This document shows, piece after piece, positions 1 through 64,000 of a stretch of 64,000 bases of DNA (positions within the stretch are counted from its first letter, which is position 1; the number at the start of each line of letters is the position of its first letter). The DNA lies in assembly GCA_025058215.1 (NCBI GenBank), contig JANXEO010000001.1, positions 372,001 through 436,000 of the forward strand, in the 5' to 3' direction. A model generated the notes under the pieces. The model was not told the DNA's origin, ran no database searches, and worked only from the letters and a program-made list of their open reading frames with translations. Made by a program: the position numbers and the translations under genes. The stretch is from Candidatus Methanomethylicia archaeon (GTDB taxonomy: Archaea > Thermoproteota > Methanomethylicia > Culexarchaeales > Culexarchaeaceae).

Positions 1-1
1 A

Positions 2-391
2 TCAGATGATGAAATCGATTACCCATATATAACCTCAAATAATATACTAGTAGCGTTATCACAAGATGCGTACAATTACTATAAGACTTATGTTTGTAAA
101 GGTGGTATAATAATAGTAGATGAAGATCTAGTTGAAATTACAGGCTCAAGAGAAGATGTTAAAATTTACAAAATTCCAGCTACACGAATTGCAACATCAA
201 TTGGCAGGAAAATAGTAGCGAATATTGTGGTTTTAGGAGCACTTTGTGCTATAACTGGAGTAATCACTTATGAAGCTCTAGAGAAAGCAGTTCTAGATAG
301 TGTACCAAAAGGTTCAGAAGAAATAAATCTAAGAGCTCTACGCGAGGGGTATAACTATGGAAAAAATCTCCTCACAAATAGTAAATTCTAA
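2..391 (+). CDS. 2-oxoacid:ferredoxin oxidoreductase, gamma subunit (3' end only)
   Basis: This is the C-terminal 129 codons of a gene cut by the left window edge. The gamma subunit belongs to the cytoplasmic enzyme that decarboxylates 2-oxoacids (pyruvate, 2-oxoglutarate or branched-chain) to acyl-CoA and reduces ferredoxin. The family's closing pattern is visible: IPATRIATSIGRKIVANIVVLGAL, split here as IPATRIA and IVANIVVLGAL, followed by the helix LEKAVLDSVPKG and a final ALREGYNYG. The substrate class cannot be told from this piece. Its last 35 bases overlap the start of mvhD, so it is probably cotranscribed with the hydrogenase. That places a ferredoxin-reducing enzyme beside a hydrogenase that may exchange electrons with the same pool. 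Confidence 0.85.
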   Translation, partial: SDDEIDYPYITSNNILVALSQDAYNYYKTYVCKGGIIIVDEDLVEITGSREDVKIYKIPATRIATSIGRKIVANIVVLGALCAITGVITYEALEKAVLDSVPKGSEEINLRALREGYNYGKNLLTNSKF

Positions 392-782
392 ATCAAAAAT
401 AATTGGATTTATGTGTAAATGGTGTGGTTATGCGGCAGCAGATTTAGCTGGAAACTTAAGGAAAATATATCCTACAAATTTAAGGATAATAAGAGTTGCA
501 TGTAGTGGGAGAATAGATACAACACATATCTTAAGAGCTTTTGAAATAGGTGCAGATGGCGTATTAATAATAGGGTGTCATCCCGGGGATTGCCATTACA
601 TAAACGGTAATTATAAGGCTTATGTAAAAGTTATGTTTATGAAGCAATTGCTTAAAGAATTTGGACTAAATCCAGAGAGATTACATATAGATTGGGCTTC
701 TGCAGGAGAGGGGGAGAGATTCTCTAAAATTGTTAGTGATTTTGTAGACAGAATTAATAAGATTAAAAAAGTTTCTCCCTAG
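357..782 (+). CDS. mvhD: Methyl-viologen-reducing hydrogenase delta subunit (MvhD)
   Basis: MvhD is the small iron-sulfur subunit that connects a group 3c [NiFe]-hydrogenase to heterodisulfide reductase HdrA in electron-bifurcating complexes. The protein of 141 residues carries the family motifs: CKWCGYAAADLAG near residue 21, CSGR near residue 49, and GCHPGDCHY followed by GN near residues 73-85. The start ATG follows GAGGGGT at good spacing and lies inside the end of the upstream oxidoreductase gene. Downstream mvhG begins 8 bases later. No hdrA lies in the window, so the usual partner must be encoded elsewhere or upstream of the window edge. Confidence 0.95.
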   Translation: MEKISSQIVNSKSKIIGFMCKWCGYAAADLAGNLRKIYPTNLRIIRVACSGRIDTTHILRAFEIGADGVLIIGCHPGDCHYINGNYKAYVKVMFMKQLLKEFGLNPERLHIDWASAGEGERFSKIVSDFVDRINKIKKVSP

Positions 783-790
783 GTGATTTT

Positions 791-1681
791 ATGAAAAAGG
801 AGAAATTATCGTTAGCTTTATTCCCTTTAACAACTTGTAGTGGATGTGAAAATGCAATACTTGATTCATGGAGTAAAATTCCAGAGAGTTTCATTGAAAA
901 TATAGAAATAGTGTATTCACCATTGATCTCAGATTCAGTTGAACCAAATAGAGTTGACATCGGGATTGTAACTGGAAGTTTACGATTAAATGAAGATGTA
1001 GATAAACTATTTAGATGGAGAAATAAAAGTAAAATATTAATTGCTTTTGGAAGTTGCTCTTGTTTTGGAGGTTTACCTGGATTACTAAATGTTTATAATG
1101 TGTCTGACACCATTGTGGAAATATATGGTGAAAACATAGATTTCAATACATATAATTTACCGAAATTAATAGAATATGTAAAGCCTGTATCTGAAATAGT
1201 AAGTGTTGATATAATGGTTCCAGGATGCCCTCCGCCTGAAAAATTCATTTTAAGTTTGATTGGAAATTTAATTGAAAATAAACCATTTCAATTAATAGAT
1301 AAAAGTTTATGTTTTGAGTGTCCTCTAAATATTAACGAAATTAAAACCATAAAGGAACTGAGGAGATTTCTACTACCAAAAATAAAAGTGGAAAAATGTT
1401 TCTTGGAAGATGGAGTATTATGTTTAGGAATAGTAACTAGATGTGGTTGTGAAGCTAAATGTATAAGAGCAAATACACCATGTAGAGGATGTTTAGGGTC
1501 ATTATATGATGTTGATGAAGCTGCAGTTAAATTTTTATCTTCCATAGCATCATCACTATCTATAAGTGAAATTGAAATAGGAAAGTTTAATGAGGTAAAG
1601 GACTTAATAGGCTTTCTATATAGATATACATTACCACTATCTAAATTTGCATCGAGAAATAGAGGTTTAAGAAATGAATAG
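791..1681 (+). CDS. mvhG: Group 3c [NiFe]-hydrogenase small subunit (MvhG)
   Basis: The small subunit carries the chain of [4Fe-4S] clusters that moves electrons from the [NiFe] site. The N-terminal cluster ligands are visible as TTCSGCENAILDSW near residue 15, GSCSCFGGLPG near residue 85 and PGCPPPEKF near residue 144. The C-terminal half has a second cysteine-rich set (CFECP, then CFLEDGVLC, RCGCEAKC and PCRGC), typical of the Mvh type. There is no Tat signal, which fits a cytoplasmic enzyme. The ATG sits four bases after GGTGAT. The 3' end overlaps mvhA by 8 bases, which points to translational coupling. Confidence 0.95.
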   Translation: MKKEKLSLALFPLTTCSGCENAILDSWSKIPESFIENIEIVYSPLISDSVEPNRVDIGIVTGSLRLNEDVDKLFRWRNKSKILIAFGSCSCFGGLPGLLNVYNVSDTIVEIYGENIDFNTYNLPKLIEYVKPVSEIVSVDIMVPGCPPPEKFILSLIGNLIENKPFQLIDKSLCFECPLNINEIKTIKELRRFLLPKIKVEKCFLEDGVLCLGIVTRCGCEAKCIRANTPCRGCLGSLYDVDEAAVKFLSSIASSLSISEIEIGKFNEVKDLIGFLYRYTLPLSKFASRNRGLRNE

Positions 1682-3113
1682 GAAAATATCTTTCCATCCA
1701 ATAACTAGAATAGAGGGACACGCGAAAGTCACTATTTACATAGATTCTGAAGGTAAAGTGAAGAATACATTATTTCAAGTTATTGAATATAGAGGTTTTG
1801 AAAGAATACTTAGAAATAGACCTATAGAAGAAGCTCCACTAATAGTATCTAGAATTTGTGGGTTATGTTCCCCTTCACATCATTTAGCATCAGTAAAAAC
1901 TGTTGATGAAATATTTAAATTAGAAATCTCAGAAGAAGATGTTACTTTCAAATTAAGAGATTTATTCCATTTAGCTGGAATACTACATAGTCATCTCTTA
2001 CATATCTTCTTCCTTTACCTTCCAGATGTACTGTTTGAAATTAAAGATGTGAATTCTGGATTTCCAAAAATGTTGAAATATCATATGCCTTTAGTTAAAA
2101 AAGTTTTAGAAGTACGTAATTTTGCAAAAACACTATTGGAAGTTCTTGGGGGATCATCAATTCACCCCTCAGCATCTGTACCTGGAAGTTTCTTAAATCC
2201 AATGAAACCTTCACAATCAAGTGAATTATTAAATGTAGCTATGAATTCGATGAGAATGCTAATTGATGTAGTAGAGATGGTTGAAGGAAAAATAAATGAA
2301 AATATGTCTATTGAAGAAGGAATAAATATTCACAGCAATTTTGTAGCTTTATATTCAAATTCTATATATCCACTATATCATGCAGAGAGTATACATGCGA
2401 TTTCAGCTTCAGGTGAACTCTCATCCTCATTTAAATGCTACGATTACTATAAAAAGATTTTTGAGGAAAGTATACCTTGGAGCTATGCAAAATCTCCCTA
2501 TTTAAAGGATTTAGGCTTCTATAGAGTTGGACCATTAGCAAGATTCAATATAAATAAGTTAAATTCAGAAAATTCGAAGGATTTCGTAGAAAGATTTCTT
2601 TCAAAAATTCAAAAACCAATATTGTCTTCAAATTATTATAATCTAATTAGAATTGCTGAGAGCATATACGTACTAGATAGAATCATTGAATTATTAAATG
2701 ATGAAAAAATTACCAATACTCCAGTTACACATGAAAATCTCAAAATAAAAAGACTTGAAGGTATAGGGGTTGTAGAAGCACCAAGGGGATTATTAATTCA
2801 CCACTATAAAGTTAATGGTGATGGATATATAAAAGACGCCAACTTAATAGTAGCTACAGTTCAAAATATCCCTGTAATAGAAAGAGAAATAGCAATAATT
2901 TCTGAGAAAATAATTTCACGTGAAGGGATAATTGAAGATAAATTGTATCGCGAAATATCTAAGGTAATAAGAAATTATGATCCATGTCTTTCATGTGCAA
3001 CGCATAAATATGATTTTCCATATACAATGGAAATACATATTGAAAATAGAGGAAAAATTATAACTTACCCAAAAACATTAAACAGTAATTCTTTAACTTT
3101 GAACATTATTTAA
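1674..3113 (+). CDS. mvhA: Group 3c [NiFe]-hydrogenase large subunit (MvhA)
   Basis: This is the catalytic subunit that oxidises or evolves H2 at a Ni-Fe centre. Both metal-binding cysteine pairs are intact: RICGLCSPSHH near residue 60 (L1) and DPCLSCATH near residue 437 (L2). The N-terminal RIEGHAK motif is also present. About 35 residues follow the L2 histidine. In this family such a tail is removed by a dedicated maturation protease, so the enzyme should need processing. No protease or hyp maturation genes occur in the window. The nickel regulator NikR at the right edge may relate to cofactor supply. With mvhD and mvhG it forms a compact operon. Confidence 0.95.
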   Translation: MNRKISFHPITRIEGHAKVTIYIDSEGKVKNTLFQVIEYRGFERILRNRPIEEAPLIVSRICGLCSPSHHLASVKTVDEIFKLEISEEDVTFKLRDLFHLAGILHSHLLHIFFLYLPDVLFEIKDVNSGFPKMLKYHMPLVKKVLEVRNFAKTLLEVLGGSSIHPSASVPGSFLNPMKPSQSSELLNVAMNSMRMLIDVVEMVEGKINENMSIEEGINIHSNFVALYSNSIYPLYHAESIHAISASGELSSSFKCYDYYKKIFEESIPWSYAKSPYLKDLGFYRVGPLARFNINKLNSENSKDFVERFLSKIQKPILSSNYYNLIRIAESIYVLDRIIELLNDEKITNTPVTHENLKIKRLEGIGVVEAPRGLLIHHYKVNGDGYIKDANLIVATVQNIPVIEREIAIISEKIISREGIIEDKLYREISKVIRNYDPCLSCATHKYDFPYTMEIHIENRGKIITYPKTLNSNSLTLNII

Positions 3114-3121
3114 GATTTGAT

Positions 3122-4309
3122 ATGTCTAGGGAGGATATTAGTAAATTTGCAAATGAAATAAATTTTCCTGAGGAATTAATACTTTATTTAATGAAATTCT
3201 TTAATTTTGAAAGATTAAAATCTATTATTATCCATTTAAAGAAACCCCCAAAATTCTATTCAATTCGAGTAAATACATTAAAAACCTCTACTGAGAAAGT
3301 TTATGATTCATTAATTAGGTTGGGATTAGAAGTTTATATGCACCCTAAGTTAAAAGAAGCAATATTAATTGGATTAAAGGGACCATATCCCATTGAAAAA
3401 GTAGGAAAAAATGTTATTGTAGATAAAAATGCTGCTGAAAGCGTTTATATAGGTGCAGATTTATATGCACCAGGAGTCATATCAGCTAAAGATGTTAAGA
3501 GAGGTGATTTAGTAACAGTAATTTGTGAAACTGGGATTCCAGTTGCAAATGGTATAGCTATGCAAAATGAGAACGAAATTATGGATATAAGGAGGGGTTT
3601 GGCTGTAAAAGTTTTGAATTCCGTTTATAAATGCCCCTCTATTAGGAGTTTAGATGAGTATATGAGAGGGGAAATTTATGAGCAGAGTATCCCCTCAATG
3701 CTTACTAGCATTGTTTTAGAGCCAAAACCATATGAGGTTATAGTGGATATGTGTGCAGCTCCAGGAGGTAAAACAACACATATAGCTCAATTAACTTTGG
3801 ATAAAGCTAAAATCTTCGCCTTCGATAACTCGTTGTCTAAAGTAGAGAAATTAAAGGAAAATGTGTATAGATTGAATATAAAAAGTGTTCATATAGCACA
3901 TGCAGATTCAAGGTATTTACATGTAGATTACCCTCATTTAAAAGCCAATAAAGTTTTATTAGATCCACCTTGTTCCGCACTGGGGGTAAGACCTAAATTA
4001 TTTGAACGTAAAACGTTTAAAGATATAATTTCATGTGTAAAGTATCAATTACAATTTTTTAAACCAGCAGTAGAAATTCTAACTAAAGGGGGTATTTTAG
4101 TTTATTCAACATGTACTATAACTCCCGATGAAAATGAACTTGTGGTAGATTATGTTTTAAAGAATTACCCATTAGAGCTGGAGGAACAAATACTCTACCT
4201 TGGCACACACGGTCTTGACATTATAACTAAATCAAATATGCTTCAAAGGTTTTATCCAGATGAACATGATACACCCGGTTATTTTATAGCAAAATTTGTT
4301 AAAATCTAG
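3122..4309 (+). CDS. NSUN/RsmB-type RNA cytosine-5 methyltransferase with PUA domain
   Basis: The protein transfers a methyl group from SAM to carbon 5 of a cytosine in RNA, probably tRNA. A PUA-like RNA-binding domain lies around residues 95-175. The Rossmann methyltransferase domain follows, with motif I DMCAAPGGKT near residue 216, the motif IV proline-cysteine in DPPCSALG near residue 281 and the catalytic TC in YSTCTITPDENE near residue 336. A domain order with PUA inserted before the catalytic core resembles NSUN6 and archaeal Trm4-like enzymes. It starts 8 bases after mvhA but is unrelated in function. It converges on nob1 with an 11-base overlap. Confidence 0.9.
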   Translation: MSREDISKFANEINFPEELILYLMKFFNFERLKSIIIHLKKPPKFYSIRVNTLKTSTEKVYDSLIRLGLEVYMHPKLKEAILIGLKGPYPIEKVGKNVIVDKNAAESVYIGADLYAPGVISAKDVKRGDLVTVICETGIPVANGIAMQNENEIMDIRRGLAVKVLNSVYKCPSIRSLDEYMRGEIYEQSIPSMLTSIVLEPKPYEVIVDMCAAPGGKTTHIAQLTLDKAKIFAFDNSLSKVEKLKENVYRLNIKSVHIAHADSRYLHVDYPHLKANKVLLDPPCSALGVRPKLFERKTFKDIISCVKYQLQFFKPAVEILTKGGILVYSTCTITPDENELVVDYVLKNYPLELEEQILYLGTHGLDIITKSNMLQRFYPDEHDTPGYFIAKFVKI

Positions 4310-4802
4310 GTTTACGTTTTAATTTAGCTCCACATATGCTACAGGTATCTATATTCTCATAGTACTCCCTTTTACAGGCTGGGCAATACAATTTCCACAT
4401 GATTATTCTTTTAATACCCCTAGTTATTACTGGAAGATACTTAATCTCTAAATATTTCAAAATATTTTGTATTGAAAAATCATCAGTAACTACTATTGGT
4501 TCATACCCTAATTCTTTAAATTCCAATGCTAAAGCTATTGTTGAAATATCAACTTCTGATAGATAAGTTATATCCTTTGTTTTATCAGCAATATCCATTA
4601 CCTTAACTATGAATACATTTTTAGGGTTAATTAACTCCAATTTATTCAATTCAACAGCTCTTTCAACTACTTCCATTTCATCTTTTTGCAGAATTTCATT
4701 TAATGCACAAGCGGGCATAATTTGTTTTTCATTAACAGCAAGTAATGGATTATATCCATTTATTATTGCTGATGAATCTAAAATTATTACTCTGTTTCCC
4801 AT
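4299..4802 (-). CDS. nob1: Nob1 ribosomal RNA endonuclease (PIN domain plus zinc ribbon)
   Basis: Nob1 cleaves the 3' end of pre-16S rRNA during small-subunit maturation. The N-terminal PIN domain has acidic metal-binding residues at ILDSSAIING (residues 7-16), in the SEVDIST stretch and in VVTDDFSIQN. The C-terminal zinc ribbon is CPAC followed by CSICGAK. The length of 167 residues is close to other archaeal Nob1 proteins. It is the second gene of a minus-strand pair with NAD kinase, six bases downstream of it. Confidence 0.92.
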   Translation of the reverse strand: MGNRVIILDSSAIINGYNPLLAVNEKQIMPACALNEILQKDEMEVVERAVELNKLELINPKNVFIVKVMDIADKTKDITYLSEVDISTIALALEFKELGYEPIVVTDDFSIQNILKYLEIKYLPVITRGIKRIIMWKLYCPACKREYYENIDTCSICGAKLKRKPRF

Positions 4803-4808
4803 ATGGAA

Positions 4809-5711
4809 TCATAACTCCATATAAATTCTATTCTTTAATTTACTATAGAAATCTTTATAGTCTATACGTATAAGCTTCGTTGAATACTCACTTTTCTTTA
4901 ATAATATTTTAGTTCCGGTAGGTATGCGTATGTTATATCTACCATCTGCGATCATAATAGCTTCTACACCTTTTTCACATACCTCAACTTCGATTTGAGA
5001 ATCTACTGAAATAACTATGGATCTCTGTATTAACTTTAATGGTGAAAGAGGAGTTATAATAAAAACATCTAAAGATGGATCTATTACTGGACCTCCTGCA
5101 GAAAGAGAATATGCTGTAGATCCAGTAGTTGTCGAAATTATTACACCATCACATCTACCTTTAAATACTTCACTACCATCCTTTTTAATATTTAAGCAAA
5201 TAAGTTTAGAAGGTATGCTGGTCATTATAGTTATTTCATTTAATGCATCTAATGGTGGGTACACTTCTTCAATATTTCTTAACACTTGTTCAGTATATGC
5301 AAATCGCTCTATAGTGGCCTTTAACCTCGTACAATTTCTTGTATGGTAATTTCCATTAATTGCCTTGTATATCTTTTCAGCTAATTCATTGAAATTTAAT
5401 TCATCAGGATAAATTTCGGATAGAAAACCTACAGTACCAGCATTAATAGCTAGTATTGGTATATCCCTTTCTTTTACCTCATCTGCAACTCTCAGTATAG
5501 TTCCATCACCTCCAATAGCTATAATTATATCGGCAATAGTATCTCTCAATGTAACACCATATTCAATATTTAGTTTCCAAGATAATTCTCTTTCAACAAG
5601 TATCTCTACATCTTTCCTCATCAATAATATTTCATAAATTTTCTTAGCTATTTTCAATGCATCTTCAGAATCTGTCTTCGCAATTATTATGATTTTCTTC
5701 CTAAAATTCAT
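4809..5711 (-). CDS. nadK: NAD kinase
   Basis: NAD kinase phosphorylates NAD to NADP in the cytosol. The signature GGDGTILRVADE lies near residues 68-79, with the conserved NAG(T)VGFLSE segment near residue 95 and the nucleotide-binding TGSTAYSLSAGGPV near residue 195. The 300-residue length fits the family. A TATA-like element lies about 25 bases before the ATG, so the message is probably leaderless. It shares a short divergent promoter region with the IF5A gene. Confidence 0.93.
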   Translation of the reverse strand: MNFRKKIIIIAKTDSEDALKIAKKIYEILLMRKDVEILVERELSWKLNIEYGVTLRDTIADIIIAIGGDGTILRVADEVKERDIPILAINAGTVGFLSEIYPDELNFNELAEKIYKAINGNYHTRNCTRLKATIERFAYTEQVLRNIEEVYPPLDALNEITIMTSIPSKLICLNIKKDGSEVFKGRCDGVIISTTTGSTAYSLSAGGPVIDPSLDVFIITPLSPLKLIQRSIVISVDSQIEVEVCEKGVEAIMIADGRYNIRIPTGTKILLKKSEYSTKLIRIDYKDFYSKLKNRIYMEL

Positions 5712-5799
5712 AATATAATCTCCAATGTTATGTTATTATACTTCAAAAATGTAAATGTTTTTAAAGTTGAAAATTAACTAATGTTTAAAGGTGATGTTA
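5712..5799. promoter_or_regulatory. Divergent promoter region between nadK and IF5A
   Basis: On the minus strand TATAATAA (5733-5740) lies about 25 bases from the nadK ATG. On the plus strand TTTTTAAA (5758-5765) would place the transcription start near 5788. A ribosome-binding site GGTGAT (5790-5795) then precedes ATG 5800. Assignment is by position and sequence only. Confidence 0.55.
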
Positions 5800-6192
5800 A
5801 TGAAGAGACCTGAAGAAGCTGGATCACTAAAGGTAGGATCTTTTATAATAATAGATGATGAACCTTGTAGGGTAGTTGACATTGAAAAATCTAAAGCGGG
5901 AAAACATGGATCTGCAAAAGTAAGAATAGTGGCTGTTGGAGTTTTTGATGGTAAGAAAAGATCGTATGTTGGACCTGCAGATTCACAGATTGAGGTTCCA
6001 ATAATTGAGAAAAAGATTGGTCAAGTAATTGCAGTAACTCCAAAATCGTTACAGGTAATGGATTTATCTACATATGAAGTTTTTGAGGTGGCTTTTCCTG
6101 ATGAACCAGAAATTAGAAGTAAACTTTCTCCAGGAATTGAAGTAGAATACTGGGAAATAGCTGGTAGAAGGAAGATAATGAGGGTCAAATGA
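5800..6192 (+). CDS. Translation factor IF5A
   Basis: IF5A binds the ribosomal E site and helps peptide bond formation at difficult sequences such as prolines. The hypusine/deoxyhypusine loop is visible as [10 protein letters not shown] near residues 32-41, with the modified lysine expected at the KHG position. An N-terminal SH3-like barrel and a C-terminal OB fold fit the 130-residue length. GGTGAT at 5790-5795, with a four-base spacer, selects ATG 5800 over the GTG and ATG just upstream. No deoxyhypusine synthase gene is in the window. Confidence 0.95.
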
Positions 6193-6215
6193 TAATTTAA
6201 TGAAAAGGTGGAATT

Positions 6216-7529
6216 TTGTCGAAAAAGACAAGTATAAAATTGGAAAACTGCAGATTTATTGTTACTCAAAATAATGATAAAATATTTAGAAATTCATCGA
6301 TATTAATTGAAAATGGTAAGATAGTTGAAATTTCTGGAAAAATAGCTGTTGAAGCAGATTACACTATAGATTGTAGTGATAAAATCTGTATTCCTGGATT
6401 AATAAATACACATACCCATGCACCAATGTCATTATTTAGAGGTTACGCGGATGACCTGCCATTAAAAGAATGGTTAAGTAATAAAATATGGCCATTAGAA
6501 AGAAAACTTAAGGAAGACCACTGTTATATAGGTGCTTTACTTTCATGTATCGAAATGGTTAAAAGTGGAACAACATTATTTTGGGATATGTATTTTTATC
6601 CAACGATGACAGTAAAAGCAGCTTCAGATATTGGTTTAAAAGCAATAATTTCCATTGGAGTTTTTGATTTTAATGATGCATTTTTAAGGGAGAAAATGAT
6701 AAAAGACATATACACTTTTCTCAATAACATAAAAGATTACGAACCGCGGGTTATAGGAGCTCTTGGACCTCATTCACCATATACATGTTCAGATGAACTA
6801 CTTTTGAAATGTAAAGAAATAGCTGATAAAGACAATAGATTAATACAAATACATTTAGCTGAAACTATGGAAGAACAATATGACTTTCAAGAGAAACATG
6901 GTAAGAGGGAAGTTGAATATCTACATGAACTTGGTTTTTTAAGCCCTAATTTATTAGCAGTTCATTGTGTATGGCTATCTAAAAATGAAATTAGACTACT
7001 TGGGGATAATAATGTAAAAATCTCACATTGTCCAACATCTAATATGAAATTAGCTGTTGGAGGAGTTCTACCTCTCAATGAATGTTTAAAAAATAATATA
7101 GTAGTGAGTTTAGGTACTGATGGAGCTGCAAGTAATAATTCTTTAAATATGTTTGAAGTTATGAAAATTTGCGCTTTAATACATAAACATCATACTATAA
7201 ATCCATCAATAGCACCAGCAAAATTAGTCTTTGATTTTGGAACTATTAATGGTGCTGCTGCCATCAACTATATTAACTCTTTAGGAAAAATAGTTGAAGG
7301 GGGATTTGCAGATTTAGTTGTACTAAATATGAAAAGTCCAAATATGATGCCACTATTTGAAAACAATATAATATCGCATATAGTTTATGCTGGAATATCT
7401 CAAGCTAATGTTTCACATGTAATTATTGATGGAGAAATAGTCTTGTTAAATGGTTCATTAACTAAAGTTGATGAAGGTAAGTTATATGAAGAAGTTGAAA
7501 AGACGTTTTTAAACTTATTTACAGATTAA
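6216..7529 (+). CDS. 5-methylthioadenosine/S-adenosylhomocysteine deaminase (amidohydrolase)
   Basis: The enzyme hydrolyses the 6-amino group of methylthioadenosine, S-adenosylhomocysteine or related adenosines. It is a metal-dependent amidohydrolase. NTHTHAPMSLFRG (near residue 67) supplies the first two metal histidines. HLAET (near residue 208) and AVHCVW (near residue 248) give further ligands, and LGTDGAASNN (near residue 301) the catalytic aspartate. The TTG start at 6216 follows GGTGG at normal spacing. The tail overlaps the convergent dph6 gene by 15 bases. The window also encodes an Asn-type nucleoside phosphorylase (43466-44221) that could use the methylthioinosine product. Confidence 0.88.
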   Translation: MSKKTSIKLENCRFIVTQNNDKIFRNSSILIENGKIVEISGKIAVEADYTIDCSDKICIPGLINTHTHAPMSLFRGYADDLPLKEWLSNKIWPLERKLKEDHCYIGALLSCIEMVKSGTTLFWDMYFYPTMTVKAASDIGLKAIISIGVFDFNDAFLREKMIKDIYTFLNNIKDYEPRVIGALGPHSPYTCSDELLLKCKEIADKDNRLIQIHLAETMEEQYDFQEKHGKREVEYLHELGFLSPNLLAVHCVWLSKNEIRLLGDNNVKISHCPTSNMKLAVGGVLPLNECLKNNIVVSLGTDGAASNNSLNMFEVMKICALIHKHHTINPSIAPAKLVFDFGTINGAAAINYINSLGKIVEGGFADLVVLNMKSPNMMPLFENNIISHIVYAGISQANVSHVIIDGEIVLLNGSLTKVDEGKLYEEVEKTFLNLFTD

Positions 7530-8177
7530 TTCAGCACTTTTAATATGTAGTATTCCTCTATCTCCAAACCATCTCTTTTCAAAATCTTTAAGCAAAATCC
7601 TCTTTTTAAAAAAGGGGGCATCATATACAAAAGTTTCGTATTCTCCACCTTCACCACATACACTTATTCCATACTTCCTACTTTTAGTAAGTAAATCATT
7701 TATTGTTTCAGTATTTATTTCACGTCCAAGCCAATTTTCATCTAAACCATATGCTGCAACTAAAACTATTATTGAATGAATACCACAATTCACAATTATC
7801 TTAAGTAGTCTAAATGGGTCTTTCATCCATAATGGTGTAAATAGTTTTAACCCAACTTTCCTACATACTCTTATTAAAAAATCCTTTTGGAAATCAGAAT
7901 ATATAACTCCAGATAATAAACCATTTACATCAAATTCCTTTTTAACAAATTTTAATATTTCTACAAGATTTTCATAATTTTCAAATATTTTAATATATGG
8001 AATCTCCATAGCTTTAGATTGTAAGTTTACCCATTTGATATTAGGATAGTGCCAATACATGGAATCTTCTATAGGTTCTATAGTTATTAAACACTTAACA
8101 TCGAATCCCTGATTTATAGCGTAATATATTGAGAAAGTTGAATCTTTACCACCACTAAATAAAGCTGCAACGTTGAT
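7515..8177 (-). CDS. dph6: Diphthine-ammonia ligase (Dph6), ATP pyrophosphatase family
   Basis: Dph6 performs the last step of diphthamide formation on elongation factor 2. The PP-loop SGGKDS lies at the N-terminus in NVAALFSGGKDST. The conserved C-terminal block CGEGGEYETFVYDAP is present near residue 185. Length is normal, about 220 residues. The start is odd. The only ordinary start codon, TTG at 8186, abuts the ribosome-binding site GGAGG with no spacer. ATC at 8177 lies 8 bases after GGAGGT and aligns with the initiator Met of other Dph6 proteins, so I prefer ATC; TTG 8186 is the conventional alternative. Confidence 0.9.
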   Translation of the reverse strand: MNVAALFSGGKDSTFSIYYAINQGFDVKCLITIEPIEDSMYWHYPNIKWVNLQSKAMEIPYIKIFENYENLVEILKFVKKEFDVNGLLSGVIYSDFQKDFLIRVCRKVGLKLFTPLWMKDPFRLLKIIVNCGIHSIIVLVAAYGLDENWLGREINTETINDLLTKSRKYGISVCGEGGEYETFVYDAPFFKKRILLKDFEKRWFGDRGILHIKSAELICK

Positions 8178-8186
8178 ATTGTTCAA

Positions 8187-8277
8187 CCTCCAATAAGTTA
8201 AATACAGAACGTACTTTTAAACAAAATTTAAAAATATTAAAAACATAATCATGAATGTTATTTGAGGTTAAATAAAA
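8187..8277. promoter_or_regulatory. Divergent dph6/srp54 intergenic region
   Basis: TTTAAAAATATT at 8227-8238 is a plausible TATA element for srp54, and GAGGTTA at 8264-8270 is its ribosome-binding site. On the minus strand GGAGGT at 8186-8191 is the dph6 ribosome-binding site. Confidence 0.5.
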
Positions 8278-9618
8278 ATGGTATTAGAATCTTTAAGTAA
8301 AGCTTTAGGTGATGCAATAAGGAAGATTATTAAAGCTCCGATAGTAGATGAAAAGACATTGAAAGAATTCATAAGAGATATTCAGAGAGCTCTTTTACAA
8401 GCAGATGTAAATGTCAACTTGGTTTTACAAATATCTCAAAATATCGAAAAGAGAATAAAGGAAGAGAAATTACCACCAGGATTTTCTAAAAGAGAATTAC
8501 TACTTAAGATTCTTTACGATGAAATGATTAAGTTGCTTGGTGGTAATATAACTGAAATTGCTACGTTGCCAACTAAAAGGCCATATGTTATTATGCTTGT
8601 TGGTATACAAGGATCTGGAAAAACGACTTCTGCCGCTAAATTAGCATGGTATTATAAGAAGAGGAATTTAAAAGTAAGTTTAGTATGTGCAGATACATAT
8701 CGACCTGGAGCCTACGCACAATTAAAACAATTGGGTGAAAAAATAGGTGTAGAAGTATATTGGGAAGATGCTAGTAATTCTATAGCTATAGCTGTTAATG
8801 GCGTGAAGAAACTTGCTAAAGAAGGTTATGATATTATAATAATTGATACTGCTGGAAGACATAAAGAAGAGAAGAGTTTAATAAATGAAATGCGTGAAAT
8901 AGCTGAAAAGGTAAAACCCAACGAAATAATGATGATTATTGATGCTACAATTGGACAACAAGCATTAATTCAAGCTAAAGCATTTCATGAAGCTACAAAT
9001 ATTGGATCTATATTTTTAACTAAACTTGATGGTTCTGCAAGGGGAGGAGGAGCTTTATCAGCAGTAGCTGCCACTGGAGCTACAATAAAATTCATTGGTG
9101 TTGGAGAGAAAATCGAAGAAATAGAAACTTTTAATCCCCGTAATTTCGTTGGAAGGATATTGGGATTAGGGGATATAGAATCATTAATTGAAAAATTTGA
9201 AGTAGTAGAATATAAACCAAAAGAGGAAGATGTAGAACGCATCTTATCTGGCAAATTAACATTTAATGATCTGTTGATACAATTTAAATCGATCTCAAGT
9301 ATGGGACCATTACACAAATTAATACAATTAATACCTGGATTATCATTAAATCTACCGGAGGAAGCTTTAGAATTATCAAAAGACAAAATAAAAAAGTATA
9401 TTGCTATAATAGAATCTATGACTAAAGAGGAAAGAGATAATCCAGAAATCATTGATAGATCGAGAATACGTAGAATAGCTTTTGGTTCTGGAACATCTAT
9501 TCAAGATGTTGAAGAACTTTTAAATCAATATAAAAATATGAAAAAAATTATGAAAACCTTAAAAAGAAAAACTAAAATGCTTGATTTACTAAAGGGCTTT
9601 AAGGGGTTTAAAACATAA
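8278..9618 (+). CDS. srp54: Signal recognition particle GTPase SRP54
   Basis: SRP54 binds signal sequences and 7S RNA and delivers ribosomes to the FtsY receptor. The N domain spans roughly residues 1-90. The G domain follows with GIQGSGKTT (G1, near 108), DTAGR (G3, near 194), and TKLDGSARGGG (G4 region, near 249). The M domain begins near 310 with FKSISSMGPLHKLIQLIPG and ends with the basic helix RIRRIAFGSGTS and a lysine-rich tail. Its partners SRP19 (41.5 kb) and SRP RNA (18.3 kb) are also in the window. Confidence 0.97.
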   Translation: MVLESLSKALGDAIRKIIKAPIVDEKTLKEFIRDIQRALLQADVNVNLVLQISQNIEKRIKEEKLPPGFSKRELLLKILYDEMIKLLGGNITEIATLPTKRPYVIMLVGIQGSGKTTSAAKLAWYYKKRNLKVSLVCADTYRPGAYAQLKQLGEKIGVEVYWEDASNSIAIAVNGVKKLAKEGYDIIIIDTAGRHKEEKSLINEMREIAEKVKPNEIMMIIDATIGQQALIQAKAFHEATNIGSIFLTKLDGSARGGGALSAVAATGATIKFIGVGEKIEEIETFNPRNFVGRILGLGDIESLIEKFEVVEYKPKEEDVERILSGKLTFNDLLIQFKSISSMGPLHKLIQLIPGLSLNLPEEALELSKDKIKKYIAIIESMTKEERDNPEIIDRSRIRRIAFGSGTSIQDVEELLNQYKNMKKIMKTLKRKTKMLDLLKGFKGFKT

Positions 9619-10184
9619 GAGTTTTCATAGTTAAATTCAATAAAACTATGGAAGAAATGGTAAATGAAGAACCATTTATACTTTCATCTACAGTATACTC
9701 AGCACTGCTTGTCTCGCATGGGATAAGGTCTAATGCAAGGTTAATATTGTATTTTGCTGATTCGAATTACATAGATTTTATCTCTAATAAAATAAGGAAT
9801 GTTAGACCTGATATGCAATCAACTATTGGAATTTTTCGCAAAGTAATACTATTAAAATCTAGGAAAAGGTTGATGAAACCTAGAAAGACTATTAAAATTT
9901 TACCTGGCATATCATATAGGAGTTTAGAGTTCAGCAAATTAATAATAAATTCAGATGGTATTTTCTTTCATGAACCTGAGGGACAAGATATTAGAACTCT
10001 AAAATTTAGTTCAAAATTTAAATTTATAGTATTTTATCCACATGCAAATATATCTGATATTAAAACATTGCTTGAAAAAGGAGCTAAACCAATTAAAGTG
10101 GCACCAAAATATAAATTACCAGGACCAATCATAATGGTGGTTAACAACTATGTAGATAGAGGAGGTGTGAAGAATCACGATTGA
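9615..10184 (+). CDS. trmY: tRNA pseudouridine-54 N1-methyltransferase (TrmY)
   Basis: TrmY is a SPOUT enzyme that methylates N1 of pseudouridine 54 in the tRNA T-loop. Family motifs are VSHGIRSNARLILYF, NVRPDMQSTIG, the block FHEPEGQDIR, and the knot end GPIIMVVNNYVDR. The first ATG is at 9648, but the reading frame stays open back to 9615 and encodes RVFIVKFN. That stretch fits the first beta strand of the fold, which the ATG form would lack. The codon at 9615 is ATA and overlaps the srp54 stop as ATAA, like the usual ATGA coupling. I list 9615, with 9648 as the conventional alternative. Pus10 follows directly and makes the substrate. Confidence 0.85.
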   Translation: MRVFIVKFNKTMEEMVNEEPFILSSTVYSALLVSHGIRSNARLILYFADSNYIDFISNKIRNVRPDMQSTIGIFRKVILLKSRKRLMKPRKTIKILPGISYRSLEFSKLIINSDGIFFHEPEGQDIRTLKFSSKFKFIVFYPHANISDIKTLLEKGAKPIKVAPKYKLPGPIIMVVNNYVDRGGVKNHD

Positions 10185-11511
10185 CATACTAGATACTGCT
10201 ATAAAAATCCTTGAAAAATACCCATTATGTGATAATTGTTTAGGCAGATTTTTTGCTAGATTATGTAGAGGAGTGGAAAATAATGATAGAGGACATTCAA
10301 TAAAGCTAGTATTAACAATGACTGTGCACAACATGTTAAAATTTGAAGATCAGCATGATGCTGCTGTAGAAAATTTAAGGAAATTAGCTATAAATGGATT
10401 TTTCAAACAAGCAGAATATATATTGAAAGAATTAGGTCATGAAATATTAAGTTCTAATAGATGCTATATTTGTAATAATGTTTTTAATAAAATTGATGAA
10501 TATGTAGATAGTATTCTACAAGCAACAAAAGAATATGAATTCAATACTTTCGTTATAGGAACAAAAGTTCCAGCAATCTATATTGAAAGAGAAGATGCAA
10601 TTAGATCTCAATTTAACATTAATACAGGTGAATCATTAAAAGCTGAACTTAATAGATTACTTGGAAGGAAGCTGCAAAGTTTAACTAATAAAAAGGTTTC
10701 GTTTAATAACCCAGAAATAGTTATAGTAGTTGACATAGCTAATAATAATGTGAGTATAGAACCAAAACCATTATTTATTCATGGTAGATATAGAAAGTTA
10801 ATTAAAGGAATACCGCAAACACCATGGTTCTGTAGCAATTGCTGGACAAGAGGATGTTCAAAATGTAATTACACTGGTAAATTATATGAAACTTCAATAT
10901 CTGAATTAATAATCAATCCAATCATAAATATTGTAGGAGGAATTGAAGGAATTTTCCATGGTGCTGGAAGAGAAGATATAGATACTCTAACCCTTGGAAG
11001 TGGGCGGCCATTTATAGTAGAAATAAAGAAACCTAAATTTAGATATATTGACTTAAAAACTCTGGAGAAAATGATTAATGAAAATGCTTGTGGGAAAATA
11101 GAAGTTGAACTAACACATTTCTCAGATAGAAAGGAAGTTAGAAAATTAAAGAGTAGTTCAACTTATGCAAGAAAGGTATATCAAGCCATAATTGAAGTCG
11201 ATAATAAAATAGATGAAAATATACTTAAAAAATTAGAGGAATTTTTTTCAAATAAAGAAGTTAAACAATTTACACCATTACGTGTTTTACATAGAAGAGC
11301 AAACAAACTTAGAATTAAAAAGATCTTTTCTGTGAAAACGGAATTAATAAATGAACAAACATTTAAAGCTACAATAGAATGTCAGGGAGGATTATACATA
11401 AAGGAACTAATAAGTGGTGATAATAATAGAACTATACCAAACTTTTCTCAAATATTGAGTTCTAATGCTAGATGTTTAGATTTATCAGTTATATTTGTAT
11501 CTGAACATTAA
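10174..11511 (+). CDS. pus10: tRNA pseudouridine synthase Pus10
   Basis: Pus10 makes pseudouridine at positions 54 and 55 of archaeal tRNA. A zinc-binding pair CDNC occurs in YPLCDNCLGRFFARLC and is completed by CYICNNVF downstream. A THUMP-like region follows. The catalytic aspartate motif HGAGREDIDTLTLGSGRPF is near residue 270. The conserved CDNC segment lies upstream of the first ordinary start, GTG 10273. No ATG, GTG or TTG exists between the in-frame stop at 10168 and that segment. GGAGGTG at 10161-10167 points to ATC 10174 with a seven-base spacer; ATT 10180 is a second candidate. The gene overlaps trmY. Confidence 0.88.
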   Translation: MTIDILDTAIKILEKYPLCDNCLGRFFARLCRGVENNDRGHSIKLVLTMTVHNMLKFEDQHDAAVENLRKLAINGFFKQAEYILKELGHEILSSNRCYICNNVFNKIDEYVDSILQATKEYEFNTFVIGTKVPAIYIEREDAIRSQFNINTGESLKAELNRLLGRKLQSLTNKKVSFNNPEIVIVVDIANNNVSIEPKPLFIHGRYRKLIKGIPQTPWFCSNCWTRGCSKCNYTGKLYETSISELIINPIINIVGGIEGIFHGAGREDIDTLTLGSGRPFIVEIKKPKFRYIDLKTLEKMINENACGKIEVELTHFSDRKEVRKLKSSSTYARKVYQAIIEVDNKIDENILKKLEEFFSNKEVKQFTPLRVLHRRANKLRIKKIFSVKTELINEQTFKATIECQGGLYIKELISGDNNRTIPNFSQILSSNARCLDLSVIFVSEH

Positions 11512-11575
11512 GCAATGAATATTTATTAATTACTTCACATAAACTTAATTGTAAGTTTTAATTAAGGTGTATGAC

Positions 11576-11878
11576 ATGATAAAACATTCAGTAGGTTATA
11601 GAAGTAGAACTAGGAAGTTATTAAGAAAAGATGTTCGTGAGAAAGGTATTATCCCCATAAGTAGAGTAATTTATCCATATAAAGAGGGGGATAAAGTAGC
11701 GATAACGATAAATCCAAGTGTTCATAAAGGAATGCCTCATAGACGTTATCATGGTAAAATCGGTATAATTATTGGTCGTAGGGGTAAAGCATACATGATA
11801 AAGGTTAATCTTGGTGATAAAGAAAAACTAATCATAACTAGACCAGAACATATCAAACCGGTAGTGACGACTTCTTAG
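11576..11878 (+). CDS. Ribosomal protein L21e
   Basis: This is a large-subunit ribosomal protein found in archaea and eukaryotes. The N-terminal signature HSVGYRSRTRKLLRKDVREKG and the SH3-like core with GKIGIIIGRRGKAY are clear. ATG 11576 is chosen because GGTG lies six bases upstream and family members begin M-(K/V)-(K/R)-x-x-G-Y-R; a GTG three codons earlier is less likely. It starts the conserved archaeal run L21e-RpoF-DUF655-KsgA-HemK. Confidence 0.96.
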   Translation: MIKHSVGYRSRTRKLLRKDVREKGIIPISRVIYPYKEGDKVAITINPSVHKGMPHRRYHGKIGIIIGRRGKAYMIKVNLGDKEKLIITRPEHIKPVVTTS

Positions 11879-11885
11879 GAAGGTG

Positions 11886-12230
11886 ATGAATATACCTAGA
11901 CAACAAATTGAGAAAAAGGAAATACCATATTCTGCTGTCAGAGATTTATTGCAGAAAAGAAAGTTAAGTGATGAAAATCTAACTGATCTGCAAAATTTAA
12001 CTCTGAATGTTGTTTCCCGATTATCTAAAATTAGTACTGAAAAAGCGGAAGCATTAATAAATAAGTTAATGAATGAATTCAATATTTCTAGATTTACTGC
12101 GGTTCAAATAGTAAATATTTTGCCGAAGAATATAGATGAATTAAGAACATTACTTGTAAGTGAAGAAGGAAATAGAATATTCTTATCAGCAGAATTACAA
12201 AAGATGCTTTCTATAATAAAAAGCTTCTAA
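11886..12230 (+). CDS. rpoF: RNA polymerase subunit F (Rpb4 homologue)
   Basis: RpoF forms the stalk of archaeal RNA polymerase with RpoE. The protein is 114 residues and largely helical. It has the typical closing HRDC-like segment NEFNISRFTAVQIVNILPKNIDELRTLL. ATG 11886 overlaps the ribosome-binding site region AGGAAGGTG at normal distance. Its place between L21e and DUF655 is a strongly conserved archaeal order and supports the call for this weakly conserved subunit. Confidence 0.92.
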   Translation: MNIPRQQIEKKEIPYSAVRDLLQKRKLSDENLTDLQNLTLNVVSRLSKISTEKAEALINKLMNEFNISRFTAVQIVNILPKNIDELRTLLVSEEGNRIFLSAELQKMLSIIKSF

Positions 12231-12276
12231 TTTAATTTCTATAGTAAGTGTATAAGTACAATTGTTAGGTGTTTTT

Positions 12277-12864
12277 ATGAGTTACACTAGTAAAAGTAAA
12301 GAGAGATCTGAAACTACATATTATGAAGATTATGCCTATGTGCTTGATTTCTTACCTTATGGACATCCACTTGCAGAAAAGACATTACTAAGAAGTGAAC
12401 CCATTGCGCAAGTTATTGGTAAAAATTTTTTCATATTATTAGAAGTAGCTGTTAGACCAGGAATATATTTAGCACCAAGAGAACTCGTATATATAGGTAG
12501 AGGAATACGAGACAAAATCTTACGTATTAGACGTAAGATAAATTATGAAGATCTAACTATTGCAGCTAAAGATGAATTATCGAATGTAATAGAGGTTATA
12601 GTTACAGAAAATGAAAAGAGATTTGTAGAGTTTTTTAATACTGCTGGTTCCCTAACAACTAGACTTCATACTCTACAATTATTGCCAGGGATTGGAAAGA
12701 AACATTTATGGGATATACTTGAAGAAAGGAAGAAGAAACCTTTTGAAAATTTTGAAGAAATAAAGTTAAGGGTTAGAATATCGGATCCTAAAAAGTTAAT
12801 AGTAAAGCGAATAATATCAGAGTTAATGAGAGAAGATAAATATAGACTTTTTGTTAAAGGATGA
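12277..12864 (+). CDS. DUF655 family protein, probable helix-hairpin-helix nucleic-acid binder
   Basis: DUF655 proteins are archaeal, of unproven function, and usually sit next to RpoF and KsgA as here. An OB-like N-terminal half begins with EDYAYVLDFLPYGHPL. The C-terminal half has the helix-hairpin-helix motif LQLLPGIGKKHLWDILEER near residues 134-152. The family is suspected to bind RNA or DNA in translation or rRNA processing. GGTG five bases upstream selects ATG 12277. The end overlaps ksgA by four bases. Confidence 0.9.
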   Translation: MSYTSKSKERSETTYYEDYAYVLDFLPYGHPLAEKTLLRSEPIAQVIGKNFFILLEVAVRPGIYLAPRELVYIGRGIRDKILRIRRKINYEDLTIAAKDELSNVIEVIVTENEKRFVEFFNTAGSLTTRLHTLQLLPGIGKKHLWDILEERKKKPFENFEEIKLRVRISDPKKLIVKRIISELMREDKYRLFVKG

Positions 12865-13727
12865 ATAATATGAGTTTATTAAATGAGGTTAAAGTAATTC
12901 TTAAACAATATAATATTAAACCGAGAAAGAGATTAGGTCAAAATTTTATGATATCTCTAAAATCTATAATGAATATGATAGAATTTGCAAAAATAAGTAA
13001 AGAAGAAGTAGTGTTGGAAATAGGAGCTGGACTTGGATTATTGACTAAGAGAATAGCTGAAAGAGCTAGAAAAGTTATAGCAATTGAAATAGATAGAAAA
13101 CTTTTACGAGTACTCGAAGATGTTTTAAAAGATTTTGATAATGTAGAAATAATACATGCTGATATATTGAAATTTAAAATAACAGAGGAAATAGACAAAA
13201 TAGTTTCTAATGTTCCATTTAATATTTCTTCACCACTACTCTTTAAATTGGCAAAAGAAAATTTCTTCAAAGAAGCTATTTTAACTTTTCAAAAAGAGTT
13301 TGTTGATAGAATGCTCGCAGAACCTGGTTCAGCAGATTATGGTAGATTAAGTGTTACTTCAAGATTCTTCTTCGATATAGAATTTCTAGGCGTAATTCCA
13401 AGGAGTTGTTTTTATCCACCTCCAGAGGTAGATACATCAATAATAAAATTGATTCCAAGAAGAAAATATCCTCAAAGTCCAGTTGATGATATATTTTTAA
13501 CTTTAACGCAATTCATATTCAATAGGAAAAATAGGAAACTTAAGAACACGCTATTGAAATTCTTCGAAGTACAAAAAATGCCAATTAATATTCAAAATGA
13601 AATATTAAGTAAAATAACATTTTTAGATACTAGAGTTATAGATTTAAACATGTACGATATTTATAATGTAGCTTTACAAATTTACAATAGTTACTATAAA
13701 AATAATTCTAGAAATATTATGTTATGA
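12861..13727 (+). CDS. ksgA: 16S rRNA adenine dimethyltransferase KsgA/Dim1
   Basis: KsgA dimethylates two adjacent adenosines near the 3' end of 16S rRNA and acts as a late ribosome-assembly checkpoint. Visible motifs are RKRLGQNFM at residues 22-30, motif I LEIGAGLGLLT near 53, the acidic EIDRKL near 77, and the catalytic NVPFNISSPLL near 117. The C-terminal basic helical domain includes FNRKNRKLKNTL. ATG 12870 is a possible alternative start. Adjacent genes overlap by four bases on both sides. Confidence 0.95.
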   Translation: MNNMSLLNEVKVILKQYNIKPRKRLGQNFMISLKSIMNMIEFAKISKEEVVLEIGAGLGLLTKRIAERARKVIAIEIDRKLLRVLEDVLKDFDNVEIIHADILKFKITEEIDKIVSNVPFNISSPLLFKLAKENFFKEAILTFQKEFVDRMLAEPGSADYGRLSVTSRFFFDIEFLGVIPRSCFYPPPEVDTSIIKLIPRRKYPQSPVDDIFLTLTQFIFNRKNRKLKNTLLKFFEVQKMPINIQNEILSKITFLDTRVIDLNMYDIYNVALQIYNSYYKNNSRNIML

Positions 13728-14353
13728 TGAAAGAGAGAAAAGTAAACATATGTGGAATTGATGTAATTGTTTTTCCAAAAGTATATTTTCCATCAGATGA
13801 TACGTACATGCTAGTGGATGTTATAAATTCACTTGATAGAAATTATGGTTGTGGTCTTGATCTTGGATGTGGATGTGGTATATTAACCCTACTATTATCA
13901 AAAATATGTAAACAGGTTATCGCAATAGACATAAATAGTATAGCTGTTAAAAACACATGGTATAATGCAAAATTAAACTTTCTTTCAAAGAAGATCCATG
14001 TAATTGTAGGTGATTTAATTAATCCAATTAAACGTGCACCAATATTTGATATAATAGTTTTTAACCCACCGTATTTGCCAGCTAGCGAGTATGATAAATA
14101 TCTATTTGAAGAAGAAAAATTAAGTTTATGTGGCGGTCCCAATGGTAGGATTATAATAGACAGATTCTTAAATGAATTTTCAAGTATAATTAAGAACTTC
14201 AGTGAAGTATTTATACTTCAATCATCTCTTTCAAATCATATGAAAACTATAGAAAAACTAATAAATCTAGGTTTTAATGTTTCAATAGTTTTCGAGAAAA
14301 AATTCTTTTATGAAAAATTGTATTTATTTAAAGTGACGAAAAATGATTGTTAA
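13724..14353 (+). CDS. HemK-like protein N5-glutamine methyltransferase (Mtq2/N6AMT1 type)
   Basis: The short form without an N-terminal helical domain matches the archaeal and eukaryotic Mtq2 enzymes, which methylate the GGQ glutamine of release factor aRF1. The start of the fold reads FPSDDTYMLVD, motif I is LDLGCGCGILT (near residue 45), and the catalytic NPPYLP lies near residue 111. The GGPNGR motif follows. These enzymes work with a Trm112 subunit, and a Trm112-like gene is present at 55111-55506. The ATGATGA overlap with ksgA suggests coupling. Confidence 0.9.
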   Translation: MMKERKVNICGIDVIVFPKVYFPSDDTYMLVDVINSLDRNYGCGLDLGCGCGILTLLLSKICKQVIAIDINSIAVKNTWYNAKLNFLSKKIHVIVGDLINPIKRAPIFDIIVFNPPYLPASEYDKYLFEEEKLSLCGGPNGRIIIDRFLNEFSSIIKNFSEVFILQSSLSNHMKTIEKLINLGFNVSIVFEKKFFYEKLYLFKVTKNDC

Positions 14354-15068
14354 GAAAAACATATATGTAATTCTTGTAGAACCAGAATACCCAGCAAATG
14401 TAGGTTTTGTTGCAAGATGTATGATGAATTTTGATTTTGAACACCTCATATTAATAAATCCAAAATGTGAAATAAATGAAGCATACATATATTCAGCTCA
14501 TGCTAGAAATATACTGGAAAAAGCTGTAATATTAAGGGAGATAGATGATTTAAAAGATTTCTTAGATTTCTTAATAGGTACAACAAGTAAAGCAGGTCAT
14601 GATTATAACGTTCAAAGAATGGCAATAACCCCAAAAATGCTAACTAATACAATTAATGATGTTTATGGCAATATTGGATTAATGTTTGGTAGAGAAAGTA
14701 TTGGTCTTAAAAATGAAGAATTACGTTTATGTGATTTAATAGTAACTATACCTGCAAGTAGAAAGTATGCAGCATTAAATTTAAGTCATGCAGTTGCAAT
14801 AATACTTTACGAAATATTTTTATCAAATGGAAATCTTCAAGGGAAAGTTGGTTTTAGAGAAGCTTCCTTAGTAGAAAAAGAGAAACTACAAGAATATTTT
14901 GATAAAATACTGGATGTCTTAAATTATCCTATTCATCGTAAAGAGAGAGCTTCTATTGTTTTTAAACGTATTATTGGTAGATCTTTTATATCTGGTAGAG
15001 AAGCTTTCATCATAATGGGCGCTTTAAGGCGTATACTACTACAATTAACTAATAGGATTACTGATTGA
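14343..15068 (+). CDS. trmJ: tRNA 2'-O-methyltransferase TrmJ (SpoU/SPOUT family)
   Basis: TrmJ methylates the ribose at position 32 of tRNAs, using SAM and a trefoil knot. The N-terminal motif EPEYPANVGFVARCMMNF contains the catalytic arginine. Motif 2 reads GLMFGRESIGLKNEEL (near residue 115), and motif 3 reads IPASRKYAALNLSHAVAI (near residue 140). A C-terminal helical dimerisation part with RRILLQL matches the archaeal form. It overlaps the HemK-like gene by 11 bases and ends a long run of co-oriented RNA-function genes. Confidence 0.93.
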   Translation: MIVKKNIYVILVEPEYPANVGFVARCMMNFDFEHLILINPKCEINEAYIYSAHARNILEKAVILREIDDLKDFLDFLIGTTSKAGHDYNVQRMAITPKMLTNTINDVYGNIGLMFGRESIGLKNEELRLCDLIVTIPASRKYAALNLSHAVAIILYEIFLSNGNLQGKVGFREASLVEKEKLQEYFDKILDVLNYPIHRKERASIVFKRIIGRSFISGREAFIIMGALRRILLQLTNRITD

Positions 15069-15335
15069 TTATGAAATCAATTCAGTTATTAATGCAAGTA
15101 ATATTCCACCATACACTAACCTTTTAGCATAATACTTTTGAATATTCATACACCATAATATCATACCTATTATTATCATTGAAGAATAAGATGCCCTACT
15201 AATAGTTAATGCAGTATCCTTTAATATTGAAATAATCCATATAATGTTTTCTTCAACTCTCTTTAACCAATTAAATATTATTTCTCTAAATTTTTCTTCT
15301 AATCCTTCAGTTAAATTAATAATAGTTATTACCAT
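15069..15335 (-). CDS. Small membrane protein, unrecognised
   Basis: The frame encodes 88 residues with two predicted membrane segments (SMIIIGMILWCMNI and LVYGGILLALITELI) after an amphipathic N-terminal third rich in charged residues (EGLEEKFREIIFNWLKRVEEN). I do not recognise the family. It lies tail to tail with trmJ and would be read in the same direction as the nucleotidyltransferase gene to its right. A GTTTAAA-like element just before the ATG could be part of a promoter. The frame fills an otherwise empty gap and has natural codon use, so I think it is real. Confidence 0.55.
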   Translation of the reverse strand: MVITIINLTEGLEEKFREIIFNWLKRVEENIIWIISILKDTALTISRASYSSMIIIGMILWCMNIQKYYAKRLVYGGILLALITELIS

Positions 15336-15363
15336 TCCATTTTAAACATTTGTAATTAGATAT

Positions 15364-16068
15364 TTAAAGTCTGGACCTTCTCTTAATAGCAGGATCTCTA
15401 TCTAAAATTCTTTTAAAAACTTCTTCAAAATTCTCATTAGGTGCAAGTACATACTTTAAATAAACACCAGTTCTGCCAATTTCATCGCGTCTAATCAACA
15501 CACGTTCTCTTTCCTTCACAATATCTATTGAAACACCTAAAACTTTTGCAACATATTCTTCCCTACCTACTATTGGCGTTTCAATATGACCAAATTCAGT
15601 TGGTTCTATAAGTAAAAGTTTCTTTGAAACACCAGGTTTCCTCCTACCATCTATTATATCATTTAAATCTGCTTCACCTCCAAATCTATAAAATTCCCTT
15701 TCTAATTTTCTCATTTCCATCATTGGAAATGTGATAATTATATTATCTACAAATTTAAAATGTGCTTTAACTACATGAAGAGGTGTTGCTTGAGTGATCT
15801 CCCTACTAAGTACATCCAATTTTAAACTTTCTATAGCTAACTCAACTTTATATGATGATATTGTATACGGAATTAATATATCAATATCACTATTTCTATG
15901 TACATCACCTCTAGCTATACTTCCATGAACAATACAATTTATTCCATTAACCGCTAATACCTCCATAATCCTTCTAGTTTTCTCCCTTAAATTATGAAAA
16001 AGTTTCCAATGTTCTTGACTATACACTACTTCTCTTGAATCTCCTTTAATCACTACTTTCTCTCTCAT
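15364..16068 (-). CDS. Minimal nucleotidyltransferase-fold protein
   Basis: The protein has the pol-beta-type nucleotidyltransferase signature HGSIARGDVHRNSDIDIL near residues 47-64, which is GSx(n)DxD. A long conserved C-terminal part follows, including IEPTEFGHIETPIVGREEY and RRDEIGRTGVYLKYVLAP. Archaeal relatives of about 230-240 residues are uncharacterised. They are probably regulators or tRNA/protein nucleotidyltransferases rather than CCA-adding enzymes. ATG 16068 is chosen because longer forms would run into the divergent site-2 protease gene and begin with an unlike, hydrophobic stretch. Confidence 0.8.
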   Translation of the reverse strand: MREKVVIKGDSREVVYSQEHWKLFHNLREKTRRIMEVLAVNGINCIVHGSIARGDVHRNSDIDILIPYTISSYKVELAIESLKLDVLSREITQATPLHVVKAHFKFVDNIIITFPMMEMRKLEREFYRFGGEADLNDIIDGRRKPGVSKKLLLIEPTEFGHIETPIVGREEYVAKVLGVSIDIVKERERVLIRRDEIGRTGVYLKYVLAPNENFEEVFKRILDRDPAIKRRSRL

Positions 16069-16129
16069 ATTTTCTTCAAGAAAATTTATTTTATAGTTAC
16101 TGTTAAGTTTTTGTTTGGTTGAGAATAAT

Positions 16130-17332
16130 ATGTATAGTGATTTCGCAATGTTCATAATATATGTAATAGTTTTTTGGATAATTTTGTATATCATATACAA
16201 GAAATTAAGGCTTGACCGTTTCAACATTGAATTCAAATCATATGTATTAGTTATGTGGAGAACAAAAAAACTTAATAATGTAATTTATACTATTGCTACA
16301 AGCTTCAGAAAGTTTTGGAAAATATTATTCACAATAGGCATATTCCTAGCTATTGGTAAAATATGTTTCACTTTAAACTTTCTTATTAATAACGTAGTTT
16401 CATACTTAACAAGAAAAGTCGTAATGCAACCAGTTGTTCCATTAATTCCAGGTTTTACAATTTCAACTAGCTCTATACATTATTTCTTGCTTTCAGTAAT
16501 AGCAGTTTTCATCATTCATGAATTTGCACATGGAATTGCAGCTATCGTTGAAAAACTAAATATAAAGAGTATAGGTGTATTCTTAGCTTTATTCATTGGT
16601 GGTGGTTTTGTAGAATTGGATGAAAATGAATTGTCTTCAGCTAATTTAATTTCAAAACTTAGAGTTCTAGCCTCCGGATCTACAGCTAATCTAATAACTG
16701 GAATACTTGCTATTTTAATTATTACAAATTTTACACTTGCAATATCCCCTTTTTATGGTTCCTCATCAGGAGTTATAGTTGTTGAAGTTATTGAAAATTC
16801 ACCTGCAAAGATTTATGGTATAAAACCGGGAGACATAATATTTAAGATCAATGGTATTGAGATAATTAACTCTTCGGAATTTTCTAATGTTTTAAGTGGT
16901 ATACGTCCAAATTCATTAGTTATATTAACTACAGCTCGTGGAGATATAGAAGTTATTGGTGGTAGCCATCCAAACAATCCATTAAGGGTTTTTTTAGGTA
17001 TTCGAGTATTCAATTATCACCCGCCTAAATTTCTACCATACATATTTACACCGGATTTACCTTACCACTATTATAATTTCCTAAATTGGTTTCAAGTAAT
17101 TTCTATAAGTGCTGCATTAATAAACATGCTTCCAATACAGTTTTTTGATGGTGGTAGATTTTTCGATGTTCTACTCAATAATAGTAGATTAAGTCTAATA
17201 ACTATTAGTATTAGAGGACAAAAAGTGAATTTTAGTAGGGTAATATTAGAAACTCTAAAGTTTTTATCTTTAACACTTTTAATTCTAAACATTTCTCAAT
17301 CAATGTTACTTGGAAATATGTTATTGAGGTGA
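16130..17332 (+). CDS. Site-2 protease family membrane metalloprotease with PDZ domain
   Basis: This is an intramembrane zinc protease of the M50 family. Membrane segments flank the catalytic HEFAHG motif near residue 130. A PDZ domain (near residues 205-290) has GVIVVEVIENSPAKIYGIKPGD, given here in two parts: VIVVEVIENSPA and GIKPGDIIFKING. The third metal ligand lies in NMLPIQFFDGGRFFD near residue 325. Archaeal members cleave membrane-bound factors, but the substrate is unknown. ATG 16130 follows GGTTGAG; a TTG five codons earlier is possible. It is divergent from the nucleotidyltransferase gene and four bases before ncsA. Confidence 0.92.
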   Translation: MYSDFAMFIIYVIVFWIILYIIYKKLRLDRFNIEFKSYVLVMWRTKKLNNVIYTIATSFRKFWKILFTIGIFLAIGKICFTLNFLINNVVSYLTRKVVMQPVVPLIPGFTISTSSIHYFLLSVIAVFIIHEFAHGIAAIVEKLNIKSIGVFLALFIGGGFVELDENELSSANLISKLRVLASGSTANLITGILAILIITNFTLAISPFYGSSSGVIVVEVIENSPAKIYGIKPGDIIFKINGIEIINSSEFSNVLSGIRPNSLVILTTARGDIEVIGGSHPNNPLRVFLGIRVFNYHPPKFLPYIFTPDLPYHYYNFLNWFQVISISAALINMLPIQFFDGGRFFDVLLNNSRLSLITISIRGQKVNFSRVILETLKFLSLTLLILNISQSMLLGNMLLR

Positions 17333-17336
17333 CCGT

Positions 17337-18260
17337 ATGAAGTGTTCAAAATGTAATAAATCTGCTTCATATTTTAAAAAAATTTCAGGTGTAGCATATT
17401 GTAAGAGTTGTTTTATAAAGTATATTGAAGATACGGTACGTTGGACTATAAATAAGAAGAAACTTTTTGATTGGGATGATCATATACTTTTAGCAGTTTC
17501 TGGAGGTAAAGATAGTGTTGTAATGTTGAAAATAGTTTCTAAAATTGAACGGGAATTTCCAAATGTAAAATTGACTGCTGTAACCATCGATGAAGGTGTG
17601 GAAAATTATCGTGAAGAAGGTATAGAAATAGCTAGAGAAATCTCAAAAGAATGTAAAGTAGACCACTTAACCTTTTCATTTAAAGAGTTCTATGGATACA
17701 CATTAACAGAAATAATTGAAAAAGCTCAAAAAATAAGAGCTCCATACCATGCTTGTACGTATTGTGGAGTTCTTAGAAGAAAAATATTAAATATAAAAGG
17801 TAAAGAGCTTGGAACTACAAAAATAGCTACAGCACATAATCTCGATGATGAAACACAAACAATATTAATGAATATTCTACGTGGAGATATAAACAAACTT
17901 ATACGTTCATTTAAAATGGAAACACTTAAACAAGAAGGTTTTATCCCTAGAGTTAAACCAATGAAATATGTTCCGGAAAGGGAAATAGCACTATATGCAT
18001 ATTATACTGAAGTAAAATTTCATTCAAGAGAATGCCCATTTTCAAGATCATCATTAAGAAATGAAATCAGATCATTTTTAAATGATTATGAAACACATAG
18101 GGGGGAAGCTAAATATGCAATAGTTTCTTCATTTGAAGAATTGATAAGTAAAATTGAAATTGAAAATTTAAAATTTAAAATATGCAAACATTGTGGAGAA
18201 CCTACAACTAGGGACATATGTAGAGCATGTGAATTACTAGAAGAATTAAAGATAACATAG
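17337..18260 (+). CDS. ncsA: tRNA 2-thiolation ATPase (NcsA/TtuA/Ctu1 type)
   Basis: The enzyme activates a tRNA uridine with ATP and inserts sulfur to make 2-thiouridine, at the wobble base or position 54. The N-terminal zinc finger is CSKCNK followed by CKSCF. The PP-loop SGGKDSVVM lies near residue 58. The catalytic cysteine pair is in HACTYCGVLRRK near residue 141. The C-terminal zinc finger is CKHCGEPTTRDICRAC. GGTGA four bases before ATG 17337 sets the start. Its TAG stop touches the 3' edge of the SRP RNA gene on the other strand. Confidence 0.92.
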   Translation: MKCSKCNKSASYFKKISGVAYCKSCFIKYIEDTVRWTINKKKLFDWDDHILLAVSGGKDSVVMLKIVSKIEREFPNVKLTAVTIDEGVENYREEGIEIAREISKECKVDHLTFSFKEFYGYTLTEIIEKAQKIRAPYHACTYCGVLRRKILNIKGKELGTTKIATAHNLDDETQTILMNILRGDINKLIRSFKMETLKQEGFIPRVKPMKYVPEREIALYAYYTEVKFHSRECPFSRSSLRNEIRSFLNDYETHRGEAKYAIVSSFEELISKIEIENLKFKICKHCGEPTTRDICRACELLEELKIT

Positions 18261-18595
18261 GGGGTGACGGCACGCCGATGCTGGATACCTCTTTAAGTAT
18301 GAGTATATCACTCCATACTCAACCCCATAACCCCATGAACATGCATGTCCAAGTTTAGGGCTGCTCCATTCCTGGCCTAACCCGGTTCACTTGGCAAAGG
18401 TAATTCGACTCCTCTTCCGAGGAGTCTATTACCTCCATGCACCCCATGGGATGAGGTTTCATAGCTGGGTTGTGATATACCCATACTTATCGAAGTACCT
18501 CACATCGGCTTCGGCCCGCCATATCGACCATTTGCGGTGCAGGGATTTATTCCTCTGCAAGGGTAGGCCGAGCACCCCGCCTAGCCGTCACCCCC
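18261..18595 (-). ncRNA. 7S signal recognition particle RNA
   Basis: Read on the minus strand, the segment starts GGGGGTGACGGC and ends GCCGTCACCCC, so its two ends pair as in archaeal SRP RNA. The 5' domain has the typical GGCTAGGCGGGGTGCTCGGC. The S domain holds the SRP54-binding helix 8 with GTTAGGCCAGGAATGGAGCAGCC (seen in two parts, GGCCAGGAA and GGAGCAGCC), which matches the universal GGAA/GGAGCAGC internal loops. Length of about 335 bases fits the archaeal type. Reading frames across it are fortuitous. The ends are set by base pairing and may be off by one or two bases. Confidence 0.95.
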
Positions 18596-18617
18596 AAATA
18601 TTCTAGTACTGAAGAAA

Positions 18618-18627
18618 GTTATTAATG
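18618..18627 (-). promoter_or_regulatory. TATA box for SRP RNA
   Basis: On the minus strand CATTAATAAC is centred about 27 bases upstream of the paired 5' end of SRP RNA, the normal archaeal distance. Confidence 0.55.
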
Positions 18628-18665
18628 TTACTAGTAATAATCTTTCTCTTCATGAATTTATTTAA

Positions 18666-18764
18666 CGCCGGGGGCGGGATTCGAACCCGCGCGGCCATAA
18701 AGACCATCGGCTTTTTGCATGAATATAGCAAGCCGACGCCCTAACCAGGCTAGGCGACCCCGGC
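18666..18764 (-). tRNA. tRNA-Ser(GCT) with a 13-base intron
   Basis: The acceptor stem GCCGGGG/CCCCGGC, T-arm GCGGG-TTCGAAT-CCCGC and a long variable arm (GGTC/GGCC) show a class II tRNA with discriminator G. The anticodon stem TCGGC/GCCGA holds a 20-base loop. A TTGC:GCAA helix flanked by a TAT bulge and an AAA bulge gives a relaxed bulge-helix-loop. Removing 18713-18725 leaves loop TTGCTAA with anticodon GCT. Confidence 0.93.
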
Positions 18765-18835
18765 TTTCAATTCTCAATATAGCTTTTAACGAAAGTTTCT
18801 TTTATCTGTTTCTTTTCTAAATGAATTGTGATAAT

Positions 18836-19813
18836 ATGGGGTATATTGTTATAGACCTTTTTTGTGGATGTGGAGGATTTTCTAAAGGTTTCTTAGATGA
18901 AGGATTTAATGTAGTACTTGGAATAGATATAGATAAAAGTGCATTAAAATCCTTTTCAACAAATATACCAGGCGCTATACCCCTTTGTATGGATATAAGA
19001 GAGGTACGTGGAGAAGACTTGATGAAAATAATTAAAAGAGATAGTATAGATGTAGTCATTGGAAGTCCTCCATGTGAATCTTTTACACCTATAAACCATA
19101 GAAGAAAGAAAGAATGTTTAGATAGATTATATTTAGATGAGAATGGTATGCTTACTCTACATTTTATACGTCTAATTGGAGATTTAAAACCAAGAATTTT
19201 CATTATGGAAAATGTTCCACAAATAATAAGTGGATATTTAAAAAAAGCTTTAAAATGGGAATTTAGTAGAGTTGGATATGACAAGATATATTTCAATATT
19301 TTAAAAGCAGAAAATTTTTTAACACCATCCATTAGAAGAAGAATATTTATTTCAAACATTTTGTTGAAAGATGGATATTCCATGAAAAAGGTAAGTGTTG
19401 AAGAAGCTTTAAATGATTTAACAAGTCCACAGGAAATTATTAGACATCAAAATCATGAATTAACACCATTATCTGAAAAAAAGATTAGAAAAATAGCTAA
19501 ATTAAAATGGGGTGAAGCATTAATAGTTTTTCAAGGTGCTAATGGTAAATTTTATAAAAATTGGATTAGATTACATCCAAAGAAAATTGCTCCAACAGTA
19601 ATAGGTAGGTCAAGATTTATACACCCCTATGAAAATAGATTATTAACTGTGAGAGAACAAGCAAGACTTATGGGATTTCCAGATCAATATGTTTTCTATG
19701 GTCAAAAAGAAGAACAATATAATCAAGTTGGAGAAGCTGTACCACCAACACTTTCAAAAGCTATAGCAAAACAAGTTATTAAATGTCTCAAGGTGGGTGA
19801 AAAATGTGCATGA
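18836..19813 (+). CDS. DNA cytosine-5 methyltransferase, orphan
   Basis: The protein methylates carbon 5 of cytosine in DNA at an unknown site. The motifs are in the usual order: I DLFCGCGGFSKGF (start), IV GSPPCESFTP (catalytic Cys near residue 80), VI MENVPQI, VIII IRRRIFIS, IX LLTVREQARLMGFP and X GEAVPPTLSKAIAKQV. About 325 residues leaves a short target-recognition region. TGTGAT before ATG 18836 favours that start over ATG 18821. No restriction endonuclease gene is nearby, and base composition matches the neighbours, so it looks like a resident solitary methylase. The next gene begins within its last 17 bases. Confidence 0.93.
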   Translation: MGYIVIDLFCGCGGFSKGFLDEGFNVVLGIDIDKSALKSFSTNIPGAIPLCMDIREVRGEDLMKIIKRDSIDVVIGSPPCESFTPINHRRKKECLDRLYLDENGMLTLHFIRLIGDLKPRIFIMENVPQIISGYLKKALKWEFSRVGYDKIYFNILKAENFLTPSIRRRIFISNILLKDGYSMKKVSVEEALNDLTSPQEIIRHQNHELTPLSEKKIRKIAKLKWGEALIVFQGANGKFYKNWIRLHPKKIAPTVIGRSRFIHPYENRLLTVREQARLMGFPDQYVFYGQKEEQYNQVGEAVPPTLSKAIAKQVIKCLKVGEKCA

Positions 19814-20294
19814 ATATATGAAAAACATTATAATGGTTATTCACAATATTCATTCACCACAAAGATTAATTGAATTAACAAAAGTTTTCTATGGATTAGG
19901 ATTTAAAAATTTAGTAGTTTCTAAAGCTACTGGAGCTGCTTCTCAAATAGGTATACCAGAAGTACAAAAGATATCAATAAAAACTGGTGGAAGATTAATT
20001 ATCACTTCAGATTTAAATGATGCTATAGACCTTATAAAACCAAACAGTATACTATTAGCTGTTCCAAAACCTTACGGTAAATCAATATATAATCCTGAAG
20101 AAGTAGCGAAAAGGATTATTGAAGGATTATTAGTAATGATAGTTATAGGGGGGCTTGAACCTGGATTAACTATTAAAGAATTAACTTACGGGGAACCAGT
20201 ATACATAGATATAGAAGGAGATGTGGGATGTGTAGGACTAGCAACAATAATACTTTATGAAACATTTAAACATTTAAGAAAAATCAGTTATTGA
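19797..20294 (+). CDS. SPOUT-like archaeal protein, COG4080 type
   Basis: The protein of about 165 residues matches, as far as I can judge, an archaeal family annotated as SpoU-like methylase or, in some genomes, RecB-family nuclease. Supporting stretches are KATGAASQIGIPEVQ, the end motif GGLEPGLTIKELTYGEPVYID and a final DVGCVGLATIILYE, which resembles a trefoil-knot SAM site. No activity is established. Start choice is uncertain: GTG 19797, GTG 19806 (four bases after GGTGGGTGA) and ATG 19818 are all possible. It overlaps the DNA methyltransferase gene and is probably cotranscribed with it. Confidence 0.6.
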   Translation: MKNVHEYMKNIIMVIHNIHSPQRLIELTKVFYGLGFKNLVVSKATGAASQIGIPEVQKISIKTGGRLIITSDLNDAIDLIKPNSILLAVPKPYGKSIYNPEEVAKRIIEGLLVMIVIGGLEPGLTIKELTYGEPVYIDIEGDVGCVGLATIILYETFKHLRKISY

Positions 20295-20315
20295 TAAACT
20301 CCTAAATTCTATTTA

Positions 20316-20388
20316 TGGGCGGGCTGGGATTTGAACCCAGGACCACCGCCGCGTCAGGGCGGTATCCTACCAACTAGACGACCCGCCC
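20316..20388 (-). tRNA. tRNA-Val(GAC)
   Basis: The acceptor stem GGGCGGG/CCCGCCC, the T-arm CTGGG-TTCAAAT-CCCAG and the anticodon stem CCGCC/GGCGG with loop CTGACGC give anticodon GAC. Discriminator is A and no intron is present. Confidence 0.95.
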
Positions 20389-20490
20389 ATTAAAGCTAGA
20401 CAAATTTTACAATAACTAAATCAACTTAAATAATTATTAATTTTTCTCGTATTCAAAATTTATATGTTTAGTAATTTAATAGAGATATAC

Positions 20491-20499
20491 TTTATTAAA
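20491..20499 (+). promoter_or_regulatory. TATA box for tRNA-Ala
   Basis: TTTATTAAA is centred about 27 bases before the first base of tRNA-Ala. Confidence 0.5.
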
Positions 20500-20521
20500 A
20501 CCTTTGGGATTTTGTATTAAT

Positions 20522-20595
20522 GGGCCGGTAGCTCAGTTTGGAAGAGCATCCGCTTCGCACGCGGGGGGTCGCGGGTTCAAATCCCGCCCGGTCCA
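20522..20595 (+). tRNA. tRNA-Ala(CGC)
   Basis: The acceptor GGGCCGG/CCGGTCC, the T-arm CGCGGG-TTCAAAT-CCCGC and an anticodon loop TTCGCAC give anticodon CGC with discriminator A. No intron is present. The 3' end marks the left border of the low-density island. An 8-bp inverted repeat, TCCACTTA (20592-20599) with TAAGTGGA (20606-20613), uses its last four bases. Confidence 0.95.
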
Positions 20596-21159
20596 CTTAA
20601 ATTTCTAAGTGGATACTTAAAGATTGGGAGTGGTAGACTTCTAAATCTCTGATAATTCCCTTTTATAAATTACTGACGTTTTCAATTCCAGTTTATCAAA
20701 CTGTTTTAATCATTGTTATAGTTGTATTCTGTATTTGATTGTGTTGAAGTTTAAAATATAAAGAAACAATATCTTAGACTTTGAGGATGCCAGACGTATA
20801 TCGATGCTGTGACAAACACCTAGAACAACTGACCATTTAAGACCACTAATACGACCATTGGCAAAGTCAAAGTCATGTTGTAGTTGTTGGTAGGTACGGC
20901 TTTAATGACTATATAAAATGATTAGAGAAACAAGACTACGTTAAATACCGAGGGGGGATGAGGGGTCGCATAAGAGGCTTTAGACTACATTAAAAAATAT
21001 ATAGGAACTGACCTCGTTTGCACCATTAATAAATGAAAAACAAAATGTAATACGAAATTAAAGCTTCTTTTATATTATCAGCAATTAAAATAACGAGATT
21101 TACATTATTTAAAAGGTTGTTCCGGGGAGATTTTTAGAATTAGGAGTTCTTGATATTCC
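20596..21159. other. Low-coding stretch with decayed frames
   Basis: No intact gene is visible. On the plus strand from 20788 one frame (PDVYRCCDKHLEQLTI, then HVVVVGRYGFNDYIK and YRGGMRGRIRGFRLH) runs with three internal stops, which looks like a dead gene. I cannot assign it. No tRNA, terminal inverted repeats or CRISPR repeats are seen. Confidence 0.4.
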
Positions 21160-21808
21160 AAGCTTACTTTCCTATATTTTTCTTTGATGGTTCTGTTGAT
21201 TTTATGTCGAAGCCTAAGTTAATGTGTTCAATTTTTGGAACTCTTTAAAGTTATGTTTGTAAAGGTCTATAATAATGGCTCTGAGCTTTCTTTTTATAAC
21301 TTCTTTAATATTTTGGAAGATTTTCGTGGTTCAGCGTTGTGTGAATAATCAGCATTGAAAATACTGAATCAAATCTGAATGTTAACATCGAAGTATTTTC
21401 TTGCCCTTATTGTACTGTCCTTGATATTTTCAGCTCTCTTTATTAATGACATAAGCATAGCTAGGGTTGTATCCATGGCATAAAATTGAACATTGTGCAA
21501 TGTTTAGCAAAACCTATTATATAGCTTAACTGTGAAAAAGCCGGAACCAAATCCGGCATCTAAAACTTTCGCATCCTGCGGAGACTCGGTGTTGTAAATA
21601 AAAATTCGTAAATGGTGTTAACTATTTTGTTTACTCCATTTTCTCCAAAATAGTCTAATATGATTTTGTCTCTATTTTTAGTTTCCTCGACTGTGAAATA
21701 CAGGACTTTCCTCGCAAGTAACCCGGGATTGAAAACATTCAGCATTCTGAAAAGCTGTTCGAGCTGCAAATTCTGAACGTAGTTTTTAAAAGCAATAACA
21801 TTTAGCAC
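21160..21808 (-). pseudogene. Broken class I SAM-dependent methyltransferase, arsM-linked
   Basis: An open frame of 82 codons starts at 21808, overlapping the end of arsM, and stops at 21560. Just past a frameshift near 21578 the sequence continues as a methyltransferase: motif I AKVLDAGFGSGFFTVKL, then a stop, FYAMDTTLAMLMSLIKRAENI, a further frame change, SMLIIHTTLNHENLPKY, and RAIIIDLYKHNFKEFQ, which fits the strand-4 to strand-5 region of ArsM/UbiE-like enzymes. At least two frame changes and in-frame stops mean it cannot make the full protein. The 82-residue N-terminal piece could still be translated. It was probably the third gene of the AbrB-arsM operon. The left limit is approximate. 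Confidence 0.7.
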
Positions 21809-22638
21809 TGCTGTGGTTTGTTCGGCTTAATTCCATAAACTGTTATGCTTACGATTGAGTTGGCATATTCTTTTGCCTCTTGATTTGAAATTCCAAATTC
21901 TTCCATGAGAACCTTTGCTGTCGAATCACCAATTATAAGGTTTGTTGGAAACTGTGACTCCCTTAATATTTTTACATTCTTGAAACCTGCGCTTTTGATC
22001 AGCTTAAGATATTCATTCTTCAATGCTGCTCCGGAGATGCAACCAATATATGCTTGCTCGTTTTCCCTTATCGCCTTAGGCAGCTCTTTCAGTAAGACGA
22101 TGTCGGAAATTATTAACCTGCCGCCAGGCTTTAAAACCCTAAAAGCTTCTTCAAATACTCGTTTCTTGTTTGATGAGAGATTAATGACGCAATTTGAAAT
22201 TATTATGTCAATGGAGTTATCCGCCACAGGAAGATTTTCTATTTCTCCAAGTATAAATTCCACGTTTCCATAATTACCTTTTCTGGCGGCTTTCTTTGCC
22301 CTATCGACCATTTCAGGCGTCATATCTACACCGATAACTCTCCCTTTTTCGCCAACCCTTTTCGAAGCTAAAAAGCAGTCAAAACCGCTTCCTGAGCCCA
22401 AGTCAAGCACAGTTTTGTCTTCTTTTAAAGATGCTAAGCCAACCGGATTTCCACAACCTAAACTGAAAACATCTTCGGGGAGAGATTTTAATTCTTCTTT
22501 AACATAACTGAGCTTCTTGTAACCTTCTTCTATATCTACGGGCTCTTCACAACATGAGCTTGAACAACAACTGCTTTTCTTTTTCGCTATTTCAGCGTAA
22601 CTTTTCCTCATCTTCTTTTTTATCTCAATTTCATCCAT
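21802..22638 (-). CDS. arsM: Arsenite methyltransferase ArsM
   Basis: ArsM uses SAM to methylate As(III), giving mono- to trimethylated species and so detoxifying arsenic. The N-terminus has a cysteine cluster CCSSSCCEE near residue 25. Conserved cysteines follow in SLGCGNP (near 59) and YIGCISGA (near 184). Motif I is LDLGSGSGFDCF near 79 and the acidic GVDMTPEM near 99. The third As-binding cysteine found C-terminally in some ArsM proteins is not evident. GGGGAG seven bases upstream favours ATG 22638; ATG 22644 is an alternative. G+C is visibly higher than in flanking core genes, suggesting transfer. Confidence 0.9.
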   Translation of the reverse strand: MDEIEIKKKMRKSYAEIAKKKSSCCSSSCCEEPVDIEEGYKKLSYVKEELKSLPEDVFSLGCGNPVGLASLKEDKTVLDLGSGSGFDCFLASKRVGEKGRVIGVDMTPEMVDRAKKAARKGNYGNVEFILGEIENLPVADNSIDIIISNCVINLSSNKKRVFEEAFRVLKPGGRLIISDIVLLKELPKAIRENEQAYIGCISGAALKNEYLKLIKSAGFKNVKILRESQFPTNLIIGDSTAKVLMEEFGISNQEAKEYANSIVSITVYGIKPNKPQQC

Positions 22639-22640
22639 GA

Positions 22641-22889
22641 TCATTCTCCCCAACCCAAAACTTCTTTAAGAATAGGACCTAGGAAACTTTTAACGGAATT
22701 TCCAAGATTTTCAGCCTTCACCATGATAAGGCAACACGCCTCATCTCCGCTACGACAAGTAATAATCGCCAATTTATCATTAGGTTTAAGCTTAATTTTC
22801 TCTCTCACATCCTTCGGAAGAACTATCTGACCCCTCGAATCCACCGTAACCACAGCATCAACTCCACAACATTTCCCTTTATTGTTCAA
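22641..22889 (-). CDS. AbrB-type regulator with cysteine pairs, arsM-linked
   Basis: The protein has 82 residues with an AbrB/MazE-like swapped-hairpin DNA-binding domain, VVTVDSRGQIVLPKDVREKI. Two Cys-Cys pairs, KCCGVDA at the N-terminus and EACCLIMVKAE in the centre, resemble AbrB-like proteins found next to arsM or hgcAB in other genomes. The thiols could sense arsenite or another soft metal; this is inference. It is the first gene of the operon and its stop overlaps the start region of arsM. The start TTG 22889 directly follows an in-frame stop, so the gene cannot extend further upstream. Confidence 0.75.
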   Translation of the reverse strand: MNNKGKCCGVDAVVTVDSRGQIVLPKDVREKIKLKPNDKLAIITCRSGDEACCLIMVKAENLGNSVKSFLGPILKEVLGWGE

Positions 22890-23009
22890 TGTTTAACACC
22901 GTATAAGTTTCACTTTTCCTAATATTTAGACTTTTCTGAAAAATCCGATAAATTATCACATCGGTTCTGTTAGTAACGTATAACCAAAGCCTGTACTCGA
23001 GCCAACTTG

Positions 23010-23460
23010 TTAACGGAGTTTACTGTTTAAGCTTTCAAGGGCGGCATCTAATTTTTGGATTATCTCGTCAAATTTGTCTATTAACTTGAATATTTCAGAA
23101 AGGGGCGGGATGATGATGATGCCAAAGTCTTCCGTCAATATTCCCTCAAAGTATTTTGACTTGTGGGTTGTTTCAGAGTAGTTGCATGTGTACCGCCACT
23201 CGATTCCATGTGATATTCTTATTAATTTATGTTGGCCATCGCAGTTTTCCAGAGGCCTATTTCGCCTGGATGAAAAGCTATGGATTCAAGTGCTGCATAA
23301 ACTTGCTTATGGTATATGCTGAGTATTTTTCAATTCTTGAAGGGTTTACCACCTCCAGCTTCTTGAACTTTTCACATTATATACTTTTCAACTCTATCAA
23401 TCATTTTTGCGATTGCACTATAGCGCCCCATTGTCCATTGTCCCCAATATTTGGGAAAAC
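23010..23460 (-). pseudogene. Decayed gene, unrecognised
   Basis: Minus-strand reading gives coherent protein pieces in changing frames. First comes a piece with WGAIVQSQK and MIDRVEKYIM, then VYAALESIAFHPGEIGLW. After a frame shift follows ISHGIEWRYTCNYSETTHKS, and the piece ends EIFKLIDKFDEIIQKLDAALESLNSKLR, in two parts here (EIFKLIDKFDEIIQKL and DAALESLNSKLR), at a TAA at 23010. Amphipathic helices dominate the end. Several in-frame stops make it non-functional. I do not recognise the family. Base composition is similar to the adjacent arsM region and unlike the core genes. Confidence 0.5.
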
Positions 23461-23501
23461 GTCAGATAGATTTTTAATTATTACTTAAGCGGTGCAGGCT
23501 A

Positions 23502-23773
23502 ATGGAGAGAACGCCCTACCCATTCGAAGTCAAAATATTGGAGAATGAAAATACATTAGGAGTCCCAAATACCTTTCATATTCACATTCAAACTCGATGA
23601 AGTTCTTCAAAAATGTTTTGGCGTTTTCGCGCGCGAAATCCTTATAAGCGATGCAACAATAGCATTGTTCTGCTTCATTTAATAAGTTTTTAAGCGAAAA
23701 TGTCTCAAAAATTGAAGAAATCGAAGCAGAAATGAAATTGACTGAAACAGTCTTTAAAGTGAAGCTTAAATAA
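23502..23773 (+). pseudogene. Decayed small gene, unrecognised
   Basis: ATG 23502 opens MERTPYPFEVKILENEN. A frame change near 23565 continues with FTFKLDEVLQKCFGVFAREI and ILISDATIALF. A second change near 23680 continues FNKFLSENVSKIEEIEAEM to a TAA at 23773. The intact product would be about 90 residues. No family is recognised. The 180 bases between this and the FAD oxidase gene hold nothing that I can identify. Confidence 0.5.
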
Positions 23774-23954
23774 CTTCATGGTAACATGTAGCTGGAAAAG
23801 TAAACATCCTAATAGCTGCATACCCTAACACAATTATAAAATTTACCACCAAAACCAGGTAAATTAAGAGAATTGTAAAATGAATGCATCTAGTTATTTA
23901 ATTACATGTCCACTCTATCAATCAAATTTTAAACAAAATATTTGAAGTTTGATG

Positions 23955-25322
23955 TTATAATATCTTTTTCCCTGGATTCATTATATTATGTGGATCTAAT
24001 GTTCTTTTTACTATTGAAAGTAAATTTAGTGTTTCACTTCTTATTTCTAAGGGTAGATATTTTTTCTTTGTTATTCCAATTCCATGTTCGCCGCTTAATG
24101 CACCTTTATTTTCTATAGCTAATTTAAATATCTCTCCTTTTATTTCTTCTACTTTAGGGGTATTTGATTCCTCCTTTTTTATTAGTATACTTGGATGTAG
24201 ATGACCATCTCCTGCATGTCCAAAAATAGCTATTTTTACATTCATTTTTTTACTTAATTCTTTTATTGCTCTAATGGTTTTTGGTAGAAGTGAAGTTGGC
24301 ACAATTATATCTTCATCTATTCTCCCACCATAAACTTTTTCTAGAGATTCGCCTACTAGTTTCCTAGTTCTCCACATTTCATTAACATCATAATATACAT
24401 TAACCATTTCATCTGCAATTCCAATACTTTTTAAATTTTTATCTAAACATTCAAGTTTACCATTTATATCTTCATAGGAATATCCTTCTATTTCAAGTAA
24501 TATCATTGCTTCCACTTCTGGAAGTCTTTTTCCATGAGCAGTATTTATAGCGTTGATAGCAATTCTATCCATTAATTCTATAGCGGAAATATCTAATGTT
24601 AATTTTGTAAGGAAAACTATGGTTTTACCAGCATCTTCCAAATCATCATGGGAAATTGTTATACCAATTCTGTATTGGGGTTTAGAGGTTAATTTAAGTA
24701 AAGCTTTTGTTATTATTCCAAGAGTGCCTTCACTACCAATGAAAAGAGAAATTAAATCGTAAGCGGAAACCCATTTTCTTGTTTTAGATCCAATCCATAC
24801 TTTACCTACAGCTGAAGTGATAACTTCTAATCCTAAAACCCAATTTTTCATAGTCCCATACTTATAGCTACGAGGGCCAGCAGCATTTTCTCCGATCATT
24901 CCACCTATAGTACATTGATCACTCGTAGCTGGATTTGGAGGTAGGAAAAGATTGTATTTTGCTAAGTAATCATTTAATGTATCACATATTACACCTGGTT
25001 CAACTAAAACTTGCATATTATCTACATCTAAATCTATTATCCTATTCATTCTCCTAAAATCAATAACTATACCTCCAAATATTGGTACACTACCACCACT
25101 AAGAGAAGTTCCTCCACCTCTAGGAATCAATGGTACTCTATATTGTTTAGCTATTTCCACTAATTTCTCTACTTCACTAACATTTTCAGGTATTACAGCA
25201 AGAGATGGTTTACCTTTAAAATATGATTGATCTTCTTCATATTGTTTAAGTTTTTCTTCATCTATAATTACCCTTTCACCAAAAATATCAATCAACTTAG
25301 ATAGGTAAGGTGCACTATCCAT
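23955..25322 (-). CDS. FAD-linked oxidase, glycolate/D-lactate dehydrogenase (GlcD) family
   Basis: The protein oxidises a 2-hydroxyacid, probably D-lactate or glycolate, using FAD of the PCMH/vanillyl-alcohol oxidase fold. FAD-binding segments are PRGGGTSLSGGSV (near residue 62) and GGMIGENAAGPRSYKYG (near 131). The catalytic-domain motifs are IFGHAGDGHLHPS (near 368) and ALSGEHGIG (near 410), with the closing DPHNIMNPGKKI. The length of 455 residues is standard for GlcD. No iron-sulfur GlcF partner gene is adjacent, so its electron acceptor is unknown. Confidence 0.9.
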   Translation of the reverse strand: MDSAPYLSKLIDIFGERVIIDEEKLKQYEEDQSYFKGKPSLAVIPENVSEVEKLVEIAKQYRVPLIPRGGGTSLSGGSVPIFGGIVIDFRRMNRIIDLDVDNMQVLVEPGVICDTLNDYLAKYNLFLPPNPATSDQCTIGGMIGENAAGPRSYKYGTMKNWVLGLEVITSAVGKVWIGSKTRKWVSAYDLISLFIGSEGTLGIITKALLKLTSKPQYRIGITISHDDLEDAGKTIVFLTKLTLDISAIELMDRIAINAINTAHGKRLPEVEAMILLEIEGYSYEDINGKLECLDKNLKSIGIADEMVNVYYDVNEMWRTRKLVGESLEKVYGGRIDEDIIVPTSLLPKTIRAIKELSKKMNVKIAIFGHAGDGHLHPSILIKKEESNTPKVEEIKGEIFKLAIENKGALSGEHGIGITKKKYLPLEIRSETLNLLSIVKRTLDPHNIMNPGKKIL

Positions 25323-25447
25323 AAATTATCCCATAAACTATAATGCATATTCACAATAAAACTATTGTTACAATCAATTTTCAATTAACTCTATTATTGA
25401 TTTTAAATTGGAAAAATGAGGAAGATTACATCAATTAATAAGAAACA

Positions 25448-25522
25448 TGGGCCCGGTGGGATTTGAACCCACGACCACCCGGTTATCAGCCGAGTGCTCT
25501 TACCAAGCTGAGCTACGGGCCC
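25448..25522 (-). tRNA. tRNA-Ile(GAT)
   Basis: The acceptor GGGCCCG/CGGGCCC, T-arm GTGGG-TTCAAAT-CCCAC and anticodon stem CTCGG/CCGGG with loop CTGATAA give anticodon GAT and discriminator A. No intron is present. Confidence 0.95.
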
Positions 25523-25589
25523 TCACCATATTTGTATAAGAGTATAAAAACTAATAAAATTTAAGGTTTCATATTTCATAAATAAATCT

Positions 25590-26510
25590 GTGCAAAATAA
25601 ATATAATGACAGTGAATACATTGAAAAAACTTTAAAAGCAGGTAAAATAGTCAATGAAGTATTTAAGAGGATAGAGAATTTAATTAAACCTGGGAAAAAA
25701 GTAATAGAATTATGTGAAAATATTGAAAACGTAATAATTAATTTAGGAGGAAAACCAGCTTTTCCATGCAATATATCAATAGATAATATGGCTGCTCACT
25801 ATACATCACCACCAGATGATCAATTAAGCATTCCAGATAAAGCAGTGGTTAAAGTGGATATTGGAGTTCATATCGATGGATATATAGTTGATGCTGCAAA
25901 AACGTTCTCATTTAATCCAAAATATGATAATATGGTAGAGGCTGTTGAAATGGCATTAAATAATGCTATAAAGAAAATTAAACCTGGTGTAAAAATTAAA
26001 GATGTAGCGAGAGAAATAGAGAGAACTATTACTAGTTTTGGGTATAAACCAATAAGTAATTTAACAGGACACTTATTAAGAAGATACTTATTGCATGGTG
26101 GTAAAGGTATACCAAATGTCTATGGGGAATACCCATGGTCAATAGAAGAAGGAGAAGTATATGCAATAGAACCATTTGCAACGGATGGTGCTGGAAAAGT
26201 TATTGAAACAAATAGAATCTATATATATTCAATAGCTAGATTACGCTCAGGAAAAACAAAATTAGAGAAAGACTTCATAAGACAAGTACATGAGAATTTT
26301 AAAACATTGCCATTTTGCAAAAGATGGTTAATGAAGGTATTTGTAGATATTAATGAACAAATACTACAAGATATACTTGAAAGACTTATAAAAGATGGTA
26401 CATTAACAGGTTATCCAGTTCTAAGAGAAATAAAAAATGGTGTTGTAACTCAAATAGAAGCTACGGTGATTGTAACAAAAGATGGAGTAATTCATGCAAA
26501 TGAAATTTGA
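25590..26510 (+). CDS. map: Methionine aminopeptidase, type 2
   Basis: The enzyme removes the initiator methionine from new proteins, using two metal ions. The metal ligands of the pita-bread fold appear as VKVDIGVHIDGYIVDAAKT (two aspartates near residues 90-100), TGHLLRRY (histidine near 153), EGEVYAIEPFAT (glutamate near 190) and QIEATVIV near the C-terminus. An insert after the histidine marks the archaeal and eukaryotic type 2. GTG 25590 is the only in-frame start before conserved sequence, and no ribosome-binding site precedes it, so the message is probably leaderless. Confidence 0.93.
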   Translation: MQNKYNDSEYIEKTLKAGKIVNEVFKRIENLIKPGKKVIELCENIENVIINLGGKPAFPCNISIDNMAAHYTSPPDDQLSIPDKAVVKVDIGVHIDGYIVDAAKTFSFNPKYDNMVEAVEMALNNAIKKIKPGVKIKDVAREIERTITSFGYKPISNLTGHLLRRYLLHGGKGIPNVYGEYPWSIEEGEVYAIEPFATDGAGKVIETNRIYIYSIARLRSGKTKLEKDFIRQVHENFKTLPFCKRWLMKVFVDINEQILQDILERLIKDGTLTGYPVLREIKNGVVTQIEATVIVTKDGVIHANEI

Positions 26511-26586
26511 ATATAATGTAAACTTTCTTTAATATTTTCTATATTACGTTGAGATAGTTATTTAAAAATAACAAGAGTTTGTTTGA

Positions 26587-26661
26587 AGCCTCGGGCGGGA
26601 TTTGAACCCGCGACCTACGCCTTACCAAGGCGCCGCTCCAACCAGGCTGAGCTACCGAGGC
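26587..26661 (-). tRNA. tRNA-Thr(GGT)
   Basis: The acceptor GCCTCGG/CCGAGGC, T-arm GCGGG-TTCAAAT-CCCGC and anticodon stem GCGCC/GGCGT with loop TTGGTAA give anticodon GGT. Discriminator U is usual for archaeal tRNA-Thr. Confidence 0.95.
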
Positions 26662-26711
26662 AATTTCAAATAAATTATTGAAAAGTGGATTCTTAAATTT
26701 TTGGCTACAAT

Positions 26712-26864
26712 CTATTTTATCATATCCATAAATCTAGCACATGTAACACATACTTTCATTTCTTCCCTCTCAGTTATACAAATCCTACACACATTTTTAA
26801 AGCACATTTCACATTTATGAACTTCGTTTGTCTTTTCTCCACATACAGGACATTTATATGCCAT
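26712..26864 (-). CDS. Small double zinc-finger protein
   Basis: The 50-residue product carries four CxxC-type pairs: CPVCGE, CEMC, CRIC and CVTC. They are probably arranged to bind two zinc ions in a small treble-clef or B-box-like unit. AGGTGA five to six bases upstream selects ATG 26864; longer forms would overlap pheT. It is downstream of pheT on the same strand and may be cotranscribed. Function is unknown. Such proteins in archaea are usually nucleic-acid or protein adaptors. Confidence 0.75.
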   Translation of the reverse strand: MAYKCPVCGEKTNEVHKCEMCFKNVCRICITEREEMKVCVTCARFMDMIK

Positions 26865-26902
26865 AGAAATTTCACCTACAACAAATATTTTCTTTATTAA
26901 AT

Positions 26903-28618
26903 TTAACTTTTTAGTTTCAACCATTTAGCAATTAACTTATCTTTAAGAGTCAATGGAAATGAATTTCTTTGAGGAAATATTGGTTGAGAATGTGTAATTT
27001 CAAATATTGATACTGGAATTTCTATTTCAAAATTGGATAGTACTTTAGGATGTAGCTCACCTATCAATCCTATTTCTCTGTTATCAACTTTCACAATACC
27101 TACTCTACCACTAATAAATGATGGATGTGAACTTTCTTCAACATATACGTTAACTCCAAGTCCATCCATTAATGTAACTAAAACTTCTTTAATTTCAGAG
27201 AAGGTTGCTTTATAATTTGATATTCCTACAGCTAAATTCCTTTGAACTATTATGTCATTATCTAAGGGTATAGCTATATATCCTATTTCAAATATTCTTT
27301 GTGGATATGAAACATGTCTATTTTGAGAAAAGAAATGCAACAAATTTGGAATTATCCAACGCCTATAACAATTGTATTCTTCAGTTACTGGATTAATGAG
27401 CTTTAAAACTCTAAAGTCATCTATATTCATGAATTTCGTTTGATACAATGAATTTGTTAAAGTGAAAGTGATAACTTCTTGAAAACCCATTCCAATCATT
27501 AATTCTCTAATTTTATTCTCTAAAATCTCTATTGGAGATGGTTTTCCAATAGTCATTAATTTGGGAAGTTCAGGAAGTATATTGTCATAACCATATGCTA
27601 TTGCCATATCTTCAATTATATCAACGTGGTGTAATATATCAACTCTATATGGAGGGATTTTTGTAACTATTAACTTCTCATTCATATTTACTTTATCAAT
27701 TATATACCCCATCCTCATTAAAAGTGATTTAGCTTCATGTACATCAATACTCAAACCTATAAGTCTATTGAATTCTTCAACATTAACATTCATGATTTTA
27801 AAATTTAGATCTGGTGTTATTTTTACATGTGTTGGATAATGTAAAATAACCTTCTCCATAACTCCACTTCTTTCCAATATATTGCAGACTATAATATTCA
27901 AAGATTGATTAACAGTATTTTCATCTATACCAGTTAACTCTATAAATAAATTCTTTGTAGATTCAGTAACTCTAGTTCTTTCACCATTAATTATTGGTGG
28001 AAAACTAAATATTCCTTTAGCATCCATATATACTGGATATTTTAAAGCTCCCTCTAGTAATTTACCATAGATTTTACCTTTAGGATGTTTAAATAGTATT
28101 TCTCTAAGCGACATTTCTTCAAACACATCTAATGGAATCATTTTCTCATTAATATCAACTTCAGTATATGTAATTGGAGGATATATTTTATCATAATCAT
28201 GTATACCAATAGCCACTTTTCTACGATTCCTACCTAGAGTAATATGTAATGCTTCTTGCATATTCATTAAATCTTTTATGAATTCATCATCAATATCTAT
28301 ACCTTTTATAACTGCACATGCTATGTATGGTCGTACTTTAACATCTTTGACATAGACTTCAAGGATTGGTTGTTCAATTATAACCCTATTTAGATAACCA
28401 TGACCTATTTCTATTTCCAAAAAGTTTCTAATGGCTCGTGCTAATCCCTCAATACACATGATATCTGGTCTATCAGGTTCAAGTTCAACTGTAATTTCAT
28501 CACCATATATACCTTTAATTTCCCCTTTAAATTGTCTTATAACATAAGTCAATTTATCATAATCATAAACTCGACTTAATTTCATTAATTTCTTTAAATT
28601 GAAATTTAATGTTGGCAT
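26903..28618 (-). CDS. pheT: Phenylalanyl-tRNA synthetase beta subunit
   Basis: PheT forms a heterotetramer with PheS that charges tRNA-Phe. The archaeal short form is seen here (571 residues). B1 and B5 domains carry EITVELEPDRPDIMCIEGLARAIRNFL, written in two parts (VELEPDRPDIMCIEG and LARAIRNFL). The B3/B4 domain has DKIYPPITYTEVD, and the catalytic-like domain has DIIEDMAIAYGYDNI near residue 335 and NPVTEEYNCYRRWIIPNLL near residue 405. No bacterial tRNA-binding or anticodon-binding extensions are present. It starts immediately after the pheS stop, so the two are cotranscribed. Confidence 0.95.
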   Translation of the reverse strand: MPTLNFNLKKLMKLSRVYDYDKLTYVIRQFKGEIKGIYGDEITVELEPDRPDIMCIEGLARAIRNFLEIEIGHGYLNRVIIEQPILEVYVKDVKVRPYIACAVIKGIDIDDEFIKDLMNMQEALHITLGRNRRKVAIGIHDYDKIYPPITYTEVDINEKMIPLDVFEEMSLREILFKHPKGKIYGKLLEGALKYPVYMDAKGIFSFPPIINGERTRVTESTKNLFIELTGIDENTVNQSLNIIVCNILERSGVMEKVILHYPTHVKITPDLNFKIMNVNVEEFNRLIGLSIDVHEAKSLLMRMGYIIDKVNMNEKLIVTKIPPYRVDILHHVDIIEDMAIAYGYDNILPELPKLMTIGKPSPIEILENKIRELMIGMGFQEVITFTLTNSLYQTKFMNIDDFRVLKLINPVTEEYNCYRRWIIPNLLHFFSQNRHVSYPQRIFEIGYIAIPLDNDIIVQRNLAVGISNYKATFSEIKEVLVTLMDGLGVNVYVEESSHPSFISGRVGIVKVDNREIGLIGELHPKVLSNFEIEIPVSIFEITHSQPIFPQRNSFPLTLKDKLIAKWLKLKS

Positions 28619-30226
28619 CTAAACACCCCACAAAGATGGAATTCTCTGGGATCTTAACCAATTAAGATCATTAGAAAAAAGTAAACGTATATCTTCAATT
28701 TTGAGAGCTACCATAGCTAATCTATCTATACCAAGTCCCCATGCAAGTACAGGTACTTTAATTCCCAAGGGATACGTTACTTCCGGTCTAAAAATGCCTG
28801 CTGGTAGAGCTTCAATCCATCCAAGTTTTTCATGTTTAATATACCCAACAACGCTTGGCTCTGTAAATGGGAAATATGCTGGTTGAAATTTAACATCTTT
28901 TATTCCAAAAGCTTCCGCTATTATTTTTAAGAAACCTAATAAGTGTCTAAAATTGACATCATTAGAAACAACTATTCCTTCACATTGATTAAATTCCATT
29001 AAATGTGTTGCATCAATTCTATCAGGTCTATAATTTCTATCAATAGTAAATATCTTTTTAGGTAAATCTTCATCTTTAAGTTGTGCAAGACAACGGGCTG
29101 ATAAAGCTGTAGTTTGACTTCTTAAAATTCTTTTTAAAGCTAGATTTGGATCCCAATAACCCCAACCTTTTGAAAAGGTTTTCCAACCATTTTCATGAGT
29201 TTCTTTTACTTTAAACCATATATCCTCTGAAACAATTTCATCTATAGACATAGGTTTATAGTCAACGTAGAAAATTCCGTGTATTTCTCTGGCTGGATGA
29301 TCAGATGGCATGAATAGGGCATCAGCATTCCAAAAATTGACTTCAATAGGTGGACTTATAACTTCCTCAAATCCAAGTCCTATTAGAATCTCTCTAATTT
29401 CATCAATTAACTCCTTATATGGATGCTTCTTACCAACAAGAATCTTTTTAACTGGTTTAGATACATCATAAGGTCTAAAGTAAACGTTTTCCCATTCACC
29501 AGAAATAATTAATTCTCTAGTTAATTCATTGACTATCTTTAATCCTCCCCACTCTAAAATTCTTTGCTCAGCAAAAAGTTGGTTTACTATCTCCCCCAAT
29601 TCAGAGCCTTTTAACGTTAAAGATGCATATACATCTTTATGTTTTATTATCTTAATTATTTGACCTCTTTTCCTTAAGTCTTCTAATAATTTCAATTCAT
29701 CTTCAGATAATTGTAGTCTATGTTTAATTTTATTTAATAGAACATATGGTTTATAATCCTTTTGAACATCTACATCTTTTATATTCAATTTAATAATGCT
29801 TCTGCCACTCTTTTTAATTATTGATATATAACCAAGTTTTACAGCCCAACTTAAACCTATTCTGATTTCATCTTCAGTTAGATTTAGATTTTCAATAAAG
29901 GCTTCGCCTCCAGCAATTTCCAGCTTCTTAATAATCCTTTGTTCTGGAAAATAATTCTTTAAATAATTTTCCCCTTCAACATCAAGTTCATATGAAATAT
30001 CCACTACTTCATTTAAACTAATAAGGCCTTTCTCCTTTAATCCTTCAAAAGCCCACATAATAGAATCTAATGGTAATCCCGTGACAATGGATATCTGTTT
30101 TAAATTATTAAACCCCTTAGCTAAAGAAATTAAAACTCTTATTTCAATGGGATGTAAGTGTTTAATTAACTCTCGTAATTCATTGTGTGAAATTGGCTTT
30201 TCATCACCACATGCACCAATAGACAT
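28619..30226 (-). CDS. pheS: Phenylalanyl-tRNA synthetase alpha subunit
   Basis: PheS holds the class II catalytic core that makes Phe-AMP. The first 230 residues form winged-helix-like repeats, as in archaeal and eukaryotic enzymes. Class II motif 1 lies in LIGLGFEEVISPPIEVNFWNADAL, written here as GFEEVISPPIEVNFW. Motif 2 is in the region RPDRIDATHLMEFNQCEG, and motif 3 is PVLAWGLGIDRLAM near residue 505. Length of 535 residues fits the archaeal group. The promoter region is shared with the divergent aldolase gene. Confidence 0.95.
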   Translation of the reverse strand: MSIGACGDEKPISHNELRELIKHLHPIEIRVLISLAKGFNNLKQISIVTGLPLDSIMWAFEGLKEKGLISLNEVVDISYELDVEGENYLKNYFPEQRIIKKLEIAGGEAFIENLNLTEDEIRIGLSWAVKLGYISIIKKSGRSIIKLNIKDVDVQKDYKPYVLLNKIKHRLQLSEDELKLLEDLRKRGQIIKIIKHKDVYASLTLKGSELGEIVNQLFAEQRILEWGGLKIVNELTRELIISGEWENVYFRPYDVSKPVKKILVGKKHPYKELIDEIREILIGLGFEEVISPPIEVNFWNADALFMPSDHPAREIHGIFYVDYKPMSIDEIVSEDIWFKVKETHENGWKTFSKGWGYWDPNLALKRILRSQTTALSARCLAQLKDEDLPKKIFTIDRNYRPDRIDATHLMEFNQCEGIVVSNDVNFRHLLGFLKIIAEAFGIKDVKFQPAYFPFTEPSVVGYIKHEKLGWIEALPAGIFRPEVTYPLGIKVPVLAWGLGIDRLAMVALKIEDIRLLFSNDLNWLRSQRIPSLWGV

Positions 30227-30309
30227 TTCAAATCACACTCAAATATATTTCTTTCTTCCAATTGCTTACTGAAATATTATGGGGATATATAAATAAAAAT
30301 GTTTAAAAG

Positions 30310-30319
30310 ATATTTAAAA
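30310..30319 (+). promoter_or_regulatory. TATA box for the aldolase gene
   Basis: TATTTAAAAA lies about 30 bases before GTG 30346, so the transcript should have almost no leader. Confidence 0.5.
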
Positions 30320-30345
30320 ATGAGTCTATGTTAGGGTGTTAAATT

Positions 30346-31230
30346 GTGGATTTAAAGGGGATTTATGTACCACATGTCACACCATTTAATGAAAAAGGAG
30401 AAATTGACTATGTAGCTTTAAAGGAGTGTATAGATTTCTGGATAAAAAATGGAGTTGATGGTCTAGTAACACTTGGTAGTAATGGGGAATTCCCATATTT
30501 AACACACGAAGAAAAATTAGATGTTGTAAGAAAAGTAGTAGATTACGTAAATGGAAGAACAAAGATAATTGTAGGTACGGGGGCTCCAAGCACTTATGAA
30601 ACAATAAAACTTTCAAAAGATATTCTTGATATAGGTAGAATAGATGCATTAATAATAGTTACACCATACTACTTTCCAGTATCATCAAATGAACTACTTT
30701 CACATTACTCTGAAATATTGGATAAAGTGGATGCACCATTAATATTGTATGATGTACCTAAATTTACTGGATACAGCATGGATGTAACCGTTATTGAAAA
30801 ATTAGTTAATGAATATAGCAATATAGTGGGTATAAAGGATAGCTCTGGAAACATAATCCATATATCTGAAACTATAAGGACTGTAGGAAGCAAAATAAGT
30901 GTGATGGCAGGGACCGCTGATTTTATATTACCCGTATTGGTTTTAGGGGGTAGAGGAGCAATAGTTGCTGTTGCTAATTTTATACCAGAATTAGTGGTAC
31001 GACTTTACAAATGTTTTTTAGAAAAGAAATTAGAAGATGCAGCACAAATACAATTAAATATAACAGCTATATGGAATGCATTGAGAAAATTTAATCAACT
31101 TTCAGCAGTTAAAGCATGTATGATATTAAGAGGAATCAATGCTGGATACCCGAGAAAACCTTCATTACCATTAAATTCAGAAGATATGAAAAACATTAAA
31201 AATGTATTATTAAAATATGCAAATATTTAA
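30346..31230 (+). CDS. DapA/NAL-superfamily aldolase, probably 2-oxo-sugar-acid or 4-hydroxy-2-oxoglutarate type
   Basis: The enzyme is a Schiff-base TIM-barrel lyase that acts with pyruvate. The lysine is in VGIKDSSGN near residue 162 and the tyrosine in ILYDVP near residue 133. True dihydrodipicolinate synthases have a GTTGE loop and an arginine after the YNVPG segment. Here the loop is GSNGEFPYLT and the tyrosine is followed by DVPKFTGY. These features are closer to 4-hydroxy-2-oxoglutarate or keto-deoxy-sugar-acid aldolases, so a lysine pathway role is unlikely. No lysine genes are nearby. Confidence 0.8.
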   Translation: MDLKGIYVPHVTPFNEKGEIDYVALKECIDFWIKNGVDGLVTLGSNGEFPYLTHEEKLDVVRKVVDYVNGRTKIIVGTGAPSTYETIKLSKDILDIGRIDALIIVTPYYFPVSSNELLSHYSEILDKVDAPLILYDVPKFTGYSMDVTVIEKLVNEYSNIVGIKDSSGNIIHISETIRTVGSKISVMAGTADFILPVLVLGGRGAIVAVANFIPELVVRLYKCFLEKKLEDAAQIQLNITAIWNALRKFNQLSAVKACMILRGINAGYPRKPSLPLNSEDMKNIKNVLLKYANI

Positions 31231-31315
31231 TTAAATTCACATAATTTATTGGACTTTAATCAATCAAGTTAATATATAACTAGTTGTAAAACTAAAAAAG
31301 TAGTGAGAAATAATT

Positions 31316-31966
31316 ATGGAAACACAAAATACCGAAATAAAACAAAGAGCTTATGAAATATTGTTATTACTTAAAAAGGTATATCCAGATATAAAGAGCA
31401 CCGAACTTAATTTCAGTAATGCATGGGAACTGTTAATTGCAACAGTATTAGCAGCACAAACACCAGACAAAAGAGTAAATGAAGTTACAAAAGTATTATT
31501 TCAAAAATATAAAAATATAAGGGAATACGCTGAAGCTGAAATAAATGAACTTGAAGAAATAATAAAATCGGTAAATTTTTATCGTAAGAAAGCCCAAAGA
31601 ATAAAAGAGTTAGCCAAAATAATATTAGAAAAGTACAATGGGGAAATTCCTAAATCACTAGAAGAATTAACAAAACTACCAGGAGTAGGCAGAAAAACTG
31701 CAAATATGGTATTAGCAAATGCATTAAACATAGTCGAAGGAATAACTGTAGATACACATGTCATGAGAGTTTCAAGAAGACTTAGATTAACCTCGCAAAT
31801 TGATAGAAATAAAATAGAAAAAGATTTAATGGAATTATATCCAAGAGAAGAATGGTTTAATTTAGCAAATCTCTTGATAGCACATGGTAAAAGTGTGTGT
31901 AGTGCTAAAAATCCAAAATGTGAAATATGTATTCTAAGAGATAAATGTCCATCAAAAGAAAGATAA
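31316..31966 (+). CDS. nth: Endonuclease III, DNA glycosylase/AP lyase
   Basis: Nth removes oxidised pyrimidines in base-excision repair. The helix-hairpin-helix LPGVGRKTANMVLANA contains the catalytic lysine at residue 127. The catalytic aspartate (146) lies in VDTHVMRVSRRL. A [4Fe-4S] loop closes the protein with the spacing Cys-x6-Cys-x2-Cys-x5-Cys. Length of 216 residues is standard. It appears to be a single-gene unit. Confidence 0.95.
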   Translation: METQNTEIKQRAYEILLLLKKVYPDIKSTELNFSNAWELLIATVLAAQTPDKRVNEVTKVLFQKYKNIREYAEAEINELEEIIKSVNFYRKKAQRIKELAKIILEKYNGEIPKSLEELTKLPGVGRKTANMVLANALNIVEGITVDTHVMRVSRRLRLTSQIDRNKIEKDLMELYPREEWFNLANLLIAHGKSVCSAKNPKCEICILRDKCPSKER

Positions 31967-32108
31967 AAAAATAGTGCTCAAACCTCTTATTTTAAATACA
32001 ATTCACTAAAGTTTCTAATTTAAAAGTTTGATGACAATTTTACCGTCAACTTACTTTCTATTCAGTTTTAAATTTTTTACGTTGTTTTCGTCTGAGTTAA
32101 GTTTATTA

Positions 32109-32206
32109 TGCGGGGGGTGGGATTTGAACCCACGAAGGCCTACGCCACGAGGTTTCTCAGATTTCTTCTGAGCCTCGCGCCTTTATCCTAACTTGGCTAC
32201 CCCCGC
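32109..32206 (-). tRNA. tRNA-Leu(CAG) with a 13-base intron
   Basis: The acceptor GCGGGGG/CCCCCGC, T-arm GTGGG-TTCAAAT-CCCAC, a long variable arm and discriminator A show a class II tRNA. The anticodon stem CGAGG/CCTCG holds a 20-base loop in which CTCA pairs with TGAG beside an AAA bulge. Removing 32154-32166 leaves loop CTCAGAA with anticodon CAG. Confidence 0.93.
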
Positions 32207-32303
32207 TACATTTAGAACTTTCAAATTACTTTAACAATTTAAGAACTAATTTTTACTATATTTTTTATAAATTTTATTATTATTCAAAAAACTAAAAATT
32301 TAT

Positions 32304-32480
32304 TTAAATGGCACTTATGCTCTTCTTGTTTTTCCAGGGTACCCCACCCATCACTTCACGTCTAAAATGCTCTATTTTATTTTTCATTCTTGGAGAACGA
32401 CTTTTTCTTGGCTTAGGGGGTATTTTTGGTGTTGCAGATCTAACTTTCCCGGCTTTTGTTAATGATCCATGACTTGGCAT
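32304..32480 (-). CDS. Ribosomal protein S30e
   Basis: This short gene encodes 58 residues beginning [20 protein letters not shown] and continuing [15 protein letters not shown], a near-perfect match to archaeal S30e, a basic small-subunit protein. It has no ubiquitin-like N-terminal fusion, as expected in archaea. GAGGGA upstream of the ATG could serve as a ribosome-binding site. S30e is absent from most euryarchaea, so its presence supports a TACK or Asgard-side lineage. Confidence 0.95.
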
Positions 32481-32535
32481 ATTAATCTTCCCTCTATTTT
32501 CAATACATATACTAAGTTACTTAAATTTTTAGTGT

Positions 32536-33351
32536 TTATATAAGTCTTTTAAGACCAGATGAATCTCTCTTATAAACACCCAACTCTGTTATTTTTACAA
32601 GTGTTTCTAATGGTAGAACAGGACCTTCGATACATACTCTTAATCCAAGAGGATCTATAGTGCAGGATCCACATATACCTATTGCGCATTTCATATATCT
32701 CTCTATAGCTGCTTGTACATGAATACCTCTTTTTAAAGCTATATCTATAGTTTTCTTAATCATGAGTTCAGGTCCGCATACGTAAATTTCATCTATTTTT
32801 CCAGACACTTTATTTAATACATCTTCTAGAACTGTAATAACTGAACCCTTATACCCATAACTTCCATCTTCAGTTGCTGGTAAGTATTTAATTAATCCTT
32901 TGTCTGAAAGATCTCTCAATTCTTCATTAAAAATTATTTCATCGACACTTTTAGCACCATTTATTACTATAATATCATTTTGATTATTTCTAATAATCCT
33001 TCTTAAAAGTGGCATTAATGGTGCCATCCCAGTCCCCCCTCCAACTATCATTATTCGCCCTTCTACTTCTTTGAATCCTTTACCATAAGGTCCTCTAATA
33101 CCAATATACTCGTTTACTTTCATTTTATGTAATGCTTCTGTAGCTTCTCCTACTTTATGTACTGTAAATGATATTTCTTGATCCCCTATATGTGATAAGC
33201 TCATGGGTATTTCATCTACACCTGGAATCCAAACCATTACGAATTGCCCTGGCATAGCTCTTTTTGCAATTTCGTAATTTAATACTGTTATAGTCTTTCT
33301 ATCTCTTCCTTCGTCTTTTATTGATATTATCTTACTTGGTATAGGTTTCAT
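32536..33351 (-). CDS. pyrK: Dihydroorotate dehydrogenase electron-transfer subunit (PyrK)
   Basis: PyrK passes electrons between dihydroorotate dehydrogenase PyrD and NAD, through FAD and a [2Fe-2S] cluster. The FAD-binding domain has PGQFVMVWIPG near residue 34, and the nucleotide domain has IVGGGTGMAPLMPLLRR near residue 102. The C-terminal cluster is CAIGICGSC with a fourth Cys in RVCIEGPVL. It lies four bases downstream of pyrD on the same strand, giving a class 1B enzyme pair. Confidence 0.93.
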   Translation of the reverse strand: MKPIPSKIISIKDEGRDRKTITVLNYEIAKRAMPGQFVMVWIPGVDEIPMSLSHIGDQEISFTVHKVGEATEALHKMKVNEYIGIRGPYGKGFKEVEGRIMIVGGGTGMAPLMPLLRRIIRNNQNDIIVINGAKSVDEIIFNEELRDLSDKGLIKYLPATEDGSYGYKGSVITVLEDVLNKVSGKIDEIYVCGPELMIKKTIDIALKRGIHVQAAIERYMKCAIGICGSCTIDPLGLRVCIEGPVLPLETLVKITELGVYKRDSSGLKRLI

Positions 33352-33355
33352 ATTC

Positions 33356-34267
33356 TCATCCTTTATGTGCTAATCCTATAATATCTTTAATGGATTTATA
33401 TCCCTCTTCCTCCATAAACTTCACAATTCCTTCTTCTATTTCATTAAAGATATTTATTCCTTTGAAAGCTATTGCAGAACCTATTTGAACAGCACTTGCT
33501 CCAGCCATCATAAATTCTATCGCATCTTCATAATTCATAATTCCTCCAACACCTATTATTGGAATATTAAGGGAATCATACAGTTGATATACGCATCTTA
33601 AAGCTATTGGTTTTATAGCGTTTCCACTTAATCCACCATATATATTTGAAAGCACCGGTTTTGCAAGTTTAATATCTATAATCATAGCTTTAAGTGTGTT
33701 TATTGCAGTTACAGCATCTGCTCCAGCTTTTTCAACACTTTTACCTATTTCAACTATATCTATTACTTCTGGTGTTAATTTTGCGAAAACTGGTATTTTT
33801 AATACGTTTTTAACCGCATTAACTACTTCATATGCTAATTTTGGATTTTGCCCATATTGTATATTGGGGCCATGAGGACATGATAAATTTAATTCAATTG
33901 CATCTGCTCCAGCTTCTTCAGCTTGAGAAGCTACATAAACAAATTCATTTATTTCGCTTCCAAAGATTGATACTATTACTGGTACACCACCCTCTTTTGC
34001 TATTTTTATTTCATTTTTAAATTCATTTATACCTGGATTTGAAAGTCCAATTGCATTTATTAATCCATATTCAAGTTTTATTACCGTTGGATTTTTATAA
34101 CCCCATCTTGGATTTCTACTTATGGATTTCGTTGTTACTGCTCCTGCACCTGCTAGTGCTACTCTCTTTAATAACGATCCTGATGTACCTAGTATCCCAG
34201 AAGCTAATATTAATGGATTCCTTAACTTTAAAGATGCTAAATTTATATTCAAACATACTTTAGTCAT
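33356..34267 (-). CDS. pyrD: Dihydroorotate dehydrogenase, class 1B catalytic subunit (PyrD)
   Basis: PyrD oxidises dihydroorotate to orotate in pyrimidine synthesis, with FMN in a TIM barrel. The catalytic cysteine is in ELNLSCPHGPN near residue 127. Substrate and FMN sites are NPVxK-like, with KLTPEVIDIVEIG near 165 and GVGGIMNYEDAIEFMMAGASAVQIGSA near 240, written in parts here (GVGGIMNYED and AGASAVQIGSA). No other pyr genes are in the window. Confidence 0.94.
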   Translation of the reverse strand: MTKVCLNINLASLKLRNPLILASGILGTSGSLLKRVALAGAGAVTTKSISRNPRWGYKNPTVIKLEYGLINAIGLSNPGINEFKNEIKIAKEGGVPVIVSIFGSEINEFVYVASQAEEAGADAIELNLSCPHGPNIQYGQNPKLAYEVVNAVKNVLKIPVFAKLTPEVIDIVEIGKSVEKAGADAVTAINTLKAMIIDIKLAKPVLSNIYGGLSGNAIKPIALRCVYQLYDSLNIPIIGVGGIMNYEDAIEFMMAGASAVQIGSAIAFKGINIFNEIEEGIVKFMEEEGYKSIKDIIGLAHKG

Positions 34268-34343
34268 TAAAACCCTTAGCTAATAGTTAGTGTAAAATAT
34301 TTAAAAGTTATTGTGTATTATGCATTATTGACTGGTGGTTTTA

Positions 34344-35564
34344 GTGAGTATATCTGAATGCTTTTTTATGGATACAAGTATTGGTTTCATAATTTTTTCT
34401 AAAAGCGAAAATGTATTGTTATATGAATTTTTTAGTGGTGAAGTTAAAGATATAGCAGATAAATTAATTAAATTAGAAGAAGGTGAATTAGTGGATGAAT
34501 TAAAATCTATATGTAGTAAAATTCCATCTCTTAATGTTAGTAAAATTGTATTTGAATCCGAAAGATTAATACCTTTAGTTAAGCGTTTCCTACGTAATAT
34601 CGAATTATATGTTGATCCATTCAATCCAATATTCAAAAAATTTAGGGGTTTAATACCCCAGACCGCTGTTTCCTTAGGTTTCATTCCATCGATCAACGAT
34701 TACTACGATCTTTTACATGATATTTCAATGTTCATTTCTAGGAGGAGAATAAAGAAAGCTGTAGAGAAGAGGGATTTACTACTTGCACAATCCATAAACA
34801 CTATTGATGACCTTAACAAGATAATTAATATGATGGCTACTAGATTGAGGGAATGGTACGGTATTCATTTTCCTGAACTTAATTCCATAATTGATGATCA
34901 TAAACTATATTCTAAGATTGTTAGTGAAATAGGTTCTAGAGACGATTTTGATTTTAATAAGATAGTAGTTTTAGGTGGTTCAAAAGAAATTACTACTAAG
35001 GTTATGAACATTGTAAAAAGTTCTATTGGTGCCGATTTTAGTGATTACGATATTGATTCAATTAAACTATTTGCTAAAATGTTGAATTCATTGTATGAAG
35101 TCAGAGATAAATTGGAAGAATATGTAGATTCAGTTACAGATGATGTTTGCCCAAATTTAAAAGCTTTAGTAGGACCACTTATTAGTGCAAGACTTATTTC
35201 ACTTGCTGGTGGTCTAGATAAACTTGCTAAACTTCCTTCAAGTACAATACAAGTTTTAGGTGCTGAAAAAGCTCTATTTAGAGCTTTACGCACTGGAGCT
35301 AAACCACCAAAACATGGTATAATATTTCAGTGTCAAGAAGTTCATGGATCCCCAAGATGGCAAAGGGGAAAGATAGCCCGTGCTTTAGCTGGTAAACTTA
35401 GTATAGCAGCTAAAATAGATGCTTTTTCTGGAACCTATATTGGTGATAAATTGAAACAAGATCTACACAGGAGAATTGAAGAAATTAAGAGATTATATCC
35501 AAAACCTGTTAAGAAACGTATTGAAACTAAGGAAAAGAAGGTTAGGAGGAGGGGGAGAGGATAA
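34344..35564 (+). CDS. nop5: C/D box RNP core protein Nop5
   Basis: Nop5 bridges L7Ae-bound C/D guide RNA and fibrillarin for 2'-O-methylation of rRNA and tRNA. The N-terminal fibrillarin-binding domain is followed by a coiled coil and the Nop domain with SLAGGLDKLAKLPSSTIQVLGAEKALFRAL, given in parts (SLAGGLDKLAKLPSS and LGAEKALFRAL), then PRWQRGKIARALAGKLS. The tail is rich in Lys and Arg. GGTGG five bases upstream selects GTG 34344. The stop overlaps the fibrillarin start by one base. Confidence 0.95.
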   Translation: MSISECFFMDTSIGFIIFSKSENVLLYEFFSGEVKDIADKLIKLEEGELVDELKSICSKIPSLNVSKIVFESERLIPLVKRFLRNIELYVDPFNPIFKKFRGLIPQTAVSLGFIPSINDYYDLLHDISMFISRRRIKKAVEKRDLLLAQSINTIDDLNKIINMMATRLREWYGIHFPELNSIIDDHKLYSKIVSEIGSRDDFDFNKIVVLGGSKEITTKVMNIVKSSIGADFSDYDIDSIKLFAKMLNSLYEVRDKLEEYVDSVTDDVCPNLKALVGPLISARLISLAGGLDKLAKLPSSTIQVLGAEKALFRALRTGAKPPKHGIIFQCQEVHGSPRWQRGKIARALAGKLSIAAKIDAFSGTYIGDKLKQDLHRRIEEIKRLYPKPVKKRIETKEKKVRRRGRG

Positions 35565-36262
35565 TGAATTTACTGAATGTTTATGAAGATAAAAAGTTTA
35601 AAGGTGTTTATTGGTGTGAATTTGATGATGGATCTAAAAAGCTTGCCACCATAAATATGGTTCCAGGAGTTCAAGTTTATGGAGAACAATTAGTAAAATT
35701 TAAAGATGTTGAATTGAGGATATGGAATGCTTATAGAAGTAAACTTGCTGCAGCTATTATAAATGGTGTAAGTGAAATTTCTGTAAAACCTGGCATGAAT
35801 ATACTTTACCTTGGTACTTCTACTGGAACTACTGTTAGTCACGTTAGTGATATTATTGGTAAAAGTGGATATGTTTTTGGTATTGAAATAGCTCCAAGAC
35901 CATTCAGGGAATTCATGTATTTATGTGAAAATAGAAGAAATATAATTCCCATACTTTCAGATGCTCGTATACCACATTTATATCGAAATATAGTTCCTAT
36001 TGTTGATAGTATTTATTGTGATGTAGCTCAGCCAGATCAAGCTAAAATACTTGTTGATAATTCTAGAATGTTTTTAAAACATAATGGATTAGCTATGCTT
36101 GCAATTAAAGCTAGAAGTATTGATGTAACATTAGAACCTAGTGAAGTTTATAAACGTGAAATAAATGTTTTGAAAGATGGAGGATTTGAAATAATTGAAG
36201 TTATACATTTAGAACCTTATGATAAAGATCATGCTATGGTAGTTGCAAAGTACATTGGGTGA
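35564..36262 (+). CDS. flpA: Fibrillarin-like rRNA/tRNA 2'-O-methyltransferase
   Basis: FlpA is the catalytic subunit of the C/D RNP. The SAM-binding region reads ILYLGTSTGTTVSHVSDIIG near residue 83, followed by FGIEIAPRPFRE. The catalytic K-D-K set is plausible with DVAQPDQA near 150 and AIKARSID near 184. It forms an operon with nop5 and the UPF0216 gene, an order often seen in archaea. Confidence 0.96.
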   Translation: MNLLNVYEDKKFKGVYWCEFDDGSKKLATINMVPGVQVYGEQLVKFKDVELRIWNAYRSKLAAAIINGVSEISVKPGMNILYLGTSTGTTVSHVSDIIGKSGYVFGIEIAPRPFREFMYLCENRRNIIPILSDARIPHLYRNIVPIVDSIYCDVAQPDQAKILVDNSRMFLKHNGLAMLAIKARSIDVTLEPSEVYKREINVLKDGGFEIIEVIHLEPYDKDHAMVVAKYIG

Positions 36263-36268
36263 ATTTAA

Positions 36269-36718
36269 ATGTACCCTTTAGATAAACGTTTTGATAGAAT
36301 CTTAAATTTGATACATGAAACTGATATCAAGAAATTAAATGATCATTTACCTAAAGAATACAGGACATTGAAAGCTATAATTTCCAATGGTTTATATGTC
36401 TTTAAAGCAAAGAATGATTCAGATATAATTATAGATCCTGGAGAAGTGGAATTTATAGGTAAGATTCTACCTGTTAATTTTCATGATAAATTAAAATTAC
36501 CCTTTATTTTTATTAGGAGGATGGATCTTGGTAAAGGTGTTTATGAACTTCTTGGAGATAAAATTGAAGCTTTTACAATTCTTAAAATTCTTTATGGTGA
36601 TGTTGAATTTGAAAAGGTTTCAATTCCACTTAGATTGTATAGACCTCAAATATTTAAACTGAAAACTATATTACCTACATCAATAATTATAGCTTTTGGA
36701 CATATAGAAGAATCTTAA
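36269..36718 (+). CDS. UPF0216 (DUF61) family protein
   Basis: This archaeal family of about 150 residues has no established function. Conserved pieces are LDKRFDRIL and LNDHLPKEYRTLK at the N-terminus, KLPFIFIRRMDLGKGVYEL in the middle, and LYRPQIFKLKTILPT near the end. It often lies near fibrillarin or RNA-processing genes, as here, 6 bases after flpA. It converges with rnhB with a 4-base overlap. A role in RNA metabolism is only suggested by context. Confidence 0.85.
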   Translation: MYPLDKRFDRILNLIHETDIKKLNDHLPKEYRTLKAIISNGLYVFKAKNDSDIIIDPGEVEFIGKILPVNFHDKLKLPFIFIRRMDLGKGVYELLGDKIEAFTILKILYGDVEFEKVSIPLRLYRPQIFKLKTILPTSIIIAFGHIEES

Positions 36719-37353
36719 TCCATTTTAATTCTTTTAATTGTTGACCAACTTTTTCGTACAAAATCTGGTAGTTCTCCACTCTTAATACACTCTTTTATAA
36801 ATCTTATAGTTTTCATATCACTTGGGTATCCAGAACCTATATCACCATAAATCCTCTTTATTTCTTCTATTATTGAATCTCTTTTTACTTTTGCCATTAT
36901 TGATGCAGCTGAAACCACTGGATATATAGCATCAGCTTTATGTCTAGCTATAACTTCAATTTTGTATTCTAATTTCTCTATTATCATTCTTTTAAATCTA
37001 TTTTCATTTACATCTACACTATCTACGTATACCACATCTGGCTTCATTTTATTTATTACTTTAGCCATTGCTTTTGCTTCAAGTTCATTTAATACACCAA
37101 TACCTGTTCTTCTCTTATAGAATACTGCTTGATCTATTTCTTTTGGAGTTATAATTTCATATACGTAATCTACACATAATTCAATTATTTTCAAACATAA
37201 TTTTTGTCTTTTCTTTGAGGTTAATACTTTTGAATCCTTTACACCAATTCGTATAAGTTTCTCTTGATCTTCTTCTTTAATTTTCACCCCAGCTATAATC
37301 ATTGGACCAATTATAGGTCCTCTTCCAGCTTCATCTACTCCAGCTATCATCAT
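36715..37353 (-). CDS. rnhB: Ribonuclease HII
   Basis: RNase HII removes RNA primers and single ribonucleotides from DNA. The catalytic acidic residues are visible in AGVDEAGRGP (Asp, Glu near residues 6-7), VYVDSVDVN (Asp near 109) and RHKADAIYPVVSAAS (Asp near 140). Length of 212 residues fits the archaeal enzyme. It stands alone on the minus strand, divergent from the THEP1 gene. Confidence 0.95.
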   Translation of the reverse strand: MMIAGVDEAGRGPIIGPMIIAGVKIKEEDQEKLIRIGVKDSKVLTSKKRQKLCLKIIELCVDYVYEIITPKEIDQAVFYKRRTGIGVLNELEAKAMAKVINKMKPDVVYVDSVDVNENRFKRMIIEKLEYKIEVIARHKADAIYPVVSAASIMAKVKRDSIIEEIKRIYGDIGSGYPSDMKTIRFIKECIKSGELPDFVRKSWSTIKRIKMD

Positions 37354-37404
37354 TTCTTCTTCACAATTTAAGTTTAATTAATTGTTTTTGTTAATAAATT
37401 TTAT

Positions 37405-37932
37405 ATGATTATTGCTATTACTGGTAGACCTGGTATTGGTAAATCAACTGTTTGTCTTAAAGTTATTGAAATGTTAAGGAATAAAGGTTTTGCTGTTGGT
37501 GGAATAATATGTCCAGAAATTAGGGAAAAAAATGTGAGAGTTGGTTTTAAAGTTTTAGATTTAATTAGTGGAAAAGAGGGTTTATTAGCACATGTTAGAG
37601 GTAAATCTCCATTCACGGTTGGTAAATATTATGTTTTACTGGATTCATTTGAAAATATAGCTATACCTGCATTAGAATATGCCATTAATCATGCTGATAT
37701 AATAGTTTTTGATGAGGTTGGACCTATGGAATTGAAAAGCAAAAAGATTTTGAACATTATATCTTCTTTTTCAAATGTTAATAAACCAATATTGCTTGTA
37801 GTTCATTGGAAGATAGGCAGTAATATAAGGCATATGGTTAAATGTGATTGTAAAATTTTTGAAGTAACCTTTGATAATAGAGATAAACTTCCATCAATAA
37901 TTTTCAATTTAATAGTTAGAGGATTGACTTAA
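37405..37932 (+). CDS. THEP1-type nucleoside-triphosphatase
   Basis: THEP1 proteins hydrolyse NTPs and are often found near RNA-modification genes. The P-loop is TGRPGIGKSTVC at residues 6-17. The characteristic GGIICPEIREKNVRVGF follows and the Walker B is IIVFDEVGPMELKS near residue 101. The substrate in vivo is uncertain. It ends directly before trm1 with no gap, so the two are probably cotranscribed. Confidence 0.92.
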   Translation: MIIAITGRPGIGKSTVCLKVIEMLRNKGFAVGGIICPEIREKNVRVGFKVLDLISGKEGLLAHVRGKSPFTVGKYYVLLDSFENIAIPALEYAINHADIIVFDEVGPMELKSKKILNIISSFSNVNKPILLVVHWKIGSNIRHMVKCDCKIFEVTFDNRDKLPSIIFNLIVRGLT

Positions 37933-39120
37933 ATGCATGATCTCAATAATTTGAAACTTAAGATGATTATTGAAGGTAAAGCAAAACTTTATGTTCCAGA
38001 TTTAACGTATTATAGTTTTCGTGAAGGTGAATTTGAACCTTCATATGCACCAGTATTTTATAATCCAAAAATGGTTTTTGATAGAAATCTATCAATACTA
38101 GTGATCAAAGGTTTTGGGGATCTATTAAATGAAAATTTAAGAGTTTGTGATTCTCTTTCTGGTACTGGTATACGTGGGATAAGGTATGGTTTAGAAGTTG
38201 ATAAAGTGGATTTCATATGGTTTAATGATTGGAATCCATTAGCGGTAAAGCTTATACATAAAAATTTATCTTTGAATAATCTCACAGCTTCTACTGTTGT
38301 TTCATGTTTAGATGCCAGAAAGATGTTTTATATGAATACGAATTTCAATAGTAGATTTCATGTTATTGATATTGATCCATTTGGTTCACCAGTAAAATTT
38401 CTTCAATCTGCTCTTTCAGCTTTGAAAGATGGAGGGCTTATGTGCATAACAGCTACAGATATTCCAGTATTGTTTGGTAAGTATCCTTTAACTTGTTTAA
38501 GAAGATACAATGCTATATCAATTAAAGCAGATTTTTCATATGAAAATGCTATAAGAATATTGTTAGGTTATATCGTTAGAATTGCTGCTAACTACAATTT
38601 TTCATGTACACCATTGTTATGTTATATGCGTAGTCATTATGCCCGTATTTTTGCATGTTTTAAACTTGATGTTGAAGAAGCAAATAAATCTATAATGAAA
38701 ATTGGTTATATAGCTTTTTGCAGTAAATGTCTATATAGGTGTGTGTTTGAAGGTTTTATACCTCAATTAATTGTTAATTGTCCAAATTGTAATTCGAAAT
38801 TGGAATTTTCTGGTCCTCTATGGATTGAGAACATATTTGATGTTAATTTCATAGTAAAATTGAAAAATAAGTGTTATGCTGATCACCTTATAAGTAAGTT
38901 TTTAGATATTTTGCATACTGAAGCTTCTGGTCCACCAACTTTTTATGTTTTAGATGAATTTTCTCGAAGATTAAAAATTTCTTCTCCAAATGTTGATGAT
39001 ATTATTGAAAAAATCAGGTCTAACGGTTATTTTGCATCTAAAACCCATTTCCATGTTAAGGGTATTAGAACTAATGCACCTTTAAGTATTATATATGATG
39101 TTGTGAAATCCTCATTTTAG
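37933..39120 (+). CDS. trm1: tRNA (guanine-26 N2,N2) dimethyltransferase Trm1
   Basis: Trm1 dimethylates guanosine 26 of tRNA. Early motifs are FYNPKMVFDRNLS and the SAM site SLSGTGIRGIRYGLE near residue 75. The catalytic segment is IDIDPFGSPVKFLQSA near residue 142, and ITATDIPVLFGKYP follows. A zinc-ribbon-like part has CSKC and CPNC. Length of 395 residues is typical. The 3' end overlaps the convergent ftsJ gene by 32 bases, and the overlap is coding on both strands. Confidence 0.95.
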   Translation: MHDLNNLKLKMIIEGKAKLYVPDLTYYSFREGEFEPSYAPVFYNPKMVFDRNLSILVIKGFGDLLNENLRVCDSLSGTGIRGIRYGLEVDKVDFIWFNDWNPLAVKLIHKNLSLNNLTASTVVSCLDARKMFYMNTNFNSRFHVIDIDPFGSPVKFLQSALSALKDGGLMCITATDIPVLFGKYPLTCLRRYNAISIKADFSYENAIRILLGYIVRIAANYNFSCTPLLCYMRSHYARIFACFKLDVEEANKSIMKIGYIAFCSKCLYRCVFEGFIPQLIVNCPNCNSKLEFSGPLWIENIFDVNFIVKLKNKCYADHLISKFLDILHTEASGPPTFYVLDEFSRRLKISSPNVDDIIEKIRSNGYFASKTHFHVKGIRTNAPLSIIYDVVKSSF

Positions 39121-39700
39121 CTATTACATAAATTTCTGAACTTTTCTTTCTCGATGCTTTAGGTTTATATATTTTCACATATTTAAAATTCTCTCTAACT
39201 TTGTTTATAAATTCTCTAAAAGTACTTCCTTGAAGAGCCTTTATAACACATGCACCATCTTCCACTAATAGTTTAAGTGATATTTGAAGAGCATTTTCTG
39301 CCAAGAAAATTTGATTAGCATGATCTATTTCATGTATACCTGAAAGTTTGGGAGCTGCATCTGATAATACTACATTTGCTACCTTATTTGGGAGTAAAGA
39401 CTTTACTTTATCTACAGTATTAGGATCTGTTATATCAGCTATTATTGTTTTTACATTTTCCCATGGAAATTTAGCTATTGGATTTATATCTACTCCAACT
39501 ATAAATCCTTTATCACCAACAATTTCTCTTGCAACTTGGATCCATCCTCCAGGTGCAGCCCCTAAATCCACTACTACATATCCCCTCTTAATTATCTTAA
39601 ATTTCTCATTAATTTCCTTCAATTTATAAGCTGCTCGTGATCTATACCCTTCAATTTTAGATCTATAATAATAGTAGTCTAATCTATCGTCATTTTTCAA
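39089..39700 (-). CDS. FtsJ/RrmJ-type 2'-O-ribose RNA methyltransferase
   Basis: The protein methylates a ribose in rRNA or tRNA. The catalytic tetrad K-D-K-E is suggested by YRSRAAYKL (Lys near residue 24), VVLSDAAPKLSG (Asp), ACVIKALQG (Lys) and the C-terminal KSSEIYVIAK (Glu). The SAM site reads VVDLGAAPGGWIQVA near residue 44. The compact 203 residues lack a TRAM tail. The start TTG 39700 follows GGGGAGT and overlaps the stop of the RPC34-like gene. Confidence 0.92.
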   Translation of the reverse strand: MKNDDRLDYYYYRSKIEGYRSRAAYKLKEINEKFKIIKRGYVVVDLGAAPGGWIQVAREIVGDKGFIVGVDINPIAKFPWENVKTIIADITDPNTVDKVKSLLPNKVANVVLSDAAPKLSGIHEIDHANQIFLAENALQISLKLLVEDGACVIKALQGSTFREFINKVRENFKYVKIYKPKASRKKSSEIYVIAKMRISQHHI

Positions 39701-40077
39701 CTATACTCCCCAACCTCTTTCATAATCCAATTTGACAATTTTGAACATGTCATTGGATTTATATCATCATTTCCTTGACCACATTTACCTAATAGTGAAC
39801 ATGAAAAACACGGTATTTTTCCAACACTTGCTATGGAAATTTTCTTTGGTTCTTTCTTTATTAATTTAAGTCTATAAGTATGTTTACTTTCATGTACAAT
39901 AGGTTCTCTAGTTATAAATCCCTTTTTCTCAAGTCTAATTGCAATTCTTGATCCTTCTCTACTATCAGTTCCAAGAATCTTCCATAATTCACTTTGAAGA
40001 ATACCATCATCTATTCTTTCACTAATTATTTCCAATGCTCTTCTTTCTAATTCACTTAATTTTACTGCTTTCGGCAT
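39697..40077 (-). CDS. RPC34/TFIIE-beta-like winged-helix protein with Cys cluster
   Basis: The first 75 residues form a winged helix (SELERRALEIISERIDDGILQSELWKI and IAIRLEKKGFITREPI, in parts). The C-terminal part has four cysteines in CFSCSLLGKCGQG and MTCSKLSNWI, matching the iron-sulfur end of RNA polymerase III subunit RPC34. Archaeal orthologues are known from TACK groups and are thought to help transcription initiation. Its neighbour is TFB. Length of 126 residues is short but typical for archaeal members. Family assignment rests on motif order, not on a search. Confidence 0.8.
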   Translation of the reverse strand: MPKAVKLSELERRALEIISERIDDGILQSELWKILGTDSREGSRIAIRLEKKGFITREPIVHESKHTYRLKLIKKEPKKISIASVGKIPCFSCSLLGKCGQGNDDINPMTCSKLSNWIMKEVGEYS

Positions 40078-40251
40078 TTCACATCATCTGCGATAATTAG
40101 TCGTTTTATCCCCTAAATTACTTTAACTTAAGTTAGTTATAAAATGGTCGTTTAATAAGGATAAATACTTTTATGACTTTAATAACCCTTGATTGTTTAA
40201 CTAAGCATTATTAATTTTTCAATTTATTTGACATTTCATAAGTAACATAAA

Positions 40252-41175
40252 TTATATTGGTATATCTATCAATATTTTTTCAGTTAGCTCTTTATACCTA
40301 TTTCTAATTGTTACTTCGGTTACTCCAGCTACATATGCTATTTCTTTTTGAGTTTTCTTCTCACTAAGTATCACACTTGCTATGTATATTGCAGCAGCTG
40401 CTACTCCTACGGGACCTCTACCAGATGTCAATCCACTTTCTCTAGCTACATCTACAATCTTTTTAGCATAAGTTTGTACATCTCCAACTAATCCTAATTG
40501 CGATACTAATCTAGGTATGTATTCAACAGGGCTTGTCGGATTTATTTTCCTTAATAATTCTTTAGCCATAAATCTATAGCTTCTACCTATATCCTTCTTA
40601 CTAACTCTTGAGACTTTTGTTATTTCTTCTAAAGTTCTTGGAATATTATATCTTCTACATGCTGCATAAACTGCTGCAGCAGCCATACTTTCTATAGACC
40701 TGCCTCTAACTAGTTTTTCTTCTGCAGCTTTTCTATAGATTAATGCTGCTTCCTCATGTACACTTTTAGGTAAACCTAATTGAGATGTAATTCTTTCTAT
40801 TTCTTGTAATGCAGCTGCAAGATTTCTCTCTGTAGCATCAGAAATTCTTATCCTTCTTTGCCATCTTCTAAGCCTATAAACTTGAGCTCTCTTTTTTGGT
40901 GTTAAATCTTTACCATAAATGTCTTTATCTCTCCAATCAATAACAGTTGATAAGCCTTTATCATGGATTGTCAATGTTAATGGTGCTCCAACACGTGTTC
41001 TTTTCTCCTTTTGTTCAGGATTAAATGCTCTCCATTCAGGTCCTGGATCAGTCATTCTTTCACTGATTACAAGTCCACAATTTAAGCATGTTACTTCAGC
41101 TCTCTCAGAATCTCTAATTAAATTATTACTACTGCATTCTGGACATACATTTAGTGTTTTTTCACGATCTTCCAT
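40252..41175 (-). CDS. tfb: Transcription initiation factor TFB
   Basis: TFB recruits RNA polymerase to TBP-bound promoters. The N-terminal zinc ribbon is CPECSS and CLNCGLV, followed by the B-finger stretch [10 protein letters not shown]. Two cyclin-like repeats follow, including [21 protein letters not shown] and [19 protein letters not shown] (given here in parts: [15 protein letters not shown] and [14 protein letters not shown]). AGGTGA upstream selects ATG 41175. It sits in the conserved order S8e-SRP19-Gar1-TFB. Confidence 0.97.
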
Positions 41176-41185
41176 ATGATTCACC

Positions 41186-41413
41186 TTAATTTTTAAAGTA
41201 TACCTTTTCTTTTTTAACGTAATTTACATCTATGTCTTTAGATAATCTTATTAACACATATGGATTTTTTACTGGTCCTAGGAGGTCGTATACTACCCCT
41301 ATAACTTCACCCTTTGAATTATATACCTTCATATTTATTTCCGGAGTTTTATCAACCCTTGCAAGTATTAATTTGTCATTCACTTTCCGCAGGATTTTCC
41401 CTGCGAGTGTCAA
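41186..41413 (-). CDS. gar1: H/ACA RNP protein Gar1
   Basis: Gar1 binds Cbf5 and helps product release in guide-RNA-directed pseudouridylation. The 75-residue beta-barrel protein has the characteristic [22 protein letters not shown] (in parts, [14 protein letters not shown]). The start is TTG 41413, preceded by GGTTGAT. It lies 10 bases before tfb on the same strand, a conserved archaeal pairing. Confidence 0.93.
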
Positions 41414-41513
41414 AGAATCAACCCCATTTCGGCATAATTCTAAAACGAAAATGAACTTATAAATTTGTTGTGTTATATTTTATAGATTTCTTCAACTAAA
41501 TGCATATATTTAT

Positions 41514-41831
41514 TTACTTTTTCTTTACTTTTTCAATTTTTATTTTTAAATTTCTCTTTTGATTTATAATTAAAGCTATTTTCTTAATAATTTCTATTTT
41601 TCTACCACTTTTCTCCACAAGAATTCTCCCTTTATCTTTAAACCACATTTTAGGATATTTTTTTCCTTCTTCAACTATGAAATTTAAATTTAATTCTTTA
41701 ATAGCTTCCTTTATTTCTTGTAATGTAGGGTTTGACACTGCAATCTCTTTAGGTATACGTCTACCTCTACTTCTTGTAAGTGTTGCATCTAGATATGCAG
41801 GCCATATGACTATCATTCTCTTTTTACTCAT
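41514..41831 (-). CDS. srp19: Signal recognition particle protein SRP19
   Basis: SRP19 clamps helices 6 and 8 of SRP RNA and prepares SRP54 binding. The N-terminal IVIWPAYLDATLTRSRGRRIPKE (in parts, WPAYLDATLTRSRGRR) and the later VEEGKKYPKMWFKDKGRILV are diagnostic. The tail is Lys-rich. Four bases separate it from the S8e gene upstream. Confidence 0.96.
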   Translation of the reverse strand: MSKKRMIVIWPAYLDATLTRSRGRRIPKEIAVSNPTLQEIKEAIKELNLNFIVEEGKKYPKMWFKDKGRILVEKSGRKIEIIKKIALIINQKRNLKIKIEKVKKK

Positions 41832-41834
41832 GAT

Positions 41835-42230
41835 TTAACCCTTCTTGATTAGTATAGCATTTATTACTCCATCTTGTCCAGGTCTTGAAGTTACTTTTGC
41901 TTCTCCAATAGATGTTTCTATAATAGCTCCTCTTGTTATTACACCTCTTCTAGAGTAGTCTGGATTTGCAGGATTACTTTTTACTTTCAATATTTTTGCT
42001 TTTTTCACGATTGTTTTATCATCATCTTTAATTACAACATTAGCATAAGCTGTTACTTTAAGTCTTATTTTCCTTCCTCCACCACGAGTTCTAATTATAA
42101 TTCGTTTATCTTTTTCTCCAAGTATTGTTTGTGTTGGTGGTCTTCCAAGTTCATGCTTTCTTTTTTCTCTACTTTTCCTCTTTTTTCCTCCAGAGGGTTT
42201 TTTAAAATCGTTTCCTTGGTAATAGCTCAT
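41835..42230 (-). CDS. Ribosomal protein S8e
   Basis: This small-subunit protein is identified by [20 protein letters not shown] (20 residues), [28 protein letters not shown] and the closing [11 protein letters not shown]. The length of about 131 residues is normal for archaea. ATG 42230 is chosen over the GTG three codons upstream because AGTGAT lies just before it and relatives begin close to YYQGND. Confidence 0.96.
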
Positions 42231-42375
42231 ATCAATCACTTACTTGCTATATTACGAAAATTTATTTCATATTTTTAAGTGTTGTGTTTTTGGAGAGTAA
42301 TATTTTCACATCTTGTAAAACTAGAGACTTAATTATACAATTGCTTTTTAAATTAGAAAATCTAATTTTCTTTGT

Positions 42376-43464
42376 ATGTTGCCAAGTCAAATTTTCAAAG
42401 AACGATTAATTAATGTTAAGAATGAAATGATTAATAAAGGAATAGATTTTTTTATGGTTTTTAATGGATTAAACATATATTACCTTACTGGTTTCCCAAG
42501 GGGTAGAGTTTTACTTTTGAATGTAGATAAAGATCCAGTATTAGTAGTTTCTGAATTAGAGTTTGATGAAGCTGCTGAAACTTTTAAATTTGGTGAAATA
42601 ATTCCAATTAAAGCAAATTTGAGTTTAACTGATACTATAGCATCGGTATTTAATGGTTTAGATAGGAAGGGTAATGTAGCTTTAGAACGTCAATATATAA
42701 CTATGGAATTACATTCTTCATTATCTAAAAAACTTGGTATTGTCGATTTTATTGATCTCTCCAATTATATATTGAATTTAAGATCTATTAAGAATCCTTA
42801 TGAAATTGAATTAATTAAAATGGCTTTGAAGATAAGTGAAAAGAGTATTAAGTGTGGATTAGACAATTTCCATGAAGGTATGAGCGAAATTGAATTAGCT
42901 GGTGAAATCGAGTATAGTATGAGGAAGAATGGTGCTTTTGGTTACGCATTTGATAGTATTGTTGCTTCTGGTCCACGCTCAGCTTATCCTCATGGCTCTG
43001 CATCTAGTAGAATTATTGAAAGAGGCGATTTAGTGGTTATAGATATTGGAGCTAAATATTATGGTTATTGTTCAGATATAACTAGAACTATTGTTATAGG
43101 CTCCATGAATACGGATATTAAAAGGATATTTGAAATCATTATTGAAGCTATAGATACTGCAATTGATAAATTATGTGCAGGTGTTACTGGAGCTGAAGTT
43201 GATGCTGTAGCTAGAAAAGTCATTGAAAATAATGATTATGGAAAATACTTTACACATAGTTTAGGTCATGGAATTGGATTAGCTGTACATGAAGAACCTG
43301 GATTAAATTCAAGAAATAATTCTCCACTACGTGATGGTAATATAGTTACAGTTGAACCAGGAATATACATTAAAGGTTTTGGTGGTGTAAGAATAGAGGA
43401 AATGGTTTTAGTGCGTGAAAGTAAATGTGAATTGTTAAATAGTTTAAGTAGACTTCTCTTCTAA
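42376..43464 (+). CDS. pepQ: Xaa-Pro aminopeptidase/dipeptidase (M24 family)
   Basis: The enzyme cleaves peptides next to proline with two metal ions. The N-terminal creatinase-like domain covers residues 1-130. The metal ligands are in VVIDIGAKYYGYCSDITRT (two Asp near residues 216-228), HSLGHGIGLAVHEEPG (His near 300), VEPGIYI (Glu near 328) and VRIEEMVLV (Glu near 342). Length of 362 residues is standard. It is divergent from the S8e operon and converges on the phosphorylase gene with one base between. Confidence 0.93.
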   Translation: MLPSQIFKERLINVKNEMINKGIDFFMVFNGLNIYYLTGFPRGRVLLLNVDKDPVLVVSELEFDEAAETFKFGEIIPIKANLSLTDTIASVFNGLDRKGNVALERQYITMELHSSLSKKLGIVDFIDLSNYILNLRSIKNPYEIELIKMALKISEKSIKCGLDNFHEGMSEIELAGEIEYSMRKNGAFGYAFDSIVASGPRSAYPHGSASSRIIERGDLVVIDIGAKYYGYCSDITRTIVIGSMNTDIKRIFEIIIEAIDTAIDKLCAGVTGAEVDAVARKVIENNDYGKYFTHSLGHGIGLAVHEEPGLNSRNNSPLRDGNIVTVEPGIYIKGFGGVRIEEMVLVRESKCELLNSLSRLLF

Positions 43465-43465
43465 A

Positions 43466-44221
43466 CTACATCCAACATTCACATTTTTTATATTCTACAG
43501 ATATCTTTAATATCGCTCTTCTTATTAACTCTAATACAGTTTTAACCTTCATCTTCATAATTTCATTAACCTCTTCTTGAGTAATCCTCTTCTGCATTCC
43601 AGCAGCATAATTGGTTACAATACATATTGTTGCATAACATATCTTCAATTCTCTTGCAAGCACAACTTCTGGAATTCCAGTCATGCCCACTACATCAGCT
43701 CCAAGTAATCTAAACATTTTTATTTCTGATGGAGTTTCAAATCTAGGTCCTTCAGTACACACATATACACCACTTCCCCAAGTTTTTACACTAATTTCAT
43801 TAGCAGTTTCAATTAATATACCTCTAAGCTCTGGACAATATGGATTAGTAACATCTATGTGTATTGCTTCTTTATCATAGAAAGTACTAGATCTACTTTT
43901 CGTGAAGTCTATGAAATCATGTGGTATTAATAGATCTCCAGGATTCAATCCTTCTCTTATTCCTCCAACGGCATTTGTTGCTATAATTCTTTCAACTCCA
44001 ATTTTCTTAAAAGCCCAAATATTCCCTTTATAATTTATTTTATGTGGTGGTAATTCATGTCTTTCTCCATGTCTAGGTATAAATGCTATCTTTCGTTTTT
44101 CAATAGAACATATTTTCAAATTCACTTCTCCATATGGGGTTTCCAATAGATATTTTTCTCCTTCTAATGCTTTTTCCAATCCCGATCCTCCAATAACCCC
44201 TATTCCAATATTACCTATCAC
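43466..44221 (-). CDS. Purine nucleoside phosphorylase family, predicted methylthioinosine/6-oxopurine type
   Basis: The protein splits a nucleoside with phosphate. Motifs are VIGGSGLEKAL, PRHGERHELPPHKINY near residue 49, and the methylthio-nucleoside pocket CTEGPRFETPSEIKMF near 155. At the base-binding position, methylthioadenosine phosphorylases have Asp (TDYD). This protein has Asn 204 in IVTNYAAG, the residue used for 6-oxopurines. With the deaminase at 6216 this suggests methylthioinosine as substrate. GTG 44221 follows GGAGGAT and overlaps the DUF373 stop. Confidence 0.85.
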   Translation of the reverse strand: MIGNIGIGVIGGSGLEKALEGEKYLLETPYGEVNLKICSIEKRKIAFIPRHGERHELPPHKINYKGNIWAFKKIGVERIIATNAVGGIREGLNPGDLLIPHDFIDFTKSRSSTFYDKEAIHIDVTNPYCPELRGILIETANEISVKTWGSGVYVCTEGPRFETPSEIKMFRLLGADVVGMTGIPEVVLARELKICYATICIVTNYAAGMQKRITQEEVNEIMKMKVKTVLELIRRAILKISVEYKKCECWM

Positions 44222-45315
44222 TTTATCCTCCTCCTAACCTCTTCCAATAATGTGAAGAACACTATTAAAACTATAGTTGCAGTAGCTGGTAATATTAATT
44301 GTGCTATTATGGTTTGTACAATATACTCTTGCTTAATTAACATTTGAGCAAGTTCCTTTAACAACGGTCTAATTGTAATTATAAATGTTAAACTTACTGC
44401 ATTATGCCATATTTTCCCAGTTTTTTTCAAAATTTTATCAATTAATCTACCAATTGATATAATTGCTACTCCTACAAGTATTATGTCACTTGATACATCA
44501 ATAAACGTTCCTGATAGAAAAGCCCAATTGCCCATTAACGATTGATTAATGCTTACTTCTGACACTACTTTTCCAAGTCCAATGTATATTGATATAAATA
44601 TTGATAATATCCCCGTTAAAGTTGAGAAGAATATTGCTGGTGATGATTTCAACCATCCAATTACACGTGTATCTATTGAAAATCCACGTACTATAAATGC
44701 TATTCCAATGATAAATAATGTCCCAATACCAGCATATTGTGAATATCCTAATGCGTATAGTACTGCAAGTAGTAGAAATATGATGCCTGGTATTCCTAGA
44801 AATAATCTAGCATATTGAGCTTCTTCAACAAGTTTTCTCAAGTATCTAGCTAAAAGTATATATGTTTCTTCAATTCCTCTTTCTTGCTGTATTACTATTC
44901 TCTTTACTGAAATTATTGGTATCCGGGATTGTATTATTGGTATTATTAACTCATCAGCTGCACCATCACTTACAAATATAACTCCACTTGCTTGATATAC
45001 ACTTAAAACTTCATCAAGTTCACTTCTTATTTTAATATCAGCCTTCAATCCTCCTTCTGCTTCTCCAGATAATGTTGCAATTTCACAATCCATATTGCTT
45101 TTTTTCATTTCATTGTAAATCTTTAATGCTGCAAATAATGCATTTACATCTGAATCTTCTGGTGATGAAACCGCGAACCTCAATGCTACTTCAATATTTT
45201 TATCTTTACCAATTATCGGAGTTCTAAATCCAGTAGTTCTACCAACATCATCATCTTTATCTACATATAGAATCAATATTTTACTTTTACTTATACTTAA
45301 AGAATTCTTTTCCAT
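44218..45315 (-). CDS. DUF373 membrane protein
   Basis: This archaeal family has no known function. The N-terminal 150 residues form a soluble Rossmann-like domain with LILYVDKDDDVGRTTGFRTP, SSPEDSDVNALFAALKIY and FVSDGAADELIIPIIQSR. About six hydrophobic segments follow from residue 178. The soluble part binds something acidic or nucleotide-like by appearance only. The product would sit in the cytoplasmic membrane. Its end overlaps the phosphorylase start by four bases, so cotranscription is likely. Confidence 0.88.
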   Translation of the reverse strand: MEKNSLSISKSKILILYVDKDDDVGRTTGFRTPIIGKDKNIEVALRFAVSSPEDSDVNALFAALKIYNEMKKSNMDCEIATLSGEAEGGLKADIKIRSELDEVLSVYQASGVIFVSDGAADELIIPIIQSRIPIISVKRIVIQQERGIEETYILLARYLRKLVEEAQYARLFLGIPGIIFLLLAVLYALGYSQYAGIGTLFIIGIAFIVRGFSIDTRVIGWLKSSPAIFFSTLTGILSIFISIYIGLGKVVSEVSINQSLMGNWAFLSGTFIDVSSDIILVGVAIISIGRLIDKILKKTGKIWHNAVSLTFIITIRPLLKELAQMLIKQEYIVQTIIAQLILPATATIVLIVFFTLLEEVRRRIK

Positions 45316-45355
45316 ATGTACTATACCATAAATTAGTAGATTGAAAACTTATATA

Positions 45356-46228
45356 TTATTGATTCTTTTGATCAATTTCTATTAATGCTTTAAATTCTTC
45401 AAAACTCAATCTCTCTCCCCTTTCAAGTTTTTCACGTGCTTTTTTCGCTAATTCCATTAAAATTTTTGTTTCTTCCTCCTTTATCCTCAAAAATCTTATT
45501 TTATTAATTTCAATTTGTAATTCAACTATTTTTTCAATTATTCCCCTTTCTTCTTTTAAAATTTCCTTTATACGATTATTAATATTATCAATTTCCTTAG
45601 AAATCCCCTCTTTTTCCCCTCTTAACTTCGCTATTTTAGTATTTGCCTCTTTAAATACCTCATTTAAATTGTTTATTTCCATAGATACATTGGTTATATT
45701 ATCCTTAACATTTTTTCTTTCAATAATTCTTTTTGCCATTTCCTCTTTTATTTCCATATATCTTCTTTCTTCATAACGTAATTTCTCCATAATCTTCAAT
45801 TTTCTACTTAAATCTGCAATTTTTTCAACAACATTCTTTTCTTCATTTTTTGAAAGTGGATTTGTTTGTTGATACCACTCTAATTCTTCAATTTTCTTTT
45901 TCAATCCTTCCTCATTTTCTTTGAATTTGATATATTTATAATTCTTTAAGAATTCTAGTATTCGATCTTTCTCTTTCTTCAAATTATTTATTTCATCACC
46001 TATAATTTTCAATCTATTAATTAAGTTATTTCTTTCAATTCTTTTTTCCTCAAGTTTTGCTTTTACTTCATTTCTCTTTAAATATTTCTGTTCAAGATCC
46101 TCCTTTAACCTATTTATTTCATTAATCAATCTATTCTTATTTAAGATCAACCTATTTCTTTCTTCTTCAAGTTGTTTATATTTCTTCCTTAATTCAATAA
46201 TTTCATTTAAAATAATTTCATCTTTCAT
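45356..46228 (-). CDS. Archaeal coiled-coil protein, COG1340 type
   Basis: Nearly all of the 290 residues are predicted coiled coil, rich in Lys, Glu, Arg, Asn and Ile. Interruptions at a conserved tryptophan (ELEWYQQTNPLS near residue 115) and a C-terminal KAREKLERGERLSFEEFKALIE (in parts, LERGERLSFEEFKALIE) match this archaeal family. It has been misnamed phosphoserine phosphatase in some genomes. Function is unknown. It overlaps the ATP-grasp gene by four bases. Confidence 0.85.
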   Translation of the reverse strand: MKDEIILNEIIELRKKYKQLEEERNRLILNKNRLINEINRLKEDLEQKYLKRNEVKAKLEEKRIERNNLINRLKIIGDEINNLKKEKDRILEFLKNYKYIKFKENEEGLKKKIEELEWYQQTNPLSKNEEKNVVEKIADLSRKLKIMEKLRYEERRYMEIKEEMAKRIIERKNVKDNITNVSMEINNLNEVFKEANTKIAKLRGEKEGISKEIDNINNRIKEILKEERGIIEKIVELQIEINKIRFLRIKEEETKILMELAKKAREKLERGERLSFEEFKALIEIDQKNQ

Positions 46229-46920
46229 CCTAATATTATCCTCGCATCAACTACTTTTACTCCTTTTTCATACACGAATACTGGATTTAAATCCAATTGT
46301 TCTATTTGTGGAAAGTCCGTTAACAATTTTGATGTTTTAACTATTGTATCTACTATAGAATCTTCATCTGCTTTTGGCTGTCCTCTATACCCTTTAAGTA
46401 ATGGGTAACCTTTTATTTCCCTAATCATTTCTTTTGCATCATCAATTGTTACTGGATTTATCCTAAATGTAACATCTCTTAATATTTCAACAAATATTCC
46501 CCCAAGACCAAACATTATTGCATGTCCAAATTGTGGATCTTTTATTCCACCAATAATTATTTCTAATCCCGTTGGAGCCATTTCTTGTACTAAAATTCCA
46601 ATTATTTTAGCTTCAGGTTTATGTTTTTCGACATTGCTCAATATCCTTTGATATGCTTCTATACCTTCCTTTTCATTTTTTATATTTACTATAACTCCTC
46701 CTACATCACTTTTATGGATTATGTCTGGTGAAACTATTTTGAAAACTACTGGGTAACCTATTTCTTCTGAATATCTTAATGCTTCTTCAATATTTCTAGC
46801 CACTTTAAATTTAGTTACACTAATTCCATATTGTGCACATATGCTTTTAGCTTCATGTTCCATTAAATATCTTCTCCCCTCTTTTAGGGCGTTATTAATT
46901 ATTTGTGTTGCATTGATCAT
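46225..46920 (-). CDS. Acyl-CoA synthetase (ADP-forming) beta-type subunit, ATP-grasp
   Basis: The ATP-grasp subunit of ADP-forming acetyl/acyl-CoA synthetase makes ATP from an acyl-CoA in peptide and sugar fermentation. Key stretches are AKSICAQYGISVTKFKVA, GYPVVFKIVSPDIIHKSDVGGV and the end LDLNPVFVYEKGVKVVDARI. The conserved FGLGGIFVEILRDVTFRINP is also present. The 231 residues equal a separate beta subunit. The alpha subunit is not in the window. GGTGA seven bases upstream selects ATG 46920 over TTG 46941. Confidence 0.9.
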   Translation of the reverse strand: MINATQIINNALKEGRRYLMEHEAKSICAQYGISVTKFKVARNIEEALRYSEEIGYPVVFKIVSPDIIHKSDVGGVIVNIKNEKEGIEAYQRILSNVEKHKPEAKIIGILVQEMAPTGLEIIIGGIKDPQFGHAIMFGLGGIFVEILRDVTFRINPVTIDDAKEMIREIKGYPLLKGYRGQPKADEDSIVDTIVKTSKLLTDFPQIEQLDLNPVFVYEKGVKVVDARIILG

Positions 46921-46978
46921 TAGTAATTCACCATACTTCAATTCATGACTTCTCCTTTAAAATATTTTCTTTTTTTAA

Positions 46979-47731
46979 TCAATTTATTATGGTTTTTCCC
47001 AATATTCTTTCTATTCTACCAAGTAAAGCGTCCCCTCCCTCATTAGTTACAGAGGATGTAAATATAATTTCTGTAAACATTTCATCACTTATTACATCTA
47101 CAAGTCTCTTGCATATTTCACTCTGCATAACCTCTTTATCAAACATTATATCCATTCTTAAAATTTCAGGGTTTTCAATCCACTCCTCAATTTTCTCCTT
47201 TAACTTTGGACTTAATAAATCTGCTTTTGATATAACATTTATTTGCGGTTTTAGAAATCTATACTGTACCGATGTAGCTAGTAATAATGTAGATACGAAA
47301 TCACTTGGCCTTACAGTGAATATTGCGTCTATTAAAAATACTACAACTAAATTTTCTCCAGCTATTTTAGAGATTACTTGAGGTCCAACAGTTCTAAATG
47401 CAAAAAGCTCCATTTGACCTGGCGTATCTATTACTAAAAATTCACAATTTAAACTTTCTATTTCTTCTCTAATATATTTAACATAGTTTATCATGATATC
47501 TACAGCAGCTATCAAAGCTCCATTTGGTCCAAGCTCATACTGTGTCATTATTTGATCTAAATTTACGTAATCTCTTATATCTATATCAGGTGAATATGGT
47601 AACCATCTTACTCCAGGATCTAGATTTAATATTCCAGTAGATCTATTATTTTCTTCAAGCCATTGGGATAATACATAAGTTAAAGTGCTTTTACCAGAAC
47701 CAGCAGTTCCAATTAACATTATTGAATCCAT
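46979..47731 (-). CDS. GPN-loop GTPase
   Basis: GPN-loop GTPases dimerise and in eukaryotes assemble RNA polymerase II; the archaeal role is less clear. The P-loop is GTAGSGKSTLT at residues 8-18. The Gly-Pro-Asn loop is in YELGPNGALIAAVD near residue 70, and the G3 motif is VIDTPGQMELF near 103. The G4 motif lies in VISKADLL near 162. Length of 250 residues is typical. Confidence 0.95.
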   Translation of the reverse strand: MDSIMLIGTAGSGKSTLTYVLSQWLEENNRSTGILNLDPGVRWLPYSPDIDIRDYVNLDQIMTQYELGPNGALIAAVDIMINYVKYIREEIESLNCEFLVIDTPGQMELFAFRTVGPQVISKIAGENLVVVFLIDAIFTVRPSDFVSTLLLATSVQYRFLKPQINVISKADLLSPKLKEKIEEWIENPEILRMDIMFDKEVMQSEICKRLVDVISDEMFTEIIFTSSVTNEGGDALLGRIERILGKTIIN

Positions 47732-47740
47732 ATCCTCATA

Positions 47741-48538
47741 TTACACCTCTTTAAATTCACAATAAACATGTTTTTCCAATATTTTCTTAATAATTTTTTC
47801 AATTATTTTCCTCCATTCATCATCACTATGATTCTTACTGTAAATATGTATTTTGAGTGTAGGTTTCTCGCTTACTTCTATTATTGGATGTGATTTTATG
47901 TATATATTGGGTATTTCATTCATTAATTCAATTAATGTTGGAGCAAGTTCCGCTTCTGGAACATTAAACAATAGAATTTCCTTTTCTTTTAATCTATGTT
48001 TAACTCCAATAAATTTTATTACTTCTTTTTCAAACATTTCAATCATTTCATTTGGAACTCCTGGTAAAGCTATTATTATTGTTTTCCCATATTCTAATAT
48101 TATTCCAGGTGCAGTTCCAATATTATTATGTATTATCATGCTTCCATCAGGTATATATGCCATCTTCTTTGCAGCTTCACTTAATGTTCTACCTTTCTTT
48201 CTTAATTTCTCCTCTATATTCATTAATACTTCTTCACTTAGTTTCAATGGTCTATTGGTAGCTTTTGATATTGCTTCCATAGTTTTATCATCGAATGTAG
48301 GTCCTAAACCACCAGTAGTAATTATTGTATTTGTCCCTCTATTAATTGAATCATGTATTACCGATACTATTTCATTTACATCATCACCAACTGTTATTAT
48401 CCTCCTAACTTTCCAACCTATTTCAGTAATTTTTCTAGCAATCCATGAAGCATTAGTATTAACTACTTTCCCTATCAATAATTCTTCACCTATACTTATA
48501 ATTTCCACTACGATTTCTTTCACGTAATCCGCCCTCAA
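47741..48538 (-). CDS. CinA-like protein (MoaB/MogA fold, COG1058)
   Basis: The N-terminal 170 residues match the CinA N-terminal domain: ISIGEELLIGKVVNTNASWI, TVGDD, TTGGLGPTFDDKTMEAIS and PGIILEYGKTIIIALPGVPNEM (in parts, IIIALPGVPNEM). It resembles molybdopterin-binding MoaB/MogA. A C-terminal extension of about 90 residues replaces the bacterial deamidase. Archaeal members are uncharacterised; an ADP-ribose or nucleotide hydrolase activity is possible by family. The TTG at 48538 is listed, but GTG 48523 after GGCGGAT is a good alternative. Confidence 0.88.
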   Translation of the reverse strand: MRADYVKEIVVEIISIGEELLIGKVVNTNASWIARKITEIGWKVRRIITVGDDVNEIVSVIHDSINRGTNTIITTGGLGPTFDDKTMEAISKATNRPLKLSEEVLMNIEEKLRKKGRTLSEAAKKMAYIPDGSMIIHNNIGTAPGIILEYGKTIIIALPGVPNEMIEMFEKEVIKFIGVKHRLKEKEILLFNVPEAELAPTLIELMNEIPNIYIKSHPIIEVSEKPTLKIHIYSKNHSDDEWRKIIEKIIKKILEKHVYCEFKEV

Positions 48539-48548
48539 TTCTTGTTAT

Positions 48549-48740
48549 TCACTTTTTAGAACTTAACCACCATTTTAAATACTCTTTTTTCTTTTCTTTT
48601 TCATCTTTTAAGTTCTCTTTATCTAATTCTGCTTTAATAGATTCATATTTTGATATTGATAATCCGCATTTTACACATACAAATGCTCCTTTTCTATTAT
48701 AGTACATTTCTCCTCCACATTCAGGGCATATTCTAACCAT
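48549..48740 (-). CDS. Small zinc-ribbon protein
   Basis: The 63-residue product has one zinc ribbon, CPECGG and CVKCGLS, followed by a charged helix rich in Lys and Glu (ELDKENLKDEKEKKKEYLKWW, shown partly as ENLKDEKEKKKEYLKWW). Its first 8 bases overlap the end of the membrane HTH gene, so it is probably coexpressed with it. It resembles archaeal ribbons related to transcription factor S ends, but no specific function can be given. Confidence 0.7.
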   Translation of the reverse strand: MVRICPECGGEMYYNRKGAFVCVKCGLSISKYESIKAELDKENLKDEKEKKKEYLKWWLSSKK

Positions 48741-49362
48741 ATTTCTTCGCCAACCCTGTAATTATTTTTAGGATTATCCATGTTAATCCACCGATACTAA
48801 TATATATTACTATTGTCAGCAGGTAGGTTACTGGTATTGCGGTTACACCTATTCTTAATGCTGCTACTATTGACGTTATACTTGAAAATATAACTCCACC
48901 TTTCAATAAGTCTTTATAATTGGAATTTAAAAATCCAAGAATTAAACCATTAATTATAGACAATAAGATTATAATGTTATGTACACCGCCTAGAATAATC
49001 ATAGAAGCTCCAGTTAATAGAGGTATTGTTAATCTCACTTTAATAATGTCAATTCCATCTTTTATGGTTAATTTCCTTTTAGATTCAATTTTGATATCTC
49101 CTACACTTTTCTGCATTAGTTCTAATATCTTAACACCTTTATTTGTTAATTTGTAATTGTATCCTTTATCTACTTGAAATCTCTCTATCAAGTTTCTTTC
49201 TACCAATATTTTTAAATGTTCTGAAATTGTTGATTTAGCTTTTCCAGTTAATTTTGATAAATCGTTTAATCCAAGTTCCTTACTTCTTAACAATATTAGT
49301 ATTTTTAATCTAGTTTCTTCACTGGCAATCTTTAAATCTTCAATTTCAATTTTTTCTTCCAT
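48733..49362 (-). CDS. ArsR-like winged-helix regulator with membrane domain
   Basis: Residues 1-80 form an ArsR-type winged helix: ASEETRLKILILLRSKELGLNDL (in parts, RLKILILLRSKELG), recognition helix AKSTISEHLKILVERNLIERF and wing KGYNYKLTNKG. From residue 105 four hydrophobic segments follow (for example LLTGASMIILGGVHNIIILLS, GGVIFSSITSIVAAL and TYLLTIVIYISIGGLTWIIL, given in parts). A DNA-binding domain tethered to a membrane could couple a membrane state to transcription. The ligand and target are unknown. The divergent radA cluster starts 112 bases away. Confidence 0.75.
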   Translation of the reverse strand: MEEKIEIEDLKIASEETRLKILILLRSKELGLNDLSKLTGKAKSTISEHLKILVERNLIERFQVDKGYNYKLTNKGVKILELMQKSVGDIKIESKRKLTIKDGIDIIKVRLTIPLLTGASMIILGGVHNIIILLSIINGLILGFLNSNYKDLLKGGVIFSSITSIVAALRIGVTAIPVTYLLTIVIYISIGGLTWIILKIITGLAKKYG

Positions 49363-49474
49363 TCACAATCTAATCTATATATTTAACTTTGATTGTTTAT
49401 TCGTTTTTCGTCGTTCATAGTTTTCGGTGGACATCTAAACTACAATTATTTTACCCTAATATCAATTTTTAATC

Positions 49475-50029
49475 ATGAATTTTAAATGGCTTCTATTAAT
49501 CTCAATTATAGTGCTTGTATTTATAAACCCAATATTACCACTTATATTAATATCTCCATTGCTGATGTTATATGCTATTAGAATTATACATAATAAGAAT
49601 ACTTCTAGTAGCCATAAAGTTATTAAGGAGATTTTATTTAGGAATATGAAGTTTAATAATGGCGAAGAAGTTAAAGTTTTAATTAAATTCAAAGTTTTTG
49701 ATAGGTTTCTAAAGGTTTATGGCACTTTTGGACATATGAATATTTATAGTGGAATATCTTTTTCAGGAGTTAAAGATTTTGGTTTATTGAGGAGTATACT
49801 ATTGACTATACCCTTCAATTACTACTTAATTTTTATTGGTGGAAACACTTCTAAAGAGACTTTCATATTACTACTAAATGTTAAAGTAAGTTGGTATGAG
49901 GAAGAATCTGTAATTTCTAAAATTGTTGAAGTAATTAATTCATTATCTCTCTCTATACCTGCTAATGAAATTAAAATTCTAAATGGTTATGAACTTACAT
50001 CTAAGATACTGCCTTTTATGGAGGTGTAA
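49475..50029 (+). CDS. Membrane protein, first gene of the radA cluster
   Basis: The 184 residues begin with two closely spaced hydrophobic segments (WLLLISIIVLVFINPILPLI and PLLMLYAIRII), then a soluble domain of mixed alpha/beta character (FNNGEEVKVLIKFKVFDRFLKV, partly NGEEVKVLIKFKVFD). I do not recognise the family. The gene is two bases before the pseudo-ATPase gene, so the two should be cotranscribed. It could anchor the cluster products at the membrane, but nothing in the sequence proves this. Confidence 0.7.
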   Translation: MNFKWLLLISIIVLVFINPILPLILISPLLMLYAIRIIHNKNTSSSHKVIKEILFRNMKFNNGEEVKVLIKFKVFDRFLKVYGTFGHMNIYSGISFSGVKDFGLLRSILLTIPFNYYLIFIGGNTSKETFILLLNVKVSWYEEESVISKIVEVINSLSLSIPANEIKILNGYELTSKILPFMEV

Positions 50030-50031
50030 AG

Positions 50032-51357
50032 ATGTTTGATAATTCATTTAAATTAGAATTTATAAATTTGCATGATCTACTTCATGAAAGCAGAAATCTA
50101 ATAATAAGCTCCTTTGGTCCACTCAATTATAGATTCAAAATTAATATTTCTATAATTGATTATAGTGATTGGAATTATTGTTTAATAATAGATCCTCATG
50201 GTTTATACAAATATCTTAGAAATAAATTTATGGATTTTAAACTTTTAAAACTTGGTTTTAATGCATCAATAAATCCCTTTAGTTTTAAATCTGAAGATCC
50301 ATATTCAGAGATTAAATTTATTGTTGACATTTTTAGGTTGAGTTTCCATATAGGTGAAGATTCCGCTAGAATACTTCAAAATTCACTTATTAACTTAGTG
50401 AGTAGAGATATTTTTAATCCAAATGTTAAGGATGTAATTTCTGAAATTGAAATTCAAAGTAGTCTGTTTAGATATAGTTTAGGTATCAATAAATTACTTA
50501 GATTCCTTGATTTAATGACAGTGGGACGTGTAGGTTCATCATTCAATTTTCATCATGGTTTCACCAATTTAAAACCCGGTTTAAATGTAGTTGATATAAG
50601 TCACTTACCAGTGGAATTTAGAATTTTTTCATCACTATTAACGTTATTTCATTTTTCAAATATTTTTGATTTTATTGTAATTGAAGATGTGGATTTAATA
50701 TCTCCAGCTTTAATTAGAGCGTTGAGAGAGGAGTATGCTGTATCATTTGAACGATCAATGTTATTTTATGATATCTTAAAAGGCAAAGGTCATGGTTATA
50801 TACTACTATCTTGTTATGCTCCATCATTTATTAATCCCAAAGTTAGGTCTATTGTGAGTATAACTTTATCCCCAATACTTGTTAATGGAGAATATTTTAA
50901 TGATATAGTAGATCTTTTCTCCATAGATGACAATAATCTAAAGGTTTTTAGACATATTGATAATAAAAAGTACTTTTTAGTTTTCATTAATGGAGATTTG
51001 AAGATTTCAAATTACAGTTGTGATTTAGAGTTTAAAGGTGAATTTGAAATTGAAGATGAACTCAAAATATCTAAACCGATGAAGATAAGTGTTTTACATA
51101 AACTTTTTGGTGATAAAGCAGATTTAGCTCATAGTATTTTATCCTTTTTATCTCAAGGAACTGTTGAAAAGGATTTGATGATTGGTTATGCTACAAGTGT
51201 TTTAGGTTTAGATGGAACTGAAGCTAGGAAGATGTTAACAATTTTAACAGTTAATGGTTTGATTTTTGAAAGTATACATCGTGATGGTAAATGTCATCTT
51301 AAGATTTCCCCTATTGGTGCATCTATACTGGAGGAATATAATAGGACTGGTGATTGA
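50032..51357 (+). CDS. Degenerate HerA/VirB4-like P-loop ATPase with C-terminal winged helix
   Basis: The order of motifs follows the HerA/FtsK/VirB4 ATPases: CLIIDPHGLYKYL near residue 50, FNASINPFSF near 76, an all-helical insert near 95-160, GLNVVDISHLPVEFRIFSSL near 183 and a Walker-B-like DFIVIEDVDLISPA near 213. The Walker A position (residues 27-36, SFGPLNYRFK) lacks the Gly-Lys-Ser/Thr core, and the sensor TQ is replaced by LSCYAPSF. The protein therefore probably does not hydrolyse ATP. The last 95 residues look like a winged helix (EARKMLTILTVNGLIFES). A strong GGAGGTG site precedes ATG 50032. The family call is by motif pattern only. Confidence 0.6.
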   Translation: MFDNSFKLEFINLHDLLHESRNLIISSFGPLNYRFKINISIIDYSDWNYCLIIDPHGLYKYLRNKFMDFKLLKLGFNASINPFSFKSEDPYSEIKFIVDIFRLSFHIGEDSARILQNSLINLVSRDIFNPNVKDVISEIEIQSSLFRYSLGINKLLRFLDLMTVGRVGSSFNFHHGFTNLKPGLNVVDISHLPVEFRIFSSLLTLFHFSNIFDFIVIEDVDLISPALIRALREEYAVSFERSMLFYDILKGKGHGYILLSCYAPSFINPKVRSIVSITLSPILVNGEYFNDIVDLFSIDDNNLKVFRHIDNKKYFLVFINGDLKISNYSCDLEFKGEFEIEDELKISKPMKISVLHKLFGDKADLAHSILSFLSQGTVEKDLMIGYATSVLGLDGTEARKMLTILTVNGLIFESIHRDGKCHLKISPIGASILEEYNRTGD

Positions 51358-51358
51358 T

Positions 51359-51691
51359 TTGTTTACATTTATGAAATGGGATAATGATGGTAGAGGATTA
51401 TCAATTCAATTAAAAACTTCAGAAAAATATTCTGCTTTCTTATCTTTTAGAGCTTACAGTAATTCTATACGTATCTGTTTAATTATATATGCTAAGAGGG
51501 ATATCTCTGGTAAAATAGTTTTTGAATTATTTATGAATTTAAATGAGTTTGAATTTTTAATTAAATCCCTCCAAAAATTGAGTTCTTTGTTAAATATTGA
51601 AGGAGGGTTTTCCATTGTTAATGAATTGGATAAAGTGATAATGCATCTAAAGTGGTTAAGGAATTATATTGGAGGTGGGGGAAATGAGTGA
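51359..51691 (+). CDS. Small unknown protein of the radA cluster
   Basis: The product has about 110 residues and appears beta-rich at first (GLSIQLKTSEKYSAFLSFRA, SIRICLIIYAKRDISGKIVF), then helical (NEFEFLIKSLQKLSSLLN). No family is recognised. TTG 51359 follows GGTGAT with a short spacer and starts next to the upstream stop; ATG 51371 is an alternative. The final 8 bases overlap radA, whose ribosome-binding site lies within its last codons. Tight packing suggests that the product works with its neighbours. Confidence 0.6.
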   Translation: MFTFMKWDNDGRGLSIQLKTSEKYSAFLSFRAYSNSIRICLIIYAKRDISGKIVFELFMNLNEFEFLIKSLQKLSSLLNIEGGFSIVNELDKVIMHLKWLRNYIGGGGNE

Positions 51692-52655
51692 AGAACTTAA
51701 AAATTTAGAAGATATTCCTGGTATAGGCTCTAGTACTGCTGAAAAATTGAGGAAAGCAGGTATATACAGTCCAAAACAATTATCATTGTATAGTATAGAT
51801 GAATTAATTACATTATTGGATTTAAGCGATTACTCTAGATTAAATAAAGCTCTAATACATGTTAGAAGTGTTTTCAATAGAAGTAGAGTTATTAATGGTT
51901 TGGAATTTTCATCTATTAGAAAAAACTTACCAAAGATTTCCACAAAAGTGGATTCAATAGATAAACTTCTTAGAGGTGGAATTGAACCTAAATGTATATA
52001 TGAATTTGTAGGTGAATATGGTTCTGGTAAATCTCAATTATGTTTTCAAATATCCGTTACCACTCAATTAACTAGGAATAATGGTGGAATTGGTGGAAGT
52101 GTATTTTACATTGATTGTGAAGGAACATTCTCTGATTCTAAAATTTGTAAAATAGCTGAAAGATTCAACTTTCTCGAACCACTTAAAAATATTTTTATTT
52201 CTCAACCAGTAAATGTTGATGAACAAATAGATTTTATAAGGATTATGGCTCCTAAACTTATTGAAAATAAAAATGTTAAATTAATTGTACTTGATGGATT
52301 AATTACACATGTTAGAGCTGAGTATAAGGGTAGGGAAATGCTTGTTGCAAGACAGCAAACATTAAACTATATATTGAATTTTTTAATGCGTTTAGCAATG
52401 ATATACGATATTTACGTTGTAGTAACAAATCAAGTAATTTCTAAACCGACTTTTGGCGGTGGAATTACAGCAGCTGGAGGTAATGTAGTTGCACATGCAA
52501 CCACACATAGATTATTCCTTCAACACGCATCATCTGATTATGCAAAGAAGGGTATGGAAATTAGGAAAATGATAGTTGAAGATAGTCCATATATTCCAAG
52601 AGGTGAATATGCACTTTTTGCGATATGTGAAGAAGGGGTTATCGATGTATTATAA
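51684..52655 (+). CDS. radA: RadA-type recombinase, divergent
   Basis: RadA forms filaments on single-stranded DNA and drives strand exchange. An N-terminal helix-hairpin-helix domain (LEDIPGIGSSTAEKLRKAGI) precedes the RecA core. Walker A is GEYGSGKSQ at residues 110-118, the catalytic Glu is in YIDCEGTF (residue 146), and Walker B is LIVLDGLITHVRAEY near 200. Several usual residues differ. The polymerisation motif FxxA is FSSI (75-78), EGTFRPER is EGTFSDSK, VDSLT is LDGLI, and loop L2 lacks the usual GGH. GGAGGTGGGGGAA precedes ATG 51684. It may be the main RadA of a divergent lineage or a paralogue. Confidence 0.88.
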   Translation: MSEELKNLEDIPGIGSSTAEKLRKAGIYSPKQLSLYSIDELITLLDLSDYSRLNKALIHVRSVFNRSRVINGLEFSSIRKNLPKISTKVDSIDKLLRGGIEPKCIYEFVGEYGSGKSQLCFQISVTTQLTRNNGGIGGSVFYIDCEGTFSDSKICKIAERFNFLEPLKNIFISQPVNVDEQIDFIRIMAPKLIENKNVKLIVLDGLITHVRAEYKGREMLVARQQTLNYILNFLMRLAMIYDIYVVVTNQVISKPTFGGGITAAGGNVVAHATTHRLFLQHASSDYAKKGMEIRKMIVEDSPYIPRGEYALFAICEEGVIDVL

Positions 52656-52977
52656 TTTAAGTATTTTAGAAAAGTTTAAGTTAAAATTTAAAGATAAAGG
52701 GAGATCGTGGGTTAATCGTTGTATTGCTAGATTAAATGACGTTACTAAAACTAGTGATCCTAATGTATGGTTTGTGAAAGGTAAATCTAAATTTGGAGAT
52801 TACTATGAAATTTATAAAGTCACCTTTATTAAAAGTGCTGGAAAATATGTTTGTACCTGTTATTCAATTAGTAAAATGTATGGCTTAATTAGAATGAGGA
52901 ATATTTGTACACATGTAGGTTCTGTAATTTTATGGAGAATGCTTAAAGGTGATTTAATTGAAGAATCTAAAACTTGA
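52645..52977 (+). CDS. SWIM zinc-finger protein
   Basis: The 110-residue product has the SWIM pattern CxC-x(n)-CxH: YVCTCYS (Cys 70, Cys 72) and ICTH (Cys 88, His 90), 15 residues apart. SWIM domains occur in SWS1/Shu2, partners of Rad51 paralogues in eukaryotes, and in archaeal proteins of unknown function. Here the gene overlaps radA by 11 bases, a direct operon link between SWIM and a recombinase. ATG 52645 is chosen because longer forms lie entirely inside radA. Confidence 0.85.
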   Translation: MYYNLSILEKFKLKFKDKGRSWVNRCIARLNDVTKTSDPNVWFVKGKSKFGDYYEIYKVTFIKSAGKYVCTCYSISKMYGLIRMRNICTHVGSVILWRMLKGDLIEESKT

Positions 52978-53488
52978 AGAATTAATACATTTAGTATCTT
53001 TTACTAATACCCAAATACTATTTTTTGGTAATAGTTCTATTGCCCTTATTAATATACTCCCAAAGTTTACCTGTGAAAAGTTGTTGTTTGTATTAGAGCA
53101 ACCATTTCCACTATATAATTTTTCGAATTATGAGCAATATATACTTGAATGTGATGTTTTTAATCCATGGGATATATTTAAGTTTAAAGATATGGTTAAA
53201 ATAATTATTTATCTACCTAGATTTCCATCAATAAAGCATTACAATCATAAAACATGTGGTAAATTATCTTACAAAATTTTTATTGATAAAATTCAATTCA
53301 TACTTAAAGTTCTAAAACTTCTTTCCTTAAGACTCTTTTTAATTTTCAAAGGTGGAATTATCTCTTTTGACCCGAAACCGTATATTCATCCATACTTCAT
53401 TAACTACATAATTTCATTATTTGATTTAGCAATATACTGTGATGATGGTTTTACACTAGTAAAATCTCTTTATGAAACTGGTTTATAA
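52958..53488 (+). CDS. Unknown protein, last gene of the radA cluster, possible decayed RecA fold
   Basis: The 176 residues match no family I know. The order of hydrophobic strands recalls a small RecA-like core without catalytic residues: TQILFFGNSSIALI in place of a P-loop, KLLFVLEQPF, VKIIIYLPRFP in place of Walker B, and LRLFLIFKGGI. This comparison is speculative. TTG 52958 follows GGTGAT with a four-base spacer, a strong start. The gene overlaps the SWIM gene by 20 bases and the convergent radical SAM gene by 19. Confidence 0.65.
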   Translation: MKNLKLEELIHLVSFTNTQILFFGNSSIALINILPKFTCEKLLFVLEQPFPLYNFSNYEQYILECDVFNPWDIFKFKDMVKIIIYLPRFPSIKHYNHKTCGKLSYKIFIDKIQFILKVLKLLSLRLFLIFKGGIISFDPKPYIHPYFINYIISLFDLAIYCDDGFTLVKSLYETGL

Positions 53489-54576
53489 CATATTCCAAGT
53501 TTCTCAGCATATGTATATGCTTCATTCATTTCATTCCAAGTAATTCTTCTATTAATATCTTTATATTTTTCTGGATATTCTCTAACTAAATATTCTGGTC
53601 TATATTGTTCCATAATGTTAACTAAAGACCTAGGTATATTTTCACTTATCCATTTTAATGTAGGTTTTGTACAGCATTCAATATGATTTGGCATTACTAA
53701 ATGACGTATTATCATATCTATTGGATAATCATGCATAATCTTATGATTCCAAGAAACTATTTCAAAATATCTATCAACATTTGATAATCTTTTTGCACAT
53801 TCATTATTTCCATACTTAAAATCTGGTAATCCGATATCTATTATTTCAAGTAGTATCTTCATAGTTTCTTCACTACAATACATATTACTATTCCAAAGTA
53901 GTGGTACGTTTATATCCATATACTTTAATGATTCCACTATTGTATGTAAGTTTGGTGTTGGTTCTCCACCAACGTAATTTATATTTCTAACACCTTCTTC
54001 CCTCAATCTTCTAGATATTTTAGCAAGAGTTTTTGCATCTACTTTTAAACCACCATGTGGATGCAACTGACTTATATCATAATTTTGACAGAATACACAT
54101 CTAAAATTACATGATGAAAAGAATATTGTTCCACTTGGCACTAATGGAGCTTCTTCACCCCAATGGTGAAACCATGATGAAACATAAGTATTTGAATCCA
54201 ATCTGCAGAAACCAGGTTTAATTCTTCTATCCACCTTGCATCTTTTTTCACAAAATACACATTCCTTTAGAATTCTATTTACAATTTCTATTTTTAAATC
54301 TAAAAAATTCTTACTTGGAATAGGAAGTTCTTCAAGCTTCAATTTACCATGTACAATTTTCTCGTAAGCTTCTTTGAATTCTTTTGCTCTTTTCTCATGT
54401 TCTATCCATAAATCTTCAAGAGCTTCATCTTCTTTAAATTCTGATGATATTCTTTTACATATGCGGTATTTTGCTGGTTTTTGATTTCTCATAACCGCTA
54501 AATACCATGAAAGTCTATTTTTAACTTCTCGATCTTCAAGCACGTATATCGAATCTGGTCTTAGTAATAAATTCAT
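53470..54576 (-). CDS. Radical SAM protein, PflX-like (COG1313)
   Basis: The radical SAM motif is CNFRCVFCQN near residue 154, which is CxxxCxxC. It is preceded by a Cys-rich segment CVFCEKRCKVDRRIKPGFC near 111 that may hold a further cluster or zinc. Later motifs YVGGEPTPNLHTIVESL and PDFKYGNNECAKRLS match the PflX/activase-like family, whose targets are unknown. Length of 368 residues is typical for the group. The 3' end overlaps the last gene of the radA cluster by 19 bases, tail to tail. Confidence 0.85.
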   Translation of the reverse strand: MNLLLRPDSIYVLEDREVKNRLSWYLAVMRNQKPAKYRICKRISSEFKEDEALEDLWIEHEKRAKEFKEAYEKIVHGKLKLEELPIPSKNFLDLKIEIVNRILKECVFCEKRCKVDRRIKPGFCRLDSNTYVSSWFHHWGEEAPLVPSGTIFFSSCNFRCVFCQNYDISQLHPHGGLKVDAKTLAKISRRLREEGVRNINYVGGEPTPNLHTIVESLKYMDINVPLLWNSNMYCSEETMKILLEIIDIGLPDFKYGNNECAKRLSNVDRYFEIVSWNHKIMHDYPIDMIIRHLVMPNHIECCTKPTLKWISENIPRSLVNIMEQYRPEYLVREYPEKYKDINRRITWNEMNEAYTYAEKLGICYKPVS

Positions 54577-54639
54577 ATCAATTTATTTTGTGTTCGTTAA
54601 ATAATAAATATTTGTTGTTTAAATTATATTTTGGATTTT

Positions 54640-55053
54640 ATGTCTAGCAAACGTAAAGTGAAAAGTAGTTCTAGAAATACAAAAATATTCTCAATTATAG
54701 TTTTATTTCTAATACTTATTGGAATATCTGCAGTATTCTTCATGTCTCTTCCAGAGAAAGTTGAAGTTAAAGCTAAATTTAATACTATTTCATTGTATCT
54801 ATCTGGTGATCATTACCGTATATGTTTAGTGTATTCTATTGAAAACCCTAAACCCTATGGTACTAGGGTATATGTAACTCTTGATTTAAGGGATGCTGGA
54901 AGTTCATTGAATGTTATGGTTTCAAATGTTATTGGTATTTTCGATAATTCAACTAGGAAATTTATACAATACGAGTTTTCTGGTAATTATATTTTAAAAT
55001 TTACTTTAGAGATGTCTGCTAATGAAGTGAAAACTATATTAATACTACTGTAA
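54640..55053 (+). CDS. Membrane-anchored protein, unrecognised
   Basis: After a basic N-terminus (SSKRKVKSSSRNTK) one membrane segment, IFSIIVLFLILIGISAVFFM, leads to a beta-rich domain of about 100 residues that probably faces outward, with KVEVKAKFNTISLYLSG and GTRVYVTLDLRDAGSS. I do not recognise a family. ATG 54640 is listed; TTG 54631 is possible. It precedes the Trm112-like gene by 57 bases but has no evident functional link with it. Confidence 0.65.
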   Translation: MSSKRKVKSSSRNTKIFSIIVLFLILIGISAVFFMSLPEKVEVKAKFNTISLYLSGDHYRICLVYSIENPKPYGTRVYVTLDLRDAGSSLNVMVSNVIGIFDNSTRKFIQYEFSGNYILKFTLEMSANEVKTILILL

Positions 55054-55110
55054 ATTAAAGCGAGAGACACTTTTATATATTGTTCATTCTAATTGAATTC
55101 GGTGATTTCC

Positions 55111-55506
55111 TTGAAATATAGGCTAATGGATATATTAGCTTGCCCCATATGTAAACACTTTCCTTTACAATTATATGTCTTTAGCGAAAATAAATATACT
55201 TATAATATTGATTTAAAGAGAGAAATTTTATGTGAAGAATATTGTGGATTAAATGTAAAATTCATTAAAGATTTAAAATCTGAAGAAATTAATTGCAGAA
55301 ATTGTTTAGAACGTGAAGTAAATGAAGGTTTACTCTCATGTGTTAAATGTAGTAGGTGGTATCCAATAATTGAAGAAATTCCACATATGTTACCAGATGA
55401 ATTAAGGGATAAACGTGAAGATATAAAGTTTCTGGAAAAATATATGGAGAAAATACCAGAAAAAATCTTATCCAGAGGTCTCCCATGGAATCTTTCATCA
55501 AAATAA
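55111..55506 (+). CDS. Trm112-like methyltransferase activator
   Basis: Trm112 is the small zinc-binding partner that stabilises several RNA and protein methyltransferases. Signature pieces are LMDILACPICKHFPLQL at the N-terminus and GLLSCVKCSRWYPIIEEIPHMLPDELR (in parts, LLSCVKCSRWYPIIEEIPH) in the second half. The zinc site has four cysteines, CPIC and CVKC, with a central insert. GGTGAT with a four-base spacer selects TTG 55111. It may serve the HemK-like enzyme at 13724-14353. Confidence 0.9.
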   Translation: MKYRLMDILACPICKHFPLQLYVFSENKYTYNIDLKREILCEEYCGLNVKFIKDLKSEEINCRNCLEREVNEGLLSCVKCSRWYPIIEEIPHMLPDELRDKREDIKFLEKYMEKIPEKILSRGLPWNLSSK

Positions 55507-55529
55507 ATTATACCAATAAAATATTATAG

Positions 55530-56312
55530 TCATTTACCAAATCTTCTATTACGTTTTTGATAAATCCTAATTGCACGCCACAAATCTATTTTTCTGAAGT
55601 CAGGCCAGTAAACTTCTAAGAAAACTAACTCACTGTAGGCTGATTGCCACAGTAGAAATCCACTAAGTCTCTCTTCACCACTAGTCCTTATTATCAAATC
55701 AGGATGAGGTTGTGGTAAATGTGATGTATATAGATACCTTTCAACTGTTGCTTCATCTATTTGGTCTACATCTATAATATTACTTTCTACATCTTTACAT
55801 AATCTCTTTACAGCATCCACTATTTCAGCACGTCCACCATATGCAAATGCAAAATTCAAGTATCTTTCATTATAAACTTCAGTTTCTTTCTCCACTTTCT
55901 CTATCTTTCTTCTCAAATCTTCATTCAATAATTCCTTCCTACCTAGAAATTTGATTCTAACTCTTTTTTCATGAATATTTTCATCATTCATATACTCATC
56001 TAGATATTTATTTGCTAAATTCATTATCGCTTCTATTTCCTCTTTACTTCTATTGAAATTTTCTGTTGAAAATACGTATAGTGTAAGTATTTTTATACCA
56101 GTATCATAACACCATTTAATTAAATCCTTTACTTTCTCAGCGCCTTTTTCATGTCCAGCCCATGGTGGAAGATTTCTTTCTTTAGCCCATCTCCTATTTC
56201 CATCTAATATTACTCCAATATGTATAGGTTTATCTTTATCCTTTATTTGTCTCCAAAGCCATTTTTCATACAATTTGTATACTCCAATTAATTCAAGTAA
56301 TTTCCTCAGCAT
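55530..56312 (-). CDS. uppS: cis-Prenyltransferase (UppS/dehydrodolichyl diphosphate synthase family)
   Basis: The enzyme makes polyprenyl diphosphate for glycosyl carrier lipids such as dolichol phosphate. Family regions are GVILDGNRRWAKERNLPPWAGHEKG (in parts, VILDGNRRWAKERN), LYVFSTENFNRS near residue 80, FAYGGRAEIVDAVK and LIIRTSGEERLSGFLLWQ near 210, followed by YSELVFLEVYWPDF. GGATGAT three bases upstream selects ATG 56312; ATG 56339 would add nine residues. Confidence 0.94.
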   Translation of the reverse strand: MLRKLLELIGVYKLYEKWLWRQIKDKDKPIHIGVILDGNRRWAKERNLPPWAGHEKGAEKVKDLIKWCYDTGIKILTLYVFSTENFNRSKEEIEAIMNLANKYLDEYMNDENIHEKRVRIKFLGRKELLNEDLRRKIEKVEKETEVYNERYLNFAFAYGGRAEIVDAVKRLCKDVESNIIDVDQIDEATVERYLYTSHLPQPHPDLIIRTSGEERLSGFLLWQSAYSELVFLEVYWPDFRKIDLWRAIRIYQKRNRRFGK

Positions 56313-56373
56313 ATAATCATCCTCTATAAATCGCACCATCCATAATTCTTTATTAAATTAATAATTAAACACC

Positions 56374-57279
56374 TTAAAATTTATTTGATTTAATTATCTT
56401 TAATGCTTTTATACTTAATTTTAATGGGGTTAATATGGGTTCTCCTTTTTCAATGTACTCATAGGTTTTTCCGCCTTTAAATTTTATGTAATTACATATT
56501 TGTTTTGCTAAATCTTCTTCTACTTCAGATGAAAATACTATAGCATCTACTACTTCTTTAATTTTTTCAGTAGTTTTTGGATGGTCATCAATCCTATATA
56601 ACTCAAATTTATATTCTCCATTTTTAACTATTTTCTTCATAATTACCTTTAATATTCCAAACAAAATATGATCACTAAAAATGTATTTTATTCTTTCATT
56701 TGTTAATGTGTTTAGTATATTTTTTAATTCTTCAGTTTCATTCACCATTATTTCCATGTTATTTAATTCTTGTATTATGTCCTTAGCTCTTGGATTACTT
56801 GATCTTTTGATAGCAGCTTCAGATATTACTTTTATCATTAATGTTAATGCTACAATTGATTTCTCCAAGTCATCTTTAATATCATGTATTTTCAATTGTA
56901 TTGTTTTTGGCATGATAATTTTCTTTAATTCTAAACCCATTTCCTTAAATAATACTGCTATAACTTCAAACTTCATTATCCTACATATATCTATCAAATT
57001 TTTCATTTGTGGAGTTATTTTTTCACTTTCATCAATTAATATTATAATTTTATCCAAATCTCTATATGGTGCTATATATCTACAGTATTCTAATGGTGTA
57101 TGACATCTTATAGTACATCCAATTAAAGTTTCTGATATTAATGGTATCATACTTATAGATTGATATACATCTTCTTCAGCAATTACACATAGGTCTTGAG
57201 TTGATAACGTTAATTGAATGAGGTCTTCGATACCTATATTTAACACTTTTTCAATAATTCTCCTCCATTGAAATTCCAA
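56374..57279 (-). CDS. Unknown protein, possibly a degenerate SIS (phosphosugar isomerase-like) domain
   Basis: The roughly 300-residue product follows glmM on the same strand. One segment, LDKIIILIDESEKITPQMKNLI followed by CRIMKFEVIAVLF (first part IILIDESEKITPQMKN), has the layout of a SIS domain: a strand, a Ser-x-x-(T/S) turn, a helix and a second strand. A similar strand pair, DAIVFSSEVEEDLAKQICNYI, appears near the C-terminus. This could be a remote sugar-phosphate isomerase or binder. Confidence in the fold is low. TTG 57279 after GGAGGG fits better than TTG 57294, which lies inside glmM. Confidence 0.6.
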   Translation of the reverse strand: MEFQWRRIIEKVLNIGIEDLIQLTLSTQDLCVIAEEDVYQSISMIPLISETLIGCTIRCHTPLEYCRYIAPYRDLDKIIILIDESEKITPQMKNLIDICRIMKFEVIAVLFKEMGLELKKIIMPKTIQLKIHDIKDDLEKSIVALTLMIKVISEAAIKRSSNPRAKDIIQELNNMEIMVNETEELKNILNTLTNERIKYIFSDHILFGILKVIMKKIVKNGEYKFELYRIDDHPKTTEKIKEVVDAIVFSSEVEEDLAKQICNYIKFKGGKTYEYIEKGEPILTPLKLSIKALKIIKSNKF

Positions 57280-57283
57280 TAAT

Positions 57284-58657
57284 TTACCCTCCAAAGCTTC
57301 TAATTATACTCATCAATTTCCTTTCGTATTTAAATGAAATTTCTTCGGCTTCCTCCAGATTTTTTGCTTCAGAGTATATTCTTATTATTGGTTCTGTTCC
57401 TGATGGTCTAACCAATATCCATGTATTTTTCCCAAACCATATTTTTAAACCATCAATTCTCTCTATTCTCCAAACGTTTTCTAATGTTAATTCTTCATAC
57501 AATTTCCTCATAACTTCATTTTTTAATTGATTTGGACATTTTACTTTCTTTTTGATACTGTAATATTTAGGTAGTAATGATATTAACTTTGATAATTTTC
57601 CTTCACCTTCAGTTAATGCGTCTAACATCATTGCTGTAGCCATAGCTCCATCTCTTACGTATTGATGTTCTGGATAAAGTATACCCCCATTATCCTCTAA
57701 CCCCATAACTCCTCTAACTTTTTTAAGTTCATGTGATACTACTACACTTCCCACAACAGTCCATTGAATAATTCCACCAAATTTTTCAGTTACATCTTCT
57801 ACTATTTTAGAAGTACTTATTGGGGTTACTATAATTCCTCCCCCCTTCTTCCTCAATACATATTCTACAAGTATAGCTCCTGTTTTATCTCCCCAATGAA
57901 TTGCTCCTTCATCATCTATGAATATTGCTCTATCTCCATCTCCATCATATGAAACTCCAAAGTCACATTCTTCTTTTACAACAATTCTTCCAACATCAAT
58001 TAATGTTTGAGGTGTTGGTTCAGCACCTCTACCTGGGAATTCCTCATCTATATGTCCGTTAACAACCATGTAATTACAATTTAATTCTTCAAGTAATTTT
58101 GGTATTGTAAGTATTGAAACTCCATTTCCAGGGTCTATTAAAACATTATATCCTATTGACGATATACGTTTAACATTGACATTTCTCTTTATTGATTTTA
58201 AGTAATCATCAATTATATTTGGAGCTGTAGTTATATATCCAATTTCATTCCAAGGTCTTCTAGAAAATTTTTCATTGAAAAATATTTCTTCAATTTCTTC
58301 TTCAATTTCACGTGGAACTTCAATTCCATCACTCCCAATAACTTTTATACCATTAAATTCTGGTGGATTATGACTTGCTGTTATCATTACTCCACCATCT
58401 AACTTTAAACTTTTAACTCCAAATTGTAGTAATGGAGTTGTAGTCATTCCAGCATTATAAACTTTACATCCAGTAGCCATTAAACTACTTGCAACTGTTC
58501 TAAATAATATGGGGCTAGTCTTTCTACCATCATATCCAAGCATAATTTCACCACAATTAAAATACGTTCCAATAGCTAATGCTATTTTAGCTACAAATTC
58601 TGGCGTAAGTTCCTCAATAGTTCCTCTAATACCATTAGTTCCAAATAATCTCCCCAT
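57284..58657 (-). CDS. glmM: Phosphoglucosamine/phosphomannomutase (GlmM family)
   Basis: The enzyme moves phosphate between C6 and C1 of glucosamine, mannose or glucose phosphates. It starts GRLFGTNGIRG. The phosphoserine loop is TASHNPPEFNGIKV near residue 94, the metal loop YDGDGDRAIFID near 238, the sugar loop GLEDNGG near 316, and the phosphate-binding RPSGTEPIIRIYSEA near 420. Archaeal paralogues differ in sugar preference, so the exact substrate is open. GGTG upstream selects ATG 58657. Confidence 0.93.
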   Translation of the reverse strand: MGRLFGTNGIRGTIEELTPEFVAKIALAIGTYFNCGEIMLGYDGRKTSPILFRTVASSLMATGCKVYNAGMTTTPLLQFGVKSLKLDGGVMITASHNPPEFNGIKVIGSDGIEVPREIEEEIEEIFFNEKFSRRPWNEIGYITTAPNIIDDYLKSIKRNVNVKRISSIGYNVLIDPGNGVSILTIPKLLEELNCNYMVVNGHIDEEFPGRGAEPTPQTLIDVGRIVVKEECDFGVSYDGDGDRAIFIDDEGAIHWGDKTGAILVEYVLRKKGGGIIVTPISTSKIVEDVTEKFGGIIQWTVVGSVVVSHELKKVRGVMGLEDNGGILYPEHQYVRDGAMATAMMLDALTEGEGKLSKLISLLPKYYSIKKKVKCPNQLKNEVMRKLYEELTLENVWRIERIDGLKIWFGKNTWILVRPSGTEPIIRIYSEAKNLEEAEEISFKYERKLMSIIRSFGG

Positions 58658-58870
58658 CAATTACACCTTCTCACTTCTCTTTTCTTGTTTAAATACATAA
58701 ACATTTATAATTAATTTAATAGTAATCAAGACATCTATAATGGTCATAAATAAATATTCTACACTATAATAGTAACTTATAGTATAGATTAATGATAGCT
58801 TAGTAAGGAACTTAAAAAGTTCACTACATATTAAGTTCATAATAAAATAAATTTGTGAAAATATATTTAG

Positions 58871-58968
58871 TGCCTCGGCCGGGATTTGAACCCGGGTTTC
58901 CTGTCACCCATGTTGGTGATCGCAGGCTCGAAAGGCCTGCATACTTGGCCGGACTATACGACCGAGGC
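58871..58968 (-). tRNA. tRNA-Glu(TTC) with a non-canonical 23-base intron in the variable region
   Basis: The acceptor GCCTCGG/CCGAGGC, T-arm CCGGG-TTCAAAT-CCCGG and anticodon stem CAGGC/GCCTG with loop CTTTCGA give anticodon TTC. Between the anticodon stem and the T-stem are 27 bases instead of four or five. CCTG pairs with CAGG, flanked by three-base bulges CGA and AAA, with an inner TCACC:GGTGA helix: a bulge-helix-bulge. Splicing in the bulges would remove 58898-58920 and leave CGAC. Confidence 0.9.
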
Positions 58969-59042
58969 TTATTATAATATCTTTACTCAACAATTGTGAT
59001 AAAAATTTGATTTTTTAAATCTTTCTTTATGATGAAACTTCA

Positions 59043-59357
59043 TTACTCTTTAGTTGTTATAGTATATTTGCATCCAGTGTACATTAGCGCATCATCAATT
59101 TTCCTTATTAAACTTCTTAATTGTTCTATTGTTGGTATATTTGTCCATTCAATAACATAATCGTAATCTCCTATGATTTTCGTACCTCCACGTATGCTTT
59201 TCCCAGTTTTAATATCTATGTTTGGATCCAATATTGAAATTATTTGTTGGATTGCTTCTCCATATGGATATGTTTTTGCTAATTGCCTCATTAAGTTATC
59301 AAGTGCTTCTAAACCTTTATCTATTGATGGACCATAGAGTTTTATATAACTTTTCAT
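59043..59357 (-). CDS. Conserved-looking small protein, unrecognised
   Basis: The 104-residue product (MKSYIKLYGPSIDKGLEALD at its start) has an N-terminal helical half and a C-terminal half with strands (YDYVIEWTNIP, CKYTITTKE). I do not recognise a family. ATG 59357 is preferred over ATG 59381, because the TATA-like TTTAAATATAC lies directly before 59381, which would place the transcription start inside a longer gene. It forms a minus-strand pair with the next gene, 160 bases away, and each has its own promoter-like sequence. Confidence 0.65.
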   Translation of the reverse strand: MKSYIKLYGPSIDKGLEALDNLMRQLAKTYPYGEAIQQIISILDPNIDIKTGKSIRGGTKIIGDYDYVIEWTNIPTIEQLRSLIRKIDDALMYTGCKYTITTKE

Positions 59358-59516
59358 AGTTTTCCCTTTTAAAATTACCATTTAAAGTATATTTAAACTT
59401 ACTTCACTTCCTTTTTCGATGCAAAATTGAGTATTTAAACTTTTTACATTTTCTTTTTTAGAAAGTAAGCTTAATGATAAAATTTGTATTAATTTAAAGG
59501 TAGATTATCACTTAGA

Positions 59517-59927
59517 TTATTTGCTCTTAATAAGTTCTTTCACATCTATTCCAAGCTCTTTTGCCTTCTTTAATAATTCTTCAAATTGTTTTAGTACTTC
59601 TATTTTTCTTTCTTCTTCTGGTACTGTTGTTATCACTATTGTTTTTACTGGTTCTATACTCATAACTTCTAACATAACTGATATTGGTTTAAATTCTCCA
59701 TTTGGTCCAGTCTCGTACTTTATAGATAATCTTGTTGGATTATCTGAATATCCATACTTATTTATTTCTTCAACCATTCTTCTGGCTAAATCTGTCCATA
59801 TCTTCTTATTTCCCTCTTTTACTTCTAATGGTAAACTTTTAGTGTAGAATGTTGCATAAAACCATCTTTTAGCTCTAAATATGGCCCCTCTACCAGTTGG
59901 AGCAATTCTAAATCTTTGTTCAGGCAT
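59517..59927 (-). CDS. Small basic protein, possibly ThermoDBP-related nucleic-acid binder
   Basis: The 136-residue product begins PEQRFRIAPTGRGAIFRAK, with a basic aromatic patch RWFYATFYTK, and ends with a leucine-rich helix (EVLKQFEELLKKAKELG). A mixed alpha/beta domain with a C-terminal dimerising helix is how ThermoDBP-type single-strand binding proteins of some TACK archaea are built. I cannot confirm that relation from memory of sequences, so it is only a lead. GGGTG upstream supports ATG 59927. Confidence 0.6.
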   Translation of the reverse strand: MPEQRFRIAPTGRGAIFRAKRWFYATFYTKSLPLEVKEGNKKIWTDLARRMVEEINKYGYSDNPTRLSIKYETGPNGEFKPISVMLEVMSIEPVKTIVITTVPEEERKIEVLKQFEELLKKAKELGIDVKELIKSK

Positions 59928-60235
59928 ATATTAACACCCAGATTCTAATTATCATAATCTTCTTCAACAATATAAAATTTATTATAATAATATTCATTGT
60001 AAATTTACAAATTGCATTTAATTAAATATAATCTTTTTAATAGCTTTAGTAATATTAAGATACTTTATAATGGTTATAACGTTTATTTGAATTATAGTAT
60101 AATTAAAATTATTTAATTTTTAATATTTTATATTTTGTAAGTAGTTAATTCACTTATTGCTTTAATATAAGCTTATTGCAAGCTATTGAATTCTTCATAA
60201 ACTTTTTAAATAAACTTATCTAAATTATCAAAACT
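59928..60235. promoter_or_regulatory. Divergent AT-rich intergenic region
   Basis: These 308 bases hold no gene that I can see. TTTTTAAAT at 60203-60211 lies about 29 bases before ATG 60236 and should be the MATE promoter with little or no leader. The rest is very AT-rich without clear repeats. Confidence 0.5.
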
Positions 60236-61654
60236 ATGTCCAATGAATTTGAGGAGGGTGAAGAAAGTTTTAAGCATCGTGGTATGGGTAGATATAGAGA
60301 TAGGATAGTTAATGGTCCTATTATAAGCACATTGATTTGGTTGGGTCTACCACCCCTCATAAATAATATTGTTATGACTGTTTATCATGTTGCAAATGCT
60401 TATTGGCTTAGTATATATAGCACATATTCTGTTTCTGTTCCTAGACAGACTTGGCCTGTAATTATGCTTTTTCAAGCATTTTTAAATGCTTTAACAGCTG
60501 CAAATTTAAGTATTATTTCGCAGTATATTGGTGCTAAAATGTATAAAGAAGCTAGTTTATCAGCTTCTAAATTCTTTACAGTAACCTTTTCATTTGGAGT
60601 GATTTTTTGTATAACCTTCTTTTCATTAAGGGAATTTATATTTTCAAATATTGTTTCCGTTCCACTAGAAATATTTGATGAAATTATGAAATATTCTGGA
60701 ATTATATCTTTAGATGTATTCTTTGGTTATATATCCTTCACATATTTAACATTACTTCAAAGTGTTGGTGATACTAAGAGACCTGCATTAATCAATGTAA
60801 TTGCAGTTACAACTAATGCTATTCTAGATCCATTTCTAATTTTGGGGATAGGGTTTTTCCCAAGGCTCGGTGTTATAGGTGCTTCAATTACAGATGTTGT
60901 AGGTAAAATAATATCAATAATTGGGTTAACGTACATCCTTAAAAAGAATTATCCTGATTTAAAAGTAGGTTTTACAAAGAACATAGATATTGATTGGATT
61001 AAGATGGTTATGCATATTGGTGTTCCAATAATTTTTCTAGGTTTAACAAATAGTTTTGCTTTTATATTTCAATTGAGATTAGTAAATGCATTTGGAGTTA
61101 TAGTGGCAACAGCATATTCAATTGGTTTTGTTATAATGGATATTGTTGATGGTGCTTTATGGGGGTTTATGGGTGCAAATTCTATAATGATTGGTCAAAA
61201 TCTAGGTGCAAATAAATTTGATAGAGCTAAAGAAATTGCATGTAAAACTGCACTTTTAGTTTTCAGTATTATAATCATAGGTTCAATCATAATATATCCA
61301 TTTAAAATCAACATAATACGAGCATTTACCGATAATTTAGAAGTAATTAATGAAACAGACATATTCTTACAAACACTACTACCAACATTAGCTTTCTTCA
61401 GTTTATTTATGATTGGTATGTCTACTGGTAGAGGTTCAGGTCATACTTTAATTCCAACAATCCTCGGAATGATAAGATTATGGGGTATTAGAATATTTCT
61501 TGGTTATGTTCTTGCATTTAATCTAGGTATGGGTTCTTATGGTGTATGGTTAGCTTTAGCAATAAGTAATTTTATTGGGGGTATACTTTCAATGTTATGG
61601 ATTAAATATGGGAAATGGAATAAAGCTATAATAAAGAAAACTAGAATTATGTAG
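60236..61654 (+). CDS. MATE family multidrug/sodium antiporter
   Basis: MATE proteins export drugs or metabolites in exchange for Na+ or H+. The 472 residues have about 12 membrane segments in two halves. Typical stretches are GPIISTLIWLGLPPLINNIV, LSIISQYIGAKMYKEASLSASKF (partly SIISQYIGAKMYKEA), LQSVGDTKRPALINV and the second-half mirror MIGQNLGANKFDRAKEIA. A charged N-terminal tail of 30 residues precedes the first helix. Substrate cannot be told. Confidence 0.92.
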   Translation: MSNEFEEGEESFKHRGMGRYRDRIVNGPIISTLIWLGLPPLINNIVMTVYHVANAYWLSIYSTYSVSVPRQTWPVIMLFQAFLNALTAANLSIISQYIGAKMYKEASLSASKFFTVTFSFGVIFCITFFSLREFIFSNIVSVPLEIFDEIMKYSGIISLDVFFGYISFTYLTLLQSVGDTKRPALINVIAVTTNAILDPFLILGIGFFPRLGVIGASITDVVGKIISIIGLTYILKKNYPDLKVGFTKNIDIDWIKMVMHIGVPIIFLGLTNSFAFIFQLRLVNAFGVIVATAYSIGFVIMDIVDGALWGFMGANSIMIGQNLGANKFDRAKEIACKTALLVFSIIIIGSIIIYPFKINIIRAFTDNLEVINETDIFLQTLLPTLAFFSLFMIGMSTGRGSGHTLIPTILGMIRLWGIRIFLGYVLAFNLGMGSYGVWLALAISNFIGGILSMLWIKYGKWNKAIIKKTRIM

Positions 61655-61726
61655 ATAAACTTCAGATTTTTACTTAAATTGATTTGAATATTTTCATTTC
61701 AATGATTTTTTACTTATTGAATAGAA

Positions 61727-63559
61727 TTAAATGAATACTATAACCGTTGTTAAAATTAAAAAGCTAATTCCAAAAATTGGATAAGCAATTTTCTTAGCTT
61801 TTTTAATAGCATGATCTATTAGTACACATAATTTTTCCATATTTTCTCTTCCAATAACCTTAATTCTTGGAATAATTATATTCTTAAATCCAACATTTAC
61901 TTCACATATATTTCCTAAAGCCCTCTGCACAACTTCAACTATATACTTTATTATCTTACTTTGATTTATGGCTTCCCCTATTGGGTGATATCCCCGTCTA
62001 CTTCTCAATGTTAAAGCAGTTACAAGATGTGTATCTGTTGTAAAAACTTCACAATCATCAATACCAAGATATTTAATTTCATTTATTATTCTCTCTCTTA
62101 AACCGGAAACCATATTATTTCCATCGATTACTATATACGTTGATCTTTTTCCATCAATTTCAAATACTATTGCAGTTATACCTCCAGGTCCCATACCATC
62201 TTTAAGAGTAAATTCGCTAGGTATTATATGAGATACACCCATTTTAAATGTTGATTTCTTTGATGAAATTGCTTTTTCTAAACATTCAATTGCTTTCTCT
62301 TTTAAAGTTTTATATGCTATACCTATTTCTACATCACCATTTATACTATTATGTGCATTCACAATTACACAATTTTTAAATCCTAATCTTTCAGCTTCTT
62401 TACGAATATCCATATTTAATTCTATGGGGAGATCTTCAGTTGTATTTGGAGCTAAAGAAAGTGATAATAGTGCAGTTTCCCCAAAAACATGACAACATAC
62501 TGTAGCTAATCCATTACTAACTTTAATGAATGGTGAAGCTTCATTTTCTTCAACACTTATATCTGCATTTTCAATTACTTCATGAATTAATTTCTCTAAT
62601 TGATATTGTGAAGTTAAATCTAAATGGTGTTCCACTAAACCCAATAATACACATGTAATGCAATCAAATTTTTTCTCTAAAGCATATTTAAGTTTAGATG
62701 GTAGAGCACTTCCACCAATATTCTTAAATGGTCCTGGATGAACTGATGGAACAACTATAAATGCTTTATTACTTCCATGAAATCTAATAAGTGAAACTTC
62801 TACATCTCTTTCTTCACCAAATTTTTCAAAAAAGTATTCTAAAGGTTCATTTAAATCTGCAATCCAATTCAATAAAAATGCTTTAAATATGGGTAGGAAA
62901 GATTCCTCAAAATATTTTTTACCTGTGGAATCTATCACATGCAAAAAGCAATAGCTTGAAGTTAAAGCTATTATTATAGAAAATATTGAAAAACTTAAAG
63001 CTAATATGAAATCATAAACGTTAAATAATTTCCATATGAATATTAAGAATATTAAGGATAAAAATGGTTGTAGTATTGCAACAATAAAAATACGTTTATA
63101 ACTTGAAGATGAAGTTGCATAAAGGACAACAAATCTAAGAATTAAAGTTATTGAAAATCCTAGAAGAGAAAACTTAACTACCCAAATGTAATTTGCGGTA
63201 ATTATGGTAGTAAATAAACCCAGAGTACTTAAAATAGTCCAAAAGATCCAAGAGAAAAGAGATAATCCTGATAATCTTCTAACATTATATATTTTATCCT
63301 CTTTAAATATGTAAAATACAGAAAAATAATTTAATAGTAAAGTAAGTATGAAAAAAATTATTCCAAAACATAGTCCATAGATAAAACTCAAAGGTTTTAA
63401 TATATGGTATGGGGTTATTATAAAGCCTTCAAAAATGCATATTATGAATAGGAATGTAAGAATTCTTTTGTATGATGGTAATGTAAATAATGAACTATAG
63501 TGTTCAACAGCTCTATCTAAATACTTATTAAACCTCTCTTTTTCTATTAATGTGTCCAC
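61727..63559 (-). CDS. DUF2070 membrane protein
   Basis: The 610-residue archaeal protein has about seven hydrophobic segments in the first 210 residues and a large soluble domain behind them. The soluble part has VVPSVHPGPFKNIGGSALPS near residue 270, GPGGITAIVFEIDGKRSTYI near 450 and DTHLVTALTLRSRRGYHPIGE near 503. A last hydrophobic segment ends the chain (ISFLILTTVIVFI). Histidines and aspartates in these blocks suggest a metal-dependent activity, but none is known. The start is GTG 63559. Confidence 0.9.
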   Translation of the reverse strand: MDTLIEKERFNKYLDRAVEHYSSLFTLPSYKRILTFLFIICIFEGFIITPYHILKPLSFIYGLCFGIIFFILTLLLNYFSVFYIFKEDKIYNVRRLSGLSLFSWIFWTILSTLGLFTTIITANYIWVVKFSLLGFSITLILRFVVLYATSSSSYKRIFIVAILQPFLSLIFLIFIWKLFNVYDFILALSFSIFSIIIALTSSYCFLHVIDSTGKKYFEESFLPIFKAFLLNWIADLNEPLEYFFEKFGEERDVEVSLIRFHGSNKAFIVVPSVHPGPFKNIGGSALPSKLKYALEKKFDCITCVLLGLVEHHLDLTSQYQLEKLIHEVIENADISVEENEASPFIKVSNGLATVCCHVFGETALLSLSLAPNTTEDLPIELNMDIRKEAERLGFKNCVIVNAHNSINGDVEIGIAYKTLKEKAIECLEKAISSKKSTFKMGVSHIIPSEFTLKDGMGPGGITAIVFEIDGKRSTYIVIDGNNMVSGLRERIINEIKYLGIDDCEVFTTDTHLVTALTLRSRRGYHPIGEAINQSKIIKYIVEVVQRALGNICEVNVGFKNIIIPRIKVIGRENMEKLCVLIDHAIKKAKKIAYPIFGISFLILTTVIVFI

Positions 63560-63625
63560 ATAACCTTATAACATAAACCTTTAATATAACAATTGCCTCC
63601 TCATAGCCTTATGAACTTTTAAATC

Positions 63626-63635
63626 TTTATATAAA
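63626..63635 (+). promoter_or_regulatory. TATA box, probably for nikR
   Basis: TTTATATAAA would place transcription start near 63657, leaving a leader of about 34 bases before ATG 63691. Confidence 0.45.
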
Positions 63636-63690
63636 AGCAAATTTAGGTAGGTTATTATTTGTAATCCTATAACTGTATATTGTGGTTTAA

Positions 63691-64000
63691 ATGAGTAGTA
63701 GAGTTAAAACTGGAGTATCATTTAAAGAAGATACTCTAAGAAAATTAGATAAGTACATGGAAAGAATGAATTTAGACAATAGATCTAAAATAATTGATGA
63801 AGCAATTCAATTGTATCTATCTGAAAGAAGTTTAATTATTGAAGAAGGTGTTTTTGGTGGTGTTATAGCTGTATATTTTGAACATGAAGCAGAACAAGAA
63901 TTAACAAAATTACAACATAAATTCCTAGATGTCGTAATATCAAATACACATGTACATTTAAATAAAGAAAATTGTATTGAAGCTATCCTTGTGAAGGGTG
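63691..64000 (+). CDS. nikR: Nickel-responsive regulator NikR (5' part)
   Basis: The gene runs off the right edge after 103 codons. The ribbon-helix-helix DNA-binding domain is RVKTGVSFKEDTLRKLDKYM with the helix NRSKIIDEAIQLYLSE. The metal domain shows all four nickel ligands in the expected spacing: QHKFLD (His), NTHVHL (two His) and ENCIEA (Cys). It should control nickel uptake or nickel enzymes. The hydrogenase at the left of the window is one such enzyme, but no operator was identified. Confidence 0.93.
   Translation, partial: MSSRVKTGVSFKEDTLRKLDKYMERMNLDNRSKIIDEAIQLYLSERSLIIEEGVFGGVIAVYFEHEAEQELTKLQHKFLDVVISNTHVHLNKENCIEAILVKG

Follow-up and report, generated by a model that had tools for sequence, protein, structure and literature searches.

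A six-gene RadA-paralogue and SWIM-protein cluster conserved in Thermoproteota is a candidate membrane-linked accessory system for RadA

A cluster of six open reading frames, all on the plus strand between positions 49475 and 53488 of the window (the whole 64,000-nucleotide stretch analyzed here), encodes a RadA paralogue, designated RadA2, together with a SWIM protein and an inactive relative of the HerA and VirB4 ATPases. From sequence and by analogy, we propose with moderate confidence that the products of the cluster form an accessory (mediator) complex for RadA that is linked to the membrane, is of the RAD51-paralogue/SWIM type, and is Shu-like in composition. The window comes from a 452-kb MAG, 46% complete, of Culexarchaeia (Thermoproteota), and the sister genomes are those of Candidatus Culexarchaeum nevadense (same family) and Candidatus Culexmicrobium profundum (same order). 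The open reading frame list and the sequence give successive spacings of +2, +1, -8, -11, and -20 bases, which confirms to the base the packing described in an earlier sequence-only reading. The features of the locus are as follows.

48733..49362, minus strand: ArsR-type winged-helix protein with a C-terminal transmembrane region (PF01022, E 4.1e-11), divergent from g1
49475..50029, plus strand: g1, membrane protein with an N-terminal hydrophobic hairpin and a soluble domain of ~140 aa
50032..51357, plus strand: g2, predicted FtsK/HerA/VirB4-fold pseudo-ATPase lacking Walker A and having a winged-helix region at the C terminus
51359..51691, plus strand: g3, small protein between g2 and radA2 (TTG start at 51359)
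51684..52655, plus strand: g4 (RadA2), full-length RadA paralogue with HhH domain (ATG start at 51684)
52645..52977, plus strand: g5, SWIM protein, CxC...CxHxx(A/S)
52958..53488, plus strand: g6, assigned by synteny to a family whose members from other lineages are RecA/RadA-like
53470-54576, minus strand: radical-SAM gene, convergent, with a 19-base overlap with the downstream end of the cluster

Judged by its sequence, RadA2 is a RadA paralogue that exists alongside a canonical RadA. It matches Rad51 (PF08423) with an E value of 1.8e-54 and scores 273 bits against the RadA model PRK04301, above the cut-off of 259, while falling below the cut-off of TIGR02236. Against the RadB model TIGR02237 it reaches 106 bits (cut-off, 172), and its N-terminal HhH domain is kept, which places it outside RadB. 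A second, canonical RadA with 38 to 40% identity is encoded elsewhere in four genomes (G001, G002, G003, and G005), and in the complete relatives of the window genome the canonical RadA occupies a separate locus. A tree of 57 RadA rows divides the canonical RadAs and a Cdc6/Orc-linked RadA from all HerA- or SWIM-linked RadAs with split support of 98/98; its root is not placed, some of its branches are long, and the side to which single deep lineages belong is uncertain.

Additional insight is gained from individual residues, counted in the tree alignment extended by four more sequences (42 RadA2-side and 19 canonical-side rows). RadA2 retains the ATPase motifs of the Rad51 core, with the Walker A Lys, the Walker B Asp, and the catalytic Glu invariant in all 42 RadA2-side proteins. 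It departs from the RadA/Rad51 recombinases in one of their defining features, the FxxA motif, whose Phe is present in 19/19 canonical-side proteins versus 1/42 on the RadA2 side. The 41 replacements, a Val in the window protein, may reflect a single evolutionary change inherited by all, as many of these rows are related, a few of them repeating a single protein. The L2 loop is also altered, its Phe pair being found in all 19 canonical-side proteins and in a minority of RadA2-side proteins. Self-binding of RAD51 and RadA requires the FxxA Phe, which forms the ball of the ball-and-socket contact in their polymerisation (PMC4855620; PMC5480776). A RadA2 that is devoid of this residue would therefore fit a mediating role better than that of a second recombinase. 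The divergent RadA recognized previously is thus better described as a paralogue beside canonical RadA that has lost the polymerisation Phe.

The protein encoded directly behind RadA2, g5, carries a CxC...CxH motif and scores below the Pfam SWIM threshold. Because the Pfam model missed g5 in the window's own genome, SWIM profiles were built from our own alignments, and a g5-based profile reaches, via L062, proteins with a borderline match to PF04434. CXC...CXH is present in all 13 SWIM proteins of alignment A4, and the full CXC...CXHXXA in 10 of them, with Ser in place of the final Ala in the window, L033, and L054; the signature reported for Shu2/SWS1 is CXC...Xn...CXHXXA (PMC6316741). Across Thermoproteota, SWIM profile matches were detected in 76 of 398 sampled genomes. 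Within the window's class, 12 of 40 genomes have SWIM matches, and in all 12 the gene lies directly behind RadA2, so that the suggested operon-level pairing of a SWIM protein with RadA is borne out. The SWIM profile found no PDB chain at E <= 10, and a limited search outside Thermoproteota found one Archaeoglobales SWIM protein, with no RadA nearby.

The order g1-g2-g3-radA2-SWIM-g6, traced by tblastn and gene calling around RadA2, is held in 14 genomes from eight families of Thermoproteota: the window, G001, G002, and G003 (f1); G005 (f2); G010, G014, and G016 (f7); G012 (f8); G028 (f9); G007 and G024 (f4); G342 (f60); and G382 (f66). This count includes the f7 loci, in which g6 is short, the G012 locus, in which g2 is broken by masked bases, and G382, in which g1 is a 104-aa open reading frame that the profile does not recognize. 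Recurrence of one order in distant genomes, together with the invariable placement of the SWIM gene in the window's class, argues against chance. The cluster is therefore not unique to its contig, as the gene-order survey called for by the sequence-only reading now establishes, and the operon that this reading described is upheld as conserved across families. In Culexarchaeia the same housekeeping genes flank the cluster; the flanks differ in other lineages, and it therefore follows that what is conserved is the unit itself.

Variant loci depart from this order. In G358 (f62), g2 to g5 are present with a membrane protein at the g1 position and no g6. A four-gene core of membrane protein, HerA-like protein, small protein, and RadA2 spans more families than the six-gene order, and in f6, f45, f47, and f51 it occurs without an adjacent SWIM gene or g6 (for f6, L040 was examined in detail and the remaining loci by coordinates); SWIM is consequently not indispensable to the core. 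Another arrangement, in f52, reads membrane protein, g2, second g2-like gene, SWIM, RadA, and Cas4-like nuclease. Homologues of g1 occupy the equivalent position in L033-L041, L043, L053-L055, L108-L110, and L114. A divergent ArsR-type gene lies near or beside them in L033-L036, L037-L040, L043, L054, and L055, and similar HTH genes adjoin g1 in L109, L110, and L114. Such a divergent ArsR-type gene travels with the cluster in most conserved loci, and the ArsR-type membrane protein is likely a linked regulator of the operon.

The assignment of g2 combines structural and sequence information. Its AF2 model, built from fourteen relatives, has a pLDDT of 83, and the best Foldseek match is VirB4 (4ag6; E 1.2e-8, probability 1.00), followed by HerA (4d2i; E 3.8e-8). 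A sequence profile likewise matches VirB4 (4ag5; E 1.4e-4), gives P 3e-22 against intact membrane-bound HerA-like ATPases of Thermoproteota, and weakly matches a PadR winged helix at the C terminus (E 0.009). When aligned with the GxTGSGKS of the intact ATPases, GK[ST] is absent at the Walker A site in 18 of 18 g2 proteins. By model and sequence, g2 is thus a FtsK/HerA/VirB4-fold pseudo-ATPase without Walker A, and its earlier description as a HerA-like pseudo-ATPase was right. The neighboring g1 matched no known family and, when compared with the N-terminal domain of HerA-like ATPases, gave no match in sequence, so that a split VirB4 formed by g1 and g2 can be offered as a guess. For g3, conserved between g2 and radA2 (alignment A12), no convincing PDB relative was found; a PC4-like resemblance, seen by eye, is not claimed.

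In L041, the P-loop of g6 is intact (GEAGAGKT); this protein matches RecA chains and, weakly, RadA chains, and the likeness to the RecA family is clear in L041, L043, L054, and L055. The g6 family of these four lineages matches the RadA2 profile with P 6e-11, versus P 0.28 for the Culexarchaeal g6 proteins alone, which have no detectable RecA similarity. The AF2 model of g6 is of low confidence (pLDDT 54) and gave no usable fold match. As neither the Culexarchaeal sequences nor this model is informative, the RecA ancestry assigned to g6 in the window is putative and derives from its position. The label "unknown" given to g6 in the earlier reading thus holds for the window sequence viewed by itself and does not hold for the syntenic family, which is RecA-like in other lineages.

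A gene-order link to a known process is seen in Thermoprotei archaeon B15_G16, a Guaymas Basin MAG (G342, L053/L104), where one strand carries nurA-herA-mre11-rad50-g1-g2-g3-radA2-SWIM-g6-zinc finger, with a gap of 24 bases between rad50 and g1; the zinc finger gene is of the C2H2-coiled-coil kind. In this one genome, the gene order connects the module with the processing of double-strand breaks. The nurA-herA-mre11-rad50 end-resection operon is contiguous with the module there, and the HerA fold is common to both; it differs in that g2 lacks Walker A and in that nurA is not beside the module at the Culexarchaeial loci inspected. Together with the Cas4-like nuclease gene that directly follows RadA in f52, this context agrees with the recombination role suggested for the cluster from its sequence and strengthens that earlier interpretation, which our results support in part.

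When these results are placed into physiological context, RadA2, SWIM, and g6 are proposed to form a hetero-complex on resected single-stranded DNA, which would help the separately encoded canonical RadA to nucleate or to stay on that DNA. The g1 and g2 proteins may act as an inactive ring or clamp that keeps the complex and the DNA at the membrane, and the divergent membrane ArsR-type protein would regulate the operon. The proposal draws on the eukaryotic Shu complex, in which RAD51 paralogues have SWIM partners from the Shu2/SWS1 family (PMC6316741). In both the archaeal cluster and the Shu complex (Shu2/SWS1 with SWSAP1 or Csm2-Psy3), a SWIM protein with a CXC...CXHXXA-type signature stands beside divergent RAD51/RecA-family proteins, and the canonical recombinase is encoded apart. 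The archaeal cluster differs in adding a membrane protein and a pseudo-ATPase of the VirB4/HerA fold and in having a full-length RadA2 with intact ATPase residues; the likeness of g5 to Shu2/SWS1 lies in the zinc motif, with Ser for the final Ala, and on the archaeal side the partnership is known from gene order and overlap. RadB, the recombination mediator of Euryarchaeota, is similarly a RadA paralogue with a proposed role in aiding RadA polymerisation. However, RadB is short and devoid of HhH, whereas the full-length RadA2 has HhH at its N terminus and shares an operon with SWIM and HerA-like genes.

Other explanations accommodate part of these observations. The best-placed rival, owing to the VirB4 resemblance of g2 and to the cassettes of f18, is a domesticated DNA-transfer machine in which g1 and g2 derive from a VirB4/CedB-like import ATPase and RadA2 and SWIM handle incoming single-stranded DNA for integration, as the recombination arm of a Ced/Ted-type exchange system. 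Like CedB, CedD, and TedB, which are VirB4/HerA proteins, g2 has this fold, with VirB4 as its best structural match, and is adjacent to a membrane protein; in f18, two ATPases that retain their P-loops, one a membrane HerA/TraG-like protein and the other TrwB-like, sit with SWIM and RadA paralogues; and HerA-like and Rad50 genes occur in Ted loci (PMC9905601). We nevertheless consider this origin unlikely, as Walker A is missing from all 18 g2 proteins, neither a pilin gene nor one for a CedA-like channel was recognized within the cluster, and g1 shows no similarity to the N-terminal domains of VirB4/HerA-type ATPases; RadA2 and SWIM further set the cluster apart from Ced/Ted systems. It is also conceivable that RadA2 serves as a further recombinase under a special condition, assisted by accessory factors of its own. 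Its intact ATPase residues and HhH domain would suit that role, which becomes decidedly unlikely given that 41/42 proteins have lost the polymerisation Phe and most have lost the Phe pair of L2.

Anti-phage systems commonly contain HerA-like proteins, and a defence or element-control system assembled from HerA-like and RecA-like parts might account for the Cas4-like nuclease of f52 and for the several copies carried by f18 genomes. It is an improbable reading, however, of a cluster that holds a chromosomal, syntenic position among housekeeping genes within Culexarchaeia, that appeared on no contig in a viral contig search, and whose window proteins, bar one weak P-loop match, match no PADLOC model; a plasmid search with the f18 RadA similarly yielded no mobile link. 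Neutral co-inheritance of unrelated genes, which no specific observation favors, would have to leave the order intact across families with different flanking genes, which makes it very improbable.

The accessory-complex reading could be extended to a broader picture, which we regard as tentative and, taken whole, rather unlikely. In Thermoproteota, reported to be RadB-less, a dead VirB4/HerA-type translocase would carry RadA2, a RecA-like pseudo-paralogue, and SWIM as an ancient membrane-anchored Shu-like mediator; the SWIM-RAD51-paralogue pairing would predate eukaryotes, and resection by nurA-herA-mre11-rad50 would be physically coupled to recombinase loading. The mediator RadB is stated to be absent from crenarchaea (PMC5480776), and an operon with RadA2, SWIM, and a RecA-like protein offers a candidate for assisted recombinase loading there. 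Searches of the open literature (subscription papers being mostly outside coverage) brought up no account of the six-gene composition, in agreement with the initial impression that no such system had been described. If the proposal is true, SWIM proteins and RAD51 paralogues became partners before eukaryotes arose, or did so twice. As the carriers are thermophiles, the proteins should be purifiable.

Cassettes combining SWIM, a RadA paralogue, a membrane HerA/TraG-like ATPase, and a TrwB-like ATPase are found at loci L061-L066 of family f18 (genomes G048, G055, and G185), and possibly represent integrative elements or a DNA-transfer system. SWIM copy number in these genomes is at most six per genome, and SWIM is also present in multiple copies in G150. 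The f34 genomes G170 and G195 (L087 and L092) each give 9 to 11 SWIM matches, dispersed and without RadA close by; some of these genes are interrupted by stops, and they look like a proliferating family. In G219, too, SWIM is paired with a RecA-fold protein: a KaiC-like ATPase gene (L058:7194-8332) overlaps a SWIM gene that is separate from the RadA2 core locus of that genome. The HerA of B15_G16, a Thermoprotei archaeon, itself ends C-terminally in a SWIM-like CxxC...CxH (L104:9816-11900).

In variant clusters, RadA or SWIM is adjoined by a small Cas4-like (PD-D/E-XK type) protein:

L081:119-643, small Cas4-like protein
L088:9239-9751, small Cas4-like protein
L078:8142-8654, small Cas4-like protein

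In the window, a small zinc-ribbon protein is encoded at 48549-48740, behind the ArsR-type gene, a position conserved within Culexarchaeia (L033 and L036). Within the window's class, L042, L049, and L052 carry a P-loop ATPase that on visual inspection looks Orc1/Cdc6-like, together with a small winged-helix-like gene; these are followed by another type of extra RadA that retains the FxxA Phe.

Follow-up and report, generated by a model that had tools for sequence, protein, structure and literature searches.

A HerA/VirB4-like protein without an ATP site is encoded beside a second RadA in a conserved archaeal operon

The described systems closest to the locus reported here are the HerA machinery of end resection, the VirB4 ATPases of type IV secretion systems, the Shu complexes of eukaryotes and CedD, which serves DNA import in the Sulfolobales. 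HerA normally partners with NurA in end resection and belongs to the set HerA-NurA-Mre11-Rad50. Shu complexes join a SWIM protein, SWS1 or Shu2, with RAD51 paralogues, and CXC..CXHXXA is given as the signature of this SWIM protein (PMC6316741). In Saccharolobus, DNA import requires CedD (PMC11868833). In the open-licence PMC literature, we found no paper pointing to a pseudo-ATPase of the HerA/VirB4 class that is coupled to a recombinase, or to the operon described below.

This operon lies in an incomplete archaeal genome of 452 kb (45.6% complete), and the window that we analysed is a stretch of 64,000 nucleotides on one of its contigs. Six consecutive genes, separated by short gaps or overlapping, extend from 49475 to 53488. 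The second of them (50032-51357, + strand), which has exactly the boundaries given in an earlier note on this DNA, encodes a protein of 441 aa with a HerA/VirB4-like core without ATP site, to which we refer as pseudo-HerA. The same gene order was found in 35 genomes (13 family labels), 28 inside the class and seven outside it (G226, G266, G213, G203, G286, G290, G238), a count of synteny and not of independent detection, since the profiles used were built from members that had partly been picked by position. The order in G238 deviates, with the SWIM gene before RadA and no match to the 110-aa gene. Profile searches across the class with pseudo-HerA and the 110-aa protein covered whole genomes and returned both in the same 28 of 40 genomes and neither in the other 12.

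Compared with HerA, pseudo-HerA has the same core fold (Z 19-21) but no P-loop. Its core is also like that of VirB4 (4ag5), whereas the ATP site is missing and the C-terminal winged helix lies outside the matched range. With the Shu complex the operon has in common a SWIM protein encoded together with a RadA/RAD51-family paralogue; no counterpart of pseudo-HerA, the membrane gene or the 110-aa gene is known in Shu complexes. The earlier note had placed the protein in the context of HerA-NurA end resection, and this part of it was not borne out: neither the operon genes nor the two neighbours searched with them match NurA, and the partner that the operon tracks is a pilus/CedD-type locus. In a single lineage (L133:41-10024, from G286), the pseudo-HerA/RadA2/SWIM operon is located directly downstream of genes for HerA, a Mre11-like and a Rad50-like protein on the same strand, and in this lineage there may be a link to resection. 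CedD resembles the present arrangement in combining a HerA/VirB4 core with a nearby membrane segment; however, CedD is a single chain of transmembrane part, N-terminal domain and ATPase domain (PMC11868833), whereas here the P-loop is missing and separate genes encode membrane part and core. CedD is also the only NCBIfam model of a DNA pump that several pseudo-HerA members touch, although weakly (4/22, best E 0.023), and the window protein itself has no match to this model at E<=1. We considered the membrane protein as a split-off N-terminal domain of CedD (VirB4-type) and found no support for this: compared with the N-terminal regions of three CedD-like proteins, its profile gave no match (hhalign probability 1.1).

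The kinship of pseudo-HerA to HerA and VirB4 becomes visible only through profiles and structure. The single window sequence gave no convincing match in Pfam, NCBIfam, PDB sequences or genome contigs. Matches to Abi_2, DUF1820 and NTF2 that arose in the analysis were set aside as weak. At the family level, 6 of 22 members match Pfam DUF87 (best 2.3e-5), and a profile comparison with P-loop-bearing HerA/CedD relatives by hhalign reached a probability of 99.6 (E 5.6e-24). A structure model built from 22 orthologues (mean pLDDT 85.4, pTM 0.72) has VirB4 4ag5 as its closest structural match (Z 25.1, 3.3 A, 312 residues), followed by the C-domain of DndH (Z 23.2); HerA proteins score above TrwB-type coupling proteins (Z 18), and the VirB4/HerA matches span residues 8-335. 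The fold expected in the earlier note thus holds, and pseudo-HerA has a RecA-like core with HerA/VirB4 topology, which places it in the HerA/VirB4 branch of the FtsK-HerA superfamily. Residues 354-439 form a C-terminal winged helix in the model, with high confidence, and the pseudo-HerA profile (A2) has weak matches at this end to PadR-type winged helices in the PDB (E 0.05-0.1). Small stand-alone winged-helix proteins like this domain, encoded in pairs by ORFs of 85-102 aa, were seen at three further loci (L137, L138, L139), and G026 carries a second, partial copy (C37:6331-6857) consisting of the 110-aa gene and only the winged-helix end of pseudo-HerA.

The motifs IDPHG, INPF and VIED, which had been read from the sequence before, are all found in the ORF, and VIED aligns with IEEA/DEA of the P-loop-bearing HerA/CedD relatives. 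Where these relatives carry G-x4-GK[S/T], pseudo-HerA has SFGPLNYRFK (residues 27-36), which spans the junction from strand 1 to helix 1 of the model (E22-28, H31-44), and at the site of their S/A-Q motif it reads LSCYAP, so that the sensor glutamine is absent, as claimed. The alignment of operon-linked copies with seven P-loop-bearing relatives shows that the loss is general: Walker A (GxxxxGK[ST]) is intact in none of 31 alignable operon copies compared to 6/6 relatives, the catalytic (second) Walker B acid in two of 31 (L019, L129) compared to 7/7, and the sensor glutamine in 0/30 compared to 7/7. By alignment, the Walker A lysine is replaced by asparagine in the window protein and elsewhere by arginine, glutamine, valine and others. 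Not alignable at Walker A were L130, L134 and L140, and L146 among the relatives; in L134 (G290), seemingly still more of the HerA core is gone. Before the count, we dropped an HTH protein (L131_4428), a true HerA (L133_41), L142 and three fragments (L062_6734, L066_6818, L021_8195), and A2 matches outside the class that are P-loop-bearing HerA/CedD proteins (L135, L136, L143, L144, L145) were not counted as orthologues. The L142 locus (5334-8781, G066) has a different arrangement, with a large membrane protein, a HerA-like protein of 411 aa without P-loop and a KaiC-like ATPase with P-loop, and this KaiC variant was left out of the operon counts.

Between close relatives, the gene is under purifying selection: comparisons inside the sister genus give dN/dS values of 0.11 and 0.13, and comparison with the window gives 0.21. 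Together with the motif loss across the family, this argues for an ancient, maintained pseudo-ATPase and not for a decaying gene; judged by sequence, the ORF is a vertically inherited, conserved pseudo-ATPase of the HerA/VirB4 branch. In distant members, identity to the window protein is higher in the winged helix (25%) than in the HerA core (17%). A role as scaffold or DNA-binding adaptor would be compatible with the retained fold of the model, the better-conserved winged helix and the purifying selection.

The operon also encodes RadA2, a second RadA (51684..52655, + strand) with an HHH domain and an intact Walker A (GEYGSGKS) that matches NCBIfam RadA at E 2.8e-81; its start is likely the ATG at 51684, after GGAGGTGG. 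The operon RadA has an intact Walker A in all 35 loci. Most near-complete genomes encode at least one further full-length RadA with ~40% identity (e.g. G001:C1:651148), and in a midpoint-rooted tree 34 operon RadAs are split from 14 encoded elsewhere by a branch with support 89/82. For this tree, the long-branched L096 was omitted and the RadA of L079 (G013) was assigned to the operon by position. The RadA of L054 was counted via L079. In three genomes that have no pseudo-HerA (G011, G015, G025), all full-length RadAs obtained fall on the "elsewhere" side.

Between pseudo-HerA and RadA2 lies the gene of a beta-rich protein of 110 aa (51359..51691, + strand; exact start uncertain), which is present in 34/35 loci. 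Its model (pLDDT 87.7) comprises five strands and two helices, and its best structural neighbours, all below Z 8, are Pur-alpha (Z 7.2), MRP1/2 (6.6), MoSub1 (6.2), WHY2 (6.0) and PC4 of phage T5 (5.9), with unrelated folds also at 6-7; Foldseek returned nothing at E<=0.001 for this model. These five share a common single-strand-binding fold. Tentatively, the model suggests a PC4/Pur-alpha/Whirly-like fold and a possible single-strand binder.

Upstream of pseudo-HerA, a membrane protein with an N-terminal hydrophobic hairpin and a soluble domain is encoded at 49475..50029 (+ strand), for which we propose the role of an anchor. Its gene takes this place in 34/35 loci, the exception (G266) being a contig end, and 28/28 family members have a hydrophobic stretch close to the N terminus, which in most is long enough to form a hairpin. 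Divergent to the operon, an ArsR-type HTH protein with a hydrophobic C-terminal half (48733..49362, - strand; Pfam HTH_5, E 4e-11) is a conserved neighbour and possible regulator. In 28/35 loci, a homologue of it is encoded close to the operon RadA, on the other strand.

The two distal genes vary more. The SWIM-type protein (52645..52977, + strand) carries CxCx15CxH, and its gene overlaps the end of RadA2. CxC..CxH is invariant in all 15 members, whose genes lie next to RadA2 in 15/35 loci, and the last position of the CXC..CXHXXA signature is alanine in 10/15 and serine in 5/15; matches to Pfam SWIM are weak (3/15 members, best 0.038). The last gene (52958..53488, + strand) encodes a degenerate RecA/RadB-like protein that has no P-loop in the window copy. 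It was found in 23/35 loci, and in a poor alignment of 18 members the P-loop is intact in one (L019; RadB-like, 1.5e-13) and absent in the other 17; not all of these members are certain to be homologous. Searches of the loci found no SWIM gene in 20/35 and no last gene in 12/35, where some stretches stop at contig ends, and their absence from so many loci argues that the two are not essential parts.

Our data also connect the operon to a second locus. The close relatives of pseudo-HerA in the class that carry a P-loop are CedD-like: they match NCBIfam CedD with E values of 3e-61 and 3e-64, short of its cut-off, and their genes adjoin that of a pilus-type secretion ATPase (Pfam T2SSE). Most ATPase loci encode a pair of proteins, each with about four hydrophobic segments, and some contain small single-helix proteins, possibly pilin-like. 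In L020:1200-8019, and also in L161, L162 and L163, the pilus-type ATPase, two four-segment membrane proteins, a CedD-like translocase and divergent single-helix (pilin-like) genes stand together, which makes these loci candidates for a DNA-uptake locus outside the Sulfolobales. Among ten ATPase loci examined, a CedD-like gene with a strong match to the CedD-like profile (A7) adjoins the ATPase in G038, G028, G213, G266 and G226 and a weaker relative in G012 and G007, and none lies next to it in the window genome, G001 and G016. In the window genome, the ATPase (G000:C1:307659-308882, outside the window) is accompanied by two four-segment membrane proteins. Strong A7 matches in the class are confined to families f6 and f9.

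In the class, the ATPase profile leaves a gap between strong matches (E 1e-76 or better) and generic pilus ATPases, which reach 1e-31 at best. With a cut of 1e-70, chosen after the values were seen, 27 of the 40 genomes have both pseudo-HerA and the pilus-type ATPase, one has pseudo-HerA only (G039, 59% complete), four have the ATPase only (G004, G018, G022, G035, all 75% complete or less) and eight have neither. Restricting the comparison to the 21 genomes with >=90% completeness and <=5% contamination leaves 16 with both, five with neither and none discordant (Fisher 4.9e-5, phylogeny ignored). Few independent losses lie behind this co-occurrence. Among the RadAs encoded elsewhere, that of G011 clusters in the tree with those of G013 and G009, which carry the operon, and away from those of G015 and G025; provided that this RadA gene tracks the species, operon and ATPase were probably lost together two times or more. 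Outside the class, where the genomes for comparison were hand-picked from earlier listings and not random, and the cut of 1e-45 was again chosen after the values were seen, the ATPase is present in 6/7 operon genomes, in 3/3 f14 genomes (among them G066 with the KaiC variant) and in 1/22 others (G218, which has it without the operon). The remaining operon genome, G290 (85% complete), has only a generic pilus ATPase match (7.4e-28).

As the main reading, to which we give a probability of roughly 0.55, pseudo-HerA would be an ATP-independent, membrane-anchored scaffold that brings DNA into position for its dedicated RadA, perhaps once that DNA has been imported. The complex and its function, as we infer them, would involve the membrane protein of the preceding gene holding pseudo-HerA at the membrane, as a dock and not a pump. 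The winged helix would bind DNA and present it to RadA2, while the PC4/Pur-like protein may capture or coat single strands. RadA2, in most genomes the one operon product with an intact ATPase, would form the filament, which the SWIM protein and the RecA-like pseudo-paralogue, where present, could load or stabilise. The least certain step is the substrate, for which DNA imported by a pilus/CedD-like apparatus appears most likely, as suggested by the link of the operon to the pilus/CedD-like locus. Extended to both loci, a tentative picture is that of a DNA-exchange machine, in which the pilus-type ATPase and two membrane platform proteins, with a CedD-like translocase in several families, import DNA and the dead HerA/VirB4 dock hands it to RadA with its helpers, in a pathway like natural transformation in culexarchaea and related archaea; we regard this as possible but doubtful.

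The same genes could instead serve as a mediator of ordinary chromosomal repair without import, as an archaeal counterpart of Shu, with the anchor tying repair to the membrane-attached chromosome. RadA2, the SWIM protein (CxC..CxHxx[A/S]) and the degenerate RecA-like protein do resemble SWS1/RAD51-paralogue complexes as described in PMC6316741, and the operon of L133 adjoins HerA-Mre11-Rad50. However, five near-complete genomes (G011, G015, G019, G023, G025) lack the operon, a pattern unlike core repair, and G011, G015 and G025, the ones examined among them, still have a different full-length RadA, while the operon tracks the pilus-type ATPase instead, so that we consider this reading rather improbable, if worth keeping in view. 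That pseudo-HerA is a regulatory or structural subunit in a mixed ring with an active CedD/HerA hexamer would agree with family f6, where the P-loop-bearing A7 protein is strongly matched in 16/16 operon-bearing genomes and in 0/5 near-complete genomes without the operon. This appears unlikely, as operon-holding genomes of f1, f2, f7 and f8 have no strong A7 match and the pseudo-HerA gene accompanies RadA2, not CedD, in 35/35 loci.

Residual ATP binding by a reshaped site could be imagined from the arginine that stands near the place of the lysine in many f6 copies (e.g. GIGPERSE), but the Walker B acid and the sensor glutamine are also gone in nearly all members and the residue at the lysine place varies between families, which renders it very unlikely that the site is functional. 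Finally, HerA partners are known from SIR2/DUF4297 systems, and defence HerA proteins are among the structural neighbours of the model, which would fit an anti-phage defence module. With PADLOC at E 0.01, however, the operon genes gave nothing except a weak mad8 match to RadA (E 0.0054), with none for pseudo-HerA, and the operon is inherited within families in stable contexts; we therefore rejected a defence role as highly improbable.

If the membrane-anchored scaffold for RadA2 proves true, it would provide a testable account, with six named genes, of how DNA import is linked to homologous recombination in archaea outside the Sulfolobales. It would also offer an archaeal setting for a SWIM protein beside a RadA-family paralogue, as in the Shu complexes of eukaryotes.
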